From NCBI GenBank assembly GCA_002709295.1, contig PAQL01000001.1, forward strand, positions 1 through 64,000: a stretch of DNA of 64,000 bases, given 5' to 3'. Below are positions 1 to 64,000 of this stretch, piece after piece. The stretch's first letter is position 1. The number at the start of each line of letters is the position of its first letter. The translations under genes and the position numbers were made by a program. The stretch comes from Phycisphaerae bacterium (GTDB lineage Bacteria; Planctomycetota; Phycisphaerae; Phycisphaerales; SM1A02). Under the pieces are notes generated by a model that saw only the letters and a list, made by a program, of their open reading frames with translations, did no database searches and had not been told where the DNA came from.

Positions 1-51
1 TGCCTGGGAGCACCGTCCCTGCATGGCCAGGGCTGCTCTTATAGATCACCG

Positions 52-552
52 TCAGACGCTCGTCCAGCGCGCTCTTGGACTTGGCATCGTTACCCTTCCC
101 GCTCGGGTGTCCCAATAACGGCGTTCCCTCCGTCGGATCTCCAGATCGCTTCCGTCCGAGTGCACCAGCACGATGTCCAGTCGATCCGTGCTCAACCGCC
201 GAAGGCTTCGGTCGACGCTCCGATCCACCGCCTCGGCGGAGAAGTCGTACCGTCCCTCTCCGTCCTCCCAGACCTCCCCGACCTTCGTGCTCAGGACGAA
301 CGAATCGCGACGGGCCTTCAGGCCGCGACCGATGCGTTCCTCGCTGATGCCGTAGGCGGGGGCGGTGTCGATCAGATTCACGCCGAGGTCCAGCACGTGA
401 TTGAGGATGGAGGCACTCTCCTCCTCGGTGGGCAGTTCGTAGCCATCCCGGTACTTGATCCCCTCGTTGCGTCCGATCTTGAACGCGCCGAATCCGATCG
501 GGGAGAGCTTCAGGCCGGTCCGGCCGAGCGGACGTCCTGGTGTGATGTCCAT
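52..552 (-). CDS. Aldo/keto reductase, N-terminal part; C-terminal part not recognisable before the window edge
   Basis: [29 protein letters not shown]...[37 protein letters not shown]...[14 protein letters not shown] matches AKR family motifs; homology stops near base 135 and a stop follows at 52. Confidence 0.7.
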
Positions 553-1760
553 GTCGCCTCCTCCCACGGATAGGGTGCGATCTCCGGTGCCAGGAGCGGC
601 CGCAGGTCCGGAGGAGCCGGGGTGCCGGATGCCGCCCGGCAGGGGATCGCCTCGAGCACTCGTGCCGCGAGTCGCGGGGCGAGCGCCCACTTGGTGGGCC
701 AGGCCGCGATCAGCCGCCCGTCATGATGGGATTCGATGGTCGCGTCGTCGGGGCGCAGTCCCTGTCCGGTCCTGCGCTCCGCCCGGTCCACCCGATAGGT
801 CGCCCATTCCAGATTCCGCAGGCTCGCGGGGTCGAGGGCGGGAAGGACGGCTTCGATCTCCCCTGCGGCGTGAGCCAGCTGGGTGGCGGGGTCCCGATCG
901 ACTCCCGATTCGGCAAGCTCACCCCCGAGCTGCCAGACCACGCGACCCTCGGAATCATGCGCGCTGGTCACGGTGATGCGGGTCCGGTTGCCGTCCACGC
1001 AATGTCCGTGCAACCGGGGGAGGTCGGGACTTCGCAGGAGGGTCATGTGAAGGGGGCGGCGCTGGGCGATGCCCGCATCCAGTCCCAGCCGGGAGAGCAG
1101 GCCCTCGTTGCCGGTGCCGGCCGCAAGCACGACCGCCTCGGGTCGCAGGCACACCTCGCCCGAGCCGTCGCGAAGCGTCACGGTGTCGACCAGCCCGCTT
1201 CGAGAGGAGATCTCGATCCCCTCGGGTCCGGAGACTCCGACGAGGCGATCCTGCAGTGGCTCGGCGATGGCCTGCAGCACGGTCCGGGTCTCGAAGACCG
1301 GCTCGTCCACTCGAAGCACCTGGCCCGGCACCGACTGGAGGATCACGGGCCGGTCCGTCCTCTTGACCGCCTCGGGTCGGCTTCTCAGGGCGGCCCTGGC
1401 CCCCAGCATCCCGATCCTCGAGGCGAGCCTCTCGGTCCGCCAGATCCACGTGCAGGGACTCGAGACCACCGCCCTGCTGAGGTCGGGCCCCTCGGAATCG
1501 GGTTCCCGGTTCATCCGCAGCCACTCCGCGGGCATGTCGCGGATGGATCCCGCCGCGGCGACGTCACGCTCTCTCAGGGTGTATTTCAGGCCGCCGTGGA
1601 TGATTCCCTGGGCACTGACGCTCTGGCCTCGGCCGATCGCGGCGCACTCCACGCCCACGGCCCGAAGTCCGGCACGAGTGGCGGCATCAAGAATCCAGAG
1701 GCCGGCGATGCCGGCTCCGAGAACCAGGAGGTCGACGGGTTGTTCGCTCGCTTCGCTCAC
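510..1760 (-). CDS. FAD-dependent oxidoreductase (DAO / glycerol-3-phosphate dehydrogenase-like)
   Basis: N-terminal Rossmann motif [32 protein letters not shown] start; downstream part of ORF 510..2744. Overlaps the AKR start. Confidence 0.75.
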
Positions 1761-1865
1761 CTCAGGACGGTACCTCCGAGAGGAGGTTCGGGGCGCGGTA
1801 TCCTCGTGATCCGGCTGCGAAGTCCCCAGTCCGGATTCACCCCCGTCCCAGACAAGGAACGTCCC

Positions 1866-2900
1866 GTGGAACATGGTTGCGTGCTCGTGCCGGGAGACGG
1901 CATCGGTCCCGAAGTCGTCGCTGCGGCCCGGAGGATCATCGACGCCTCGCTCGCGAATGAGGGGTCGTCGATCCGCTGGGTGGAACGGGATGCGGGCACC
2001 GCGGCCCTCGAGAAGGGCCATGACAGCCTTCTTCCCGAGGACACCGTCACGGCCATCAAGGAGGAGGGGGTCGCCCTGAAGGGCCCGTGCACCACGCCGA
2101 TCGGAGGAGGATTCTCCTCCGTCAACGTGGCCCTGAGGAAGACCCTGGATCTCTACGGGGCGGTCCGTCCGGTCCGCAGCCTCGATGGCGTCGAGACCCG
2201 CTACCGGGACGTCGACGTGGTGGTCGTCCGGGAGAACACCGAGGGTCTCTATGCCGGGATCGAGAACGAGATCACTCCCGGGGTGGTGACCAGCCTCAAG
2301 GTCGCCACCGACCGTGCCTGCCGACGGATCGCGAAGTTCGCCTTCACCTACGCCCGGGACCGGGGCATCGGACGAGTCACCGCCTTTCACAAGGCGAACA
2401 TCATGAAGCTCTCCGACGGTCTGTTCATCCGATGCGCACGCGAGGTCCACGAGGCCGAGTTCACGGACATCGAGTACGAGGAGCTCATCATCGATGCGGC
2501 GTGCATGCGACTGGTCCAGGATCCCTCGCGGTTCGGGGTCCTGCTCTGCGAGAACCTCTACGGCGACGTGGTGAGCGATCTCTGTGCCGGCTTCGTCGGA
2601 GGGCTCGGCGTCACCCCGGGAGCCAACTTCGGCGAAAAGAACGCCGTGTTCGAGGCGGTGCATGGATCCGCTCCGGACATCGCCGGAAAGGGCCTCGCCA
2701 ATCCGCTCGCGATCACCATGAGCGGCGTGATGATGCTCAATCATCTTTCGGTGAAGACCGGTGATGCCGACATGGGCCGGGCCGCGTCACGCATCCGCGA
2801 CGCCTACGACCGGGCGCTTCGCGAAGGAGCCCGCACCGGAGACCTCGGAGGCGACCTGGGGACCGAGGCCTTCGCGGATGCGGTGATCGAACGGTTCTAG
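1866..2900 (+). CDS. NAD(P)-dependent isocitrate/isopropylmalate dehydrogenase family (IDH-like)
   Basis: VLVPGDGIGPEVV, VVRENTEGLYAGIENE, LCENLYGDVVSDLCAGFVGGLGVTPGAN, AVHGSAPDIAGKGLANP; GTG start. Confidence 0.85.
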   Translation: MEHGCVLVPGDGIGPEVVAAARRIIDASLANEGSSIRWVERDAGTAALEKGHDSLLPEDTVTAIKEEGVALKGPCTTPIGGGFSSVNVALRKTLDLYGAVRPVRSLDGVETRYRDVDVVVVRENTEGLYAGIENEITPGVVTSLKVATDRACRRIAKFAFTYARDRGIGRVTAFHKANIMKLSDGLFIRCAREVHEAEFTDIEYEELIIDAACMRLVQDPSRFGVLLCENLYGDVVSDLCAGFVGGLGVTPGANFGEKNAVFEAVHGSAPDIAGKGLANPLAITMSGVMMLNHLSVKTGDADMGRAASRIRDAYDRALREGARTGDLGGDLGTEAFADAVIERF

Positions 2901-2957
2901 TCCATCGGAGAACCGAACGGCGACTCCGATCCCGGATCCCCGTCGAATCCCGATCAG

Positions 2958-3896
2958 ATGCGCGCCTGTTTCCACGAGGACTACGAGATCCCGCTCCCGG
3001 AGGGGCATCCCTTTCCGATGCGGAAGTTCTCCGCCCTTCGCGACATCCTCCGCGCAGAGGGGATCGTGGGTCCCGAGGAGCTCGTGGAACCCGAAGAGAT
3101 CGACTGGGACGATCTCCGGCTCGTCCACGACGAGTCGTACCTGCAGAAGCTCGCCACGGGCACCCTCGACCGACTGGAGGAACGACGGCTGGGGCTGCCC
3201 TGGAGTCCGGCTCTGGTGCGCCGGTCCCGCCTGGCGGTGCAGGGCACCCTCATGGCGGGTTGGAACGCTCTCGAGGACGGTGTCGCGGCCAACCTCGCCG
3301 GAGGCACCCATCATGCCTGTCCCGATCATGGCGAAGGCTTCTGCGTCCTCAACGACGTCGGCGTCGCGATCCGCATCCTGCAGCGGGAGGAGGAGATCCG
3401 CAGGGCGATGGTGGTCGATCTCGACGTGCACCAGGGCAACGGGAACGCGATCTGCTTCGCGAAGGACCCGACGGTATTCACCTACTCGATGCACGGCGGG
3501 CGCAACTTTCCGATGCGGAAGCCCCCCAGCGATCTCGACGTCCCTCTCGAGGATCACGTGGGCGACCGGGAGTACCTCGCCACCCTCGAGGGGACGCTCC
3601 CCGATGCGATCTCACAGGCCCGCCCGGACATCGTCTTCCTGCTCTCCGGCGTCGATGTGGTGGTGGGGGACCGGTACGGACGACTGGCCCTGACCAGGGA
3701 CGGCCTCCGTCGCCGTGAACATCTGGCACAGGGCATCCTCGCGTCCGCGGGTCTTCCGGTGGTGCTCGTGCTCTCCGGCGGATACGCGGAAACGCCGCAG
3801 CTGACCGCCGACCTCCATGCAGAGGCTCATCGGGCCGCCCGGGTCGTCTTCGGCGGCGGTCCGTCGGCACCCATCAGGAACTCCGACGATCGCTGA
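2958..3896 (+). CDS. Histone deacetylase superfamily protein (acetoin utilization / amidohydrolase-like)
   Basis: GGTHHACPDHGEGFCVLNDVGVAIR, MVVDLDVHQGNG, LSGVDVVVGDRYGRLALTRDGL. Confidence 0.85.
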   Translation: MRACFHEDYEIPLPEGHPFPMRKFSALRDILRAEGIVGPEELVEPEEIDWDDLRLVHDESYLQKLATGTLDRLEERRLGLPWSPALVRRSRLAVQGTLMAGWNALEDGVAANLAGGTHHACPDHGEGFCVLNDVGVAIRILQREEEIRRAMVVDLDVHQGNGNAICFAKDPTVFTYSMHGGRNFPMRKPPSDLDVPLEDHVGDREYLATLEGTLPDAISQARPDIVFLLSGVDVVVGDRYGRLALTRDGLRRREHLAQGILASAGLPVVLVLSGGYAETPQLTADLHAEAHRAARVVFGGGPSAPIRNSDDR

Positions 3897-3911
3897 TGTC
3901 CGGCTTCCGGA

Positions 3912-6900
3912 TCAGTCGTCCCACGCGTCGGCGAGCACTCCGGCACCGTGGTCGGCGGATGGAGCATCCTCGACCGGGGCGGTCCGGAGGGTCCCCGGAT
4001 CCACCGGCTCGGTCTCGATCTGGAGACGGGGTGCCTCGATGGGCGCCTCTTCATCCTCCATCCGACGGACCGCCTCGTCGGCGATCCTGCCGTCACCATC
4101 GACCTCGTCGAACTTGACCGTGACGCGACGGGAGACGCCGCGTTCGGGCATGGTGACACCGAAGAGCCGGTCGCAGGCCTGCATCGTCCGCTTGTGGTGC
4201 GTGATGACGATGAAGTGGGACTGATCGAGGAACTCGCGGACGACGTTGCAGAAGCGTTCGACGTTCGCCTCGTCCAGCGCCGCATCGACCTCGTCGAGGA
4301 TGCAGAAGGGGGAGGGCTTGCTCTGGAAGATGGCCATCAGCAGTGCCACCGCGGTCATGGTCTTCTCTCCACCGGAGAGCTGGCTGATGACCCGGGGCTC
4401 CTTGCCGGGAGGCTTGGCCCGGATCTCGATCCCGGACTCCAGCCAGTCGACGGTGCCATCCTCGCCGGGAAGCAGATAGAGCGCCGCGCTGCCGCCGCCG
4501 AAGAGGCGTCTGAACATGCCCTGATTGCCCGCGAAATTGTCGCGGACCCGGTTGAAGGTCTCCTCGAACCGGGTGCGGGAGGCGGTGTCGAGCTTCTCGA
4601 CCAGATCGCCCAGCCGGGTGCGGGCCTCGTCGATGTCCTCGAGCTGACGGGCCAGGTCCTCGTTTCGCTCCTCGAGATCATCGAGCTCCTCGATCGCCTC
4701 GAGGTTCACGTTCCCGAGCGCCTTGATGGCCGCCTTGAGCTCGTCGGCCTCGGTGATCGCGGAGGACCGGTCGAATGCCGCCGGTTGATCATCGTCGGTG
4801 GCAGGGTGGGCGTCCACGAGGGCGGCCAGATCGAATCCGGTCTCCTCGAGCACCGCCTCCTCGAGACTCTCCCGCTTGATCTCGACCTCGCGTCGGGAGA
4901 TCTCGATGGCATGAAGATCCCGGTCGAGGCGCTGGGCATCCACCCGGGCTCCAGCCAGGGACTCGGCGGTCTCCTCGACCCTCGTCGAGGCGGCTTCCAG
5001 TTCACGGGTCTGATCCGCGAACTGCCCGGTCATGCCGGCGAGCTGGCCTTTCGCCTGTTCGAGACCGGCTTCGGCCTCCCGGATGGCGTCGCCGTAGCCG
5101 GTGATTCGTTCCTGCCGCTCACCGATCTGCTCGTTGGATCGATCGAGCTGTCGGCCGACGTCCTCGGTGGTGCCGGCGAGTCGGGTCCGTTCCCGCCGGG
5201 TCGAATCAAGGCGGGCGTTGATCTCACCAAGCGCGGTTCGCGTCTCGGCGACCAGTTCGCCGGTCCGTTCGAAGCCGGTGGTGGCCTCCTCGAGGTCGCG
5301 TGAGGCGGCATTCCGGGCGGTGGAGGCCTCCGCCTCCCGCTCGATGCTCGCCATGCGGATCGCATCGAGGCGACGTCGTTCGTCGCGGGCCTCCGCGATC
5401 CGGGTCTCGACCTCCCTGATCTCGGCCACGACCTCGGCCTGCTCGCGCTCGATTCGATCGATGAGCTGGGTCTGCCGTTCGATCGCGTATCGCTGCTCGA
5501 CCTCCTCGGCCCGGATCTCCTGGAGTCGCTCCGACAGCTGCTGACGACGTTCTCCGCTGGTCTCGTGTTCGGCGTCCAGCGAGCTGGCCTCGCGGTCGAG
5601 CACGACCCGTGCCGCCTCGAGGGTGTCGATCAGTCGATCGAGGTCCTGGCGTTCCGCACGACGGGACAGCAGTCCGTGGCCGTCCTCCCGCCCGGAGGCG
5701 GCGTTGAGCACGACCCTGCCATCGAGTTCGAGGGCATGGCCGTCACGCGTGGCGAATCGACGGCGGACGTCCATGTCGTTCAGGCGACGGGCTTCGTCGA
5801 GATCCTCGGTCACGAGCGTCTCGCCGAGCACGTGACGAAGCACCGCACGGGTGTCCTGATCGCAACGCACGAGATCGATGATCGACCGGGGAGTGAAGCT
5901 GGCGAGGCTGGCGAAGGGGAGCGGTGGTTCGGCGACCGGGGGCGGTGAGTGCAGCCGGGAGAGCGGAAGCAGCTCGACACGTCCCTCGAGACCGGGAATG
6001 AGTTCATGGATGCGACGGGCGGTCTCGCTGGAATCCACGAGCACGGCCTGAAGATGGGTTCCCAGTGCGGCTTCGACCGCTTCGGCATCGTCGCGATCGA
6101 CCTCGAGACGATCCGCCAGCGGGCCCATGATCCCGTCCAGTCGATCGGAGAGTTCGAGCACGTCTCGAACCGCGGCACCGATGCCCTCCCCGGCGCTCTC
6201 CATCTCCTCCAGAAGACGATGGCGGGATTCAACGTTGGTCCGTTCATCGCGGTTCGTGGCGAGTCGCTCGGCCAGGTCGGTCCGACGGTCGCCCAGGGCG
6301 GAGAGACGGGCCTCCTCCTCCAGCAGTTCCTTCTCGATCCTGGCGCCGTCGTCGGCGAGCACCTCGGAGCGCACCCTGCAGGCGGCACGCTGGGTCTGGT
6401 GGTGATCGAGATCGCTGGCGAAGGGATGCACCCGTTCCGCGAGTCGAGCCAGTCGTTCGTGAAGGCCGGCCTCCCGGGTGTCGGCCCCCTCGATCTCCGA
6501 CTCCGCCCGGATCCGGGCGCGATCCGCCTCGGCGACGCTCTCGAGTGCGATCGAATGGACCTGGGCGGCCTCGCCTCGACGGGACTCCCAGTCGCGACGG
6601 GCCTCGCTGGCCTCGGCCAGAGCACGCTCCGCGGCCGCGCCTTCCTTCGCCGCATCGTCGATCCTCGCCTCGACCTCGGCCAGTTCGCGACGACATTCGT
6701 CGAGACGGACCTCCATCTCGCCGATCTGTCGGGTCTCCTCGGCGATCTCCGCTTCGGCCTCCGCACGATGCTTGGAGACCAGGTCGATCCGCTGCTGGTT
6801 CTGTTCGAGCAGTCCCTGGGCGGAGAGCCTCTCCTGTTCGAGGGCGTGCTGGGCCTGCTGGATGCGATGCCGGGCGATCTCCGCATCCTGCTTCGCCTGT

Positions 6901-7853
6901 TCCAGCGAGGTCAGGCCGGCGGAGATCCGGTTGCGCTCCTGGTTGAGCTGGGCGAGCTGGCTCGTGAGCCCGGCCAGTCGCTGGTCGAACTCCGCCGACT
7001 GATCGAGGATGATCGCGACGCGAAGATCTCGACGGCGACCGTCCAGCTCGCGGAAGCGTCGAGCCTTCTCGGCCTGGCCTCGCACGATGCGAAGCCGCCG
7101 TTCGGTGCTGGAGAGCTTCTCCCGGACCTGGACGAGGTTTCGCTCGGCGGCGTCGAGCTTCCTCGCGGCCTCGACCTTCCGCTGTCGGAACTTCGCGACC
7201 CCTGCGGCCTCCTCGAGGATCGAGCGGCGCTCCATGGGGTTGGCCAGCAGCATCGCGTCGACCTTGCCCTGCTCGATGATCGAGTAGGCGTTGGTGCCCA
7301 CGCCGGTGTCGAGGAAGAGTTCCTTGATGTCGCGAAGCCGGCAGCGTCGGGCGTTGATCAGATACTCGCTCCGGCCGTCGGCATAGAGCCGACGCGTCAC
7401 GCCGACCTCGTCGCTGTCGACGGGGAGACGTCGATCCCGGACCCGGGTCCGATCGACCACGGCGTTGTCGCCGGTGGCCAGGGCGAGTTCCTCGTCCGTG
7501 CCGCCGAAGGCGTCGTTCTCGACCGTGTCCTCGGGGAGGATGCTGGACGGATCGGTGTCCGCCGGCGTCTCGGGACGTGGCGTGGCGAGGCGGGGATTCT
7601 CGAAGGTGAGCGTGACCTCCGCCATGCCCATCGGCTTCCGGGCCACGCTGCCGGCGAAGATCACGTCCTGCATCGCGGAGCCACGGAGGCTCTTGGCGCT
7701 CCGCTCTCCGAGGACCCACTTCACGGCATCGACGACGTTGCTCTTGCCGCAGCCATTGGGACCGACGACGCCGATGATGGGCTCGTCGAAGTCGAACTCC
7801 GTCCGGTCTGCGAAGCTCTTGAACCCCGAGAGGGTCAGTCTGGCAAGTCTCAC
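3912..7853 (-). CDS. smc: Chromosome segregation protein SMC
   Basis: Walker [21 protein letters not shown], long coiled coils, central hinge, C-terminal [18 protein letters not shown] and [18 protein letters not shown]; 1313 aa. Confidence 0.97.
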
Positions 7854-7941
7854 TGCTACGACCTCCTGTCGTCAGTCGCCGGGCATCCCTGCCCGGCATG
7901 ATGCGAGAATCGGATGCAGAACGTCATGCTGGAATCCAACC

Positions 7942-9765
7942 TCACCGTGGCACAGTATGGCGGCCAGGGCGGGCTCGATCAACCGCCTCCAGGCCATCGG
8001 GCTCCTCGTCCTCGTCGATCTCGATCAGATCGGACTCGAACTCCGGCCGCTCCTCCTCCTCCTCGGTCTCCCGGGCCATGAGGATGGCGGAGAGGACACG
8101 GTCCTGTTCGGCCTTGAAATCCGCCGGAATGAACCCGGCCCGCCAGAGCTGATGGATCGCCCCGATGGTCTCGCCGTAGCTGAGGCCGATGCCCGGAGCG
8201 GGGGCCTCGATGGTGCTCTGGTGGCCCATGTAGGCGATGAGCTCGGCCACCTCGGGAGAGACCATGTCGGTCTGAGGCGGGATCCCGTCGGCCTCCCGGA
8301 AGAAGATCTCCAGCTCCTCGTTGCCGGCATCGGCCTTGATGAGCAGCCGGTCGGTCCAGGCCTCGAGGAACATGGGGCGTTCGACCTCGAGGATCTTGCC
8401 GAAGAGGACGATCCGGGGCTCCCCGGTCTGAGCCACGTAGATCATCGGGGATTCGCTGGGCACGAGATTGAGCGTGAACTTCTCGTCGATGTCGTAGGCG
8501 AGCACGATCGGGTCGCGACGACGCTCCAGAGCCTCGAAGATCGCCAGCCTCACATTGACGTCCTCGTGGTCCAGAAGGGGCCTCAGGCCCACTTCGATGG
8601 CGGGATTGGCCCCCATGTCGGAGAGCAGGGCGATGGCTGCCAGCTGGGCCGTGGGACTGCCGTTCTCAGCCAGATCGATCAGATCGGCGGTGCAGGCGGC
8701 GTCGTCGAGCATCGCCCCGGCGGTGAGAGCCGCCAGGCGCGGCCCCTCCTCCGGGTAGTCGTAGAGATCCTGGAGCACGGGAATGGCCTTGGGGCCGACG
8801 GACTGCCACCGCCATCGTGCGACCTTGGCGTATCCGGGATTCGCGAGCACCGAGCGCTTGATCGCCAGGGCGATCGATTCAGCGGCCTCGGGGCGCAGGG
8901 CGGTGTGCTTGATCAGTTCGACGAACTCGTCGGTGTTCTCGTGGAAGCTCGGCGGCACCACGATCTGGATCTCGTCGCCGCTTCGACCGCGGGCGGTCTC
9001 GTCCGGCTGGCCGGGCTCCCGGGGGTATCTGGAGTTGATCGCGTTCTGAATGCGGGCGGCCCGACTGTGGCTGGTCACCGCCATCCGAAGCTTGAGCGGC
9101 ATCGACTCGGTGATCGTCCCGCCATCGAGGATCCGGCCGGTCAATCGGTCCACGATGTCACGGCCGCTGCCGTCGGGGGTGGCGAAGGGATTGATGAAGA
9201 TCGGCCCCTTGGCGGAGGCAAGGGCGCTGGCCTGACGCGATCCGGTCTGCAGGGCACCGGGTCGCAGATCGGCGGTGTAGAGCCGGCCTCCCTCGAGGCT
9301 CGTGGTGCTCGTCCCGGGAGCCGAATAGACCCGGACGTCGAAATGCTGGTCCTCCACCCCTCCGGGCGGAATGACGCCCTCGACGATCACCACCGCGGTG
9401 TCCTCGGAGTTGAGCATCGCTTCCGGCGTGACGTCGCCGAAGCCGGTCGCGGCGTTGCCGACCCCTCGCCGGGCCATCTCCTGGATCATCCAGCTTCGGA
9501 CCGGCGCGGGCATGTCCCGGCTTCCCGTCCCACGAAGGCCGACCACCAGCCCGTATCCCCTGACCACGGTCGGGGCGTCGCCGACGAAGACGGCCTCGCT
9601 GGCGATCGTGCCACGCATGATCGGCTGGATGTCGATCTCGAAGTTTCGCCGTTCAAGAGTGGTGGCGGACTCCTTGCGATCGGCTCGCTCGACCATGTCG
9701 CACCCCGTGATCGCGGTGAACAGCATGGCCGCGAGCGGGAGGGAGAGGAGGTGTGAACTGGCCAT
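7942..9765 (-). CDS. FlgI (flagellar P-ring)-like lipoprotein with C-terminal HEAT-like region
   Basis: Lipobox-like LFTAITGC; VVRGYGLVVGLRGTGSRD and FINPF segments resemble FlgI; Ala/Leu-rich helical repeats (PRLAALTAGAMLDDAACTADLIDLAENG...) resemble HEAT repeats. Confidence 0.65.
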   Translation of the reverse strand: MASSHLLSLPLAAMLFTAITGCDMVERADRKESATTLERRNFEIDIQPIMRGTIASEAVFVGDAPTVVRGYGLVVGLRGTGSRDMPAPVRSWMIQEMARRGVGNAATGFGDVTPEAMLNSEDTAVVIVEGVIPPGGVEDQHFDVRVYSAPGTSTTSLEGGRLYTADLRPGALQTGSRQASALASAKGPIFINPFATPDGSGRDIVDRLTGRILDGGTITESMPLKLRMAVTSHSRAARIQNAINSRYPREPGQPDETARGRSGDEIQIVVPPSFHENTDEFVELIKHTALRPEAAESIALAIKRSVLANPGYAKVARWRWQSVGPKAIPVLQDLYDYPEEGPRLAALTAGAMLDDAACTADLIDLAENGSPTAQLAAIALLSDMGANPAIEVGLRPLLDHEDVNVRLAIFEALERRRDPIVLAYDIDEKFTLNLVPSESPMIYVAQTGEPRIVLFGKILEVERPMFLEAWTDRLLIKADAGNEELEIFFREADGIPPQTDMVSPEVAELIAYMGHQSTIEAPAPGIGLSYGETIGAIHQLWRAGFIPADFKAEQDRVLSAILMARETEEEEERPEFESDLIEIDEDEEPDGLEAVDRARPGRHTVPR

Positions 9766-9889
9766 TGCGGCGATGCTCCAGACAGGGGGGGTTGGAGCAT
9801 TCTATCTGCCGGATGGGGTCCGGCTCCAGTGGCCCGGAGGGGCTCGGATGGGGGTCCCGGAAGGGATCGAAACGGGGTGAGGCGCAGTA

Positions 9890-10057
9890 TCAGGAGGCCG
9901 ACTGGCGAGCCAGGCGATCCCGGACTCTCAGAGCCACCAGGAGGGTGGCGACCACGGTGGCGGTGACGGCGGCAGCCGTCAGGTCGGCGGTCAGTTCAGG
10001 AGTCATCTGGGCCAGGGTCGGGCAGGCGTTCAGGACGGTGGTGGCGGGGGTGGTCAT
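9890..10057 (-). CDS. Small single-TM protein (55 aa)
   Basis: MTTPATTVLNACPTLAQMTPELTADLTAAAVTATVVATLLVALRVRDRLARQSAS; GAGGAG Shine-Dalgarno-like sequence just upstream of the ATG. Confidence 0.4.
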   Translation of the reverse strand: MTTPATTVLNACPTLAQMTPELTADLTAAAVTATVVATLLVALRVRDRLARQSAS

Positions 10058-10413
10058 GGGTCGTCTCCTCGAGTGTTCCGGCCGAATCGGGGTGATCTCA
10101 CACCAACCGGCTTCATCTCCGGGTAGACGCCGGATCACGGCTTGTGACGGGCTTCGGATGATTTCGCCTCAGGAAGACCGCAATCCCCCTCCCTGGGGCC
10201 TGAGACAGGAATGACGGCCACTGACCGGTCCCCTCGATCCGGGAGATCCGGATCCGGAATCCGACTCCGATCTCCGGCTGGGCGAGCCGTCTGGTGATCG
10301 GCTTGCCCGCTTCGAGCGGTGCCGGGAGGCCGAGGAGCCTGGTCTGCCGGGCTGCGAGTGCGGATGGAACCCACCATCGTCTTCCCGAGCGATCCGAGGG
10401 GTACGCTTCTCTT

Positions 10414-13400
10414 GTGAGTGCTTCCAGACGTCGACGACGGGGACGAGCCCGTGCTGATGGCCAGCCGCTGCCTTCCCGGGAGCTGGCGGGATTGCGGGAG
10501 CGGATCGTCCGGTCGGATGGCGGTTGGACGGCATCGATGCTTCGACGCGTGGGCGGCATCGAACGGGCCGCCTCCTCGGGACGGGACATGTCGCGGGCGA
10601 CGGAGGCGATCCGACGCGAACTCACGAAGCTGGAGAACGATCGGGAGTCCCGACGCGAGAGGCCCTTCGACATCGAATACCCCGCGGAACTTCCGGTCAG
10701 CGGGGCGAGGGAGGAGATCGCCCGGGCGATCCGGGAGCACCAGGTGGTCGTGGTCTGCGGTGAGACCGGTTCAGGGAAGACCACCCAGATCCCGAAGATC
10801 TGTCTTGATCTGGGAAGGGGGGTCGACGGCCTGATCGGACACACCCAGCCCCGCCGTGTCGCGGCCCGGACCGTGGCCACCCGGATCGCCGACGAACTGG
10901 GCACGACGCTCGGGGAGGGCGTCGGTTACTCCGTCCGATTCAACGATCGCACCACGCCGCAGACGCGGGTGAAGCTGATGACCGACGGCATCCTGCTCGC
11001 CGAGACCGCCCGCGATCGTGATCTGCTCGCCTACGACACCATCATCATCGACGAGGCGCATGAACGAAGCCTCAACATCGACTTCCTGCTGGGCTATCTG
11101 AAGAGACTGCTCCCACGACGCCGTGATCTCCGGCTCATCGTCACCAGCGCCACGATCGATCCGGACCGGTTCAGCCGCCACTTCGGCGACGCTCCGGTCG
11201 TCCGGGTGTCGGGCCGGACCCATCCGGTCGAGATCAGATACCGACCTCCAGCGGGCGAGGATGCCGACGACGCCCTGGTCCGGGGGATCGTCGACGCGGT
11301 CGGGGAGATCGATGCCGCCGGACTCGAGGTTCCCGATCCCTCCGGTCTCCCCGACATCCTGGTGTTCCTGCCCGGGGAACGGGAGATCCGAGAGGCGTCC
11401 GAGGCCCTTGCGAAGGCCGAGCTTCCGGACACCGAGGTGGTACCCCTCTTCGCGAGGCTGTCGGTCGACAAGCAGGACCGGGTCTTCTCGCCGGGATCGG
11501 CTCGACGCATCGTGCTGGCGACCAACGTCGCCGAGACCTCGCTTACCGTTCCTCGCATTCGTGGCGTCGTGGACACCGGGCTGGCGAGAATCGCCCGCTA
11601 TTCCCCTCGGCGGCGGGTTCAGCGTCTGCCCGTGGAACCGATCGCCCGTGCGTCGGCCGATCAGCGTTCGGGACGGTGCGGCCGCATCGCACCCGGGGTC
11701 TGCATCCGACTCTTCGCGGAAGATGACCTCCGCGGCCGCGACGAGTTCACGCCTCCCGAGATCCTCCGTTCAAGTCTGGCCAGTGTGATTCTCCGGATGA
11801 CCGACCTGGGTCTCGGAGATCCGGAGACCTTCCCCTTCGTCGAGAAGCCCTCCGGCCGCCTGATACGCGACGGATACGAGACGCTCTACGAACTCGGAGC
11901 GGTCGATCGTCGTCGGGAACCGACCGCCCTCGGTCGCGATCTGGCCAGACTCCCCATCGACCCGAGGATCGGGCGCATGGTGCTGGCGGGCATCGACGAG
12001 GAGTGCCTGCCCGAGCTGCTGGTGATCGCCTCGGTGCTCACCGCGTCCGATCCGCGCGAACGCCAGGGAGACCGGGCCGGTTCGATCGCCGACGCGATGT
12101 TCAAGGATCCGAGCAGCGACTTCCTCTCCTTTCTGAGGATCTGGAAGGCGTGGACCGACGCTCGGGAGACCAGGGGATCCTCGGCTCTGAGAACCTGGAC
12201 CCGCCGACATGGCCTGTCCCTGGTCCGGATGCGGGAGTGGCAGGACCTGCACGACCAGCTCCGACATCTTGCCGGAGATCTCCTCGCCCGACGATCATCG
12301 CAGGGTCGGAAGGGACGAGGACGTCCGGTGGTCGGACCGGTGAGGGAGGATCCGCCCGGCGGCGCGATCCACCGGGCGATCCTCGCAGGGCTGGTGTCCA
12401 ACATCGGTCGTCGAGGGGAGCGTGGCGAGTACCGCGGCCTCATGGGTGGCACCTTCGAGATCTTCCCCGGCAGCGTGCTGCGACGACAGGACGCTCCCTG
12501 GATCGTCGCTGCGGAGATCGTGGAGACGTCTCGCCGCTGGGCCCGGACCTGCGCAAGGATCCGGGGCGACTGGATCGAGCGAGTGGCCCCGCATCTGGTT
12601 CGCAAGTCCCATTTCGAACCGCACTTCGTGCCCGAGACCGGATTCGTCTCCGCCTGGGAGCGGGTCACCTGTGGTGACCTCGATGCGGTGGAACGACGCC
12701 GGGTTCCGTATGCGCCGATCGATGCGGCCGCGGCCCGGGAGGTCTTCATCCAGCAGGCTCTGGTCGCGGAGGGGCTGAAGACCGACGCCCCATGGATGGA
12801 TGAGAACCGACGACTTCGCGAAGGTCTGGCGAGGCTTTCGGATCGCGAACGGGACGTGGTGCCGGTCGACGAGGACGATCGCCTCCATCGCTTCTACGAC
12901 TCGCGACTACCGGAAGGGATTCACAACGTCCCCGCATTCGAGGCCTGGCGACGGAAGGCCGAGCGGAGGGACCCATCGATCCTGCGGATGAAGGAGAGCG
13001 ATCTCACCGATCAAGACCGCGAACGGCCGGATGCCGCCGCCTACCCGGATCGAATCGCCATCGGTGGAGTCGACGTCGGTCTCGCCTACCGTCATGAACC
13101 CGGGGACGACCGCGACGGCGTCACCGCCACGATCCCCCTCGAACTGCTGGGGCGTTTCGAACCGGCATCGTTCGAATGGCTCGTTCCCGGCCTGCTGATC
13201 GACAAGCTCGATGCTCTCGCCCGCAGTCTGCCGCGACGAATGCGCACGAGAATCATGCCCATCCTCGAGACCGCGACCGGAGCGGCGGAGCATCTACCGT
13301 TCGGCGAAGGGTCCCTCATCCGGGCCTACGCCGGGTACCTCTCGATGGTCGGAGGCGCCGAGATCCGTCCCGAGGACTTCCGGCTCGAGTTGCTCGAGCC

Positions 13401-14436
13401 TCACCACCTGATGCGTTTCGAACTCGTCGACGAGGAGGGGCGGATCCTCGCCTGCACCAGACGCTACGAGGAGCTGCTGGCCTCGCATCGGGATCGGGCC
13501 CGAGAGGCCTTCGAGGAATCGGTGGAGGTCTCGGTCGAGGACGACACCGCCTCGCGATTCGCAGCGATCAGGGATCGCACGTCATGGGATTTCGAAACTC
13601 TTCCCGAGGACGTGATCCTTCGCAGAGGGACCGCCACGATCATCGCCTATCCGGCGATCTCCGACGAGGGCGACCATGTCCGGGTCCGGGTGACCGACGA
13701 TCGGACCACCGCGCTGGAACGACAGCGTCGGGGCGTGCTTCGTCTGCTCGCCCTGCAGGTCGGGGATGCGATCCGTCATCATCTCGATCATCTGCCGGAT
13801 CTCGAACGCCTGAGACTGGCCGCATCCAGCCTGGAGTCCGGACCCGCCTTCACTCGCGGCCTCTCCGATCTCGCGATAGCGGTCGCGGTGCGGGGCGCCG
13901 ATCTCGCGATGGTCCGTGACGAGGAGGCCTTCGTCGATCTCGACGACGTCGTCCGTCGCGATCTCTGGCCCTCCCTTGAACGCGCATGCGACCTCGTCGA
14001 ACCGATCCTTCAGACCCGCCAGTCGCTGCTGATGGATCTGGAGTCACCCGGACCGGCGTCCTGGGCGGATGTTCGTCGGGACGAGCAACGACATCTGGAA
14101 CGACTCGTGCCGCCGGGTTTCGCCGGGTCGACCCCTCCCGAGCGACTGGAACACCTGCCACGCTATCTGGAGGGGGCGAGGCGACGACTTGATCGCCTGC
14201 GAGGAGCCGGACTCGAGCGCGATCGGGACCGGCGAGAGGAGTTCGAGGGATGGCGGCGACTGCACGAGGCGCGGTGCCGGGACCTGGATCGCCTCGGACG
14301 AATCGATCCGGGCATCGAGGCGTTCGGCTGGCTGCTGGAGGAATACCGGATCCAGCTCTTCGCCCAGGAGCTGGGGACCGCGGTCAAGGTGTCTCCCGCG
14401 ATCCTGAAGGATCGGTGGCGGCGTCTCGATGCCTGA
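10414..14436 (+). CDS. hrpA: ATP-dependent RNA helicase HrpA (DEAH box)
   Basis: GETGSGKTTQIPKI, DEAH box (IIIDEAHERSLN), VTSATID, LATNVAETSLTVPRI, QRSGRCGR; long C-terminal HrpA-type extension. GTG start chosen. Confidence 0.93.
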   Translation: MSASRRRRRGRARADGQPLPSRELAGLRERIVRSDGGWTASMLRRVGGIERAASSGRDMSRATEAIRRELTKLENDRESRRERPFDIEYPAELPVSGAREEIARAIREHQVVVVCGETGSGKTTQIPKICLDLGRGVDGLIGHTQPRRVAARTVATRIADELGTTLGEGVGYSVRFNDRTTPQTRVKLMTDGILLAETARDRDLLAYDTIIIDEAHERSLNIDFLLGYLKRLLPRRRDLRLIVTSATIDPDRFSRHFGDAPVVRVSGRTHPVEIRYRPPAGEDADDALVRGIVDAVGEIDAAGLEVPDPSGLPDILVFLPGEREIREASEALAKAELPDTEVVPLFARLSVDKQDRVFSPGSARRIVLATNVAETSLTVPRIRGVVDTGLARIARYSPRRRVQRLPVEPIARASADQRSGRCGRIAPGVCIRLFAEDDLRGRDEFTPPEILRSSLASVILRMTDLGLGDPETFPFVEKPSGRLIRDGYETLYELGAVDRRREPTALGRDLARLPIDPRIGRMVLAGIDEECLPELLVIASVLTASDPRERQGDRAGSIADAMFKDPSSDFLSFLRIWKAWTDARETRGSSALRTWTRRHGLSLVRMREWQDLHDQLRHLAGDLLARRSSQGRKGRGRPVVGPVREDPPGGAIHRAILAGLVSNIGRRGERGEYRGLMGGTFEIFPGSVLRRQDAPWIVAAEIVETSRRWARTCARIRGDWIERVAPHLVRKSHFEPHFVPETGFVSAWERVTCGDLDAVERRRVPYAPIDAAAAREVFIQQALVAEGLKTDAPWMDENRRLREGLARLSDRERDVVPVDEDDRLHRFYDSRLPEGIHNVPAFEAWRRKAERRDPSILRMKESDLTDQDRERPDAAAYPDRIAIGGVDVGLAYRHEPGDDRDGVTATIPLELLGRFEPASFEWLVPGLLIDKLDALARSLPRRMRTRIMPILETATGAAEHLPFGEGSLIRAYAGYLSMVGGAEIRPEDFRLELLEPHHLMRFELVDEEGRILACTRRYEELLASHRDRAREAFEESVEVSVEDDTASRFAAIRDRTSWDFETLPEDVILRRGTATIIAYPAISDEGDHVRVRVTDDRTTALERQRRGVLRLLALQVGDAIRHHLDHLPDLERLRLAASSLESGPAFTRGLSDLAIAVAVRGADLAMVRDEEAFVDLDDVVRRDLWPSLERACDLVEPILQTRQSLLMDLESPGPASWADVRRDEQRHLERLVPPGFAGSTPPERLEHLPRYLEGARRRLDRLRGAGLERDRDRREEFEGWRRLHEARCRDLDRLGRIDPGIEAFGWLLEEYRIQLFAQELGTAVKVSPAILKDRWRRLDA

Positions 14437-14442
14437 GGCGGC

Positions 14443-17400
14443 TCACCGGGCGCTTCGCGACTCCATCGCCCGTCCCGCAGCGACCAGGTACGCCTCGCTC
14501 GGAAGCGCCCAGGGACGGAACTTCTCGATCGTGCCTCGCTCGTCGCTGTAGAGCAGCCCTCGATTGGCCCCGAGCATCGATGCGGCGGGGGAGTCGATGA
14601 GGGTGCTGGAGTCGGTGGCTCCGACCTGGAACATCGCCCGCTGATCGAAGGCCCGCATCGTCTGGCGATCCACGGACCGTTCCAGGGTCGACACCGTGTC
14701 CGCCCAGACGAGGGTGTGGATGCCGTGTTCGGGCCCCTCGCGAAGGATCTCCCCGAACACCCGGTCCGGAGTCGGTGGCCCCTCGTCGGTGGAGAATCCG
14801 AAGTCGTCCTCGGCTCGACGCAGGATCCGGAAGCGCTGGAGCCCGTGCACCATCAGCAGGATCGTCGAACCGTTGGTGTCGCCCTCCTCGATCCGGCGGG
14901 CGAGTTCGGCTCCGATCTCCAGAACGGCATCGCCGGAACCTCGGAAATCCGGCTGGTCGATCCGGTGGGGCAGATGGCCGGCCACCGATTCGAGGAATCC
15001 CGCATTCGGATCGTCCGCCGTGGTGCCGTCGAGCACGACGCATCGCAGATCGTCGGTCCGGTGTGCCGCGCAGGCCGCGATCAGCATCGCGGAGCTGATC
15101 GCCAGCGAGGGTTCGTCCTGTTGTCCGACCAGAACGAGGTTGGATCCGGCCTGCCGTCGAAGGGTCGCGGAGGTCGGATCCTTGATCGCCACCGCGTCTC
15201 CGAGCCAGAGCGGGATCGACGTGGGACGGGTGGCGGGATCGGTCTCGATCATGGTGCGCAGCGGCCGGTTCTCGGCGAGGATCGCCGGAGCGTTCCCCTC
15301 GAAGACCACGCAGGATCCCCGTTCGATTCCACGCTCCTCGGCAAGCTCGGCCACTCTGGAGAGGTACCGCTCCCGGGTCTCGTCGGGAAGCCAGCAGACC
15401 TGGAATGGACTGTTGCCCTCCACCAGTCCGCCCTGGTCGTTGTAGATCGCCTCGCCGGGACGGGACAGCAGTCGGGCGGCGACGTTGTCGTCGGAGAGGA
15501 TGAGCATCGAATCCTGCTCGTTGCACGCCAGCGCGATCCGCACGCCCATCTGGCCCATCGTGGAGCGATTCAGGGAATAGGCGCCGCCGAGGGTCTGGGA
15601 TCCGAGCAGCACGTGCATGCCGAAGGCCCGACCCTGCCGCACGAGTCGATCCAGCAGCAGCGATGCGTCCTGGCTCACCTTGTCGTCATCGACGAAGAGC
15701 TCCTGGAACTCGTCGATGACCAGCACCACCCGCGGCATCGGATCGTCCGGTCGTCGGGACCGCCAGCCCGCGAGGTCCTGCACGCCCTCGGCCCGGAACA
15801 TCTCGCCGCGTTCGGAGAGTTCCGCATCCAGCCCCTGAAGCACGGACAGCCCGAACTCGCGATCGCTCTCGACCGCGACGGACCGGGCGTGAGGGAGTCG
15901 ATGGGTCGCGTAGGTCTTGAACTCGACGCCCTTCTTGAAGTCGACGAGGTGGAACTCGACCTCGTCGGGAGAGTGCCAGCAGGCGAGGTTGGTGATCAGG
16001 GCGTGAAGCAGCGTCGACTTGCCGGAACCGGTCTTGCCCGCGACCAGGGCATGCTGGGCGGTTCCGACCCCGAGCACGAGCTCCTGAAGACGGGTCGCTC
16101 CCGCCCGGCCGAGGGCGACATGGACGTCGCGGGTGGTGGATCGGGTCCAGAACTCGTCGTCGGATGGAGCGATCGTCTCGAAGGGCACCTCCACCCGTCC
16201 GGCATCCCGGGCGGCTCGGCCGACCTGGTGGGCGAATGAGATCAGCAGATCGTCATCGGGCCCCGGATCCGGAGCGAAGGCAAGGTCCTCGAGACCGTCG
16301 GTGTCGAAGATCATGCGGCCTTCGTCGGAGCGGATCATCACCGCGTGCCTCTCGAGGTCGGTGATGTCGAACTTCTCGGGGACCTCCGCCCGCCGATCTC
16401 GGAGGACGATGGTGAAGACGCCGCACCGCGGTCCGCTCTGCAGGATGCTGGCAAGCCGTCTCGCCGATTCCTCGGTGAAATTCGCGGGGAAGTCGGCGAT
16501 CACCAGGAATCGATACGGCTCAGCGATCTCTCCGGCGGCCTCGTTGTACGCGTCGATGGTGGGAAACTCGTTGCGGAGATACTTCTGGATCACCGTCTCC
16601 ATGTGCTCGGTGATGTCAACGAGCCGCTGTTCGATCTGCCGGGATTCGGTCCAGATCCGATCCCCGACCATGCCGGGAAGCTCGTCCTCCAGGTGCATGA
16701 AGCCGGCGAAGTTCTGGCCCAGGCCGATCGGATCGAAGATGCTGAAACGGGCCTTGCCCGGGGGGACCGAGGCCAGCAGCCGCATCATGATGCCGCGAAG
16801 AAGATCCAGTCCGGTCTCACGGTGATCCGGATCGACATCCAGCACGAGGCTTGCCCTTGAAGGCAGGGAGATCACCGCGGGGATGTCGATCACGTCCTCG
16901 TGCTCGAGCTGCAGACGCGGGTCGGTCGGGACGCCGCCCTCGATCCGGGTCCGGTCGAACTTCAGATTCCCGACACGGATGGCGGGAGGCGGTGCGGACG
17001 CGGGGGTCCATGACCGCCATGCCGGATCGGTGAAGGGAGGGAATGCCGTCCGCATGTCCTCGCAATGGTCTCCGAGAGCGCCGAGATGGCGATCTATCCC
17101 GGCGTGCCATCGGGACTCCAGGTCCTGCCAGTCGCGGGCCGCCTCCTCCTCGATGGTGCGTTCGGCTTCGGCATGACGATCCTGCTCCTCCTGCAGCGCC
17201 TCGCGATGGGTTCGCTCGATCGCCTCGGTCACCTCGACGATCTCGGCGTTCGCGGCCTTGATCTGCTCCTCACGGATCGAATCGGTCTGGGCGAGCTTGA
17301 TGGGAAGACGTCGTTCGATCTCCGCGAGCTTGACCCTGGCCTTCTCCTTCGCAAGGTCCCCGATCGGTTCGAATCGGGTCCGGGCCTGTTTCAGATCCCG

Positions 17401-18357
17401 ATCCCGGGTCTCGGCCAGAGCCTGTTCCTGTTCGGCTCGTCGGACCCGGCCCGCCTCCTCGGCGATTTCGGCCGCGAAGCGGGCCAGCTGGGCGGCGCGG
17501 TCGTACGGCCTCCATGCCGCCACCACCTCCCGCCTCGCCACGATGTACAGCACGAAGAAGACCAGAAGGAACACTCCCAGTCCGACCGAGGCGCCTACCC
17601 CGACGGGACCGGATTCGGTTGATGAGAACATCGCTCCCAGGCCCGCCCCCGCACCGATGAAGAACGCGGCGGGAAGCACGAAGATCGGACCGCGGAAGAG
17701 CCGGGGAAGTCTGAGTCTGCGAAAGGATTCCGCGGCGGCGGATGCCTCTCCGAAGGTTCGTCTCATGACCTGCAGGGGAGCGAGCTGCGCCTCGCTGCGG
17801 TCCTGATGGTCGAGCTCGATCGCCCGAGGCCTGGGCTGTCGATATCGCCTGGTCTCCCTGATCATCCGGAGATCGAGCTCGTCGAAGTCGGCCATGGTGT
17901 TGCCGATCTCGGTGCGAAGCTTGTCGAGATCCTCCCGTGGCCGGGTCTCGTTGGCCTCGAAGACCGTCTCGGCAAGCCAGGTCGCCTCCTCGAGCGCGGT
18001 TCGAGCGGCCTCCTTGTTGCTGGCGAATCGTCGACGGATCCGAATCCGCATGTCCTCGGCCTGCTTCTCCAGATCCGATCGGGTCGACTCCCAGGTCCGC
18101 TCGGCGGAATCGATCGCGTCCTGATGACGGAGCTCGGCGGCGGCCAGATCATTGGTCCGCGTCTCGTCGATCCGGTTCGATTCCGAACGGTGCCGTTCGG
18201 ATTCCTCCCTGACCCGGGTCTCGAGAGCTCGGCGATGCTCTTCGGCGGCCTCGGTGGTCTCCTTCGTCAGACGATCGGCGGCATGACGCACCTCCGCGAT
18301 CTCGGCGAGGAGATCCGGCGAAACGGGGCCTGGTTCGCGTTCACGGGACTCGGGCAT
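14443..18357 (-). CDS. FtsK/SpoIIIE-domain membrane ATPase (EssC/EccC-like)
   Basis: N-terminal coiled coil, two TM segments (PIFVLPAAFFIGAGAGLGAMF; VGLGVFLLVFFVLYIVA), Walker A VAGKTGSGKSTLLHALI, VDFKKGVEFKTYA, Walker B RVVLVIDEFQELF; flanking degenerate ATPase-like modules. Confidence 0.8.
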   Translation of the reverse strand: MPESREREPGPVSPDLLAEIAEVRHAADRLTKETTEAAEEHRRALETRVREESERHRSESNRIDETRTNDLAAAELRHQDAIDSAERTWESTRSDLEKQAEDMRIRIRRRFASNKEAARTALEEATWLAETVFEANETRPREDLDKLRTEIGNTMADFDELDLRMIRETRRYRQPRPRAIELDHQDRSEAQLAPLQVMRRTFGEASAAAESFRRLRLPRLFRGPIFVLPAAFFIGAGAGLGAMFSSTESGPVGVGASVGLGVFLLVFFVLYIVARREVVAAWRPYDRAAQLARFAAEIAEEAGRVRRAEQEQALAETRDRDLKQARTRFEPIGDLAKEKARVKLAEIERRLPIKLAQTDSIREEQIKAANAEIVEVTEAIERTHREALQEEQDRHAEAERTIEEEAARDWQDLESRWHAGIDRHLGALGDHCEDMRTAFPPFTDPAWRSWTPASAPPPAIRVGNLKFDRTRIEGGVPTDPRLQLEHEDVIDIPAVISLPSRASLVLDVDPDHRETGLDLLRGIMMRLLASVPPGKARFSIFDPIGLGQNFAGFMHLEDELPGMVGDRIWTESRQIEQRLVDITEHMETVIQKYLRNEFPTIDAYNEAAGEIAEPYRFLVIADFPANFTEESARRLASILQSGPRCGVFTIVLRDRRAEVPEKFDITDLERHAVMIRSDEGRMIFDTDGLEDLAFAPDPGPDDDLLISFAHQVGRAARDAGRVEVPFETIAPSDDEFWTRSTTRDVHVALGRAGATRLQELVLGVGTAQHALVAGKTGSGKSTLLHALITNLACWHSPDEVEFHLVDFKKGVEFKTYATHRLPHARSVAVESDREFGLSVLQGLDAELSERGEMFRAEGVQDLAGWRSRRPDDPMPRVVLVIDEFQELFVDDDKVSQDASLLLDRLVRQGRAFGMHVLLGSQTLGGAYSLNRSTMGQMGVRIALACNEQDSMLILSDDNVAARLLSRPGEAIYNDQGGLVEGNSPFQVCWLPDETRERYLSRVAELAEERGIERGSCVVFEGNAPAILAENRPLRTMIETDPATRPTSIPLWLGDAVAIKDPTSATLRRQAGSNLVLVGQQDEPSLAISSAMLIAACAAHRTDDLRCVVLDGTTADDPNAGFLESVAGHLPHRIDQPDFRGSGDAVLEIGAELARRIEEGDTNGSTILLMVHGLQRFRILRRAEDDFGFSTDEGPPTPDRVFGEILREGPEHGIHTLVWADTVSTLERSVDRQTMRAFDQRAMFQVGATDSSTLIDSPAASMLGANRGLLYSDERGTIEKFRPWALPSEAYLVAAGRAMESRSAR

Positions 18358-18360
18358 CGG

Positions 18361-18579
18361 TCAGCGGTCTCCACATTCCCTGCGGGCCTGGCCGATCATC
18401 GACTCGATCTTCTCCATCGCACCAACCGTGGATCTGATCCGCAGTTCGATGGGGGCGAGGCGACGTCGCTCGAACGCCTGGGAGACCGGGTCCCTCCATC
18501 GTTCGTTGGTGCGTCCCCATGCGATCATGAGATCACGGAACTCTCCATGGATTCTCAAACGGGCCGAGGTCATGCTCAC
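18361..18579 (-). CDS. Small hypothetical protein (72 aa) in WXG/FtsK operon
   Basis: GTG start overlapping the upstream stop by 4 bp (GTGA); ends 3 bp before the FtsK-like start region. Confidence 0.65.
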   Translation of the reverse strand: MSMTSARLRIHGEFRDLMIAWGRTNERWRDPVSQAFERRRLAPIELRIRSTVGAMEKIESMIGQARRECGDR

Positions 18580-19223
18580 GGGGCGGGCTCCTGTCGGTCC
18601 TTGGACGGGACCGTTCCGGTCTCCTCTTCGTCGGGTTCGTCCTCGCTCGCCGGAACCTCCATCGTCGCCGAGGCGGTGCGCCGGGTGCTCTCCGCCTCGT
18701 CCTCGGTCGGCCCGAGGAGCCGTGCGAGTTCCGGGGCCGGCATGGAGGTGTAGGCCTCGAGATTCTCGCTCATCTTCCGGAGGAGGCCGATCGCGTGGGG
18801 AAGATCGTGGTCGAGGGCGGTGGCCAGGGGGGAGACCGCCGCCTTGTACAGGGTGCGTTCACGGTCCAGACGGCGAATCCAGGTGCGGGTCGCCTCGAGT
18901 CCTCGTCGGGCCTCCTCGAGGTGCCTTTCGGCCCGCTGGAGGTTCTTCCGCTCGTCGGAGTCACCGGCTCGTCCTCCCTTGGCGGAGGTCTGCATCTGCT
19001 TCCGGTAGAGCTCGCTCCTGGCCCGGGTGAGGAGCTCCTGCCGCTTTCGTATCTGGCGGTTCCAGTGCCCGATCCGGTCGCGATCGAGCCAGAGGATGGT
19101 CTTCTCCAGATCCGATTCGGCCTCGAGCAGGGCGGCGCGGCCGGCATCGACGAAACCCGCCAGAGTGGCGCGAAAGGCATCGATGACCTCGATCGATCGG
19201 ACGTCGGCTCGTTCGTTGCTCAT
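18576..19223 (-). CDS. Predicted coiled-coil protein (215 aa) in WXG/FtsK operon
   Basis: Intact ORF between the WXG-like gene and the 72-aa gene; helical Arg/Glu-rich composition with acidic tail. Confidence 0.7.
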   Translation of the reverse strand: MSNERADVRSIEVIDAFRATLAGFVDAGRAALLEAESDLEKTILWLDRDRIGHWNRQIRKRQELLTRARSELYRKQMQTSAKGGRAGDSDERKNLQRAERHLEEARRGLEATRTWIRRLDRERTLYKAAVSPLATALDHDLPHAIGLLRKMSENLEAYTSMPAPELARLLGPTEDEAESTRRTASATMEVPASEDEPDEEETGTVPSKDRQEPAP

Positions 19224-19241
19224 GGGAGTCCGGACAGCGGG

Positions 19242-19514
19242 TCACCGCTGCTGCAGGTAGTCCTCGATTCTCTGAGCCTTTCGGAGCAGGAATGGGATGT
19301 GGACCTCCGAGGCCTTCATGAAGCGTTGAAGGGTCTTCATGGTGGCGTCGAACTCCTCTTCGAATTTCGCCTGTTCCTGGTCGCGCCAGGACTGGGCGAG
19401 CGTGCCCATGCGGGCCTGCATGGTCTGCATCTGCCCCTGGATCTCGTTGTTGAATCGCTTCAGATCGTGGGCGAAGCGACGAATCTCCCCGGGGTCGGCG
19501 ACGGCCTTGGCCAT
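19242..19514 (-). CDS. WXG100-like small helical protein (90 aa)
   Basis: MAKAVADPGEIRRFAHDLKRFNNEIQGQMQTMQARMGTLAQSWRDQEQAKFEEEFDATMKTLQRF...: helix - SWRDxxxxxFxxxF turn - helix, about 90 aa, no signal peptide, as in WXG100 proteins; next to an FtsK/SpoIIIE ATPase. Confidence 0.65.
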   Translation of the reverse strand: MAKAVADPGEIRRFAHDLKRFNNEIQGQMQTMQARMGTLAQSWRDQEQAKFEEEFDATMKTLQRFMKASEVHIPFLLRKAQRIEDYLQQR

Positions 19515-19590
19515 GTGGGTTCTCCGATGATGTTCAAGATTGTACCGGCTCGTCCGGGGTACCCTTCGACGAACCCGTCCAGAGGATCCG

Positions 19591-21018
19591 ATGAACACAG
19601 CGAATATCGTGGGCAACGACAGGATCCCGGCCATCGAGGGCCGGGAATTGCAGGTTCTCGACCCGGCCACGGACGAGCTCGTCGCCACCGTGCCCGACAG
19701 CGGGCCGGAGGAGACCCGCCGGGCGATCGACGCCGCGGCCTCCGCCTTCGAGCAATGGAGGCTCGTGCCGCCCTCGGAGCGAGCCGAGGTTCTCCTCACA
19801 TTCGCCGATGCCCTGAAGACCGATCGGGAACGACTGGCCTCCATTCTGACCCGCGAGCAGGGTAAGCCGCTCGCTGAATCAAGGGCGGAGATCGACTACG
19901 CGGCCTCCTTCCTCCCGGTGGCCGCGGAGGCCGGCGTGGAGATCCTGGAGGAACGGGTCGACATCCCCGGCAAGGACGTCCGGGTGCTGCAGCGGCCCGT
20001 CGGCGTGACCGCGGCGATCACACCGTGGAACTTTCCGATCGCGATGCTGGCGAAGAAGACCGCTCCCGCGATGGCCGCCGGATGCGTCCAGGTGATCAAA
20101 CCGGCCGAGCAGACGCCGTTGAGCGGGATCGCGTTCGTCGAACTCGGACTGGAAGCCGGCATTCCGCCCGGGGTGCTCAACGTGGTGACCGGCACGCCCG
20201 GCCCGATCGGCGACGCCCTTCTCGCGGATTCCCGGGTTCGGAAGATCTCGTTCACCGGTTCGACCGAGGTCGGGCGGCATCTCATGCGAGGTGGGGCGGA
20301 GAACCTTCTCCGTCTCTCCCTCGAGCTCGGCGGTCATGCTCCGATGATCGTGTTCGAGGATGCGGACCTGGATCGCGCGATCGAGGTGGCGATGAAGGCG
20401 AAGTTCCGCAATGCCGGTCAGACCTGCATCAGTCCCAACCGCTTCCTCGTGCATCACCGCCTGCACGACGCTTTCGTGGAACGACTCGCGGACGCCGCCT
20501 CGAACCTGGTGTCGGGGCGCGGCGATCGCGACGGCGTCGATCTGGGCCCCCTCATCGATGATGTGGCGGTCGCCAAGGTCTTCGACCACATCGACGATGC
20601 CCTGGCCCGGGGCGCAGAGATCGCCAGCGGCGGGGGGCGGCGGAATCCACCCGGTCTGACCGACCGCTTCCCGGAACCAACGGTGCTCCTGAACACCGGT
20701 CCCGGGATGCGGTGCTGGCACGAGGAGACCTTCGGGCCGGTCTGTCCGGTTCGAAGCTTCACCGACGATGAGGAGGCCATCGAACTGGCGAACCGTTCCG
20801 ACCACGGCCTCGCCGGGTACGCGGTCACCGACGATCCCGTCCGGATCGAACGGATCGCCAGAGATCTCCAGGCCGGAATCATCGGCGTCAACGACGGGGC
20901 ACCCGCCGTCGCCTCGGTTCCGTTCGGAGGGATCCGACATTCCGGGTTCGGCCGGGAAGGAGGCCGGTGGGGGGTGCTCGAGCATCTCGAGACGATCACC
21001 GTCTCCCGGATCCCCTGA
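19591..21018 (+). CDS. gabD: NAD(P)-dependent succinate-semialdehyde dehydrogenase-like aldehyde dehydrogenase
   Basis: ITPWNFPIAMLAKKTAPAMAAGC, SFTGSTEVGRHLM, LELGGHAPMIVFEDADLD, FRNAGQTCISPNRF, EETFGPV. Confidence 0.88.
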   Translation: MNTANIVGNDRIPAIEGRELQVLDPATDELVATVPDSGPEETRRAIDAAASAFEQWRLVPPSERAEVLLTFADALKTDRERLASILTREQGKPLAESRAEIDYAASFLPVAAEAGVEILEERVDIPGKDVRVLQRPVGVTAAITPWNFPIAMLAKKTAPAMAAGCVQVIKPAEQTPLSGIAFVELGLEAGIPPGVLNVVTGTPGPIGDALLADSRVRKISFTGSTEVGRHLMRGGAENLLRLSLELGGHAPMIVFEDADLDRAIEVAMKAKFRNAGQTCISPNRFLVHHRLHDAFVERLADAASNLVSGRGDRDGVDLGPLIDDVAVAKVFDHIDDALARGAEIASGGGRRNPPGLTDRFPEPTVLLNTGPGMRCWHEETFGPVCPVRSFTDDEEAIELANRSDHGLAGYAVTDDPVRIERIARDLQAGIIGVNDGAPAVASVPFGGIRHSGFGREGGRWGVLEHLETITVSRIP

Positions 21019-21052
21019 CTCCCTCGAACATGACCACGGCCTTCGAGAAGGA

Positions 21053-21081
21053 GACCGGGCGACCCTGAAGGTCGCCCGGTC
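21053..21081. terminator. Candidate bidirectional terminator between convergent gabD-like gene and rpoD
   Basis: Perfect 12-bp inverted repeat GACCGGGCGACC-CTGAA-GGTCGCCCGGTC between convergent genes. Confidence 0.6.
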
Positions 21082-21117
21082 GGAGCGTGCATGGCTGGAT
21101 GATCGAATGCGCCCGTC

Positions 21118-22974
<1,857 letters not shown>

Positions 22975-23026
22975 GCGTTGCTCCAGTTGGGACGACGGCC
23001 AGGAGCCGTCCGGAGGAGGGGATCGA

Positions 23027-25045
23027 TCACGGCAGGTCGTGATCGTGAGATGATTCGTGATCCGTGGTGTCGGACGGGTCGGTCCGATCCACGGGTGGGC
23101 CGGAATTCCGATCGGGGGAGTCGTATCCCCCGGTCATTCCGGAACGACGTCGTTTGATTGCGGCCGGATCCGAGCCGGCGGCCCGGATCCGCTCGAGGGC
23201 GGCAGCGGCCTCGTCCGCGGAACGGACCGGCCGGGAGGCGAGGTCGGCGCGGTCGGCGAGCACGATGTCGCGGTCGATCGCCGCGATCAGTTCCCGGCAG
23301 GCCTCCTCGAGCAGGGGCCCGGGATCCGAGACGGCGGGGTCGCCGAGATCGCGGATCTGGCGGTATCCCTCGGCGAAGCAGCCCGCGACGATCCGCGAGA
23401 GGCCGACGTCCTCGATGGAGGCGACCAGATCCGATCCGTCGGGCACGTGCCCGTCGGCGGCTCCGTCGAGGATGCATTGCCATGCGCTGCGGCACGGGGG
23501 ATCCTCGAACTGCATCGCCTCGAAGCGCTCGACCACCGGGCGGGCACCGTCCCCGAGATCGATCGGCCGAGTGGCAAGGGCGGGTTCGGCGAGCACGAGA
23601 CGGAGGAGGCCCTCCTCGGCGCGACGGCGCCGGCCGTGGGCCCTCAGGATCGGTTCCGCGACATCCACCGGAGCGGAGTCGGGAGCGTCGGCGACCATTC
23701 GCGCCGGACGCGGCGTACCCTCGCGTTCGAGCATCCCCACTTCGACGCCGAGCACTCCGGCCAGATGCTGGAGCACGAACTTGCGTCGCACTCCGGCGAG
23801 GCCCTCCAGCCCGAGCCCGTCGAGCCGACGAAGCACCTCGTCGACCACCCGCTGCCTGGCGGTCACGCCGGAGGAGTCACGAAGGCGGTCGCGGAAGTCC
23901 TTGACCAGCGACCTCAATGCGTCCTCGGATTCGTCGATCGCGGTCTGGAACCGCGCGGGGCCGTCCTCGCTCCGAAGCAGCTCGTCCGGATCGAGTCCCT
24001 CCGGCAGCGAACAGAGCCTGATGTCGACCTCCGACGCGAAGAAGACCTCGACCGCGCGGTCGGCGGCCCGGCGACCTGCGGCGTCTCCGTCGAAGAGGAG
24101 CACCACCGTGTCACAGAACCGGGCGAGCCGATCGGCATGCTCCCGGGTGAGGGCGGTGCCGAGGGTCGCGACCGCGTTCTCGAAGCCATGCCCGTGCAGG
24201 GCCATGACGTCGGTGTAGCCCTCGCATACGATCGCGGTCCTCGTGCGGGCGATCGCCCGGGAGGCCAGATCCAGCCCGTAGAGGGTGCGGCCCTTGTGGA
24301 AGACCTCGCTCTCGGGGCTGTTGAGATACTTGGGCTCGTCGTCGGGATCGATCCGGCGGGCTCCGAAGGCCACGGGGCGGCCGAGTTCGTCGCGGATCGG
24401 GAAGATCAGACGGTTTCGGAAGTTGTCGATGAGGGTGCCGCGACTGGACGGTCTGAGCAGTCCCGCGGCTTCGAAGACCTCGGGGGAGGGCACCGGATCT
24501 CCATCGACCAGCTGTCCGGAGGCGGATCGCTCGGCGACCCGGTCGGCGAGCGTCGACCAGGCATCGGGGGCGAGACCGAGGCCGAAACGCTCCGCGAGCT
24601 CGGGGGAGATGCCTCGCTCGTCGAGAATGCGGCGTCCTTCGACCCCCGCATCCCCGGAAAGCATGCGGATGAAGAACGTGGCCGCGAGTCGGTTGGCCCG
24701 GAGGATCTCGGTGCGACGCGTGACCTCGGCCTCGTCGCGGCGCGGGCCGCGAGTGAGCTCCAGTCCGGCCCGGGTGGCCAGGGTCTCCAGCGCCTCCCGG
24801 AACTCGATCCGGTGGTAGTTGATGAGGAAGTCGATCGCATTGCCGTGGGCACCACAGGCGAAGCAGTGGTAGAAGCCCTTCGCGGGGACCACGCACATCG
24901 AGGGACGACTGTCGTCGTGGAAGGGGCAGATGCCGACGAACTCCGCACCCTTGGGCTCGAGGCGCACCTGCTCTCCGATCACCGCCACGAGATCGGTGGC
25001 GGCGAGGATCCTGTCCCGGTCGTTGTTGTACTGGCCTGCGGACAC
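23027..25045 (-). CDS. dnaG: DNA primase
   Basis: CHC2 zinc motif [35 protein letters not shown], Toprim region [28 protein letters not shown]. Upstream start at 25117 also possible. Confidence 0.95.
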
Positions 25046-25520
25046 GGTGCGGAACCTCGGTGAAGAACCGAAGGGAGGAGGAGAGGCGCCCCCGAAGGGG
25101 ACGTACAGGGATCGCACCGAGGACGCACCGGCCTCCGGACGGAGGTCGGCGATGACCGGCGTTCACCGAGGCGGAGCATCGGTGACAGGAATCCGGAACC
25201 CGAGGGGCGGGTGGACCGGAGGTCGGACGTTCATGTCGGATCGGTGCGGAACGCTTCGGGTCGGAGTCCTGTCCGAGTCGATCGAGGACGAGGGCGGCCG
25301 ATGGACCTGGGCGCTGTCGGTCGCGGCGAGGGGTGCGTGTTCCGCCCTGGAGGTTGGAGGAGGGCTGGAACGGTGATGCCGCTGGCGGACGAGGAAGAGT
25401 ATCGTTCAGAAGGCTGGAATCAACACCGAATACCGGAAGAAATTCCGGATTTTCGGGGTTGGAGTGGTTTTCGGAAGCGGGGCTTCGGGAAACGAGCCTG
25501 CAGGAGTCCGGGAAGGCGGA

Positions 25521-25796
25521 TCAGCCCGCCGCGGCCTTCTGTTCGCGGGTGTAGGTGTACTTCCGCTTGGCAGGCTTCACGACCAGGCCCATCCTGATCG
25601 CCTTGGTCGACGCGTAGACCCGCTTGGGGGCCCCGTCGATCAGGCAATTGACCTTCTGGAGGTTGGGCTTGAAGGTTCGCTTGGTCTTGGAGGTGATCTT
25701 GATACCGACGCCACCGAGGTACTTCGGACGTCCGCGGTAGGTCTTCTTGTGGCCGGAACTGGTCCCGGTTCCAAGGAAATGGCATCGACGAGGCAT
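25521..25796 (-). CDS. rpmB: 50S ribosomal protein L28
   Basis: MPRRCHFLGTGTSSGHKKTY...GVGIKITSKTKRTFKPNLQKVNCLIDGAPKRVYASTKAIRMGLVVKP. Confidence 0.9.
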   Translation of the reverse strand: MPRRCHFLGTGTSSGHKKTYRGRPKYLGGVGIKITSKTKRTFKPNLQKVNCLIDGAPKRVYASTKAIRMGLVVKPAKRKYTYTREQKAAAG

Positions 25797-25867
25797 GACT
25801 GCGTCTCCAAGAGTGAAGCCGGGCAGTATACGAGATCCCTGCGAATCGGCAAGCCGCCGATCGGCCA

Positions 25868-26389
25868 TCAGCCCGTTTCAGGCCGGGTCGGCCCATCGTC
25901 CCCGGGGGAGAGCAGGCCGGCCAGGGCGAGGCAGGCTCGAAGCAGACGATCATCTTCGTCCGAGAACGAATCGGGCTCGAAACTGTCCAGATCGAGGACG
26001 GTGTCCGCCGGATGAGGGCCGTCCGTCCCCAGCCGGAGGGGGATCACGATTTCGGATCGATCCCGGGGATCGCAGGCGATGTAGTCGGCCCCGAGTTCGG
26101 AGACATCACCCACGATCCTGGTCACCCCGCGAACCAGGGCCTGGCCGCAGACTCCGTGGAGGCCGATGGGGGAGCAGGCTGGCCGATCGCGTCGAGGTCC
26201 CAGCAGCATCGCGTCCGGGTCGTGCGGATCGATGGCATAGAAGCCCAGCCAGCTGACCCCCGTCTTCTCGAGGTGACGCCAGGCGAGCTCCACGAAGGTG
26301 TCGAGTCGGGTTGCGATCGAATCGGAGGGGGCGGTCTCCGCCAGCGACTGTTCGAGGCGTCGATAGGCCTCTCGCCGCGACGGATTCAC
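25868..26389 (-). CDS. GAF-domain free methionine-(R)-sulfoxide reductase-like protein
   Basis: [40 protein letters not shown] matches the fRMsr GAF signature, with all three characteristic Cys (CSPIG, GVCG, IACD). Confidence 0.8.
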
Positions 26390-27843
26390 GCCGACTCCTT
26401 GCTCCGACGGGCCATGCGTTCCAGGTCCGCCCCGTTCTCGACGGCATCGGGATCGATCACATAGACGACCCCGTCGTTGTCCTGTTCGGGGAGGTCGTAG
26501 AGCAGGTCGACCATGATCTCGTCCATGACGGCCCTCAGGGCCCGGGCACCGGTGTCCCGCTTCATGGCTCGTTCGGCGATCATGTTCAGGGCCTCGTCAT
26601 GGAATTCCAGCTCGGCGCCCTCGAGGGAGAACAGGTGCTGGTACTGCTTGACGATCGCATTCCGGGGTTCGGTGAGGATCCGAACCATCGCGGAGCGATC
26701 GAGAGGCTCGAGCGGGCAGACGATCGGAAGACGGCCCACGAGCTCGGGGATGAGGCCGAACTCCAGGATGTCCTCGGGCACGACCCGCGAGAGGGCGGTG
26801 CTGTCGTCGGTGGCATCGCCGTCGACAGCCCCGGCGAAGCCGATGCGGCTGGAGCCGAGTCGCTTGCGGATGATGTCCTCCAGACCGACGAAGGAGCCTC
26901 CGCACACGAAGAGCACGTGAGAGGTGTCGAGCTGGATGTACTGCTGTTCCGGGTGCTTTCGCCCGCCCTGGGGGGGGACGTTGGCGACGGTGCCCTCGAG
27001 CATCTTCAACAGCGACTGCTGCACGCCCTCGCCCGAGACGTCACGGGTGATGGACACGTTGCTGCTGGTCTTGCCGATCTTGTCGATCTCGTCGATGTAG
27101 ATGATCCCGCGCTGGGCGGTCTCGAGGTCGTAGTCGGCGGCCTGAAGCAGCTTGAGCAGGAGGTTCTCCACGTCCTCGCCCACGTAGCCGGCCTCGGTCA
27201 GGGTGGTCGCATCGCCGATGGCGAAGGGGACGTTGATGATCCTCGCCAGGGTCCGGGCGAGGAGGGTCTTGCCGGTACCGGTGTGACCGATCAGCAGCAC
27301 GTTGGACTTGTCGAGTTCGACCTCGGAATCCTCGACTTCCGCGTGCATCAGTCGCTTGTAGTGGGTGTGCACCGCCACCGCGAGGGAACGCTTCGCCCGA
27401 TCCTGTCCGATCACGTACTGATCGAGGAATTCGCGAAGCTGTCGGGGGGTCGGAATGGAGCTGAAGAGCGGACGACCGCGATCGACGCGGCGACGCTCCT
27501 GCCGGAAGATGTTCTGGCAGAGATCCGTGCAGTTCGTGCAGATGTAGACGTCACCGGGGCCTTCGACCATCGGACCGACCTCGCGGGAGGTCTTGCCGCA
27601 GAAGGAGCAGGTGGTGATCTTCCGTCCCCTGAATCCGCTGCCATTGCCGCCACCACCGCCGGTGGGGCCACCGCCGTTGGATCCGCCGCCGCCGGGGCCA
27701 CCGGGGCCGCCGGGGCCACCACCGGAAGGGCCGTCCCCGCCACCCTGAGGGGGCTGGGGCGTGGAGGCGTTCGGAACGGGCACCGGGCGTCGGGCGGAAT
27801 GTCGAGGTTCGCCCTGACTGCTGGGATCGGAACTGCGTGGCAT
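26386..27843 (-). CDS. clpX: ATP-dependent Clp protease ATP-binding subunit ClpX
   Basis: [11 protein letters not shown]...ICTNCTDLC zinc finger, [53 protein letters not shown]; Gly/Pro-rich N-terminal extension. Confidence 0.96.
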
Positions 27844-27964
27844 TCGTACTCTCGGGAACGGTGCGGTGATGATTCGGAGCCGATGCACGGCCGGAACCGG
27901 GGCTCGCTGATTGTATCGGGAGCCCGGTGGCACGGCTCCACCGGAATCCCGGTTCCTTCTTCGA

Positions 27965-28411
27965 TCAGACCCCGTCCGGCGGTTCCGAATCGGTGCGATT
28001 CCGTCTGGGAGGGGGGATCGCTCCGGAAACCCGGCTCTCGGACCTCGATGGCGAGCCACCGTCGATTCCGCGGACCTTGCCGAGCATCTTCTCGCGGGCG
28101 TTCTCGAACTCCTCGAGGGTGAGTTCGCCACGTTCATGCATCAGTCGAAGGTCCTCGAGGGTGAATCCGATCGACACCCCATGGTCCTGATGTCGATATC
28201 GGCGGCGAGCGATCAGCGCGATGGTGCCTCCCGCGAGGATCACCACCACGAGAATTCCGCACACGACGATCACCGACTCGAAGAGTCCGACTCCGGAATC
28301 GACCGCGGCACCACCGAATCCGGCGCCCGAGGCCGACACCGCCGACGCGAGGACCGGGATTGTCCGGGCCGCGAGCATCGGGAAGGGAACTCGACGGCCG
28401 GATGCCGTCAT
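27965..28411 (-). CDS. Single-TM protein with SHOCT-like short C-terminal motif
   Basis: TM segment [23 protein letters not shown] followed by [28 protein letters not shown]; overlaps tig stop by 4 bp. Confidence 0.55.
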
Positions 28412-29829
28412 GAGCCGGCCGCGGCCTTCTTGCGATCGGCGACCTTCTTCTCGACCTGCTCGTTCCATTCGTCCGCAGGCATCTCGGTGACCTTCGCGGT
28501 GTCGACGATGCGATCGGCGGCCTTGGCCTGCTGGATCGACATCGCGACCTCGCGGATGCGTCCGGTGCGGGAAAGCTCGGTTCGAACCTCGTCGGGGCGG
28601 ACCCGCTGTGCCGCGGCGATCTCTGCGATCCGACCGTTGATCTCGGCCTCGCCGACGTTCACTTCGAAGTGCTTGGCGACCCGCGTCATGATGAACATCA
28701 GGCGGAGGCGGTCCCGGGAGTATCGATCGCTCTCCGACCGCATCTCCGCAAGCTTGAGCTCCACCTCGTTCTCGTCGAGTCCACGTCCCAGCAGGTCGAC
28801 CCGCTGCTGTTCGACGAGGTTCGCGGCCTGGGCCTCGCTGACCTTCGGGGGGACTTCGAAATCGATGTTGTCGAGCAGCCACTCGTAGACCTGCTCGCGT
28901 TCGGCCGATCGCTGCTCGGAGTCGCGGCGGTTCTCGAGGGCCAGCCGGAGCTGCTCCTTGAGTCCGGTCTCGTCGTCGAGCCCGAAGCGTTCCACGAGTT
29001 CGGAGGTCTCCAGAGGAGTCACTCGTTCCGCGTCCTTGATGTCGAAACGCACGCTGACCTTCTTGCCCCGGATGTCCTCTCGTTCGAATGATTCCGGGCC
29101 GACGGTGTCGAACTCGACCACGTCGCCGACCTTCCTGCCGGTCAGGTGGGTGGCGAGATCCTCGACGAGCAGTCCGAGGAACTGTCCCTTGCCCTCGTCC
29201 TCCTCGGCGGGGACGACCGCGACGGCCTTCTCGTGCTCGAAGAAGGGCTCGTCGGAACCCTCGACCCGCACCACCACCTCGCCGACCATCCGGTCCAGCG
29301 GCTCGAAGGGGCCTTCGATGCGGGCGGGAGCACCGAAGCGGTACCGGTTGCGGACCACCTCGGCGTCGATCATCTCGTCGGTGACCTCCATCATCGGCTT
29401 GGTGACCGGGACGCCTTCGAGGTCGGGAAGCTCGAAGTCCGGCACCACCTCCACCGAGACGGTGAACACGAAGTCGGTTCCGGATTCGACCATGGGGACC
29501 GAGTCCGGGTCGCCGAAGTCGGGGTCGCCGATGATCTCGATCTCGTTGTCCTTGATCGCCTGCTGGAAGGCATCCGAGATCAGCTGGCCCCGGGTCTCGT
29601 TCCGGATGTTCTCACCGAAGCGCTTCTCGAGGATGGCCCGAGGGACCCGTCCCTTCCGGAAGCCGGGGATCGCCGCCTCGTTGGCGACGTTGCCGAGCTG
29701 GAGTTCGAGCCGATCGTCCACCGCGGCCGCCGGAATCGTCACCTTGAGGGTCCGGCTGCAGGGGCCTGACTCGGTGATCTCGACCTGAGGTTCGAAGCCG
29801 CCACCGCCGTCGAAGGAGAAATCGCTCAT
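28408..29829 (-). CDS. tig: Trigger factor
   Basis: N-terminal VTIPAAAVDDRLELQLGNVANEAAIPGFRKGRVPRAILEKRFGENIRNE; 473 aa. Confidence 0.92.
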   Translation of the reverse strand: MSDFSFDGGGGFEPQVEITESGPCSRTLKVTIPAAAVDDRLELQLGNVANEAAIPGFRKGRVPRAILEKRFGENIRNETRGQLISDAFQQAIKDNEIEIIGDPDFGDPDSVPMVESGTDFVFTVSVEVVPDFELPDLEGVPVTKPMMEVTDEMIDAEVVRNRYRFGAPARIEGPFEPLDRMVGEVVVRVEGSDEPFFEHEKAVAVVPAEEDEGKGQFLGLLVEDLATHLTGRKVGDVVEFDTVGPESFEREDIRGKKVSVRFDIKDAERVTPLETSELVERFGLDDETGLKEQLRLALENRRDSEQRSAEREQVYEWLLDNIDFEVPPKVSEAQAANLVEQQRVDLLGRGLDENEVELKLAEMRSESDRYSRDRLRLMFIMTRVAKHFEVNVGEAEINGRIAEIAAAQRVRPDEVRTELSRTGRIREVAMSIQQAKAADRIVDTAKVTEMPADEWNEQVEKKVADRKKAAAGS

Positions 29830-29982
29830 CGTGCTCGGAATCCTGGACCTGGAAGGAAGCCCCGATCGGGGCGAAGCCGAACAGGATACCGGTGCCCAGG
29901 CCCGGGAGCCAGTGAACCGCCCGGATCCGTCCCGACCGCCCCGGATTCATGCCGACCTCCGATGCCCGGGAATCGACCACGA

Positions 29983-30017
29983 CACCGCCCCTCCCCGGGG
30001 AGCGAGGAGGGGCGGTG
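29983..30017 (-). terminator. Candidate hairpin terminator downstream of glnN
   Basis: 12-bp perfect inverted repeat CACCGCCCCTCC...GGAGGGGCGGTG just past the glnN stop; no U-tract. Confidence 0.45.
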
Positions 30018-30040
30018 GATGGTGTCCGGGCGGTGCCGCC

Positions 30041-32230
30041 TCAGCGATCGATCAGCAGCATCTCCGCGTAGGTCGGCATCGGCCAGCAATCGGCCGCCAT
30101 GTCCGCTTCCAGCCCGTCCGAGGCTGCACGGACAGCCTCCATGGCGGGAACCAGCCTGGATTGGAGGTGCTTGACCCGCTTCTCGACGGCCTCCGGGGCA
30201 TCCTGAAGGGCCTGGTCGACTGCGGCGATCGCTTGCCGAAGGGCGGCGACCCCGGCGACGTGGAGCCTGAGGGCCTCCTCGCTCTCGGGGCATTCGACCC
30301 CCGCGACCTGGGTGGCGCCGACCGCATCGGCCAGTTCGGCCTGGGCCCGCATCGCCGCGGGCAGGATCTCGGTCCGGACCATGGTGGACAACGTCCGACC
30401 CTCGATCTCCAGATGGGTGCAGTACTGCTCCTGCAGGACCTCGGCCCGGGCCTTGACCTCGCGGGAGCTCATGACGCCGTACTTGGAGAACATCCGAGCG
30501 GTGTCCCTCGCCCCGATGAGCGAGAGGCAGTCCGCGGCACTGGCGAGGTTGGGAAGGCCACGGCCTGCCGCCTCCTCGTGCCAGTTCTGGCTGTAGCCGT
30601 CGCCGTCGAAGCAGACCCGGCGATGCTTCTTCACCACCGACTTGAGGAGGGTGCGGACCGCGGACTCGAGCTTCGCGGGGGTGGGCTTCTTGCCGACCTT
30701 CTTCTCGAGCTCCGTCGACATGGCGTCGAGACTCTCGGCCACGATCGTGTTCAGCACCGTGGTGGGCCAGGCGACATGGGCGGTGGAACCCACGGCCCGG
30801 AATTCGAACTTGTTCCCCGTGAAGGCGAACGGACTGGTCCGGTTGCGGTCGCCGGCGTGCCGGGGCACGAGGGGGAGGGTGTTGGCCCCGAGATCCAGGG
30901 TGCCGCCCTTGACCGTCGAACGAGGCTTGCCGCTCTCGACCTGGTCGAGGATGTCGGTGAGCATCTCGCCGAGGAAGATCGACATGATCGCGGGAGGGGC
31001 CTCGTTGGCACCCAGTCGATGATCGTTGCCGGCGGAGGCGATCGAGGACCGCAGAAGCTCCGCATGCAGGTCGACCGCCCGCACGACCGCACAGAGGAAG
31101 AACAGGAACTGCATGTTCGTGTGGGTCTCGTCCTGCGGATCGAGCAGGTTGGCTCCGGTGTCGGTGGACAGCGACCAGTTGACGTGCTTGCCGGATCCGT
31201 TGATGCCCGCGAAAGGCTTCTCGTGCAGCAGGCACTTGAACCCGTGACTGGAGGCGACCTGACGCAGGATGTGCATCGCGACCATCTGATGGTCGACCGC
31301 CACGTTGGCGGATTCGAAGGTCGGGGCGATCTCGTACTGGCCGGGAGCAACCTCGTTGTGCCGGGTCTTCACCGGGACGCCGAGCTCGAAGAGCCTCGTC
31401 TCCACCTCGGTCATGTAGCTCAGCACCCGGGCGGGGATGGCCCCGAAGTAATGGTCGTCGAGCTGATGACCCTTCGGCGGCATCGCGCCCACCAGCGTCC
31501 GGCCGCAGATCGAGAGGTCCAGTCGTTCGGAGGCGAGCTCCCGGTCGACGAGGAAGTACTCCTGTTCGCATCCCAGGGTGCCGACCACCCGGGAGACGCC
31601 GTCGTCGGTGCCGAAGATCCTGAGGACACGCATCGCCTGCTTGGCGACCGCCTCGATGGAGCGGAGCAGCGGGGTCTTGGTGTCCAGCGCCTCGCCGGTG
31701 TAGCTGACGAAGGCGGTGGGGATGCAGAGGGTCGTGACCCCGTCGGGGCTGGTGAGCAGGAAGGCGGGGCTGTTGGCGTCCCAGGCGGTGTAGCCGCGGG
31801 CCTCGTAGGTGTCGCGGATGCCGCCGGAGGGGAACGAGCTGGCATCGGGCTCGCCCACGATCAGCGCGTTGCCGCTGAACTTCTCGATCGCGACCCCGTC
31901 GCCGTTGACCGACAGGAACGCGTCGTGCTTCTCGGCGGTCGCTCCGGTGAGCGGGTGGAACCAGTGGCAGAAGTGGGTTGCGCCGTGCTCGATCGCCCAG
32001 TCCTTCATCGCGGCGGCCACCGTGTTGGCCATCGCCGGATCGAGCGTCGCACCCTTCCGGATCGTCGCCTCGAGACTCATCGCGACGTCGGGCGGAAGCC
32101 GACGCATCATGACGTCCCCGGTGAAGGTGAGATGACCGAAGTACTCGGATGCGGGAGGACGATCGGCTCCAGGGTCCATGACGCTACCTTCCTCGATGAT
32201 GAACGACTCGATGGGCTGCTGGCTCGACAT
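30041..32230 (-). CDS. glnN: Glutamine synthetase type III
   Basis: [47 protein letters not shown]; about 729 aa. Confidence 0.93.
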
Positions 32231-32544
32231 GTCGGCTCCTGCTGTCGACGCTGGTCGCGTTGAGGTGATCCCCGACAGCGATACGGCCCCGCGTCGAAGC
32301 AGGGCCGTCAGGTCGGAGATGATGAGTTTGGGGGGTGAGGATTCCCGCGTCCCTGAGGACGAGGTCGGGTGCCATGCTGTCTCGGTGGCCAATCACCGTT
32401 GCAGCCCTCTGGCGGATCCACACCGAATGCCGTCGCGATCCGTCACGAACGACTCAAGCTCGTGATTATGCGGATTTCACGCGGTTCGTCCATGCCGCCG
32501 GCGACAATCGACAGGGAAAACACGCGGTTTCCGAAGACGGGGCT

Positions 32545-34287
32545 TCAGCCGACGATCAGCCGCCTTCGGTCGAGGTAGTCCCAGACCACGAAGCGATCGA
32601 GGTCGTCCCCGGCGGTGAAGACCACGCGGCCCCCGGTCGACTCGGCGATTCGACGGCCGAAGCGGAGATCGTCCTCGTCCTGACTCCAGCTGGGCACGAG
32701 GAAGACGTTGAGGACGCCGCCCTCCCTGGCCAGCAGCCCCGCCTCCCGCATGGTCGCCTCCTCGGTCCGGGGGTCGGGGGGATAGAGGAGGAACAGGCTC
32801 TCATCCTCGAAATGAGCAGTGGGAAGTCCGTCGGTGATCAGCATCACCTGCCGGTTGGGGGTGTCGGCATTGGCCAGCAATCGCCTGGCCAGACGCAGGG
32901 CCTGCTGGATGTTGGTGAAGTGGGGGGGCAGATCGGATTCCCCGATGTCGGGGTCCGACATGTCCGCCCTCAATCGCACCACGGGATCCCGGATCGTGAC
33001 CGGCTTGGGCAGGAGATCGACCACCCCGCCCCGTGGCACGATTCTGGCCACGCTGTACATCTCGATGAAGTGGAGTCGGTCACCGGGGTATTCGCGCCGG
33101 ACCAGGCCCTCGAGGGCGAGGGCCATCTTCTTCGCCGCGACGTACTGCCCGCCCCAGCGCATCGAACCCGACATGTCCAGGATGACCACCGTCGCGCACT
33201 TGGTCGTGGAGCGGGTCCGGTGGACCATCATGTCCTCGGGCCGGAGGGCGGTGGGGGCCTGCGGGTCCCGGATCACGGCGTTGACCACGGAGGCGGGAAG
33301 ATCGAGAGAGGACGCCGGATCACCGAAGCACCATGGACGGGTGGCGGGAAGTTCGATCGCTCCATCGGACCGCTCCACCGGGTCGTGTCGACCGTGACGG
33401 CCACCCTGCATCGACCCGAAGACCGATGCCAGCAGGGTCGACTGGTACCGACGGAGGGCCGAGGGCCCCATCGTCCAGCCCTCCTCGTCCCGGACCAGTC
33501 CTTCCTGTTCCGCAAGCTGCTCGAGCAGTTCCTCGGCGCGTCGGCGGGCCTCTTCGAATCCCTCGAGGTCGGCCTCCTCGACGAAGTCCCGAAGTTCCTC
33601 GAGATCCACGATGGCGGGCTTCGCGTTCTTCATCGCCTCCCGAAGCTGCTCGAGCAGTCGGTCGATGGTCTCCAGCTCCTCCCGGATCTCGATCGCCTCC
33701 TCGATCGTGGGCACGGTGCGGCCGGTGAACGACCAGCCCTCGCAGAGCCCCTGGATGGCATCGAGGCGGACGATGGACTCCACCATGCCCGGCAGGCGTG
33801 ATCTCAGCCCCGCCTGTTCGGGATCCTCGCGATCGAGGTGGTACCAGAGCTGCTCAAGTCCTCGGATCTGTCGTTCACGGATCTCCCGCGACAGTCGGGT
33901 GCGAAAGGCTTCCGGCAGCCGCTGATCCTCGATGAAGGGACGGGCGGCCTCGTCCACCGCGGCCGATGCCTCCTGCTCGGTCGGGGCGGGGTTCCAGTGT
34001 TCAAGGATTCGTCGGCGGCGTTCCTCGAGCTTCGCGATGAGAGCGTCGATCGACGGACCGAGGCCCGCGATGGCTTCGGGAGGGATGCGGATCGCATCGG
34101 CGAGTTCCTCGGGCGTGAAACGCCGACGACCACCCGAGGCGAGCATGCGATCCCCAAGGCCGGCCATGCCTTCGCCCGGGGGGCGGCTGGGCGGAGGAAA
34201 GCGCACCGGGTCGTATCCCCGGTAGGTGTGGACGATGCCGCCCAGGCCCGGTCGTTTCGGCGGGAGTGGCTCGTCGGGCCTGCTCAC
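32545..34287 (-). CDS. von Willebrand factor A (VWA) domain protein
   Basis: MIDAS motif [32 protein letters not shown] start overlaps stop of upstream AAA+ gene by 4 bp. Confidence 0.82.
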
Positions 34288-35738
34288 GGACCGGTCTCGT
34301 AGATGGTCCGGCCGAATCGCTCGCTCCTGGAGATGCGGTCGGTCGCGTGCAGTCCGGCGAGGATGAACTCCGCTGCGGAGGCCCGCACCGAGGGATCGCT
34401 CGCGGCGTTCACCTCGAAGGATCGCTGCCACACCTCGGGAATCCTCGCCAGCACCCCCTCGTAGTCGCTCGACGGAACGAGGTCCCCGACCTCGATCCTC
34501 ACGCCCTCTCCGAAGGCGGTGGCGATCGGCTCCAGCCCGGCCTCGTCGACCAGTTCGCGGAAGATCGTGGCCACGGCATCGGCGACGATCGCATCGAGGA
34601 CCTGACGCTCGTTCATCTGGTGACTGCCCATCAGGTCGAGTTCGAGCTTGCCGACCGCCGTCGCGTGCAGATGGGCGAGATCGCTCACCCGAGGCACCGC
34701 GGGCCGTTCGCCGAGAACGATCGCCCGGCGGCGGGCCGAGGCGACCATCGCCCGCCAGTTGGCGGTCGCGAACCGGGCTGATACGCCGCTCTCATGATCG
34801 ACGTAGGGGGATCGACGGGCTGCGACCGCGATCTCCTCGATCAGGGCATCCATGAAGGGCGGCACCAGCACGGGATGATCGCCCTCGAGATCCAGTCCCG
34901 CCTCCTGGCGGGTGATCGCCATGCCGGTCACTCGATCCGTGGGGTAGTGGGTCCGGATGGTCGAACCGATGCGATCCTTCAGCTGCGGGATCACCTTGCC
35001 GGATCGATTGAAGGTCGACGGGTTGGCGCTGAAGACCAGTGCGATGTCGAGCTCGAAGCTCACGGGATAGCCACGGATCTGGACGTCGCGCTCCTCGAGG
35101 ATGTTGAAGAGGCCGGTCTGGACGAGTTCGTCCAGATCCGGAAGCTCGTTCATCGCGAAGATCCCCCGGTGCATCCGGGGCACGAGTCCGAAGTGGATCG
35201 CCTCCTCGTCCCCCAGACTCGCCCCGGCCACGACCTTCGCGGGATCGATCTCGCCGATCACATCGGCGAACTTCGTCCCCGGAGCGAGCCGTTCGGCATA
35301 CCGCTCGTCTCGATGCCACCACGCGATCGGAATCCCGGCGGGGTCCTCGTCCCGGAGCAGGCGCCGGCCGGCGGCGGTGATCGGACGCTCGGGATCCTCG
35401 TGCACCGGGCAGCCGGGGATGTCCAGATACGGGATCCACTCGTCGAGAAAGCGGGGGAGGAGTCGCATCACCCGACTCTTGGCCTGCCCCTTCTCGCCCA
35501 GGAACAGCATGTCGTGTCCGGCGATGACCGCGAGCACCACTTCCGGGATCACGGTGTCGTCGTACCCGATCACCCCGGGGAAGAGATCGTCGCCGCGCTC
35601 CAGCGCCTCGACCAGGTTGCCACGGAGCTCCTCCTTGATCGAGCGGGAACGCCAGCCCGATGCCAGGAGCCGATCGAGGGTGCGGGGCAGGTCGGCGGGG
35701 GCGGTGCCGCCGGAGCCGGGGGAGGTCAGGGTGTCCAT
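34284..35738 (-). CDS. MoxR / Mg-chelatase ChlI-type AAA+ ATPase
   Basis: [82 protein letters not shown]. Confidence 0.85.
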
Positions 35739-35780
35739 GTTGATTCCGACGGAGTGGTTGAAGTCACGGAATGCTACGAG

Positions 35781-36233
35781 TCATCCGCCTCGGACGGCGG
35801 TCAGCAGCGACCAGGTCGCCCATGCGAGCAGGCACCCCCGGGCGGTCCAGCAGATCGTACGGATCCAGTTGGTGGTCACGAGGCGATGGTGGACATCGAC
35901 GTCGAAACCCCCGGCCAGCCTTCCGTGGTCGGGCACCTGGATGAGGGCGGTCGACACCCAGATCACCAGCAGCAGCGCGGCCCCGGTCCAGGCCACCCAC
36001 GCCGGGATGCCCGCAGGACGGATGGTGAGGAAGAGCAGGGCGGTCGCGGCCTCGATCAGCATGAGGGGACCGACCACCAGGGTGATCAGCCGTGCGTGGG
36101 CGTGCTGGTAGTCGATGAAACGGTCGGCTCCGACACCGGCGAACAGCGGATAGTGCACCACCTGGATGGTCCAGATGAGGCCGACCAGGAACCAGGTGCC
36201 GATCAGCTGGAGGATCAGGAGGAGGATCGCCAT
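35781..36233 (-). CDS. Multi-pass membrane protein (about 4 TM)
   Basis: MAILLLILQLIGTWFLVGLIWTIQVVHYPLFAGVG...LITLVVGPLMLIEAATALLFL...; 150 aa. Confidence 0.65.
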   Translation of the reverse strand: MAILLLILQLIGTWFLVGLIWTIQVVHYPLFAGVGADRFIDYQHAHARLITLVVGPLMLIEAATALLFLTIRPAGIPAWVAWTGAALLLVIWVSTALIQVPDHGRLAGGFDVDVHHRLVTTNWIRTICWTARGCLLAWATWSLLTAVRGG

Positions 36234-36280
36234 GAGGTCTCTTTCGCCGCGTGGGGGTTCGGGATGCGATGGATGGGGGT

Positions 36281-36817
36281 TCAGTCCGGCGGGAGCTCGA
36301 GAATCTCGAATCGATCCCGCCGGGGTTCCAGGATCGCCACCGAACGGACCGCGGCCCGGTGAACCGCCCCGGGATTGAGCACCCTCGTGGATCCGATCCG
36401 CTCGTCCCTGGCGACATGACTGTGGCCGTGGAGCAGATAGTCCGGCGCCTCGGCCACCAGCCGATCCAGCTCCGGAGACAGATGACCGTGGGTGGCACCG
36501 ATCCGTCGACCGTCGACCTCGAGTCTCATGGTCGGATGATCGACCGTGATCTCCAGCAGCGTCGCGTAGCGAGCAAGGTCGGGGGGATCGACGTTGCCCA
36601 GGACGATCCGCACCCGGCGATCCACCAGTCGATCCAGGACCGCGTCGGACCCGACGTCCCCCAGATGAAGGATGAGCTCGGCGCCGGCATCCTCGAGCAT
36701 CCGCACCGCCGACTCGGTCCGTTCCGCCCGACCGTGGGTGTCGGAGATGATCCCGATCACCGACTCCGGCAACCGGATCCAATCGTCACGCTGGTCGAGG
36801 TTCTGCGGCGGTGCCAT
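36281..36817 (-). CDS. YfcE/MJ0936-type metallophosphoesterase
   Basis: VIGIISDTHGR, LILHLGDVGSD, RIVLGNVDP, ATHGHL, YLLHGHSHVA, LNPGAV. Confidence 0.87.
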   Translation of the reverse strand: MAPPQNLDQRDDWIRLPESVIGIISDTHGRAERTESAVRMLEDAGAELILHLGDVGSDAVLDRLVDRRVRIVLGNVDPPDLARYATLLEITVDHPTMRLEVDGRRIGATHGHLSPELDRLVAEAPDYLLHGHSHVARDERIGSTRVLNPGAVHRAAVRSVAILEPRRDRFEILELPPD

Positions 36818-36920
36818 GCGGGCATGGTGACATGGAACGGCATGGGGGGTCGACCGATGAGCCGTCCCTCGGCGGGTATCCTGCTCCTCGCCGGACCGAA
36901 CCGGCCCGGAGCCCCATGCC

Positions 36921-38603
36921 ATGACCGTCGTCACCCGATTCGCCCCCAGTCCGTCCGGCCATCTCCACGTGGGAGGAGCGCGGACCGCGTTGTACTGCTG
37001 GGCCTACGCCCGGGGCCGTGACGGCCGTTTCGTGCTTCGCATCGAGGACACCGACCGCAAGCGCAGTTCGGATGCGGCGAGCCTGGGGTTCATGCGGGAT
37101 CTCGCCTGGCTGGGGATCGACTGGAACGAGGGCCCCACGATCCCCGAGCTCCCCGACTGCGGCGGCGGCGATCACGGTCCCTACTTCCAGAGCGAGCGAT
37201 TGCAGATCTATCAGGAGCATCTCGATCGGCTGCTGGCATCGGGCCGGGCCTATCACGCCTTCGACACGCCCGAGGAGCTCGATGCCGGTCGACGGGCGGC
37301 CCGCGAGGCGAAGGTGGCCTACCGCTACGACCGGGCCGCCCTGAAGCTGAGCGAGGAGGAGGTCGCGGCGAAGCTGGCGGCGGGCGAACCCGCGGTGATC
37401 CGCTTCCGGACCCCCGACGAACCCATCACCATCGTCGACGAGGTGCTCGGGGAGGCGACGCTGCCCGCGGGCGAGATCGACGACTTCGTCATCCGCAAGG
37501 CCGACGGCTATCCCACCTACCACTTCGCGGTGGTGGTCGACGACGCCCTCATGAAGGTGAGCCACGTGCTCCGGGCCCAGGAACACTTCAACAACACCGC
37601 CCGGCACATGGTCCTCCAGGACGCCCTGGGCTTCGAACGACCGACCTACGGCCACCTGTCCCTCATCATGAACCCAGACGGCTCGAAGATGAGCAAGCGG
37701 GACAAGGACAAGGCGCTGCGTGCGGCGGTTCGGGAACGGGAGATCGAGGCGTGTCCGCTCGACGACACCGGCGAGCCGATGGTCGACGGCGACACCTGGG
37801 ACCGGTGGCGAGGCGACAAGACCGTCCAGCTCGACCTCGATCGTCTTGAAGCGATCGCCGACGCCCTCGACGTCGCCCTCCCCGAGATCAACGTCTCCGA
37901 CTTCCGGCGATCCGGCTACCTGCCCGAGGTGCTGTGCAACTTCCTCTCCCTCAACGGCTGGAGTGCCGGGGACGATCTCGAGAAGTTCGACAACGCCTTC
38001 CTCGCCGAACGATTCGATCTCGACCGGGTGCAGAAGGCACCGGCGAAGTTCGACCGCGACAAGCTCCTCGCCTTCAATCTCGACGCGATCCAGGCGATGA
38101 CCCCCGAGGAGTTCGCCTCCCGGGCCCGCGCCCACGCCGAGGCGTTCCACCCGGAGTTCCTGGATCGACTCGACGGAGATCAGTTCGCCATGCTCTGCGA
38201 GGCCAGCCGCGAACGCAGCAAGACCCTCGATGAACCCTTCCGCACCAACCGCTTCCTCGTGGATGCGGACGAGGCGATCGCCTGGCCGGTCACCAAGCCG
38301 GTTCGCAAGGCGATGTTCAAGGGCGAGCCCGCCGGACTGGAGATGCTGGGTCGGGTCAGACCGGTCCTGAACGAGATCGAGGAGTTCGAGTCCTCCGCCC
38401 TGGAGTCGGCGATCACCGCCTTCGCGGAGGCGGAGGCCGAGGGCAATCTCGGCAGGATCGCCCAGCCATTGCGGATCGCCGTGAGCGGGGGACCGGTGAG
38501 TCCGCCGATCTTCGACACGCTCGCGATCCTCGGACGCGAGTCGGTGCTGGCTCGGATCGATCGCTGTCTCGAGGTCCTGGCGGCGGAGATGCCCTCGTCC
38601 TGA
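36921..38603 (+). CDS. gltX: Glutamyl-tRNA synthetase
   Basis: RFAPSPSGHLHVGGARTALYCWAYAR (HIGH-type), FVLRIEDTDRKRS, GSKMSKRDKD (KMSKS-type). Confidence 0.95.
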   Translation: MTVVTRFAPSPSGHLHVGGARTALYCWAYARGRDGRFVLRIEDTDRKRSSDAASLGFMRDLAWLGIDWNEGPTIPELPDCGGGDHGPYFQSERLQIYQEHLDRLLASGRAYHAFDTPEELDAGRRAAREAKVAYRYDRAALKLSEEEVAAKLAAGEPAVIRFRTPDEPITIVDEVLGEATLPAGEIDDFVIRKADGYPTYHFAVVVDDALMKVSHVLRAQEHFNNTARHMVLQDALGFERPTYGHLSLIMNPDGSKMSKRDKDKALRAAVREREIEACPLDDTGEPMVDGDTWDRWRGDKTVQLDLDRLEAIADALDVALPEINVSDFRRSGYLPEVLCNFLSLNGWSAGDDLEKFDNAFLAERFDLDRVQKAPAKFDRDKLLAFNLDAIQAMTPEEFASRARAHAEAFHPEFLDRLDGDQFAMLCEASRERSKTLDEPFRTNRFLVDADEAIAWPVTKPVRKAMFKGEPAGLEMLGRVRPVLNEIEEFESSALESAITAFAEAEAEGNLGRIAQPLRIAVSGGPVSPPIFDTLAILGRESVLARIDRCLEVLAAEMPSS

Positions 38604-38639
38604 GGGGAACCGTCGACGGATCGTCCTCATCCGAGCCGT

Positions 38640-39110
38640 TCAGGGATCGCGGCGGACCGCCTGCACTTCACGAGTGTCGATGATCGCCCGGGTGTCTGCG
38701 TCCTGAAGATGAACTTCGAAGGCCTCATCCTGCCAGGTGCCGGTGAGTGCGTACTTGCCGCCGGCGGCCAGCTCCACGGTCCAGTCGATCGTGGTCTGCC
38801 ATTCGACGTCGTCCATCGTGTCCATCTGGATCTCGGCACCGGAGGCCTGCTGCAGTTCGGTGCGCGAGTAGGGCTGAAGCTGCAGTCGCAGGGCCCGGCT
38901 GCCGGGCAGCACGTCGATGGACATGTCCGCTTCGACCTCCATGCCGTCGACCCCGAGGACCTGGATGCCGATCTCGCTCCAGTAGGGATTGGGCTGGATG
39001 TTGGCCACCTCGGAGGCCGGACGAGCCGAACCGGTGTACCCCCTGACGGGACCACAGGCGGTCATCAGCAGGGGAAGAACGGCCAGAGCGATGAGGATTC
39101 GATGCGACAT
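38640..39110 (-). CDS. Predicted lipoprotein
   Basis: MSHRILIALAVLPLLMTACGPVRG lipobox (LMTAC); 156 aa; function unknown. Confidence 0.6.
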   Translation of the reverse strand: MSHRILIALAVLPLLMTACGPVRGYTGSARPASEVANIQPNPYWSEIGIQVLGVDGMEVEADMSIDVLPGSRALRLQLQPYSRTELQQASGAEIQMDTMDDVEWQTTIDWTVELAAGGKYALTGTWQDEAFEVHLQDADTRAIIDTREVQAVRRDP

Positions 39111-39543
39111 GGGGATGGGTTCCTTGGGCGGAAATCTACTCGAAAGCACCCGGGGACCACGGCAGGGAGGTCGAGAACGATCCCTGCTGCGATCGACAGG
39201 CCGTGGTAGGTGGATTCCCACCTTGCCACGAGATCTCTGGATGTTAGGTTCCGAATGTCAGAGCAAGGCGTCCTCGATCCACGCTCATGCCCATTGCGGG
39301 CCTGGAACGGGACTCGACCGCCGATGTCTGCCAGAGCTCTTCCGGGACCAATGCGCGTCCGTGACCTGAGTCGGTTCGGGAGATGCCGCAGGGTCCGTTC
39401 CAGGGGCGGCATGACAATTCGAAGCGTGACCGGACTGCTGCCTTCTGCGGCCGATCCGTCACCTCATGACGAACCGGTGCTCTCATCGGTTGGTCACGAC
39501 ATCCCCACGGCGTGTCGACCCCCTCGGCCACCCGGACACCGGA

Positions 39544-40068
39544 TCATCCCACCCCGATCAGGATGCCGCAGAGGAACACGATCAGACCACCGACCACGGT
39601 GCCGAACATCGCCTTCAGCAGCGGGGTGTCCATGTAGCGCTTGCGGATGAGGGCGATGACCAGAAGCTCGATGATCACCACGATGGTGGCCAGCACCGTG
39701 GCGGTCATGAAGCCCGGCAGCAGGTAGGGGAGGGTGTGGCCGATGCCGCCGATGGTGGTGGCCACCCCGCAGACCGTGCCCCGGGTCCAGGGAGACCCGC
39801 GACCGCTGATCCTGCCATCGTCGCTCATGGCCTCCGCGAAGGCCATGCTCACCCCGGCACCGACCGCCGCCGCGAGACCGATCTTGAAGGTCTGGGTGTT
39901 GTCCTCGGTCGCGAAGGCGGCGGCGAAGAGGGGGGCGAGGGTCGAGACCGACCCATCCATGAGCCCGGCCAGTCCGGGCTGCACGACCTCCAGGACGAAG
40001 CGCCGCTCCTTCTCCTTCAAGGTGGTGTGCTCGGGGTGATCAGGCGTGGATGGCGGGGTGTCGTTCAT
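39544..40068 (-). CDS. VIT1/CCC1-family membrane protein
   Basis: VVQPGLAGLMDGSVSTLAPLFAAAFAT...AVGAGVSMAFAEAMSDDG; multi-pass; resembles VIT/CCC1 family. Confidence 0.65.
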   Translation of the reverse strand: MNDTPPSTPDHPEHTTLKEKERRFVLEVVQPGLAGLMDGSVSTLAPLFAAAFATEDNTQTFKIGLAAAVGAGVSMAFAEAMSDDGRISGRGSPWTRGTVCGVATTIGGIGHTLPYLLPGFMTATVLATIVVIIELLVIALIRKRYMDTPLLKAMFGTVVGGLIVFLCGILIGVG

Positions 40069-40222
40069 GCCCCCGAGGGTATCTGGCAGCACCGTGGGTC
40101 ATCCGCCCTGCAGCCCCTGCAGTTTCCGTGCCCGGGCAACGGGTGCCGTTCCAAGACCTCCGTTGCCTCGCCCGTTCGGGTCTGCTATCGTCTTCCTCCT
40201 GCAGCCCGCAAGGGCATCGATG

Positions 40223-40296
40223 GGCCATTGGCGCAGCTGGCTAGCGCGCTTGTATGACACACAAGAGGTCACTGGTTCGAGTCCAGTATGGCCCAC
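40223..40296 (+). tRNA. tRNA-Val(GAC)
   Basis: Cloverleaf by eye: acceptor GGGCCAT/ATGGCCC, anticodon arm CTTGT-ATGACAC-ACAAG (GAC), T-arm CTGGTTCGAGTCCAG; discriminator A, CCA not encoded. Confidence 0.93.
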
Positions 40297-40301
40297 TTCA
40301 C

Positions 40302-40345
40302 CACGAACCCCGCCACCGGCTTCTCGCCGAGGGCGGGGTTCGTGG
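40302..40345 (+). terminator. Candidate terminator of tRNA-Val
   Basis: 14-bp perfect inverted repeat CCACGAACCCCGCC...GGCGGGGTTCGTGG immediately downstream of tRNA. Confidence 0.55.
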
Positions 40346-40460
40346 CGTAACGGAGAATGTCCGGTTCGCACCCATGGAATTCGGTGCATTCCTTTGATCT
40401 GGTTCCCTCGCTCTTCATGCTTTGAACAGCGAAATCCACCCTGGAACCAGCGAGAAAGAC

Positions 40461-41255
40461 ATGCACCGATCCTTCGCGATCGTCGCCCTGGCCGCGAGCG
40501 GCCTCTTCGCATCCTCCACGAGAGCCAGCGGCGACACCCTCACCGTCTGAGCCTCCGGCTGCCAGTACACCTCGATCAACGCCGCGATCAACGACGCGAG
40601 CGACGGTGACGTCATCCAGCTCTCGGCCGAGACGTACTTCGAGGGGGAGCAGATCGACACCCTCGGCAAGGCGATCACGCTGCGGGGATCCACCGACAAG
40701 GCTGGCGATCCGGCGAGCGTGCCGGACGGCTGGGGGGCCAACGGCAAGCCGTGGCTGGCCCACCGGGTTCTGATCTGCCAGAGCGGCGAGACCAACGCGA
40801 CGATCTTCGAGAACCTGGCGATCCAGAGCGGCGCCGAAGAAATCGGCGGCGGGATGTACAACAAATACAGCAGCCCGACCTTGACCGACTGCAACTTCTG
40901 CGGCAACGCCAACCCCTCCGGGTACGGCAGCATCGCTGGCGATCCGATCAACGGCCGGAGCAGTGGGAACAACATGCTCGAAGCGCGATGCGTCCTCGGC
41001 GACATCAACTTTGACGGCGACTACGACGAAGACGACGCCCGCGCCGCCATGGCGGATTTCGGCATCACCGAGGGCACGCCCGGTGACATGGACGGCGACG
41101 ACGATGTCGATGCCGCGGACTTCGTGGCGGTGAGAGACCGGATCGGCGTCGATGCCCTGGGTTGCCTGGTCGCGGACATCAACGGCGACGGCCAGGTCGA
41201 CGGTGCCGACTTCGCCTACGTCCTGGGATACTGGGGACTCTGCTCGGCTCCGTGA
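40461..41255 (+). pseudogene. Secreted dockerin-type protein with in-frame TGA (codon 30)
   Basis: Signal peptide MHRSFAIVALAASGLFASSTRASGDTLTV then TGA (40548-40550), same frame continues ASGCQYTSINAAINDASDGDVIQL...GGGMYNKYSSPTLTDCNFCGN...; C-terminal DINFDGDYDEDDARAAMADFG...DINGDGQVDGADFAYVLGYWG. Confidence 0.6.
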
Positions 41256-41517
41256 TCCACGGCAGATTCATCACCCCGTCGACCGACCACGGGCACGCCT
41301 CCTTTCCGCGAACATCGACAACGACCGGAAGCAAGGGCGATTCCCGACGCCCAGGCCCCATTTCGTCGACGACTTGACGGACACCAGGCAAAGTTCTGGA
41401 CTCCGGACGGCGGATTGGTAGCTTCGGGTGTCACACGCACGGTTCGGCCACGTACCCGGGGGCGTGCCGGCATGCCGCCGGCGCCTCGACACGGCCACCA
41501 AGCGACCGGAGACGATC

Positions 41518-43593
41518 ATGAACGCTCGAGCGAGCCTGGCGATCATTCCCCTGCTGATCTGCATGCTGACCGGGTCGTTGCACGCCCAGGCGCCCGAGAA
41601 CTACTGGATCAACCCCGACGGCGGCGACTGGAACGAGGCGTCGAACTGGTCCTTCGGCCAGGTGCCCGACGACGTCACCCCGGCGTACTTCATCCTTCCG
41701 GACTCCTACACCGTCTTCTCCGGTCGGACCTTCGTCAACGGCATCTACGTCGACGCGGGCGAGATCGACTTCGTGTCCGTCGCCAGCAAGCGATCCTTCT
41801 ACGACTTCGAGATCCTGCAGCTCCTCGAGATCACCGGCTCGATCTCGAACGACCAGGCCGCCCGTTTTCGACTTCGCGGGGAGGGCGATGCCTTCATCGA
41901 CACGCTCGAACTTGGTCTCGGCCGGCTCGGCTCCGGATTCACCATCGGTTCCGGCCGCGAGATCGACGTCCTGACCCTGAACGCAAGCCGGTACGCCTCA
42001 CTCCGGTTCGAACTGGGAGATCGGGCCGCCGACATCGATGAGAGCCTGATGATCCTCGGCCAGGTCGTGGCCCCGTGTGGTTTCGAGCTGGTGCCATCCG
42101 ACGGGTCCTTCCTGCCGCCCGGTGATTCGCTTCAGCTCATCGACGCCGATCTCGGCGGTGCCTCGACGACCCTGCCCGAGTTCGGTCGCGCCGAGACCCC
42201 GCCCGGCCGCGACCTGCTGGTCGAGATCCAGCAGCGAACCGACGGATCCCTCACCGGCATGACCGTGAAGGCGGAACGTGCCGACTCCACCGGGACCACC
42301 GATGCCAGCTTCGACTTCCTGCTGGGCGGAGATCCCATCGACCTTGTCCCGATCGACTACGACGAGGACGGCGATGACGACCTCGTCGTCGTCCAGGGAT
42401 CCGGCAAGCACGAGGTCTTCGAGCTCACGACCGAGGGATATCAGTGGCTCGAATACTTCGAGACCGAGCCCTCGGTCCGTGCCGCCACCACCGGCGATTT
42501 CGATGACGACGGCCGGACCGACATCGCGGTCGCCAGCGAGATCGACTTCGATGGCGACGGATTGAACGAAAGTCTTCTGCAGATCTTCCTTGCCGCGGAC
42601 GACTTCGCACCCGGCCCCTTCATCGACTCTCCGGACAGCCCGGTGTCCCTGGCCGCCATCCGGGTTCCCTCGGCGAACCTGCTGCCGAGTTCGGGCGGGG
42701 TCGCCATGACCACGCGAAGAGCCTCCACCGGGCGCGGCACCGCGAAGTCGTTCGGGACCTCGGGCACCCAGGTGGTCAAGATCGGCGAGACGGAGGTCGG
42801 CGACGAACCGGGCCAGACCGACCCCATCGAGGAGGAGAACAAGAAGGACCCCGACACCCCGGTCGGAGTCGGCTCGACCGCGAGCGGACTTGTCGCGACA
42901 CCGGTCTTCCAGGTCCTGCGACCCTCCACGGACGGCTTCGACATCGAGAGGACCATCGCGGTCTCCGGGCGGGTGCTCGACTTCGATTCCGGAGACATCG
43001 ACGGTGACGGCGAGGTCGAGACCCTCGTGCTCACCTCCGCCAATCGAATCGACCTGCTTCGGCCGCTCCGATCCTCGGAGGTCTTCGGATCCATCGGGTT
43101 CAAGGCCGAGGCGGTCAGCATCGCGCTGGCGGACATCGAAGGGGATTCCAGACTCGAGGTCGTCGTCGGTTTCGAACGACGTGACGGCACGGGCTTCTTT
43201 CGTATCTATCGGGCGGATCGAATCCTCGTTCCCGATGCGGTCACCGGATCCGAAGCGCGTCCCTTCCTGGCTCGTCAGACCCAGACGACGATCGATCCTT
43301 TCGGAGATCCCCGGGTCTCCGCCTCGGCGTTCAGCAACGGCTTCATCCCGATCGCCGGTACCGACACTGCCGGGATCCCCGTGCTTCGCACCTTCGCCTA
43401 CCAGCGGATTTCCGTGACCGACTGCAGCACCTTCGATCTCAACGGCGACGGCGTGGTCGATGCCAACGACCTCGGATCGCTCATCGCCTCGTGGGGACCC
43501 TGCGGGAAGTCCTGTCCCGCGGACTTCGACGAGGACGGCATCGTCGGCGCCGCGGACATGGGCCTGATGTTCTCCAACTGGGGACCATGCTGA
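41518..43593 (+). CDS. Secreted protein with FG-GAP/VCBS-like repeats and C-terminal dockerin-like EF-hand pair
   Basis: Signal peptide ending LTGSLHAQA; DYDEDGDDDLVVVQG, DFDDDGRTDIAVAS, DIDGDGEVETLVL; C-terminal DLNGDGVVDANDLGSLIASWGPC...DFDEDGIVGAADMGLMFSNWGPC. Confidence 0.75.
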   Translation: MNARASLAIIPLLICMLTGSLHAQAPENYWINPDGGDWNEASNWSFGQVPDDVTPAYFILPDSYTVFSGRTFVNGIYVDAGEIDFVSVASKRSFYDFEILQLLEITGSISNDQAARFRLRGEGDAFIDTLELGLGRLGSGFTIGSGREIDVLTLNASRYASLRFELGDRAADIDESLMILGQVVAPCGFELVPSDGSFLPPGDSLQLIDADLGGASTTLPEFGRAETPPGRDLLVEIQQRTDGSLTGMTVKAERADSTGTTDASFDFLLGGDPIDLVPIDYDEDGDDDLVVVQGSGKHEVFELTTEGYQWLEYFETEPSVRAATTGDFDDDGRTDIAVASEIDFDGDGLNESLLQIFLAADDFAPGPFIDSPDSPVSLAAIRVPSANLLPSSGGVAMTTRRASTGRGTAKSFGTSGTQVVKIGETEVGDEPGQTDPIEEENKKDPDTPVGVGSTASGLVATPVFQVLRPSTDGFDIERTIAVSGRVLDFDSGDIDGDGEVETLVLTSANRIDLLRPLRSSEVFGSIGFKAEAVSIALADIEGDSRLEVVVGFERRDGTGFFRIYRADRILVPDAVTGSEARPFLARQTQTTIDPFGDPRVSASAFSNGFIPIAGTDTAGIPVLRTFAYQRISVTDCSTFDLNGDGVVDANDLGSLIASWGPCGKSCPADFDEDGIVGAADMGLMFSNWGPC

Positions 43594-43627
43594 TCGACCT
43601 CGACGGCCGACAGGACGCCCATCGACC

Positions 43628-45670
43628 TCACGGCCGGGGATCCTTCGGTCGCCCGGAGTCCTTCCCGGGCAGCCTTCGCAGGGCCGACCTCAGTCCTCCC
43701 GCCACCCGGTCGCCCAGAACGACGGATCCGCTCGGCGTGAAGTGGACGTCGGCCGGCCGCTGGATCTCCTCCAGCCGGCTCGACGCGAACTCGCCGAGGG
43801 TCGCGACCTCGATCCCCAGCTCGTTCATGATCTCGACCGCGGCCCGGTTGTAGCGACCGACGTCCGCGGGATCTCGATGAGGACGGACGCCCCCCTCCGG
43901 CACCGGGGTGGTGGTGCAGAAGATCGGCGTCGCGCCGGACTCGAGGATCGATGTCGCGATCGCGCGAAGCTGTCGCCGGTAGGTCGGCAGGGAGGCCTGG
44001 GGGGGGTCCCTCGGATCGTCGGAGTTCCGCCCGTCCGCCCCGACCCGCTTGAGGTCGTGCAATCCGAAGTTGAAATGCACGATGTCGAAGTCGCCCCCCT
44101 CGATCCGGAGCCATTCCTCGATCCGCTCGATGCCCAGAGTCGTCCCCTCGCAGTTCTCTCCGGGCCGGACGACCACCGCCTCGTCGTCGAGCCCATCGAC
44201 CACCGTCCGGTGGTAGCCCTTCGAGATCGAGTCCCCGATCATCAGGATCCTCGGCAGCGGAGGCCCCGCCGCGGAGGCCGCGATCCGGGCTCGGCGACAC
44301 GATCGCCTCGACTCCAGAAGGACCTCGCGCCATGCGGGATCCCCGGCGAGGTTCACCAGCTCGTCCGGATCCGCCGAGAGATCATGCAGGAACTCACCGT
44401 CCTCGGGATGGTCGAGATAGTTCGCGTACTTGAGAGTGGGGGTCCGCCATCCGATCCAGCGGGGGATGTCGGGATGCTTCATGCCGTGCTCGCAGAAGAA
44501 TCCCGATCGGTCGGATCCCTCGCCCCCGATCGGCAGGGGCCGCCCTCGGATCGCGGAGTCGATCGCGCCCCCATCGGATGCGGGCCTTCGGTCCTCGATC
44601 CCCGCGACCGCCAGCAGCGTGGGTGCAACGTCGAGGTTCAGGACCATCCGCTCCTCGACCCGTCCCCTTCGATCCGCGGGCAGGTCGGGATCGAAGACCA
44701 CCAGCGGCACGCGGAGCGAGGGATCGAAGTGCGACCACTTCCCGGCGAAGCCACGCTCCCCCATGTAGTAGCCGTTGTCGCCGATGAAGACGACCACCGT
44801 CTCGTCGAGGCGGCCGAGCCGTTCGAGCGCCTCGATCATCCGACCGATGTTGCGATCCATTCCCGTGAGCATCCGGAAGTAGTCGCGGAGATTCCGGTCG
44901 TACTTCTCCGGGGTGTCCCACCGCCAGCGGTGCCGTATCCGGTTCATCGACACCCGAAGCCATGCAGGATGCGACTCGAAGATCGCAGGGTCGTCGAGGC
45001 GAGGTCTCGGCATCGCCTCGTCCGCGTAGAGCGATCGCTCGGTGGCCGGAGGCGGATAGTGATCCTCGAGATCCCCGTCCTCGGCGTGCCCCGCGTTGAA
45101 GCTCACCGAAAGGCAGAACGGCACGTCCGATGGAACGGACTCGAGGAAGTCGATCGCAAGGTCGCCGGTCAGATCGGTGGCGTGACGAATCGTTCCGTCG
45201 GGAAGGGTCTTGCGGTAGGGGGTTCTGCCCATCGGCGAGAAGGAGTCGAACATCTCGTCGATCGTGGACCGGCCGCCCTCGATCGACACCCCGAGCTTGC
45301 CGACGAATCCCGTCCGGTAGCCGGCACGCCGCAGCCGGGACGGGTAGCCGTCCTCGACCAGCTCCCGCGCGAGCGGAGGTCGTCCGAAGGTGTGGTGATG
45401 CGACCGCTCGGGAAGCCCGGTGAGGATCGACGCCCGGCTCGCCGCGCAGATGCTGGTCTGGGCGAAGGCGTTCTCGAAACGGACCCCCTCGGTCGCGAGC
45501 CGGTCGATCGCCGGAGTGCGCACCACGGGATGGCCCGCGCACCCCAGGACGTCGGCGCGATGATCGTCCGAGACGATCAGCAGGATGTTCCGGGGCGGGT
45601 CGGCAGTCGTGGCCCCGACCGACGAGGACCATCCGAGACCGGACAGGATCAGAAGCCACCGCAGCATCAT
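43628..45670 (-). CDS. Sulfatase fused to SGNH/GDSL hydrolase
   Basis: NILLIVSDDHRADVLG...SICAASRASILTG (sulfatase-type signature), VVVFIGDNGYYMGERGFAGKW; C-terminal ILMIGDSISKGY and DVHFTPSG as in SGNH hydrolases. Confidence 0.8.
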   Translation of the reverse strand: MMLRWLLILSGLGWSSSVGATTADPPRNILLIVSDDHRADVLGCAGHPVVRTPAIDRLATEGVRFENAFAQTSICAASRASILTGLPERSHHHTFGRPPLARELVEDGYPSRLRRAGYRTGFVGKLGVSIEGGRSTIDEMFDSFSPMGRTPYRKTLPDGTIRHATDLTGDLAIDFLESVPSDVPFCLSVSFNAGHAEDGDLEDHYPPPATERSLYADEAMPRPRLDDPAIFESHPAWLRVSMNRIRHRWRWDTPEKYDRNLRDYFRMLTGMDRNIGRMIEALERLGRLDETVVVFIGDNGYYMGERGFAGKWSHFDPSLRVPLVVFDPDLPADRRGRVEERMVLNLDVAPTLLAVAGIEDRRPASDGGAIDSAIRGRPLPIGGEGSDRSGFFCEHGMKHPDIPRWIGWRTPTLKYANYLDHPEDGEFLHDLSADPDELVNLAGDPAWREVLLESRRSCRRARIAASAAGPPLPRILMIGDSISKGYHRTVVDGLDDEAVVVRPGENCEGTTLGIERIEEWLRIEGGDFDIVHFNFGLHDLKRVGADGRNSDDPRDPPQASLPTYRRQLRAIATSILESGATPIFCTTTPVPEGGVRPHRDPADVGRYNRAAVEIMNELGIEVATLGEFASSRLEEIQRPADVHFTPSGSVVLGDRVAGGLRSALRRLPGKDSGRPKDPRP

Positions 45671-45689
45671 TCGACTCCCGGGCGTGGAA

Positions 45690-46160
45690 TCAGTAGGGGA
45701 TGCCGACCTTGCGATAGATGAAGTGGAGCAACCACGCGGGACCGACCAGCAGGAACTGGATGTCCTCGAGGAACGAGGGCTTCTCGCCCTCGATCTTGTG
45801 ACCGACGAACTGGGCGATCCAGGAGAGGACGAACAGCACGGTCGCCGCCGGCCAGAGCGGCAGATCCACGAACCGTTCCCAGGCGAGGATCAGACCGATG
45901 CCGGCCCCGACCACCACGACCATCCCGATCGCGATCGAGATCGACATGCGGAGGTAGAACACCAGCGCGATCGCGATGAGGATCATCGACCAGTTGAACC
46001 AGGGTGCCACCGACGCCAGGGGTCCGGTCGGCAGCGACCAGAGCAGGGCGACCAGGGTCAGGGTGATCATGGGAACGCAGACCCAGTGGATCGCCTTGTT
46101 GAGGGCGTTCTGGTGACTGTGTCCGTAGGCGTCGAACCATTCGTCGGCGGTGCGGGTCAT
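45690..46160 (-). CDS. Mpo1-like (DUF962) membrane protein
   Basis: EWFDAYGHSHQNALNKAIHWVCVPMI...AQFVGHKIEGEKPSFLEDIQFLLVGPAWLL. Confidence 0.82.
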   Translation of the reverse strand: MTRTADEWFDAYGHSHQNALNKAIHWVCVPMITLTLVALLWSLPTGPLASVAPWFNWSMILIAIALVFYLRMSISIAIGMVVVVGAGIGLILAWERFVDLPLWPAATVLFVLSWIAQFVGHKIEGEKPSFLEDIQFLLVGPAWLLHFIYRKVGIPY

Positions 46161-46211
46161 CTGGGGCCTCCGGGATCGAGACTCCGGCAGCCTAGTCGAC
46201 CCGGCTCGAGA

Positions 46212-46727
46212 TCACCGCTTCCGGACGGTGAGAAAGACCGGTCTGATCTCCCGGATCGAGACGATCCTCTCCCGGGAGTCGAGTTCCACCACCCGCACCG
46301 TCCCGGGGCGCTCGATGGCGATCCGGGTCTCCGTCCGGGTGTCCTGGAGATCTCCGGAGGCGTGCCGATCGAGGAACGTCCGGATCGTGGCATCATCCGT
46401 GAAGACCAGCACGCGGCTGGACACCCTCGATCCCCGCCCCTGCACCGCTCCCGGATCGATCAGCATCAGTTCCGCATGGGGCACGACCAGGGCACTCTCG
46501 CCCTCGGCACGCCGGGCGGCACTCTCCCGGGCGGTCAGCTCGTACCCGGCGGCCCGACAGGCGGGGAACCCCAGGACCGAACTCGCGGACGACCAGTCCC
46601 GACCGACCAGGCTCGAGACCGACTCGGCCGAGGCCTCCCGGGTGGCCATGAACCACGAGACCCCGACGAGCAGCAGGACGATCACGCCCCCGATCATCAG
46701 ATGCGACTTCTCCTGGACGGTCTTCAT
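46212..46727 (-). CDS. Hypothetical protein with N-terminal TM helix
   Basis: MKTVQEKSHLMIGGVIVLLLVGVSWFMATREAS; intact ORF. Confidence 0.55.
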   Translation of the reverse strand: MKTVQEKSHLMIGGVIVLLLVGVSWFMATREASAESVSSLVGRDWSSASSVLGFPACRAAGYELTARESAARRAEGESALVVPHAELMLIDPGAVQGRGSRVSSRVLVFTDDATIRTFLDRHASGDLQDTRTETRIAIERPGTVRVVELDSRERIVSIREIRPVFLTVRKR

Positions 46728-46850
46728 GGTTCTTGAATCGACCGAATGACCCCATCCGGTCCAGCACCCGACGGTCCGATCCATGGGAGTTCCGGGCGGA
46801 TCGGCCCATTGGCGTCCGAAAACGGCCTCCCCGGGCTACCATGCCCGCCC

Positions 46851-47654
46851 ATGGGTCGAGTTCAGGACATGTTCGAACGATGCCGCAGCGAAGAGCGTGG
46901 GGCCCTCATGCCCTTCGTCGTGGCCGGCCATCCCGGCCCCGGCTCCCTCGGCAGCCTGCTGCAGGCTCTGGAGTCGGCCGGAGCGGATGCCGTCGAGGTG
47001 GGGATCCCCTTCAGCGATCCGATCGCCGACGGCCCCGTCATCGCGGCCGCCATGCACGAAGCCCTGATGGCGGGCACCACCGTGGCCGACGTGCTGAACG
47101 ACATGGCATCCATCAGATCCTCGATCTCGATCCCGGTGGTCGCGATGGTCAGCATCTCGATCGTCGACCGCCTCGGAGGCGCCGCCTTCATGGACCGTCT
47201 CGCCGATGCGGGATTCGACGGCGTGATCCTGCCCGATGCCGATCTCGATGCCATCGAGCCGCTGCAGCAGCAGGCGAAACGCCGAGGCATGGCCTTCACC
47301 AGCCTCATCGCACCGGACACTGGTTCCGATCGGGCCGCCCGCATCGCCTCCGACGCCCGGGAGTTCCTCTACGTGCTGGCACGCAAAGGCCTCACCGGAG
47401 AACGGAGCGACGCTCCGGATCTCCGAGAACGGGTCGACGAACTCCGTCGACTCACGTCGCTGCCGCTCGCCGCCGGATTCGGGATCTCGACCCCCGACCA
47501 CGTGGCGGCCGTGCTCTCGGATGCCGATGGGGCGATCGTCGGATCGGCCCTGGTGCGAACGATCTCCGAAGCCGTGAGCACCGGCGAGGATCCGCTCGAG
47601 GCAGCCCGGGGATTCATCAGGCCCCTTGCCGTCGCGACCGGAAATTCCGCCTGA
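46851..47654 (+). CDS. trpA: Tryptophan synthase alpha chain
   Basis: PFVVAGHPG, ADAVEVGIPFSDPIADGPVI, GFDGVILPDADLD, SLIAPDT, GFGISTPDHVAAV. Confidence 0.93.
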   Translation: MGRVQDMFERCRSEERGALMPFVVAGHPGPGSLGSLLQALESAGADAVEVGIPFSDPIADGPVIAAAMHEALMAGTTVADVLNDMASIRSSISIPVVAMVSISIVDRLGGAAFMDRLADAGFDGVILPDADLDAIEPLQQQAKRRGMAFTSLIAPDTGSDRAARIASDAREFLYVLARKGLTGERSDAPDLRERVDELRRLTSLPLAAGFGISTPDHVAAVLSDADGAIVGSALVRTISEAVSTGEDPLEAARGFIRPLAVATGNSA

Positions 47655-47753
47655 GACGGCCCTGAACGGGCTTGCAGGTGACATCCGATTTTTTCAGTCC
47701 GAGGTGTCACACCTCCCGAGGTACGGTCTACATGACGCCGGAGGTATCACACC

Positions 47754-48398
47754 ATGCACAACTCTCTCGCCATCATCCCCGTCCTTCTGGCCACTTCAAC
47801 GGCGACGATCGCCATGGCCGACAAGGGAACCATTCTCAAGGCCGCCGACATGAACTGCACCCGAGGCCAGGTGGCCGAGGTTCAGATCAGGGCGACCACG
47901 CACGACCTCATCGGCGGCTTCGAGTTCAATGCCGACGCCGTCGGCCATCTCGTCCAGGAGGTTCGGTACGACGGGCCGATCTTCGACACCAGCTGGAGTG
48001 GCTGGGACAACGCGCCCACCAGCAACGTCGGCGTCTCCGCGGTCTGCGTCTTCACCGAGGACCAGGTCGATCCCGGCGACCACAACCTCGTCACGCTGGA
48101 GGTTCCGATTCCCGCCGACGCGGTTCCCGGCACCGTCATTCCAGTCAACCTGTCGAACATCCAGTTCTTCAACTACGACTTCTCCGTCGCCGCGCTGGAC
48201 CCTCGGAACGGCAGCATCACGGTCCACAGCACCGCCGATCTCAACGGCAGTGGCAGCGTCGACCCGGCCGACCTCGGACTCATGATCGCCCAGTGGGGGC
48301 CGGCGAACCCCAAGAGCACCGCGGACCTCGACGGCAGCGGCGAGGTCGACGGTGCCGATCTCGGCCGACTGATCGAGCGCTGGGGCACCGAAGGCTGA
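47754..48398 (+). CDS. Secreted cohesin-like domain protein with C-terminal dockerin-like repeats
   Basis: Signal peptide MHNSLAIIPVLLATSTATIAMA; RGQVAEVQIRATTHDLIGGFEFNADAV...LVTLEVPIPADAVPGTVIPVNLSNIQFF resembles cohesin-type beta fold; DLNGSGSVDPADLGLMIAQWG and DLDGSGEVDGADLGRLIERWG. Confidence 0.65.
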   Translation: MHNSLAIIPVLLATSTATIAMADKGTILKAADMNCTRGQVAEVQIRATTHDLIGGFEFNADAVGHLVQEVRYDGPIFDTSWSGWDNAPTSNVGVSAVCVFTEDQVDPGDHNLVTLEVPIPADAVPGTVIPVNLSNIQFFNYDFSVAALDPRNGSITVHSTADLNGSGSVDPADLGLMIAQWGPANPKSTADLDGSGEVDGADLGRLIERWGTEG

Positions 48399-48439
48399 AT
48401 CGCGTCCTTCCGGGAGTTCCGGGGACGACCATGAATCAG

Positions 48440-48469
48440 GAACGCTCGCCGAGTGATCGGCGAGCGTTC
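48440..48469. terminator. Candidate bidirectional terminator between cohesin-like gene and lexA
   Basis: 13-bp perfect stem GAACGCTCGCCGA-GTGA-TCGGCGAGCGTTC between convergent genes. Confidence 0.65.
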
Positions 48470-48525
48470 TTCATGATCCACGCATCGATGCGCCGGGGGA
48501 GCTCCGACTCGGCCGGCCGCGGCGA

Positions 48526-49128
48526 TCAGTAGCGTCGCATCACGCCGATCACCACACCCTGGACGCGGCAGTCCCGGACGATGATCGGTTCGAACTCCGG
48601 ATTCGCGGGCTGCAGACGGATCGTGCCGTCGGCTTCCCGGAAGAAGGTCTTCAGGGTCGTCTCGCCATCCGGCAGGAGCGCCACGACCCGCTCGCCGTTC
48701 CGCGCGGTGGATCGCTTCTCGACGATGACGTAGTCGCCGTCGAAGATGCCTTCGTCCCGCATCGATTCGCCCTCGACCTGGAGGGCGAACATCTCGCCGT
48801 TGCGGCCCAGACGGGGGCCGAAGATCTCCCCGAGGTGCAGTTCCTCGCGGGTCTCGCATTTCTCGATGGGACGACCGGCCGCGATCCTGCCCACGAGAGG
48901 GAAGGCGAGGCCGGAATCGTCTTCATCGACCACCGACAAAGAGCGTGCCTTGTTCGCCTCTCGAGTGAGGGCGCCCTTTTCGACCAGCGCGCCGACGTGC
49001 TCGAAGACCGTGACCTTGCTCACGCCGAGTTCGTCCGCGATCTCCTGCATGGTCGGGGAACAGCCGTGGCTCTGACGATAGGACCGGACGTAGTCCAGGA
49101 CTCGAAGCTGCTTGGGCGTGAGATTCAC
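48526..49128 (-). CDS. lexA: SOS repressor LexA
   Basis: LTPKQLRVLDYVRSYRQSHGCSPTMQEIADELG wHTH; AAG cleavage site (GRIAAGRPIE); GESMRDEGIFDGDYVIVEK. GTG start. Confidence 0.95.
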   Translation of the reverse strand: MNLTPKQLRVLDYVRSYRQSHGCSPTMQEIADELGVSKVTVFEHVGALVEKGALTREANKARSLSVVDEDDSGLAFPLVGRIAAGRPIEKCETREELHLGEIFGPRLGRNGEMFALQVEGESMRDEGIFDGDYVIVEKRSTARNGERVVALLPDGETTLKTFFREADGTIRLQPANPEFEPIIVRDCRVQGVVIGVMRRY

Positions 49129-49900
49129 GACGAGACTCCGGTGAGACGGGGGTGAGCGAAGAGCGAGACGATCGATTCACATCGATGCCTGCGATCGACG
49201 TACGGCGGCGGCGCTGTTCCAGCATCGCCTCGGCGGTCAGTCGGCAGATCTCGACGCGCAGGCGGCCTGTCGCCGAGGAGGTGGAGCGAGGGGGCTCCAC
49301 CTCCGGCGACTGGAGCGGGGGATGAACACGGTTCGGTGACGACGCGGAGTCCGGGGCTGGATGACGCTCCTCGCGGGACCGGTGCGTCTTCGAGGCGATC
49401 CGTGCGCTTCGACTGATCTCGACCCGGTCGATCCCGAGGAATCGTTCCACCAACGACCCTCGAACCGGGACCGCATCGTCGAGCTGCGACGGCACATGGA
49501 GCCGACGGGCCTTCGACAGCGGAATCGCAGGGGCATGCGAAGACCGAGGGCCGGGTTCCGATCGTTCCCCGGATCGAGCTTTGGAACGAGTCGGGTCGCG
49601 GCGGTCCGATGACGACTGGCGGTCGATCGCCGTCATGGCTCCCGCAGAGCCCAGCAGGCCGAGCCAGCGAAGCAGATGGACGAGGCTGTCGACCATGGCC
49701 GTCCACCAGCCGCCGCTGTCGCGGTTCGGATTGCGGCTGGGGTTGCGGCTGGGGTTGCGGCTGGGGTTGGAATCGGTATCGGGGTTCCGGTCGAGATCGG
49801 TCCCGTAGGCGAGGGTGACGACCTTGAGGCGGTCGCCCTCCGGCACGAGCCTTCGAACGTAGTCGCCACCGGGGCCGAGTTGAACAAGGGGCATGGTCAT
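48923..49900 (-). CDS. Hypothetical protein upstream of and partly overlapping lexA
   Basis: MTMPLVQLGPGGDYVRRLVPEGDRLKVVTLAYGTDLDRNPDTDSNPSRNPSRNPSRNPNRDSGGWWTAMVDSLVHLLRWLGLLGSAGAMTA...; GC-rich third positions support the N-terminal part; overlap of about 200 nt with lexA is doubtful. Confidence 0.4.
   Translation of the reverse strand: MTMPLVQLGPGGDYVRRLVPEGDRLKVVTLAYGTDLDRNPDTDSNPSRNPSRNPSRNPNRDSGGWWTAMVDSLVHLLRWLGLLGSAGAMTAIDRQSSSDRRDPTRSKARSGERSEPGPRSSHAPAIPLSKARRLHVPSQLDDAVPVRGSLVERFLGIDRVEISRSARIASKTHRSREERHPAPDSASSPNRVHPPLQSPEVEPPRSTSSATGRLRVEICRLTAEAMLEQRRRRTSIAGIDVNRSSRSSLTPVSPESRRESHAQAASSPGLRPVLSSEPRLFPDHAGDRGRTRREQGHGLRARRRAGRKGRPHSRGEQGTLFVGGR
49731..49766. repeat. 12-bp tandem repeat, three copies
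   Basis: (TTGCGGCTGGGG)x3, encoding the NPSR repeats of the minus-strand ORF. Confidence 0.85.
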
Positions 49901-49998
49901 GATCGTGTCTCTGGAGCGGTCCGAACGAACATCTGATGATGGGTGCCGTGATGGGGAGGAGGTCTCTCCACCCCTGAACGGTCCCGGTCTGATCATCT

Positions 49999-50047
49999 GT
50001 TCGGAACATGGTAGGGTCGGGCTCCAGAAAACGTTCGGTATATGTTA
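49999..50047. promoter_or_regulatory. Candidate operator pair (possible SOS box) upstream of the lexA-linked ORF
   Basis: GTTCGGAACATGGTA (49999-50013) and GTTCGGTATATGTTA (50033-50047), 12/15 identical. Confidence 0.35.
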
Positions 50048-50090
50048 CCCCGATCAAACTCCGAATCGGCTGATCCTGCCGGTTTCCGAT

Positions 50091-50133
50091 AAAAAAAGAC
50101 ACCGCCTCGCCGGGGGCCGTTCGCGAGACGGTG
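50091..50133 (-). terminator. Orphan intrinsic terminator on minus strand
   Basis: On minus strand: CACCGTCTCG...CGAGGCGGTG stem (one mismatch) followed by TCTTTTTTT; no annotated minus-strand gene upstream. Confidence 0.55.
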
Positions 50134-50259
50134 CCGATGCCCGAACGCCGGGCGATGAAATCACCCTAGACCCGCCTCAGGTCGTCTCCGGATTCGGTGC
50201 CAAAGTCCAGTCATCACCGTGGACTTCCTGTTCTCGATCCGGTTGGTAGGTTTGGCATC

Positions 50260-51528
50260 ATGGCCTTCTCCCCGACATCCCTGGAATCCGACTGGCCCGG
50301 TCCGCCTCTGGAACCGGGGCGGCAGGCTCGCTCCCTGTGGGCCATGGATCCGGAATTGACCTTTCTGAATCACGGCTCCTTCGGCGCCGTGCCCACTCCG
50401 CTCCTGGAACGAGCCGCCTCGTTTCGAACCGCCATCGAGCGGAATCCCGTCGAAGGTGTCTGGCGTGCAGGCATTCCAGGCACCCGCGACGCCGCGATCG
50501 AGGTCGCGGACTTCCTCGGCGCGGACGGAGCGCGGGCCGCCTTCATCTCCAACGCCACCGCGGGCATGAATGCGATGCTTCAGTCGCTCCCCATGGAACC
50601 CGGTGACGAGGTCCTGCATGTGGACCAGGGATACAACGCAGTCTGGCAGACCCTCGTCCAGACCGGCCGCCGGAGAGACATCGTGCCCCGCAAGGTCGAA
50701 CTTCCGCTGCCGGTGCGAACCACCGCGGAGGTCGTGTCCGCCTTCACCGCCGCCTTCACCGATCGAACCCGACTGCTGGTGCTCGATCAGATCACGTCCC
50801 CGACCGCCCTGGTGCTGCCGATCCGCGAGATCATCGATGCCGCCACCGAGGCCGGCATCCGGACCATCGTCGACGGCGCTCACGCCCCGGGCATGATCGA
50901 CCGGGCCGCGGCGGCTGCGGAAGGGGCCGTCGCCTGGACCGGCAACCTCCACAAGTGGCCGTGCGCCCTGCGGGGAGCCGCAGTGATCACCGTCGCCGAA
51001 GGCTTCGAGTCGATCATCAAGCCGCCGGTCATCAGTCATCACCTCGACCAGTCCTTCGCCGCGGAGTTCGACTGGCAGGGGACCCACGATCCGACGCCAT
51101 GGCTGCTGGCTCCCGACGCGATCCGCTTCATGGACCGCTTCGGTGGGTGGGACTCGGTCCGACGACGCAACCACCGGATGACGGTCGACGCCCATGTGAT
51201 GCTCTGCGATCGACTCGGGGTCGAACCCATCTGCCCGCTCGACGGCTCGATGACCGGGTTCATGGCGACCGTCGAACTTCCGGCCTCCCTGCAGCCGGAA
51301 CACGGCGGCCCTCCGCTGAGTTCGAGCAACGCCGTGCCCGGCCCCGATGGGCGACCGACGATCGGCTTGGATCCCGTGCATCGACGCCTGCTCGAGGACC
51401 ACCGCATCGAGGTGCCCGTCGTGACCCACGACCAGAAGCGATTCGTCCGCTTCAGCGTCCACGTCCACAATCATGACGAGGAGTACGAACGGCTTGCCGA
51501 CGCGATCCTCGAGATCGCTTCCGCCTGA
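50260..51528 (+). CDS. Aminotransferase class V (isopenicillin-N epimerase-like)
   Basis: FLNHGSFGAVPTPLLERA, RAAFISNATAGMNAML, IVDGAHAPGMI, GNLHKWPCALRGAA (PLP Lys). Confidence 0.85.
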   Translation: MAFSPTSLESDWPGPPLEPGRQARSLWAMDPELTFLNHGSFGAVPTPLLERAASFRTAIERNPVEGVWRAGIPGTRDAAIEVADFLGADGARAAFISNATAGMNAMLQSLPMEPGDEVLHVDQGYNAVWQTLVQTGRRRDIVPRKVELPLPVRTTAEVVSAFTAAFTDRTRLLVLDQITSPTALVLPIREIIDAATEAGIRTIVDGAHAPGMIDRAAAAAEGAVAWTGNLHKWPCALRGAAVITVAEGFESIIKPPVISHHLDQSFAAEFDWQGTHDPTPWLLAPDAIRFMDRFGGWDSVRRRNHRMTVDAHVMLCDRLGVEPICPLDGSMTGFMATVELPASLQPEHGGPPLSSSNAVPGPDGRPTIGLDPVHRRLLEDHRIEVPVVTHDQKRFVRFSVHVHNHDEEYERLADAILEIASA

Positions 51529-51537
51529 GTCCGGCGG

Positions 51538-52353
51538 TCAAGCGGAAAGGGTGGAGAGGCCCGCCCTCGCCACCGTGCGGCCGGAGTCCCGAAGCTCCTC
51601 GAGTCTCGCTCGATTCTCGCCTTCCAGGGATCGATCCTGCTCGTCGTGCCAGAGATGGAGCACCGCCGCGGCGGGCGTCGCTCCACGAATCACCACTCCG
51701 GAGGACCGGAGACGGATCGCCAGATCCGAATCCTCGTATCCCCACCCCTTGAACGCATGGTCGAAACCGTCGATCGCCTCGAAATCGCTCCGATGGACCG
51801 AGGCGTTGCAGGTGCGGAACGACTTCCAGGACAGTCGGCGGCCCAGCCACGGGACCGGCGTTCCAGCCAGCAGCGGCAGTCGATTCACCCGACCGCGTCG
51901 CCACCAGGAGAACCAGCGGGCATGCGTGAATCCGCCGAGGGCTTCGCCACCCTCGAGGGCCTCCCGGGTGGCATTCTCTTGGAGCAGGCACCGGCTGCCT
52001 CGCAACGCCACTCCCGGACGGCATCGGCGATGGGCCCTCACGAAACCGGGCCGGGGCACGCAGTCGCCATCGAGCATCACCAGGATCGATCCTTCGGCCA
52101 TCGAGGCCGCCAGATTCCGGCACCGGGCGGCCCGGAAACCGTCGTCCTCCTGCCATGCGTGCTTCAAGCGTCCGGCCAGGGCTCCACGACCCGCCGCCTG
52201 CTCGACCAGCTCGCGGGTGACGGCCCCGGAACCGTCGTCGGCGACGACGACCTCGAAGTCGTCATCGTCCTGGGCGCCAAGACCGGCGAGCACCGCTTCG
52301 AGGGCCTCCGGCCACTCGTAGGTGGTCACGATCACCGAGAGAGACGACGGCAT
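51538..52353 (-). CDS. Glycosyltransferase family 2
   Basis: SLSVIVTTYEWPEALEAVLAGL, VVVADDGSG, ILVMLDGDCVPRPGF, GYEDSDLAIRL. Confidence 0.85.
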   Translation of the reverse strand: MPSSLSVIVTTYEWPEALEAVLAGLGAQDDDDFEVVVADDGSGAVTRELVEQAAGRGALAGRLKHAWQEDDGFRAARCRNLAASMAEGSILVMLDGDCVPRPGFVRAHRRCRPGVALRGSRCLLQENATREALEGGEALGGFTHARWFSWWRRGRVNRLPLLAGTPVPWLGRRLSWKSFRTCNASVHRSDFEAIDGFDHAFKGWGYEDSDLAIRLRSSGVVIRGATPAAAVLHLWHDEQDRSLEGENRARLEELRDSGRTVARAGLSTLSA

Positions 52354-53231
52354 CAGTCGCGGGTCGCCGGGACGTCGGTTCCGCCCGTGGACCCGTCTCC
52401 GCGGTGAAGCGGGGGACTGTCGGGAGGGCGATCGTCCAGTCTCGAGGCGCACGCCTTGGCGTGCTTGTAGAACGCGCCCTCGCCGGCTCCGAAGGAGATC
52501 ACGAAGCCCGCCCAGCCGTCGAGGATTCCCAGCTTGAAGATGTAATGCTTGTTGAACTCGTTCAAGCCGCAGAGGAACGCCCAGAGCATCGACTTCCCAC
52601 CGCCTCGGGCCAGCACCTTCTCGGCTCCGAGGGTCGAGTACCGGTTCGCCTTGTGCTGCACCTCGCCGAGGTCCCGGAAGGGGACCTGCCAGATGTCGGC
52701 GGGCAGGACATCGACCTCCGCCCCGTCGGCGGCGATCCAGCCTTCATGAACTGGCAGCTGGTCGTAGTGCATCCGGCCGTTGCGGAAGAGCTGGGGCTGA
52801 CGGAAGTTCGGATACCACCCGCAGTGCCTGATCCATCGACCCATGAACCAGTTGCGACGCGGCACCTTCCAGATGTCCGCGGAATCCGGATCCTCGGTCA
52901 CCTTCAGGATCGCATCCCTGGCCTCCGGCGTGCAGCGTTCGTCGGAGTCGAGCGAGAAGATCCAGTCTCCGCGACATTCCGCGATCGCACTGTTGCGCAG
53001 CTTTCCGAAGCCGTCGAAGTCGATCTGCACGACCCGGGCACCGAGACGTTCCGCGATCTCGATGGTGCCGTCGGTCGAATGGCTGTCGGCGAGGATCACC
53101 TCGTCCGCCCAGAGCACGCTGGAGATCGCGGCCTCGATCTTCTCCGCCTCGTTGTAGGCGATGACGTAGGCGGTGATCGAGGGCTTGCCGTCCTCGCGGA
53201 CCAGCCGGTCTTCGGGAGATGGGGTCGACAT
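52353..53231 (-). CDS. Glycosyltransferase family 2 (LPS-core WaaE-like)
   Basis: ITAYVIAYNEAEKIEAAISSVLWADEVILADSHSTDGT, WIFSLDSDERC, WFMGRWIRHCGWYPNFRQPQLFR. Confidence 0.85.
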   Translation of the reverse strand: MSTPSPEDRLVREDGKPSITAYVIAYNEAEKIEAAISSVLWADEVILADSHSTDGTIEIAERLGARVVQIDFDGFGKLRNSAIAECRGDWIFSLDSDERCTPEARDAILKVTEDPDSADIWKVPRRNWFMGRWIRHCGWYPNFRQPQLFRNGRMHYDQLPVHEGWIAADGAEVDVLPADIWQVPFRDLGEVQHKANRYSTLGAEKVLARGGGKSMLWAFLCGLNEFNKHYIFKLGILDGWAGFVISFGAGEGAFYKHAKACASRLDDRPPDSPPLHRGDGSTGGTDVPATRD

Positions 53232-53263
53232 GGTCGGGGCAGGATAGCCGAAGGCCCGGACGT

Positions 53264-54337
53264 TCAGTCCAGGCGGTCCTCCGCCTCGGCCTCGCGCCTT
53301 CGCCGCTCGATCTCCGCGAAGTCGCGGGCATCCAGCTCGTCGATCCTCTCCTGGTGCTTCGCCCGGGCCATCGGGAGATAGACCCGGTTGTACCAGTCAC
53401 GCCATCGAACCAGGCTCCAGCCGTTTCTGGAGGTGTCCTCGCCGACCGCCTCGGTGGTCATGTCGACCAGCACCTGGTGGACCACGGTTCGGTGGACGAC
53501 CGCCACCGCATCGGAGACGCGGAAGACGAATCCCTCGGTGAGGACCCCGGGCACCGGACGGAAGGCGCCCGATCCGTCTCCGGTCACCGGAATGAGGTTC
53601 GCGACGTACGAGCGCTGGGTCCCGATCGCGATCCAGGCGAGGTCGCCCTCGCGACGCACCGTGTCCGCGGAGTACTGCGTGGCGATGAGGTGGGGGATCG
53701 CGACCCTGGCATCAAGGGCTCCGGCCAGGGTCCCCGCCCGCTCTACCACCGCATGCTCGGAGGCCGCGAAGGCGGACTGCATCACCGCGAGGGTGGATGG
53801 AGTGGCCGGTCGGACCAGCGCCTCGGTGGCGGCCCGTCGCCAGTCGTCCCGTTCGTGGTGCACCGCCGTCCAGGCCAGGGCCGCCTGGCCACGTTCGCCC
53901 TGGAGCGAAAGATGATCGATCACGGCCCTTCGAACGTCGTCTCGGTCGGCGGCGAAGACCACCGGCATCGCGAAGAGATGCCCGGCATCCTCGTATCGAC
54001 GAAGCTCCGCGATCCCTTCGGTCCGTCGCTCCGCCCCCCGCGTCGGGCCGAAACATCGTCGTCGCAGGTCCTGAAGCGTTTCTCGATACGGACCATCCTC
54101 CGAGGCCTTCACATCCGTCGCGATCGCCTGGGAGAGGGCGGAATCGACCATGCCCGGCAGCGGGCCCCGGTCGGGGATGGGCTCCGGAGGCCTCACCATG
54201 TCCGGATCGAACACACCGCCGTCCTGCATCCCCGATGCATGGGAGGACATCGGGAGCGACGCGGCGAGGAGCATCCCCAGCGTCACGCCCACCACCGACC
54301 GCTTCAGCCGGTTCGAGGATGTGGAAGGGGGCGCCAT
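53264..54337 (-). CDS. Secreted hypothetical protein with HEAT-like repeats
   Basis: Signal-like MKRSVVGVTLGMLLAASLPMSSHASG-type N-terminus (RLKRSVVGVTLGMLLAASLPMSSHASG) and Ala-rich helical repeats. Confidence 0.55.
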   Translation of the reverse strand: MAPPSTSSNRLKRSVVGVTLGMLLAASLPMSSHASGMQDGGVFDPDMVRPPEPIPDRGPLPGMVDSALSQAIATDVKASEDGPYRETLQDLRRRCFGPTRGAERRTEGIAELRRYEDAGHLFAMPVVFAADRDDVRRAVIDHLSLQGERGQAALAWTAVHHERDDWRRAATEALVRPATPSTLAVMQSAFAASEHAVVERAGTLAGALDARVAIPHLIATQYSADTVRREGDLAWIAIGTQRSYVANLIPVTGDGSGAFRPVPGVLTEGFVFRVSDAVAVVHRTVVHQVLVDMTTEAVGEDTSRNGWSLVRWRDWYNRVYLPMARAKHQERIDELDARDFAEIERRRREAEAEDRLD

Positions 54338-54451
54338 GAGGCCATGGTATACGCCCTTCGAACGAATCCAGATCCAATCCAGGGATCGATGCGACTCGTG
54401 GTTCCGCCGCTTCCCAGCGGGTCCCGGCGGGGCGACGCCGGCGGCAACCGG

Positions 54452-55234
54452 CTAGTCACCGATCGCGACGATGGTCGGGAGCACTTCAGTGGAACGCTTG
54501 ATCCGGTCGATCGCCCGTCCGGCGACCGCCAGATCGGGATAGGTGCCGACCTGGACCTTGTACAGACCGGACTGTTCCACCAGCTCGGGCATGCCCAGAC
54601 CGGCGGCACGACTGGCCGGGAAGACCCGACGCACGCACTTCTCCGCGTTCTCGCGACTGGAGAAGGCCCCGAACTGGATGGTGAACCCCGCCACCCTTCC
54701 CGAGGCGAGCTCCTCGCCTCCGAGCCGACGGGCCCGCGCGAGACAGCGGCTGGCATCGGCCTCGAGGCCAAGGGACTTGTAGGCGTCGGCGGCCCTCACA
54801 AGGGCCGCCCCGGCGACCGAACCCTCCAGGAGGGCGCCGCCTCGCTCGAAGCTCGCTGCCGCCTCCCGGGTGCGCCCCAGTGCGGTCTGGACCGTGCCGG
54901 CCTGGACCAGGCCCCGTCCCCGGATCTCCGGATCGTCGCTTCGCTCGGCCTCCCTCAGAAGCTCGAGGGCCGTCGAATAGCTGCCCTGGCGATAGGCCGC
55001 GATGCCCCCGATGTAGGCGGCTTCCGCCTTCATGGACCGCGGTCCGCGGGACACGATCCGCTCCGCATCCGCGAGGGCGGTGCGGTCGTCACCCCGTTCC
55101 AGGGCCATCAGGGCGGCATCCCGATCCCGTGCCCAGGAGTCGTCGCAGCCCGCGAGCGGGGCGGGGAGACCACAGCACGAGACCAGAACCGTGATTCGCA
55201 CGAGCATCGAACCGGGGTTTCGCAGCATGTTCAT
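54452..55234 (-). CDS. Lipoprotein-like TPR protein with C-terminal SPOR domain
   Basis: N-terminal LPAPLAGCDDS; TPR-like AAYIGGIAAYRQGSYSTALELLREAER; SPOR-like GFTIQFGAFSSRENAEKCVRRV...YKVQVGTYPDLAVA. Confidence 0.7.
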   Translation of the reverse strand: MNMLRNPGSMLVRITVLVSCCGLPAPLAGCDDSWARDRDAALMALERGDDRTALADAERIVSRGPRSMKAEAAYIGGIAAYRQGSYSTALELLREAERSDDPEIRGRGLVQAGTVQTALGRTREAAASFERGGALLEGSVAGAALVRAADAYKSLGLEADASRCLARARRLGGEELASGRVAGFTIQFGAFSSRENAEKCVRRVFPASRAAGLGMPELVEQSGLYKVQVGTYPDLAVAGRAIDRIKRSTEVLPTIVAIGD

Positions 55235-55259
55235 GTGGACAGTATCGTCCGAGTCAACC

Positions 55260-56732
55260 ATGGACCTTCACGATCGAATCATCCGTCGCCTTCGCCGCAA
55301 CCCCTTCCGGAAGATCATCGTCGATGACTTCAAGCAGTGGCGAAGCCTCACGCTCCGCTATCTGGCCAGCCACATCGCCGGGGCGATCCAGCAGACCTCG
55401 GACCGGCCGCGGGTGGGAGTCATGCTCCCGACCTCGGGCCTGTTTCCCGCCGCGATGCTCGCGGGCTGGCGACTCGGGCGGACGATGATCCCGCTCAACT
55501 ACCTGCTCTCCAGCGAGGACCTCGCCTTCGTCATCGAGGACGCCGAACTGGACACCGTCATCACGGTGGGGCCGATGCTGGACTTCACCGGCCCGCTCCC
55601 CGACGGCATCAAGACCATCCGTCTCGACCAGATGAAGATCGGCGGACTCCCGCCACGCACTCCGCGACGGCCGATGGCCCCCGACGACACCGCGGTGATC
55701 CTCTACACCTCCGGTACCTCGGGACGCCCCAAGGGCGTGATCCTCACCGACGCCAATCTCCAGGCGAACATCGACCAGGTCGTGGAGTTCGTGAAGTTCA
55801 CCCGCGAGGATCTGATGCTGGGCGTGCTGCCTCAGTTCCACACCTTCGGGCTGACCGCCCTCACCCTGGTCCCGCTGAGCCTCGGCTGCCGGGTTGTCTA
55901 CACCGCGAAGTTCATGCCGAAGCGGATCCTCGATCTCGCCCGCGAACATCACCCCACCGTGTTCATCGGCATCCCGTCGATGTACAACGCCCTCCGCCTG
56001 GCCAAATCCGCCCGGGCCGACGACTTCTCGAAGCTGAAGTTCGCGGTCGCCGGTGGCGAACCGCTCCCCGACGCGGTGAGCGACGGTTTCCACGAGACCT
56101 TCGGGGTCCGGATCTGCGAGGGCTACGGCATGACCGAGACCGCACCGGTCGCCAACGTCTGCCTTCCCGACGAATACCGCCCTCACTCCGTCGGCCGGAT
56201 CGTCCACCGCATGGAGCAGCGGATCGTTGCCGAGGACGGTTCGATCTGTCCGCCGGGGGTGGATGGCGAGGTCCGGATGCGGGGACCGAACGTGACCCCG
56301 GGATACTTCAAGCGTCCCGAGGAGACCGCCGCCGCGTTCGACGCCGACGGATTCCTCCGAACCGGAGACATGGGACGGATGGACGAGGACGGGTTCCTCT
56401 CGATCACCGGCCGCATCAAGGAGATGCTGATCATCGGTGGCGAGAACGTCTTTCCCCGCGAGATCGAGGAGGTCCTCGACCGGCACCCCGGCGTCAAGGC
56501 CTCCGCGGTCATCGGGCAGCCGGACGAGAGCCGTGGGGAGGTCCCGCTCGCCTTCGTCGAGATGGTGGAGGATGCGACCTTCGATGCCACCGAGCTTCGA
56601 TCCCACTGCCGCGAGACCCTCGCCCAGTACAAGGTGCCGCGCGAGATCCGGCTGATCGACGAGATGCCGCGGAACCCGACCGGGAAGATCATGCGACGCG
56701 CCCTGAGCGTCGACACCGCCGCCCCGGCCTGA
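55260..56732 (+). CDS. Acyl-CoA synthetase / AMP-dependent ligase
   Basis: ILYTSGTSGRPKGVILT, EGYGMTETAPV, GFLRTGDMGRMDEDGFLSITGRIKEMLIIGGENVFPREIEEVL, PRNPTGKIMRR. Confidence 0.9.
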   Translation: MDLHDRIIRRLRRNPFRKIIVDDFKQWRSLTLRYLASHIAGAIQQTSDRPRVGVMLPTSGLFPAAMLAGWRLGRTMIPLNYLLSSEDLAFVIEDAELDTVITVGPMLDFTGPLPDGIKTIRLDQMKIGGLPPRTPRRPMAPDDTAVILYTSGTSGRPKGVILTDANLQANIDQVVEFVKFTREDLMLGVLPQFHTFGLTALTLVPLSLGCRVVYTAKFMPKRILDLAREHHPTVFIGIPSMYNALRLAKSARADDFSKLKFAVAGGEPLPDAVSDGFHETFGVRICEGYGMTETAPVANVCLPDEYRPHSVGRIVHRMEQRIVAEDGSICPPGVDGEVRMRGPNVTPGYFKRPEETAAAFDADGFLRTGDMGRMDEDGFLSITGRIKEMLIIGGENVFPREIEEVLDRHPGVKASAVIGQPDESRGEVPLAFVEMVEDATFDATELRSHCRETLAQYKVPREIRLIDEMPRNPTGKIMRRALSVDTAAPA

Positions 56733-56735
56733 TTC

Positions 56736-58499
56736 TCAGCAGTCGCCCCAGACCGCCAGCATCAGACCGATGTCCGTTCCGGACACCTCGCCGTCTCCGT
56801 CGAGGTCGGCGGGGCAGTCCTCGGAGCAGGCGCCCCACGCCGAGAGCAGGAGGCCGAAGTCGGCCCCTCCGACCTCGCCGTCGCCGTCGAGGTCGCCCTG
56901 ACACGCATCGCAGGGGGGGACGAAGCACTGCAGCTCGACCGCGCCGTTGCCCATCGAGCCCTCGACTCCGCTGATCCGGATCAGGTACTCGACTCCGCAT
57001 TCGGCATCGAAGAAGATCGACGCGGTGTCGAACGTGCAGAAGACGTCGTCGTCGATGCACGCGACCGGAACCGGAGACTCGCAATCACCGCGGTACACGT
57101 CGACCACGGTGTCGAAGTCGGCGAGGCTGCACGTTCCGATCTTCATGAGCCCGTCGCAGGTCGACAGGTGCCGGAACCAGACGTCGCCGCCACGGAGTTT
57201 CGCAGGCACGCACTCCGATGCCGGACCGGTGGACGAGGACAGGAGCTGGCGGAAGTCGTGCAGGCCCTCGTCGATCTCGATCGCATCGGCACACAGATCA
57301 TTGGCCGGCGGATCGCCACCGCAGATCTCGGCGGCATGAGAGGCGCAGGTCGAGTCCCAGCTCCAGTCGCAGCAGACCGGATCGACGACACAGACCTCGT
57401 TGCAGCAGGATTCATCCTCGCAACCGGGATGAGCGTGGGGCTGGAGGCACGACTCCGGCCGGCCGCAGACGGGGCCGCAGGTGTCGGCGGATTCCAGGCG
57501 GAGCTTCCAGGCGAGGTCCTCGCAGTCGCCGACCTCGCCGGTGGAGCGGATCTCCAGGGTCCAGACCCCCGCCGCGAGACAGCGGTTCTCCGGGACCCCG
57601 ATGCACCCGATGGAGGCGATCTCGAATTCGGCCGGCGAATCGCACCCCCCGGGTCGGAACGAGATCGTCGCCGAGCTCGCCACGAAGAGGGCCCGCGTCC
57701 TCACCAGACCGTCACCGTCCAGATCGAGCGGGGTCAGATCTAGCTCGAGGACATCGACGTCCGCGGTCGAGGAGAACGTGCCCGCGACGACGCCGTCGGG
57801 GCCCACCGGCTCGGCCTCACCCCCCGAACAGGGGTCGTTGGACTTCCCGTCGCATGCCTCGGCCTCGATCGTCTCCGTTCCATCGGTGCCGACCACGCAC
57901 AGACCGCCGCAGGCGCTTTCAGCGAGGGCCACGCAGAGCTCGTCCCAGATCGAGTCGCAGCAGGTGGGGTCGATGGCGCACACCGCCTGGCAGCAGGTCT
58001 CGTCCTCGCACGACGGGGTGCCGTTGGAGTCGAAGCAGTCACCGGTCCCCCGGTCCCCGCATTCGCCGCCGGGCACCTGGCAGGCGAAGCCCGCGAGCAG
58101 GCTGCAGTTGCCGTCCCAGGCGTTCTTGCAGCAGAACGGGTCGGCCAGACAGATCGTCTCGCAGCACGCCCGATCATCGCACCCCGGCGTGCCGTTGGCG
58201 GAGAAGCACGAGCCGCTGATGCTGGTGCCGCAGAGCCCGACGCAGGACAGGTCGGCGAGCTGGACGCAGTTCTCGTCCCATTCCTCGCAGCAGAAGGAAT
58301 CGAGCAGGCAGACCGTCTCGCAGCACTGGAGATCGGAACAGCCCGGCAGGCCGTGAGGATCGAGACAGTCTCCGATCGCCTTCTCGCAGACCTGGCCGTG
58401 GGCCGGGGCCGGAGTCATCCACGCGGCGAGGCAGAGGAGCACGGCCGGAAGCCATGCACTCGATCGTGTCGCCGCCCTTCGAATCGAATCAGGAGCCAT
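56736..58499 (-). CDS. Secreted Cys-rich repeat protein with C-terminal dockerin-like EF-hand pair
   Basis: Four copies of a NGTPGCxDxxCCxxVCxxDxxCCxxxWDxxC-type repeat; C-terminal DLDGDGEVGGADFGLLLSAWGAC...DLDGDGEVSGTDIGLMLAVWGDC. Confidence 0.75.
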   Translation of the reverse strand: MAPDSIRRAATRSSAWLPAVLLCLAAWMTPAPAHGQVCEKAIGDCLDPHGLPGCSDLQCCETVCLLDSFCCEEWDENCVQLADLSCVGLCGTSISGSCFSANGTPGCDDRACCETICLADPFCCKNAWDGNCSLLAGFACQVPGGECGDRGTGDCFDSNGTPSCEDETCCQAVCAIDPTCCDSIWDELCVALAESACGGLCVVGTDGTETIEAEACDGKSNDPCSGGEAEPVGPDGVVAGTFSSTADVDVLELDLTPLDLDGDGLVRTRALFVASSATISFRPGGCDSPAEFEIASIGCIGVPENRCLAAGVWTLEIRSTGEVGDCEDLAWKLRLESADTCGPVCGRPESCLQPHAHPGCEDESCCNEVCVVDPVCCDWSWDSTCASHAAEICGGDPPANDLCADAIEIDEGLHDFRQLLSSSTGPASECVPAKLRGGDVWFRHLSTCDGLMKIGTCSLADFDTVVDVYRGDCESPVPVACIDDDVFCTFDTASIFFDAECGVEYLIRISGVEGSMGNGAVELQCFVPPCDACQGDLDGDGEVGGADFGLLLSAWGACSEDCPADLDGDGEVSGTDIGLMLAVWGDC

Positions 58500-58632
58500 G
58501 CCTGGTCACATCCTCTGTCTGGCCGTCCATCCGGCCGGAATCGAGTCGGCCGCAAGTTGCCCGTTCACCCGACCCGTTGCGCTGGTGAACGACTATAGCC
58601 CGCCGTCTCCCGGGGTCGACTGGAAAGACGGA

Positions 58633-58658
58633 GTCCCCCGGCCGATCGGCCGGGGGAC
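58633..58658. terminator. Candidate terminator: 26-bp perfect palindrome
   Basis: GTCCCCCGGCCGATCGGCCGGGGGAC downstream of the 770-aa gene (minus strand). Confidence 0.55.
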
Positions 58659-58718
58659 CCGATGTCATCGAGCCGTTCCGTCGGGCGGACTTCCGGAGAA
58701 GCCCATGCCCTCGGGAGG

Positions 58719-61031
58719 TCAGGGGGTGTCGCAGGGACCCCACTGGACCAGGAGATCACCGACGTCGGCACCACCGACGACACCGTCGCCGTTGAGATCC
58801 TCCGGGCATCCCGGGCAGTCGCCCCAGGCCACCAGCAGGAAGCCGTAGTCGGCACCATCGACATCACCGTCGCCGTTGAAGTCGGCCGGGCAGCCGCCTC
58901 CACCGCCGCCGCAGTCGGTTCCGGAGCACGACACGTCGAGCGTGGCGGATCCGAATCCGGTGGTGCTGTAGCTGCCGACCCGCACGTAGTAGACGGAGTT
59001 GCAGTCCGCCGAGAAGCTGACCTCGGAGACCAGACCGCAGGTGTCGTCGTTGCAGGCGACCACCGAACCGGTGCAGGAATCCTGGTACACCGCCATCTTG
59101 GTGTCGAAGGTGGCATCATTGACCGTGCAGAAGGACATGGTGACCAGGCCCTCGCAGGACGGCACGTATCGGTACCAGAGGTCGTTGTTGATCTGGTCGT
59201 TGCCGAACTTGGCACATTCCGGCGGCAGGACCTGACCGGAGTTGGTCGCACCGAACGTGTCGATCACGATCGGACCGTCGACGATGTCGATGGCCCCCTC
59301 GCACTCGTCGTTCGACGGCGGCTCGGGGCCGCCGCCACCTTCGCCGATGGTCATGGTCGCGGTGCCCTGGCTGCCGTCCCAGGAACCGATCTGGATGATG
59401 ATCTCCTGACCGGCGACCAGCGCCGGCAGCGACATCAGCGATGAGAAACCTGCACAACCGTCACCATCGTCGTTGCAGGCGATGAGGACGCCGCCGCAGG
59501 AGTCGTAGGCGGCCAGACGGGTGTCGAAGCTCGCCTGGTTGCAGGTCGAGACCGACCAGTCGCCGTCGGACGGGACGGTCCAGCTGTAGAAGAGGTCGTT
59601 GAAGATCGTGACCGATCCGAAGCTGTCGCACTCGAAGGGCAGATCGGCACCGTCGGTGCCGGTGCAGGCGGTGTCGACCTCGACGTCGCCCTCGAAGGAT
59701 CCGAGCGCGATGGCGTCGGAGCAGACGTCGCCGACGATCTCGTCGGCCGGCTCTGCGGTCAGGGCCACCTGGTAGAGGTTGAGCGGCCCGCTGCCGCAGG
59801 GCACGCCGTCGAAGCCGTTGAGGCCCACGAAGGCGTAGTAGTCGCCTGCGGGGAGACAGGCGGTGACGCTCCCGCCGCATTCCACGGCCTCGCCGATGAC
59901 CAGGCTCGGCTCGGGGCACTCCTTGCTCACGAAGAGCAGGACGGTCGAGACGTTGCTGTTGCAGGTCATGGTGACGAACGAGGTGGCGTCGATCGAGAAG
60001 TCGAACCAGTCGGTGTCGCGGGTTCCACCGGCGGCCCACATCGTGCCGCAGATGGTGTCACCGATGTTCACGGGCTGGGAGGGGTAGCCGACGCCGTTGC
60101 AGCCGCCGTTGGTGTCGTCGCCGCAGCCCTCGAGCTCGACGACGTCCTCCTTGGAGCATTCGGAGAGGCATCCGGCCAGGCAGTCGTCACCCTCGCAGAT
60201 GGTGAGGTTGCCGGTGCCCTGGGCCGGGGGGTTGAACCCGCCGAGCTGGATGAAGTAGGTCTTGCCGGCCTCGACCGAGGCGACCATCTCCGAGGTGAAT
60301 CCGGCACAGCCGAGTCCGTCGTCGTTGCAGGCCTCGAAGACGAGGTTGTCGCAGTCCCCGCTCCAGAGGGCCAGACGCGTGTCGAAGTCGGCGTCGTTGC
60401 AGGTCGAGAACACCGCGATCTCGTTGGTGCTCGCGGTCCAGGTGTACCAGATGTCGCCGCGGATCACGATTTCGCCGAAGCTCTCGCATTCCGGGGGAAG
60501 CTGGATGTCGCCGGTGCTCGCGCCGAGGCTGTCGAAGGCGACCACCAGGTCGCCGGTGCCCAGGTCGATCGCATCGACGCACTCGTCGTTCTCGGGCGGC
60601 TCGCCATCGAAGCAGGCGACCGCGGTCTCGCTGACGCAGATCGAGTCCCAGGCGACGTCGCAGCAGTAGGGGTCGATCTTGCAGACCGAGTTGCAGCAGT
60701 CGAGGTCATCGCACCCGGGGGTGCCGTTGGGGACGTCGCAGCCGCCGGAGGCGGGGTCGCCGCATCCGGAATCTCCGCCGCACAGAGTGAGGGCCAGATC
60801 GACGCAGGTCGAATCCCATTCCACCTCGCAGCAGAACGAGTCGAAGCTGCTGCAGACCGATTCGCAGCAGGTCTCGTCGACGCAGCCCGGCGTGCCGTTG
60901 GCCTCGAGACAGCTGCCCGATGCAGGGTCGCCGCACGAGGGGAATTCATCTCCGGCGATGACGGAACCGGCGAGGATGAGCGTGGTGGCCAGGGTCATCC
61001 CGCCGCCAAGCAGGGTGTTACGTCGAATCAT
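58719..61031 (-). CDS. Secreted Cys-rich repeat / PPC-like domain protein with C-terminal dockerin-like EF-hand pair
   Basis: Two N-terminal NGTPGCxDxxCC repeats, then repeated modules ending in STCNxADFDTRLAxW...CNDDGxGCAGF; C-terminal DFNGDGDVDGADYGFLLVAWGDC...DLNGDGVVGGADVGDLLVQWGPC. Confidence 0.75.
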   Translation of the reverse strand: MIRRNTLLGGGMTLATTLILAGSVIAGDEFPSCGDPASGSCLEANGTPGCVDETCCESVCSSFDSFCCEVEWDSTCVDLALTLCGGDSGCGDPASGGCDVPNGTPGCDDLDCCNSVCKIDPYCCDVAWDSICVSETAVACFDGEPPENDECVDAIDLGTGDLVVAFDSLGASTGDIQLPPECESFGEIVIRGDIWYTWTASTNEIAVFSTCNDADFDTRLALWSGDCDNLVFEACNDDGLGCAGFTSEMVASVEAGKTYFIQLGGFNPPAQGTGNLTICEGDDCLAGCLSECSKEDVVELEGCGDDTNGGCNGVGYPSQPVNIGDTICGTMWAAGGTRDTDWFDFSIDATSFVTMTCNSNVSTVLLFVSKECPEPSLVIGEAVECGGSVTACLPAGDYYAFVGLNGFDGVPCGSGPLNLYQVALTAEPADEIVGDVCSDAIALGSFEGDVEVDTACTGTDGADLPFECDSFGSVTIFNDLFYSWTVPSDGDWSVSTCNQASFDTRLAAYDSCGGVLIACNDDGDGCAGFSSLMSLPALVAGQEIIIQIGSWDGSQGTATMTIGEGGGGPEPPSNDECEGAIDIVDGPIVIDTFGATNSGQVLPPECAKFGNDQINNDLWYRYVPSCEGLVTMSFCTVNDATFDTKMAVYQDSCTGSVVACNDDTCGLVSEVSFSADCNSVYYVRVGSYSTTGFGSATLDVSCSGTDCGGGGGGCPADFNGDGDVDGADYGFLLVAWGDCPGCPEDLNGDGVVGGADVGDLLVQWGPCDTP

Positions 61032-61343
61032 GTCAGCGAATCTCCTCAGGAACGAGCCCGATCGAGCGGGCGGTCACGACAACGGTGCGCCAGGGCGACC
61101 GAAAGTGCACGGGGGAGCGACCCCCGCGATGGTTGGCGTCCTTCCGAAGCGGATTCCGCCGGACGGTCGCTGCCTTCAAGATAATCGCGGAAGCCCTCCG
61201 GGGAACCGGAAATCGGGAACCCGGGCGTCTTTCATCCACGCCCCTTCGGCCCGGAGCGACTGGGGACCGGGGATTGGGGTACCATTGATCGACTGGTCCG
61301 GGAACCAGAATTCCTCGAATCCCCTGCACAGGAGCATCGCAGC

Positions 61344-61820
61344 ATGGCCCCGACCCCCGGCGACATCGCCCCCGCCATCTCCCTCCCCGAAGGCCCCGGT
61401 CAGACGGTCGACGTCGACTGGTCCGCCGGTCCGACCGTGATCCTCTTCTTTCCGCTGGCCTTCAGCGGCGTGTGCCAGGAGGAGTTCTGCACCGTCCGCG
61501 ACGACTGGGACGCATGGACGAGCCTCGGAGCGAAGGTCTACGGGATCTCGATCGACAGCTGCTTCGTGGTCGCGAAGTTCCGCGAGCTCGAATCGCTGCC
61601 CTTCCCGCTTCTCAGCGACTTCAACAAGACCACCTGCGCCGAGTGGGGGACCCTCCTCGAGGACCTCATGGGCCAGAAGGGCGTCTCGACTCGGGCCGCG
61701 TTCGTGGTGGACACCGAGGGCAGGATCGTGCACGCGGCGATCCAGGAGAACCCCGGCGAACTGCCGGACTTCGATGCCGTCAAGAACGCATTGAAGGATG
61801 CGTCGGCCGCCACGACCTGA
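61344..61820 (+). CDS. Peroxiredoxin (AhpC/TSA family)
   Basis: VILFFPLAFSGVCQEEFCTVRDDWDAW, VYGISIDSCFV, FPLLSDFN, RAAFVVDTEGRIVHA. Confidence 0.88.
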   Translation: MAPTPGDIAPAISLPEGPGQTVDVDWSAGPTVILFFPLAFSGVCQEEFCTVRDDWDAWTSLGAKVYGISIDSCFVVAKFRELESLPFPLLSDFNKTTCAEWGTLLEDLMGQKGVSTRAAFVVDTEGRIVHAAIQENPGELPDFDAVKNALKDASAATT

Positions 61821-61838
61821 GCACCCCGCAATCAGCGC

Positions 61839-63863
61839 ATGGATCCGGCTTCACCCGAGGCAGCAACCAGGACCGGCACCCGATCGACGTTGTCGATCGC
61901 GATCACCTATCCCGTGGTCCTGTCCTTCGTGATGGGACTGGTGGTGCTCCTGATGGGCGCCCTCACCACCGCGGGCATGCAGCGCTCGACCCGGGATCTG
62001 CTCGATCAGCTGATCCACCAGGTCACCGAACGCATGCGACTGGCGGTGGTCGACACCCTCGAGACCCCGCATCGGGTCGCGGGTCTCATGAGCGAGAGCA
62101 TCTCGTCGGGCCGGCTCGAGGTGTCCGACATCTCGGATCTGGAGGCCTGCATCCCGCAGGCGGCGGAGATCGCCCGGGCCTTTCCATCGATCGGCTCGGT
62201 GCTGGTGGCCAACGCCCGCGACGACGTCATGTGGGTCGAACAGCGCACCGAGGGCGACTGGAAGGTCGTCACCTACGACGACTCCGGCGACGGCAACGCC
62301 GTCGAACGACTGCTGGACGACCGGGGTCTCCCCACGGGAGAGTCCCTTGGCTCGTATCCATACACCCCGTCGGAACGCCCCTGGTACCGGACCGCGGTCG
62401 AGGCCGGGGAGAAGGGGGCATGGAGCCCGCTGTACGTCTGGGCCACGACCGACGAGACCCCGCCCATCGGGGCCGGCTTCGCCCGGGAGATCACGAACGA
62501 GGACGGCAACCGACTCGCGCTGATCGAGATCGGGTTCACCACCCGGGACCTTTCCGAGCAGATGGGACGGATCTCGATCGGCCGCGAGGGCCGGGCGATG
62601 ATCATGGACTCCGGGGGCAACATCGTCGCCACCGACGACCCCGGGATTCGCAGGAGCATGGACGGCAAGGTGCTCCCGGCGACCGCCGTGGACGATCCGG
62701 TGCTGGCCGGCGTGGCGGGCTCCGCGATCGCCGAAGGCGGTGGAGCCACCTACAACACCCGGGTCGAGCAGCCCTCCGGCACCTGGTGGGAGGCGGAATC
62801 CGAACCACTTGCGATCGACTGGGGCCCCACGTGGAACCTCGTGATCGCGATCCCCGACCGGGAGCTCCTCTCCGGCGTCAGGCAGGTCCAAAGCCGGATG
62901 CTGCTGGCCGGCGTGCTCATCCTCATCGGCTGCGGACTCATCGGCTTCGCGGTCGCACGGTCGATCGTCCGCCCGATCCTCGCACTGCGTGGCACCGCCG
63001 CGGCGATCGCCGGCGGCAACCTCGAGGCGACATTCGATCCCCGGGGCGGGCGGGAGTTCATCGAGCTCTCCCGCGATCTCTCCTCGATGACCAGCGGTCT
63101 GCGGGAGCGATTCGAGATGCAGAACGCCCTCGAGGTCGCGATGGAGATCCAGCAGCATCTCCTCCCGCAGTCCTCGCCCCTGATCGACGGGGTCGACATC
63201 GCCGCGACCAGCATCTACTCCGACGAGACCGGCGGGGACTACTTCGACTTCCCCGAAGCCGATCCCGGGACCGACGCGGAGAATCCCTGCCAGCTGATCG
63301 CCCTCGGCGACGTGACCGGTCACGGGATCGGAGCCGCGCTGATCATGGCCAGTGCCCGCTCGGCGCTGCGGGCCCGCCTGCATGTGGACGCCGATCTCGG
63401 CACCCTGCTGGGAGGGGTCAACGCGACCCTGGTCGAGGACATCCCGATGGGGCGGTTCATGACCATGCTCTTCATCCGTCTGAAGCCCGAGCTCGACGGA
63501 TTCCTGTGGGCCAGCGCCGGGCACGATCCCCCGATCGTCTACGACCCGCTTCGCGACACGTTCCACGAGCCCGATGGCGGCAGCGTGCCGCTGGGCCTGG
63601 TCGATGACGAGCACTTCGATCAGTACGAGGAGCCGTTGCACGGCCCGGGATCGATCATCGTGACCGCCACCGACGGCGTCTGGGAGACCGTCTCCCCGGA
63701 TGGTGACTTCTACGGCAAGGATCGACTCCGCGAGCTGATCCATCGCCATCGTGATCGCTCCTCGCGCGAGATCATGGACGCCGTGATCGAGGACACCAAT
63801 CGATTCCGCGGCCACGATCGGGCCGCCGACGACGTCACCATCGTGGTGGTGAAGCTCACCTGA
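61839..63863 (+). CDS. SpoIIE/RsbU-type PP2C phosphatase with extracytoplasmic Cache-like sensor and HAMP
   Basis: Two TM helices flanking a sensor region (RPWYRTAVEAGEKGAWSPLYVWATTDETPPIGAGFAREI), HAMP-like RSIVRPILALRGTAAAIAGGNLEATF, C-terminal AMEIQQHLLPQSSP...GGDYFDF...GDVTGHGIGAALIMASARSALRA. Confidence 0.87.
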   Translation: MDPASPEAATRTGTRSTLSIAITYPVVLSFVMGLVVLLMGALTTAGMQRSTRDLLDQLIHQVTERMRLAVVDTLETPHRVAGLMSESISSGRLEVSDISDLEACIPQAAEIARAFPSIGSVLVANARDDVMWVEQRTEGDWKVVTYDDSGDGNAVERLLDDRGLPTGESLGSYPYTPSERPWYRTAVEAGEKGAWSPLYVWATTDETPPIGAGFAREITNEDGNRLALIEIGFTTRDLSEQMGRISIGREGRAMIMDSGGNIVATDDPGIRRSMDGKVLPATAVDDPVLAGVAGSAIAEGGGATYNTRVEQPSGTWWEAESEPLAIDWGPTWNLVIAIPDRELLSGVRQVQSRMLLAGVLILIGCGLIGFAVARSIVRPILALRGTAAAIAGGNLEATFDPRGGREFIELSRDLSSMTSGLRERFEMQNALEVAMEIQQHLLPQSSPLIDGVDIAATSIYSDETGGDYFDFPEADPGTDAENPCQLIALGDVTGHGIGAALIMASARSALRARLHVDADLGTLLGGVNATLVEDIPMGRFMTMLFIRLKPELDGFLWASAGHDPPIVYDPLRDTFHEPDGGSVPLGLVDDEHFDQYEEPLHGPGSIIVTATDGVWETVSPDGDFYGKDRLRELIHRHRDRSSREIMDAVIEDTNRFRGHDRAADDVTIVVVKLT

Positions 63864-63897
63864 GTCACGACACGCCCCGTCCGAATCGGAGCCGAGG

Positions 63898-64000
63898 ATG
63901 AGACAGCTGACGACGACCTGGTGGTTCAAGATCCCGTTCGCCTACTGGCTCGCCGGGATCCTGATCTATCCGCCGGTCTTCGACCGGCCGCCGGAATCGG
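63898..64000 (+). CDS. Partial ORF running off window (N-terminal hydrophobic segment)
   Basis: MRQLTTTWWFKIPFAYWLAGILIYPPVFDRPPES... Confidence 0.45.
   Translation, partial: MRQLTTTWWFKIPFAYWLAGILIYPPVFDRPPES

What the first reader, a model, noticed from the sequence alone, without database searches (positions are those of the whole stretch)
14443..19514. Minimal WXG100-like + FtsK/SpoIIIE ATPase operon: candidate type VII secretion-like system
A tight four-gene minus-strand cluster: a 90-aa helical protein with an SWRDxxxxxFxxxF turn (WXG100-like), a 215-aa coiled-coil protein, a 72-aa protein (4-bp GTGA overlap) and a 1304-aa membrane FtsK/SpoIIIE ATPase. In known ESX/T7SSb systems (established knowledge) a WXG100 substrate and an EssC/EccC FtsK-type ATPase are the two universal parts. 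None of EccB/D/E, MycP, EsaA, EssA, EssB or EsaB is recognisable in the window. If real, this would be a reduced or divergent T7SS-like locus in a diderm, dockerin-rich lineage. The link to secretion is inference.
Basis: partly seen in the sequence, partly recalled or inferred. Interest (0 to 1): 0.75.

Follow-up and report, generated by a model that had tools for sequence, protein, structure and literature searches.

The report
Four-gene Esx-like export operon, Planctomycetota
A planctomycete genome carries a compact four-gene unit (two small Esx-type proteins, a long helical-hairpin protein and a membrane-anchored motor protein related to the engine of type VII secretion) that has been inherited across its phylum for a long time and may be a pared-down protein exporter without toxins, a version of a system known until now only from brief computational notes.

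Summary
On the minus strand lie a 90-aa WXG100 protein (PF06013, above its cut-off), a 215-aa helical-hairpin protein (CC), a 72-aa protein (S72) and a 1304-aa ATPase. The four genes form a self-contained unit. WXG100 and ATPase co-occur in 49 of 345 Planctomycetota genomes (one has only the ATPase, three only a WXG100 hit), even where unlinked, and the ATPase tree follows host families. The outline is already published: PMC3482391 notes planctomycete WXG proteins with a three-domain ATPase active only in the middle; PMC11090510 describes relatives with nuclease cargo. New here: the membrane anchor, vertical inheritance, absence of toxin domains (16 of 112 CC proteins carry a long C-terminal extension, Imm33-like where tested) and the four-part set. 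Likely function: ATP-driven export of an Esx-type helical complex across the inner membrane; secretion itself is inferred. New variant of a known kind.

The parts
19242..19514 (-). WXG100-superfamily protein, 90 aa, W43-x-D45 turn, no YxxxD/E tail
   Evidence: PF06013 E 5.6e-10, above gathering score; profile hits HP0062 1.8e-12 and EsxB 2.5e-10 in PDB; W-x-D invariant in 44 homologues, YxxxD/E in 0
18576..19223 (-). CC: 215-aa long helical hairpin (helices 9-77 and 89-160) plus acidic disordered tail; sits in the effector slot of related cassettes
   Evidence: AlphaFold2 pLDDT 87; found upstream of the ATPase in 59 of 80 relatives' loci; long C-terminal extension, Imm33-like where tested, in 16 of 112 homologues
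18361..18579 (-). S72: 72-aa short Esx-like hairpin, W28-x-D30 invariant, Cys69 near-invariant
   Evidence: profile search of PDB gives EsxA (2vrz) first and mostly WXG100-type proteins among the top six; hhalign with the WXG100 profile 78%; alignment
14443..18357 (-). EccC/EssC-like ATPase, 1304 aa: N-terminal coiled coil about 1-220, TM hairpin 225-274, coiled coil about 275-430, D0 (degenerate), D1 (active), D2 (degenerate)
17536..17685 (-). predicted transmembrane hairpin of the ATPase (residues 225-274)
   Evidence: hydropathy; at least one TM segment at this place in 26 of 26 Planctomycetota homologues
16003..16056 (-). D1 Walker A region of the ATPase (residues 768-785, QHALVAGKTGSGKSTLLH)
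   Evidence: GKTGSGKS at least 90% conserved in 57 homologues; Walker B DEFQ (residues 882-885) invariant

Best explanation
The operon is a stand-alone type VII-like (EssC/EccC-type) protein translocation unit of Planctomycetota. The ATPase is tethered to the inner membrane by a two-helix hairpin set within a long coiled coil, and carries one working motor domain (D1) between two catalytically dead ones (D0, D2). The 90-aa WXG100 protein and the 72-aa Esx-like protein are helical-hairpin partners that bundle with the long-hairpin CC protein, as Lap1 and Lap2 bundle with LXG effectors. The ATPase docks this bundle, assembles into hexamers and drives it across the inner membrane in an ATP-dependent way, delivering the CC and/or WXG100 proteins to the periplasm or cell envelope. 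Shown by computation: the families, the domain plan, conserved order, co-occurrence, lineage and long vertical inheritance. Inferred: the complex, hexamerisation, export and destination.
For: WXG100 membership. S72 as a second Esx-like protein. ATPase closest to EccC/EssC by profile and fold, with only D1 keeping Walker motifs. TM segment in all 26 Planctomycetota ATPases examined. Near-perfect co-occurrence of WXG100 and ATPase (49 genomes with both, 1 ATPase only, 3 WXG only of 345; Fisher 1e-54), including 5 genomes where the genes lie far apart on one contig and 12 where they lie on different contigs. Four-gene order in most loci with no other conserved neighbour, so these four look like the whole linked set. 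In a related Helicobacter plasmid cassette the second gene is a coiled coil fused to a WHH nuclease toxin followed by a SUKH immunity gene, which marks the CC slot as the cargo slot. The LXG-Lap1-Lap2 pre-secretion complex gives an experimental precedent (PMC9600955).
Against: No secretion data were found for any member of this lineage. The mobile relatives' ATPases mostly lack TM helices, and PMC11090510 suggests a different mechanism for them. The known export signals (W-x-G, YxxxD/E) are absent. No EsaB/YukD was found in the genome, nor any recognisable pore or outer-membrane component near the locus. The CC protein shows no significant sequence or fold similarity to a secreted T7SS substrate.
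Confidence: 0.58

Rival explanations
1. Non-secretory machine. A membrane-tethered ATPase works on cytoplasmic or envelope targets as a stress or defence device, with the Esx-like and CC proteins as regulators or sensors, as proposed for its relatives inside CoCoNuT and TerY-P operons.
For: Close relatives sit in a vWA/CARF/PP2C/kinase operon (Caballeronia) and next to Hsp70/GrpE or TerD genes. PMC11090510 doubts classical secretion for TM-less homologues. No toxin domain and no outer-membrane partner were found.
Against: The Planctomycetota ATPases have gained or kept a TM hairpin. No kinase, phosphatase, vWA or restriction gene is conserved beside them. PADLOC gives only general FtsK-domain matches.
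Confidence: 0.25
2. Domesticated antitoxin device. Descendant of a polymorphic-toxin cassette in which the toxin was replaced by an Imm33-like immunity domain, now protecting the cell against others' toxins.
For: CC occupies the toxin position of the cassettes. Imm33-like PF24719 (E 1.4e-14 to 1e-7 in the three tested) is the only C-terminal fusion recognised; 16 of 112 CC proteins have such a long C-terminal extension.
Against: 96 of 112 CC proteins, the window's included, have no room for such a domain, yet the operon is kept; no Imm33-like domain was found elsewhere in the genome (although no control genome rang in that search).
Confidence: 0.09
3. Degenerate member of classical T7SSa or T7SSb that has lost EccB/D/E or EsaA/EssA/EssB/EsaB.
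For: Shares the two universal parts, WXG100 and an EccC/EssC-type ATPase; the predicted fold matches EccC best.
Against: EccC/EssC models score far below their cut-offs. The D1 tree places it with WXG100-FtsK cassettes, apart from T7SSa/b. The domain plan differs (only the middle of three domains active). No YukD in the genome.
Confidence: 0.04
4. DNA translocase or conjugative coupling protein with incidental small neighbours.
For: The motor domain belongs to the FtsK/HerA superfamily; TcpA and FtsK are secondary matches.
Against: Much weaker matches than to EccC. The genome has its own FtsK. Strict pairing with WXG100 and no conserved relaxase or mating genes nearby.
Confidence: 0.04

Closest known systems
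Solo WXG systems with a YueA-like ATPase of 3 HerA/FtsK domains, only the middle active ('mobile versions of T7SS'; PMC3482391, table footnote)
   Same: WXG plus a three-domain ATPase with only the central domain active; planctomycetes are named there among the hosts
   Different: Here there are four parts, a membrane hairpin, and an ATPase tree that follows host families
[quoted passage not shown] Anantharaman 2012 as cited there)
   Same: Long N-terminal coiled coil, three ATPase domains with the central one active, two WXG100-type proteins, a coiled-coil protein in the cargo slot
   Different: CoCoNuT ATPases are reported to lack TM helices and the coiled coil carries a D-ExK nuclease. Here a TM hairpin is present, with no nuclease and no TerY-P or CoCoNuT genes nearby
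Helicobacter pylori HP0062-HP0066 'WXG100 secretion system' cluster (PMC4978471, PMC3397514)
   Same: WXG100 with a W-R-D turn (best solved relative, 3fx7) and an FtsK/SpoIIIE gene in the cluster, in a diderm
   Different: The H. pylori cluster is reported with a DnaK homologue and an HNH/EndoVII nuclease. Its own ATPase was not examined here (only that of a Helicobacter plasmid was)
T7SSa/T7SSb and T7SSc-j (EccC/EssC/TsxC; PMC11217815)
   Same: WXG100 protein plus a membrane-bound FtsK-type ATPase; EccC is the top fold match
   Different: Those are reported with four NTPase domains and further components; here three domains, none of the other components linked, separate lineage in the tree (T7SSc-j sequences not specifically sampled)
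LXG effector with Lap1 and Lap2 targeting factors (PMC9600955)
   Same: One long helical protein encoded with two small Esx-like hairpins, one with a short first helix
   Different: No toxin domain and no FxxxD motif; analogy only, sequence homology not shown

Membership tests
WXG100 superfamily (90-aa protein) | PF06013 match above curated cut-off | tested here: met
   39.8 bits against 27.3; the narrower TIGR03930 is below its cut-off, 32.9 against 44.85
WXG100 superfamily (90-aa protein) | W-x-G at the turn | tested here: not met
   W-x-D in 44/44, W-x-G in 0/44; HP0062, which also has WRD, is a solved ESAT-6-like hairpin (PMC3397514), so the superfamily tolerates this
WXG100 superfamily (90-aa protein) | helix-turn-helix hairpin forming a dimer | tested here: inconclusive
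   inferred from full-length profile match to solved HP0062 (1.8e-12) and EsxB; not folded here
WXG100 superfamily (S72) | sequence or profile relation to Esx proteins | tested here: met
   EsxA first at E 0.0055 and mostly WXG100-type proteins among the top six PDB profile hits; hhalign 78%; below Pfam detection, so the link is remote
T7SSa/T7SSb secretion system | EccC/EssC ATPase by curated model | tested here: not met
   EccCa 111.8 bits against cut-off 509; EssC 86.6 against 778
T7SSa/T7SSb secretion system | four NTPase domains in the ATPase (PMC11217815) | tested here: not met
   three RecA-like domains, only the middle with Walker motifs
T7SSa/T7SSb secretion system | other core components (EccB/D/E, MycP or EsaA/EssA/EssB/EsaB) | tested here: inconclusive
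   none conserved around the locus; no YukD in the genome; the others not searched genome-wide
T7SSa/T7SSb secretion system | ATP-dependent secretion of WXG100 proteins | not testable with these tools
   needs secretome or localisation experiments
Three-domain WXG100/EssC-like lineage (PMC3482391, PMC11090510) | three FtsK/HerA domains with only the central one active | tested here: met
Three-domain WXG100/EssC-like lineage (PMC3482391, PMC11090510) | two WXG100-type proteins plus a coiled-coil protein | tested here: met
   (both small proteins have W-x-D rather than W-x-G)
Three-domain WXG100/EssC-like lineage (PMC3482391, PMC11090510) | mobile element | tested here: not met
   tree of 62 ATPases needs 15 label changes for 16 groups, the minimum; GC of the operon 0.661 against 0.669 for the window
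Three-domain WXG100/EssC-like lineage (PMC3482391, PMC11090510) | no transmembrane helices, coiled coil fused to nuclease (CoCoNuT form) | tested here: not met
   TM segment in 26/26; no nuclease tail recognised in CC proteins
FtsK DNA translocase | closest relation to FtsK motor domains | tested here: not met
   FtsK 2e-12 against EccC 2.5e-43

The most novel reading that the evidence does not exclude
A complete four-protein, membrane-anchored, toxin-free type VII-like translocon that is a long-inherited cellular function of Planctomycetota and uses two different Esx-type hairpins (both W-x-D) to load a dedicated helical cargo across the inner membrane of a diderm. This would be the smallest functional T7SS and a housekeeping rather than antagonistic one.
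Probability: 0.35. Interest if true: 0.72.

Novelty: new variant of a known kind. Interest (0 to 1): 0.5.

Why it matters
[quoted passage not shown] This locus offers a clean test case: four genes, single copy, membrane-anchored, no toxin domain, stable across a phylum. If it exports, it defines a minimal set for type VII-like transport and shows that two Esx-type proteins, one cargo and one ATPase suffice. If it does not, it shows that the WXG100 plus EssC-type pair is not by itself a sign of secretion, which would affect how such loci are annotated.

Tried and rejected
CC as a WXG100 relative: profile comparison gave 2% probability. CC as a relative of a known secreted protein by sequence or fold: only generic coiled coils, no Foldseek hit below E 0.01. 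CC homology to the N-terminal half of cassette toxins: suggestive only (17.8 bits to a Rhodococcus protein in a search of about 30 sequences), so position rather than sequence carries that argument. Defence system: PADLOC hits are FtsK-domain matches only. Extra conserved neighbours, YukD, Imm33-like domains elsewhere in the genome: none found. Phage origin: phage hits are partial and unannotated; a human-gut contig labelled phage holds a relative. Verrucomicrobiota-wide search could not be centred on loci from genome contigs. S72 and the ATPase N-terminus were not folded (two jobs only; 1200-aa limit). No complex prediction was possible. Anantharaman 2012 is not held in the paper library; Sutcliffe 2011 was seen only as a citation in other papers.
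Full report
WHAT IS THERE. In order of transcription on the minus strand they are a 90-aa WXG100 protein (19242-19514), a 215-aa protein here called CC (18576-19223), a 72-aa protein here called S72 (18361-18579, overlapping CC by GTGA) and a 1304-aa ATPase (14443-18357). A divergent aldehyde dehydrogenase and a convergent HrpA-like helicase bound the unit. Its base composition matches the window. Relatives with named records are mostly Phycisphaerales and other Planctomycetota, so the window is taken to be from that group (inference).

THE WXG100 PROTEIN. It passes the Pfam cut-off for PF06013 (E 5.6e-10). Its best solved relatives are H. pylori HP0062 and EsxB. HP0062 is a solved helical hairpin that dimerises, has WRD in place of WXG, and has an FtsK/SpoIIIE gene in its cluster (PMC3397514). 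In 44 homologues the turn is always W-x-D and the C-terminal YxxxD/E export motif is absent. It is the only WXG100 gene found in this genome.

S72 IS A SECOND ESX-LIKE PROTEIN. Pfam does not see it, but its alignment of 52 homologues has W28 and D30 invariant and W21 and C69 nearly so. Searched against 177,635 distinct PDB sequences, the S72 profile puts S. aureus EsxA first (E 0.0055 and 0.0059), followed among the top six by the S. agalactiae Esx proteins SAG1039 and gbs1074 and by 4lws, which I recall as another WXG100 protein. Profile-profile comparison with the 90-aa family aligns the two turns (78% probability). It looks like an Esx hairpin with a short first helix, a shape also reported for Lap1 proteins (PMC9600955). 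The relation is remote and each single score is modest; the case rests on their agreement.

CC. AlphaFold2 gives one long antiparallel helical hairpin (residues 9-77 and 89-160, pLDDT 87) with a disordered acidic tail. Foldseek finds only generic coiled coils. Among 112 homologues (a few genomes counted twice) the stretch after the conserved hairpin is at most 71 residues in 96 and 149-204 residues in 16. The three long ones scanned hold an Imm33-like domain (PF24719, E 1.4e-14 to 1e-7), and 13 of the 16 share its DSGW motif. No toxin domain was recognised.

THE ATPASE. It has an N-terminal coiled coil, a transmembrane hairpin (225-274), a second coiled coil, and three RecA-like domains. Only the middle one, D1, keeps Walker A and B (GKTGSGKS, DEFQ), while D0 and D2 lack them in the alignment of 57 homologues. 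By profile it is closest to EccC (2.5e-43) and far from FtsK (2e-12). By predicted fold the order is the same (EccC 4.7e-33, EssC 4.7e-21, FtsK 1e-16). In a tree of D1 domains the Planctomycetota form one group (97/98), joined with WXG100-cassette ATPases of Rhodococcus, Caballeronia and Helicobacter plasmids (97/93), apart from T7SSa/b. The placement of FtsK and of the Deinococcus sequence is unsure because of long branches.

CONSERVATION. A clear orthologue of the ATPase is found in 35 of the 37 genomes of the same family, and gene order holds in most loci examined (54 of 80 loci have all four, many others being cut at contig ends). No further gene is conserved nearby. Across 345 genomes of the phylum, 49 have both WXG100 and ATPase, 1 only the ATPase and 3 only a WXG100 hit (Fisher 1e-54, not corrected for relatedness). 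In 32 the two genes are adjacent, in 5 they lie far apart on one contig, and in 12 on different contigs, some of which may be assembly breaks. In several split genomes WXG100, CC and S72 stay together away from the ATPase, and in one the split is WXG100+CC and S72+ATPase. The tree of 62 ATPases needs 15 changes for 16 groups, the minimum possible, so transfer between families has been rare.

RELATIVES WITH CARGO. On a Helicobacter plasmid the order is WXG100, coiled coil fused to a WHH nuclease, SUKH immunity gene, 77-aa gene, ATPase. On a Caballeronia plasmid it is vWA, WXG100, a 436-aa protein, 113 aa, 76 aa, ATPase, then CARF, vWA, phosphatase and kinase genes. The cassette ATPases show no clear membrane hairpin (at most one weak hydrophobic stretch), while a Deinococcus and a second Rhodococcus cassette encode a separate small coiled-coil protein with a C-terminal tail anchor. 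The membrane anchor is therefore perhaps a movable part, fused into the ATPase in Planctomycetota (inference).

HOW IT PROBABLY WORKS. The best reading is ATP-driven export of a helical complex of CC with the two Esx-like proteins across the inner membrane, by analogy with EccC/EssC systems and with LXG-Lap1-Lap2 pre-secretion complexes (PMC9600955). What is shown is the identity and conservation of the parts. The complex, the direction of movement and the destination are inferred. The main rival is a non-secretory machine like that suspected for TM-less homologues in CoCoNuT operons (PMC11090510).

WHAT IS KNOWN. [quoted passage not shown] PMC11090510 describes the same set within CoCoNuT operons and cites Anantharaman 2012 for its occurrence as a stand-alone system. 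PMC4978471 calls the H. [quoted passage not shown] PMC10765036 notes that such Gram-negative loci have not been confirmed functionally. What is added here is the four-part anatomy with S72 as an Esx-like protein, the membrane hairpin, the toxin-free CC with occasional Imm33-like fusion, the strict pairing of parts even when unlinked, and the evidence for vertical inheritance.

LIMITS. HMM E-values refer to small sets of sequences. The ATPase was folded from residue 430 onward only. S72 and the 90-aa protein were not folded. Transmembrane segments rest on hydropathy alone. Genome sampling includes incomplete assemblies. No experiment on any member of this lineage was found in the papers held.

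Noticed in passing
window 18361-18579 and homologues: S72 carries a near-invariant cysteine close to its C-terminus (C69; 47 of 52 homologues have Cys in the last six residues), with a Cys at a similar place in the Deinococcus and Caballeronia counterparts; the window's WXG100 and CC proteins have no cysteine. Role unknown.
   Followed up: partly
L014, L021, L022, L024, L110, L135, L145, L159, L171, L193-L195, L206, L207: CC proteins with a long C-terminal extension, Imm33-like where scanned: a polymorphic-toxin immunity domain fused to a helical hairpin in the cargo position.
   Followed up: partly
window 7942-9765 (-): 607-aa protein with a FlgI (flagellar P-ring) domain (E 5.7e-21) followed by a weak HEAT-repeat match.
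   Followed up: no
L217 (MT836827.1, human gut contig labelled phage): Contig with what looks like an E1-like (ThiF-type) protein, a long three-domain ATPase relative and a 351-aa ORF whose N-terminus matches the S72 profile (E 7e-5), possibly an Esx-type effector.
   Followed up: partly
L098 (G208), ATPase 7066-11754: Planctomycetota ATPase with about 100 extra residues in the C-terminal (D2) part.
   Followed up: no
window 58719-61031 (-): 770-aa protein with a T9SS-associated galactose-binding-like domain (PF23759, E 2.7e-14).
   Followed up: no
L169 (PBMH01000006.1): Contig filed as Alphaproteobacteria that carries the planctomycete-type operon; probably a binning error.
   Followed up: no
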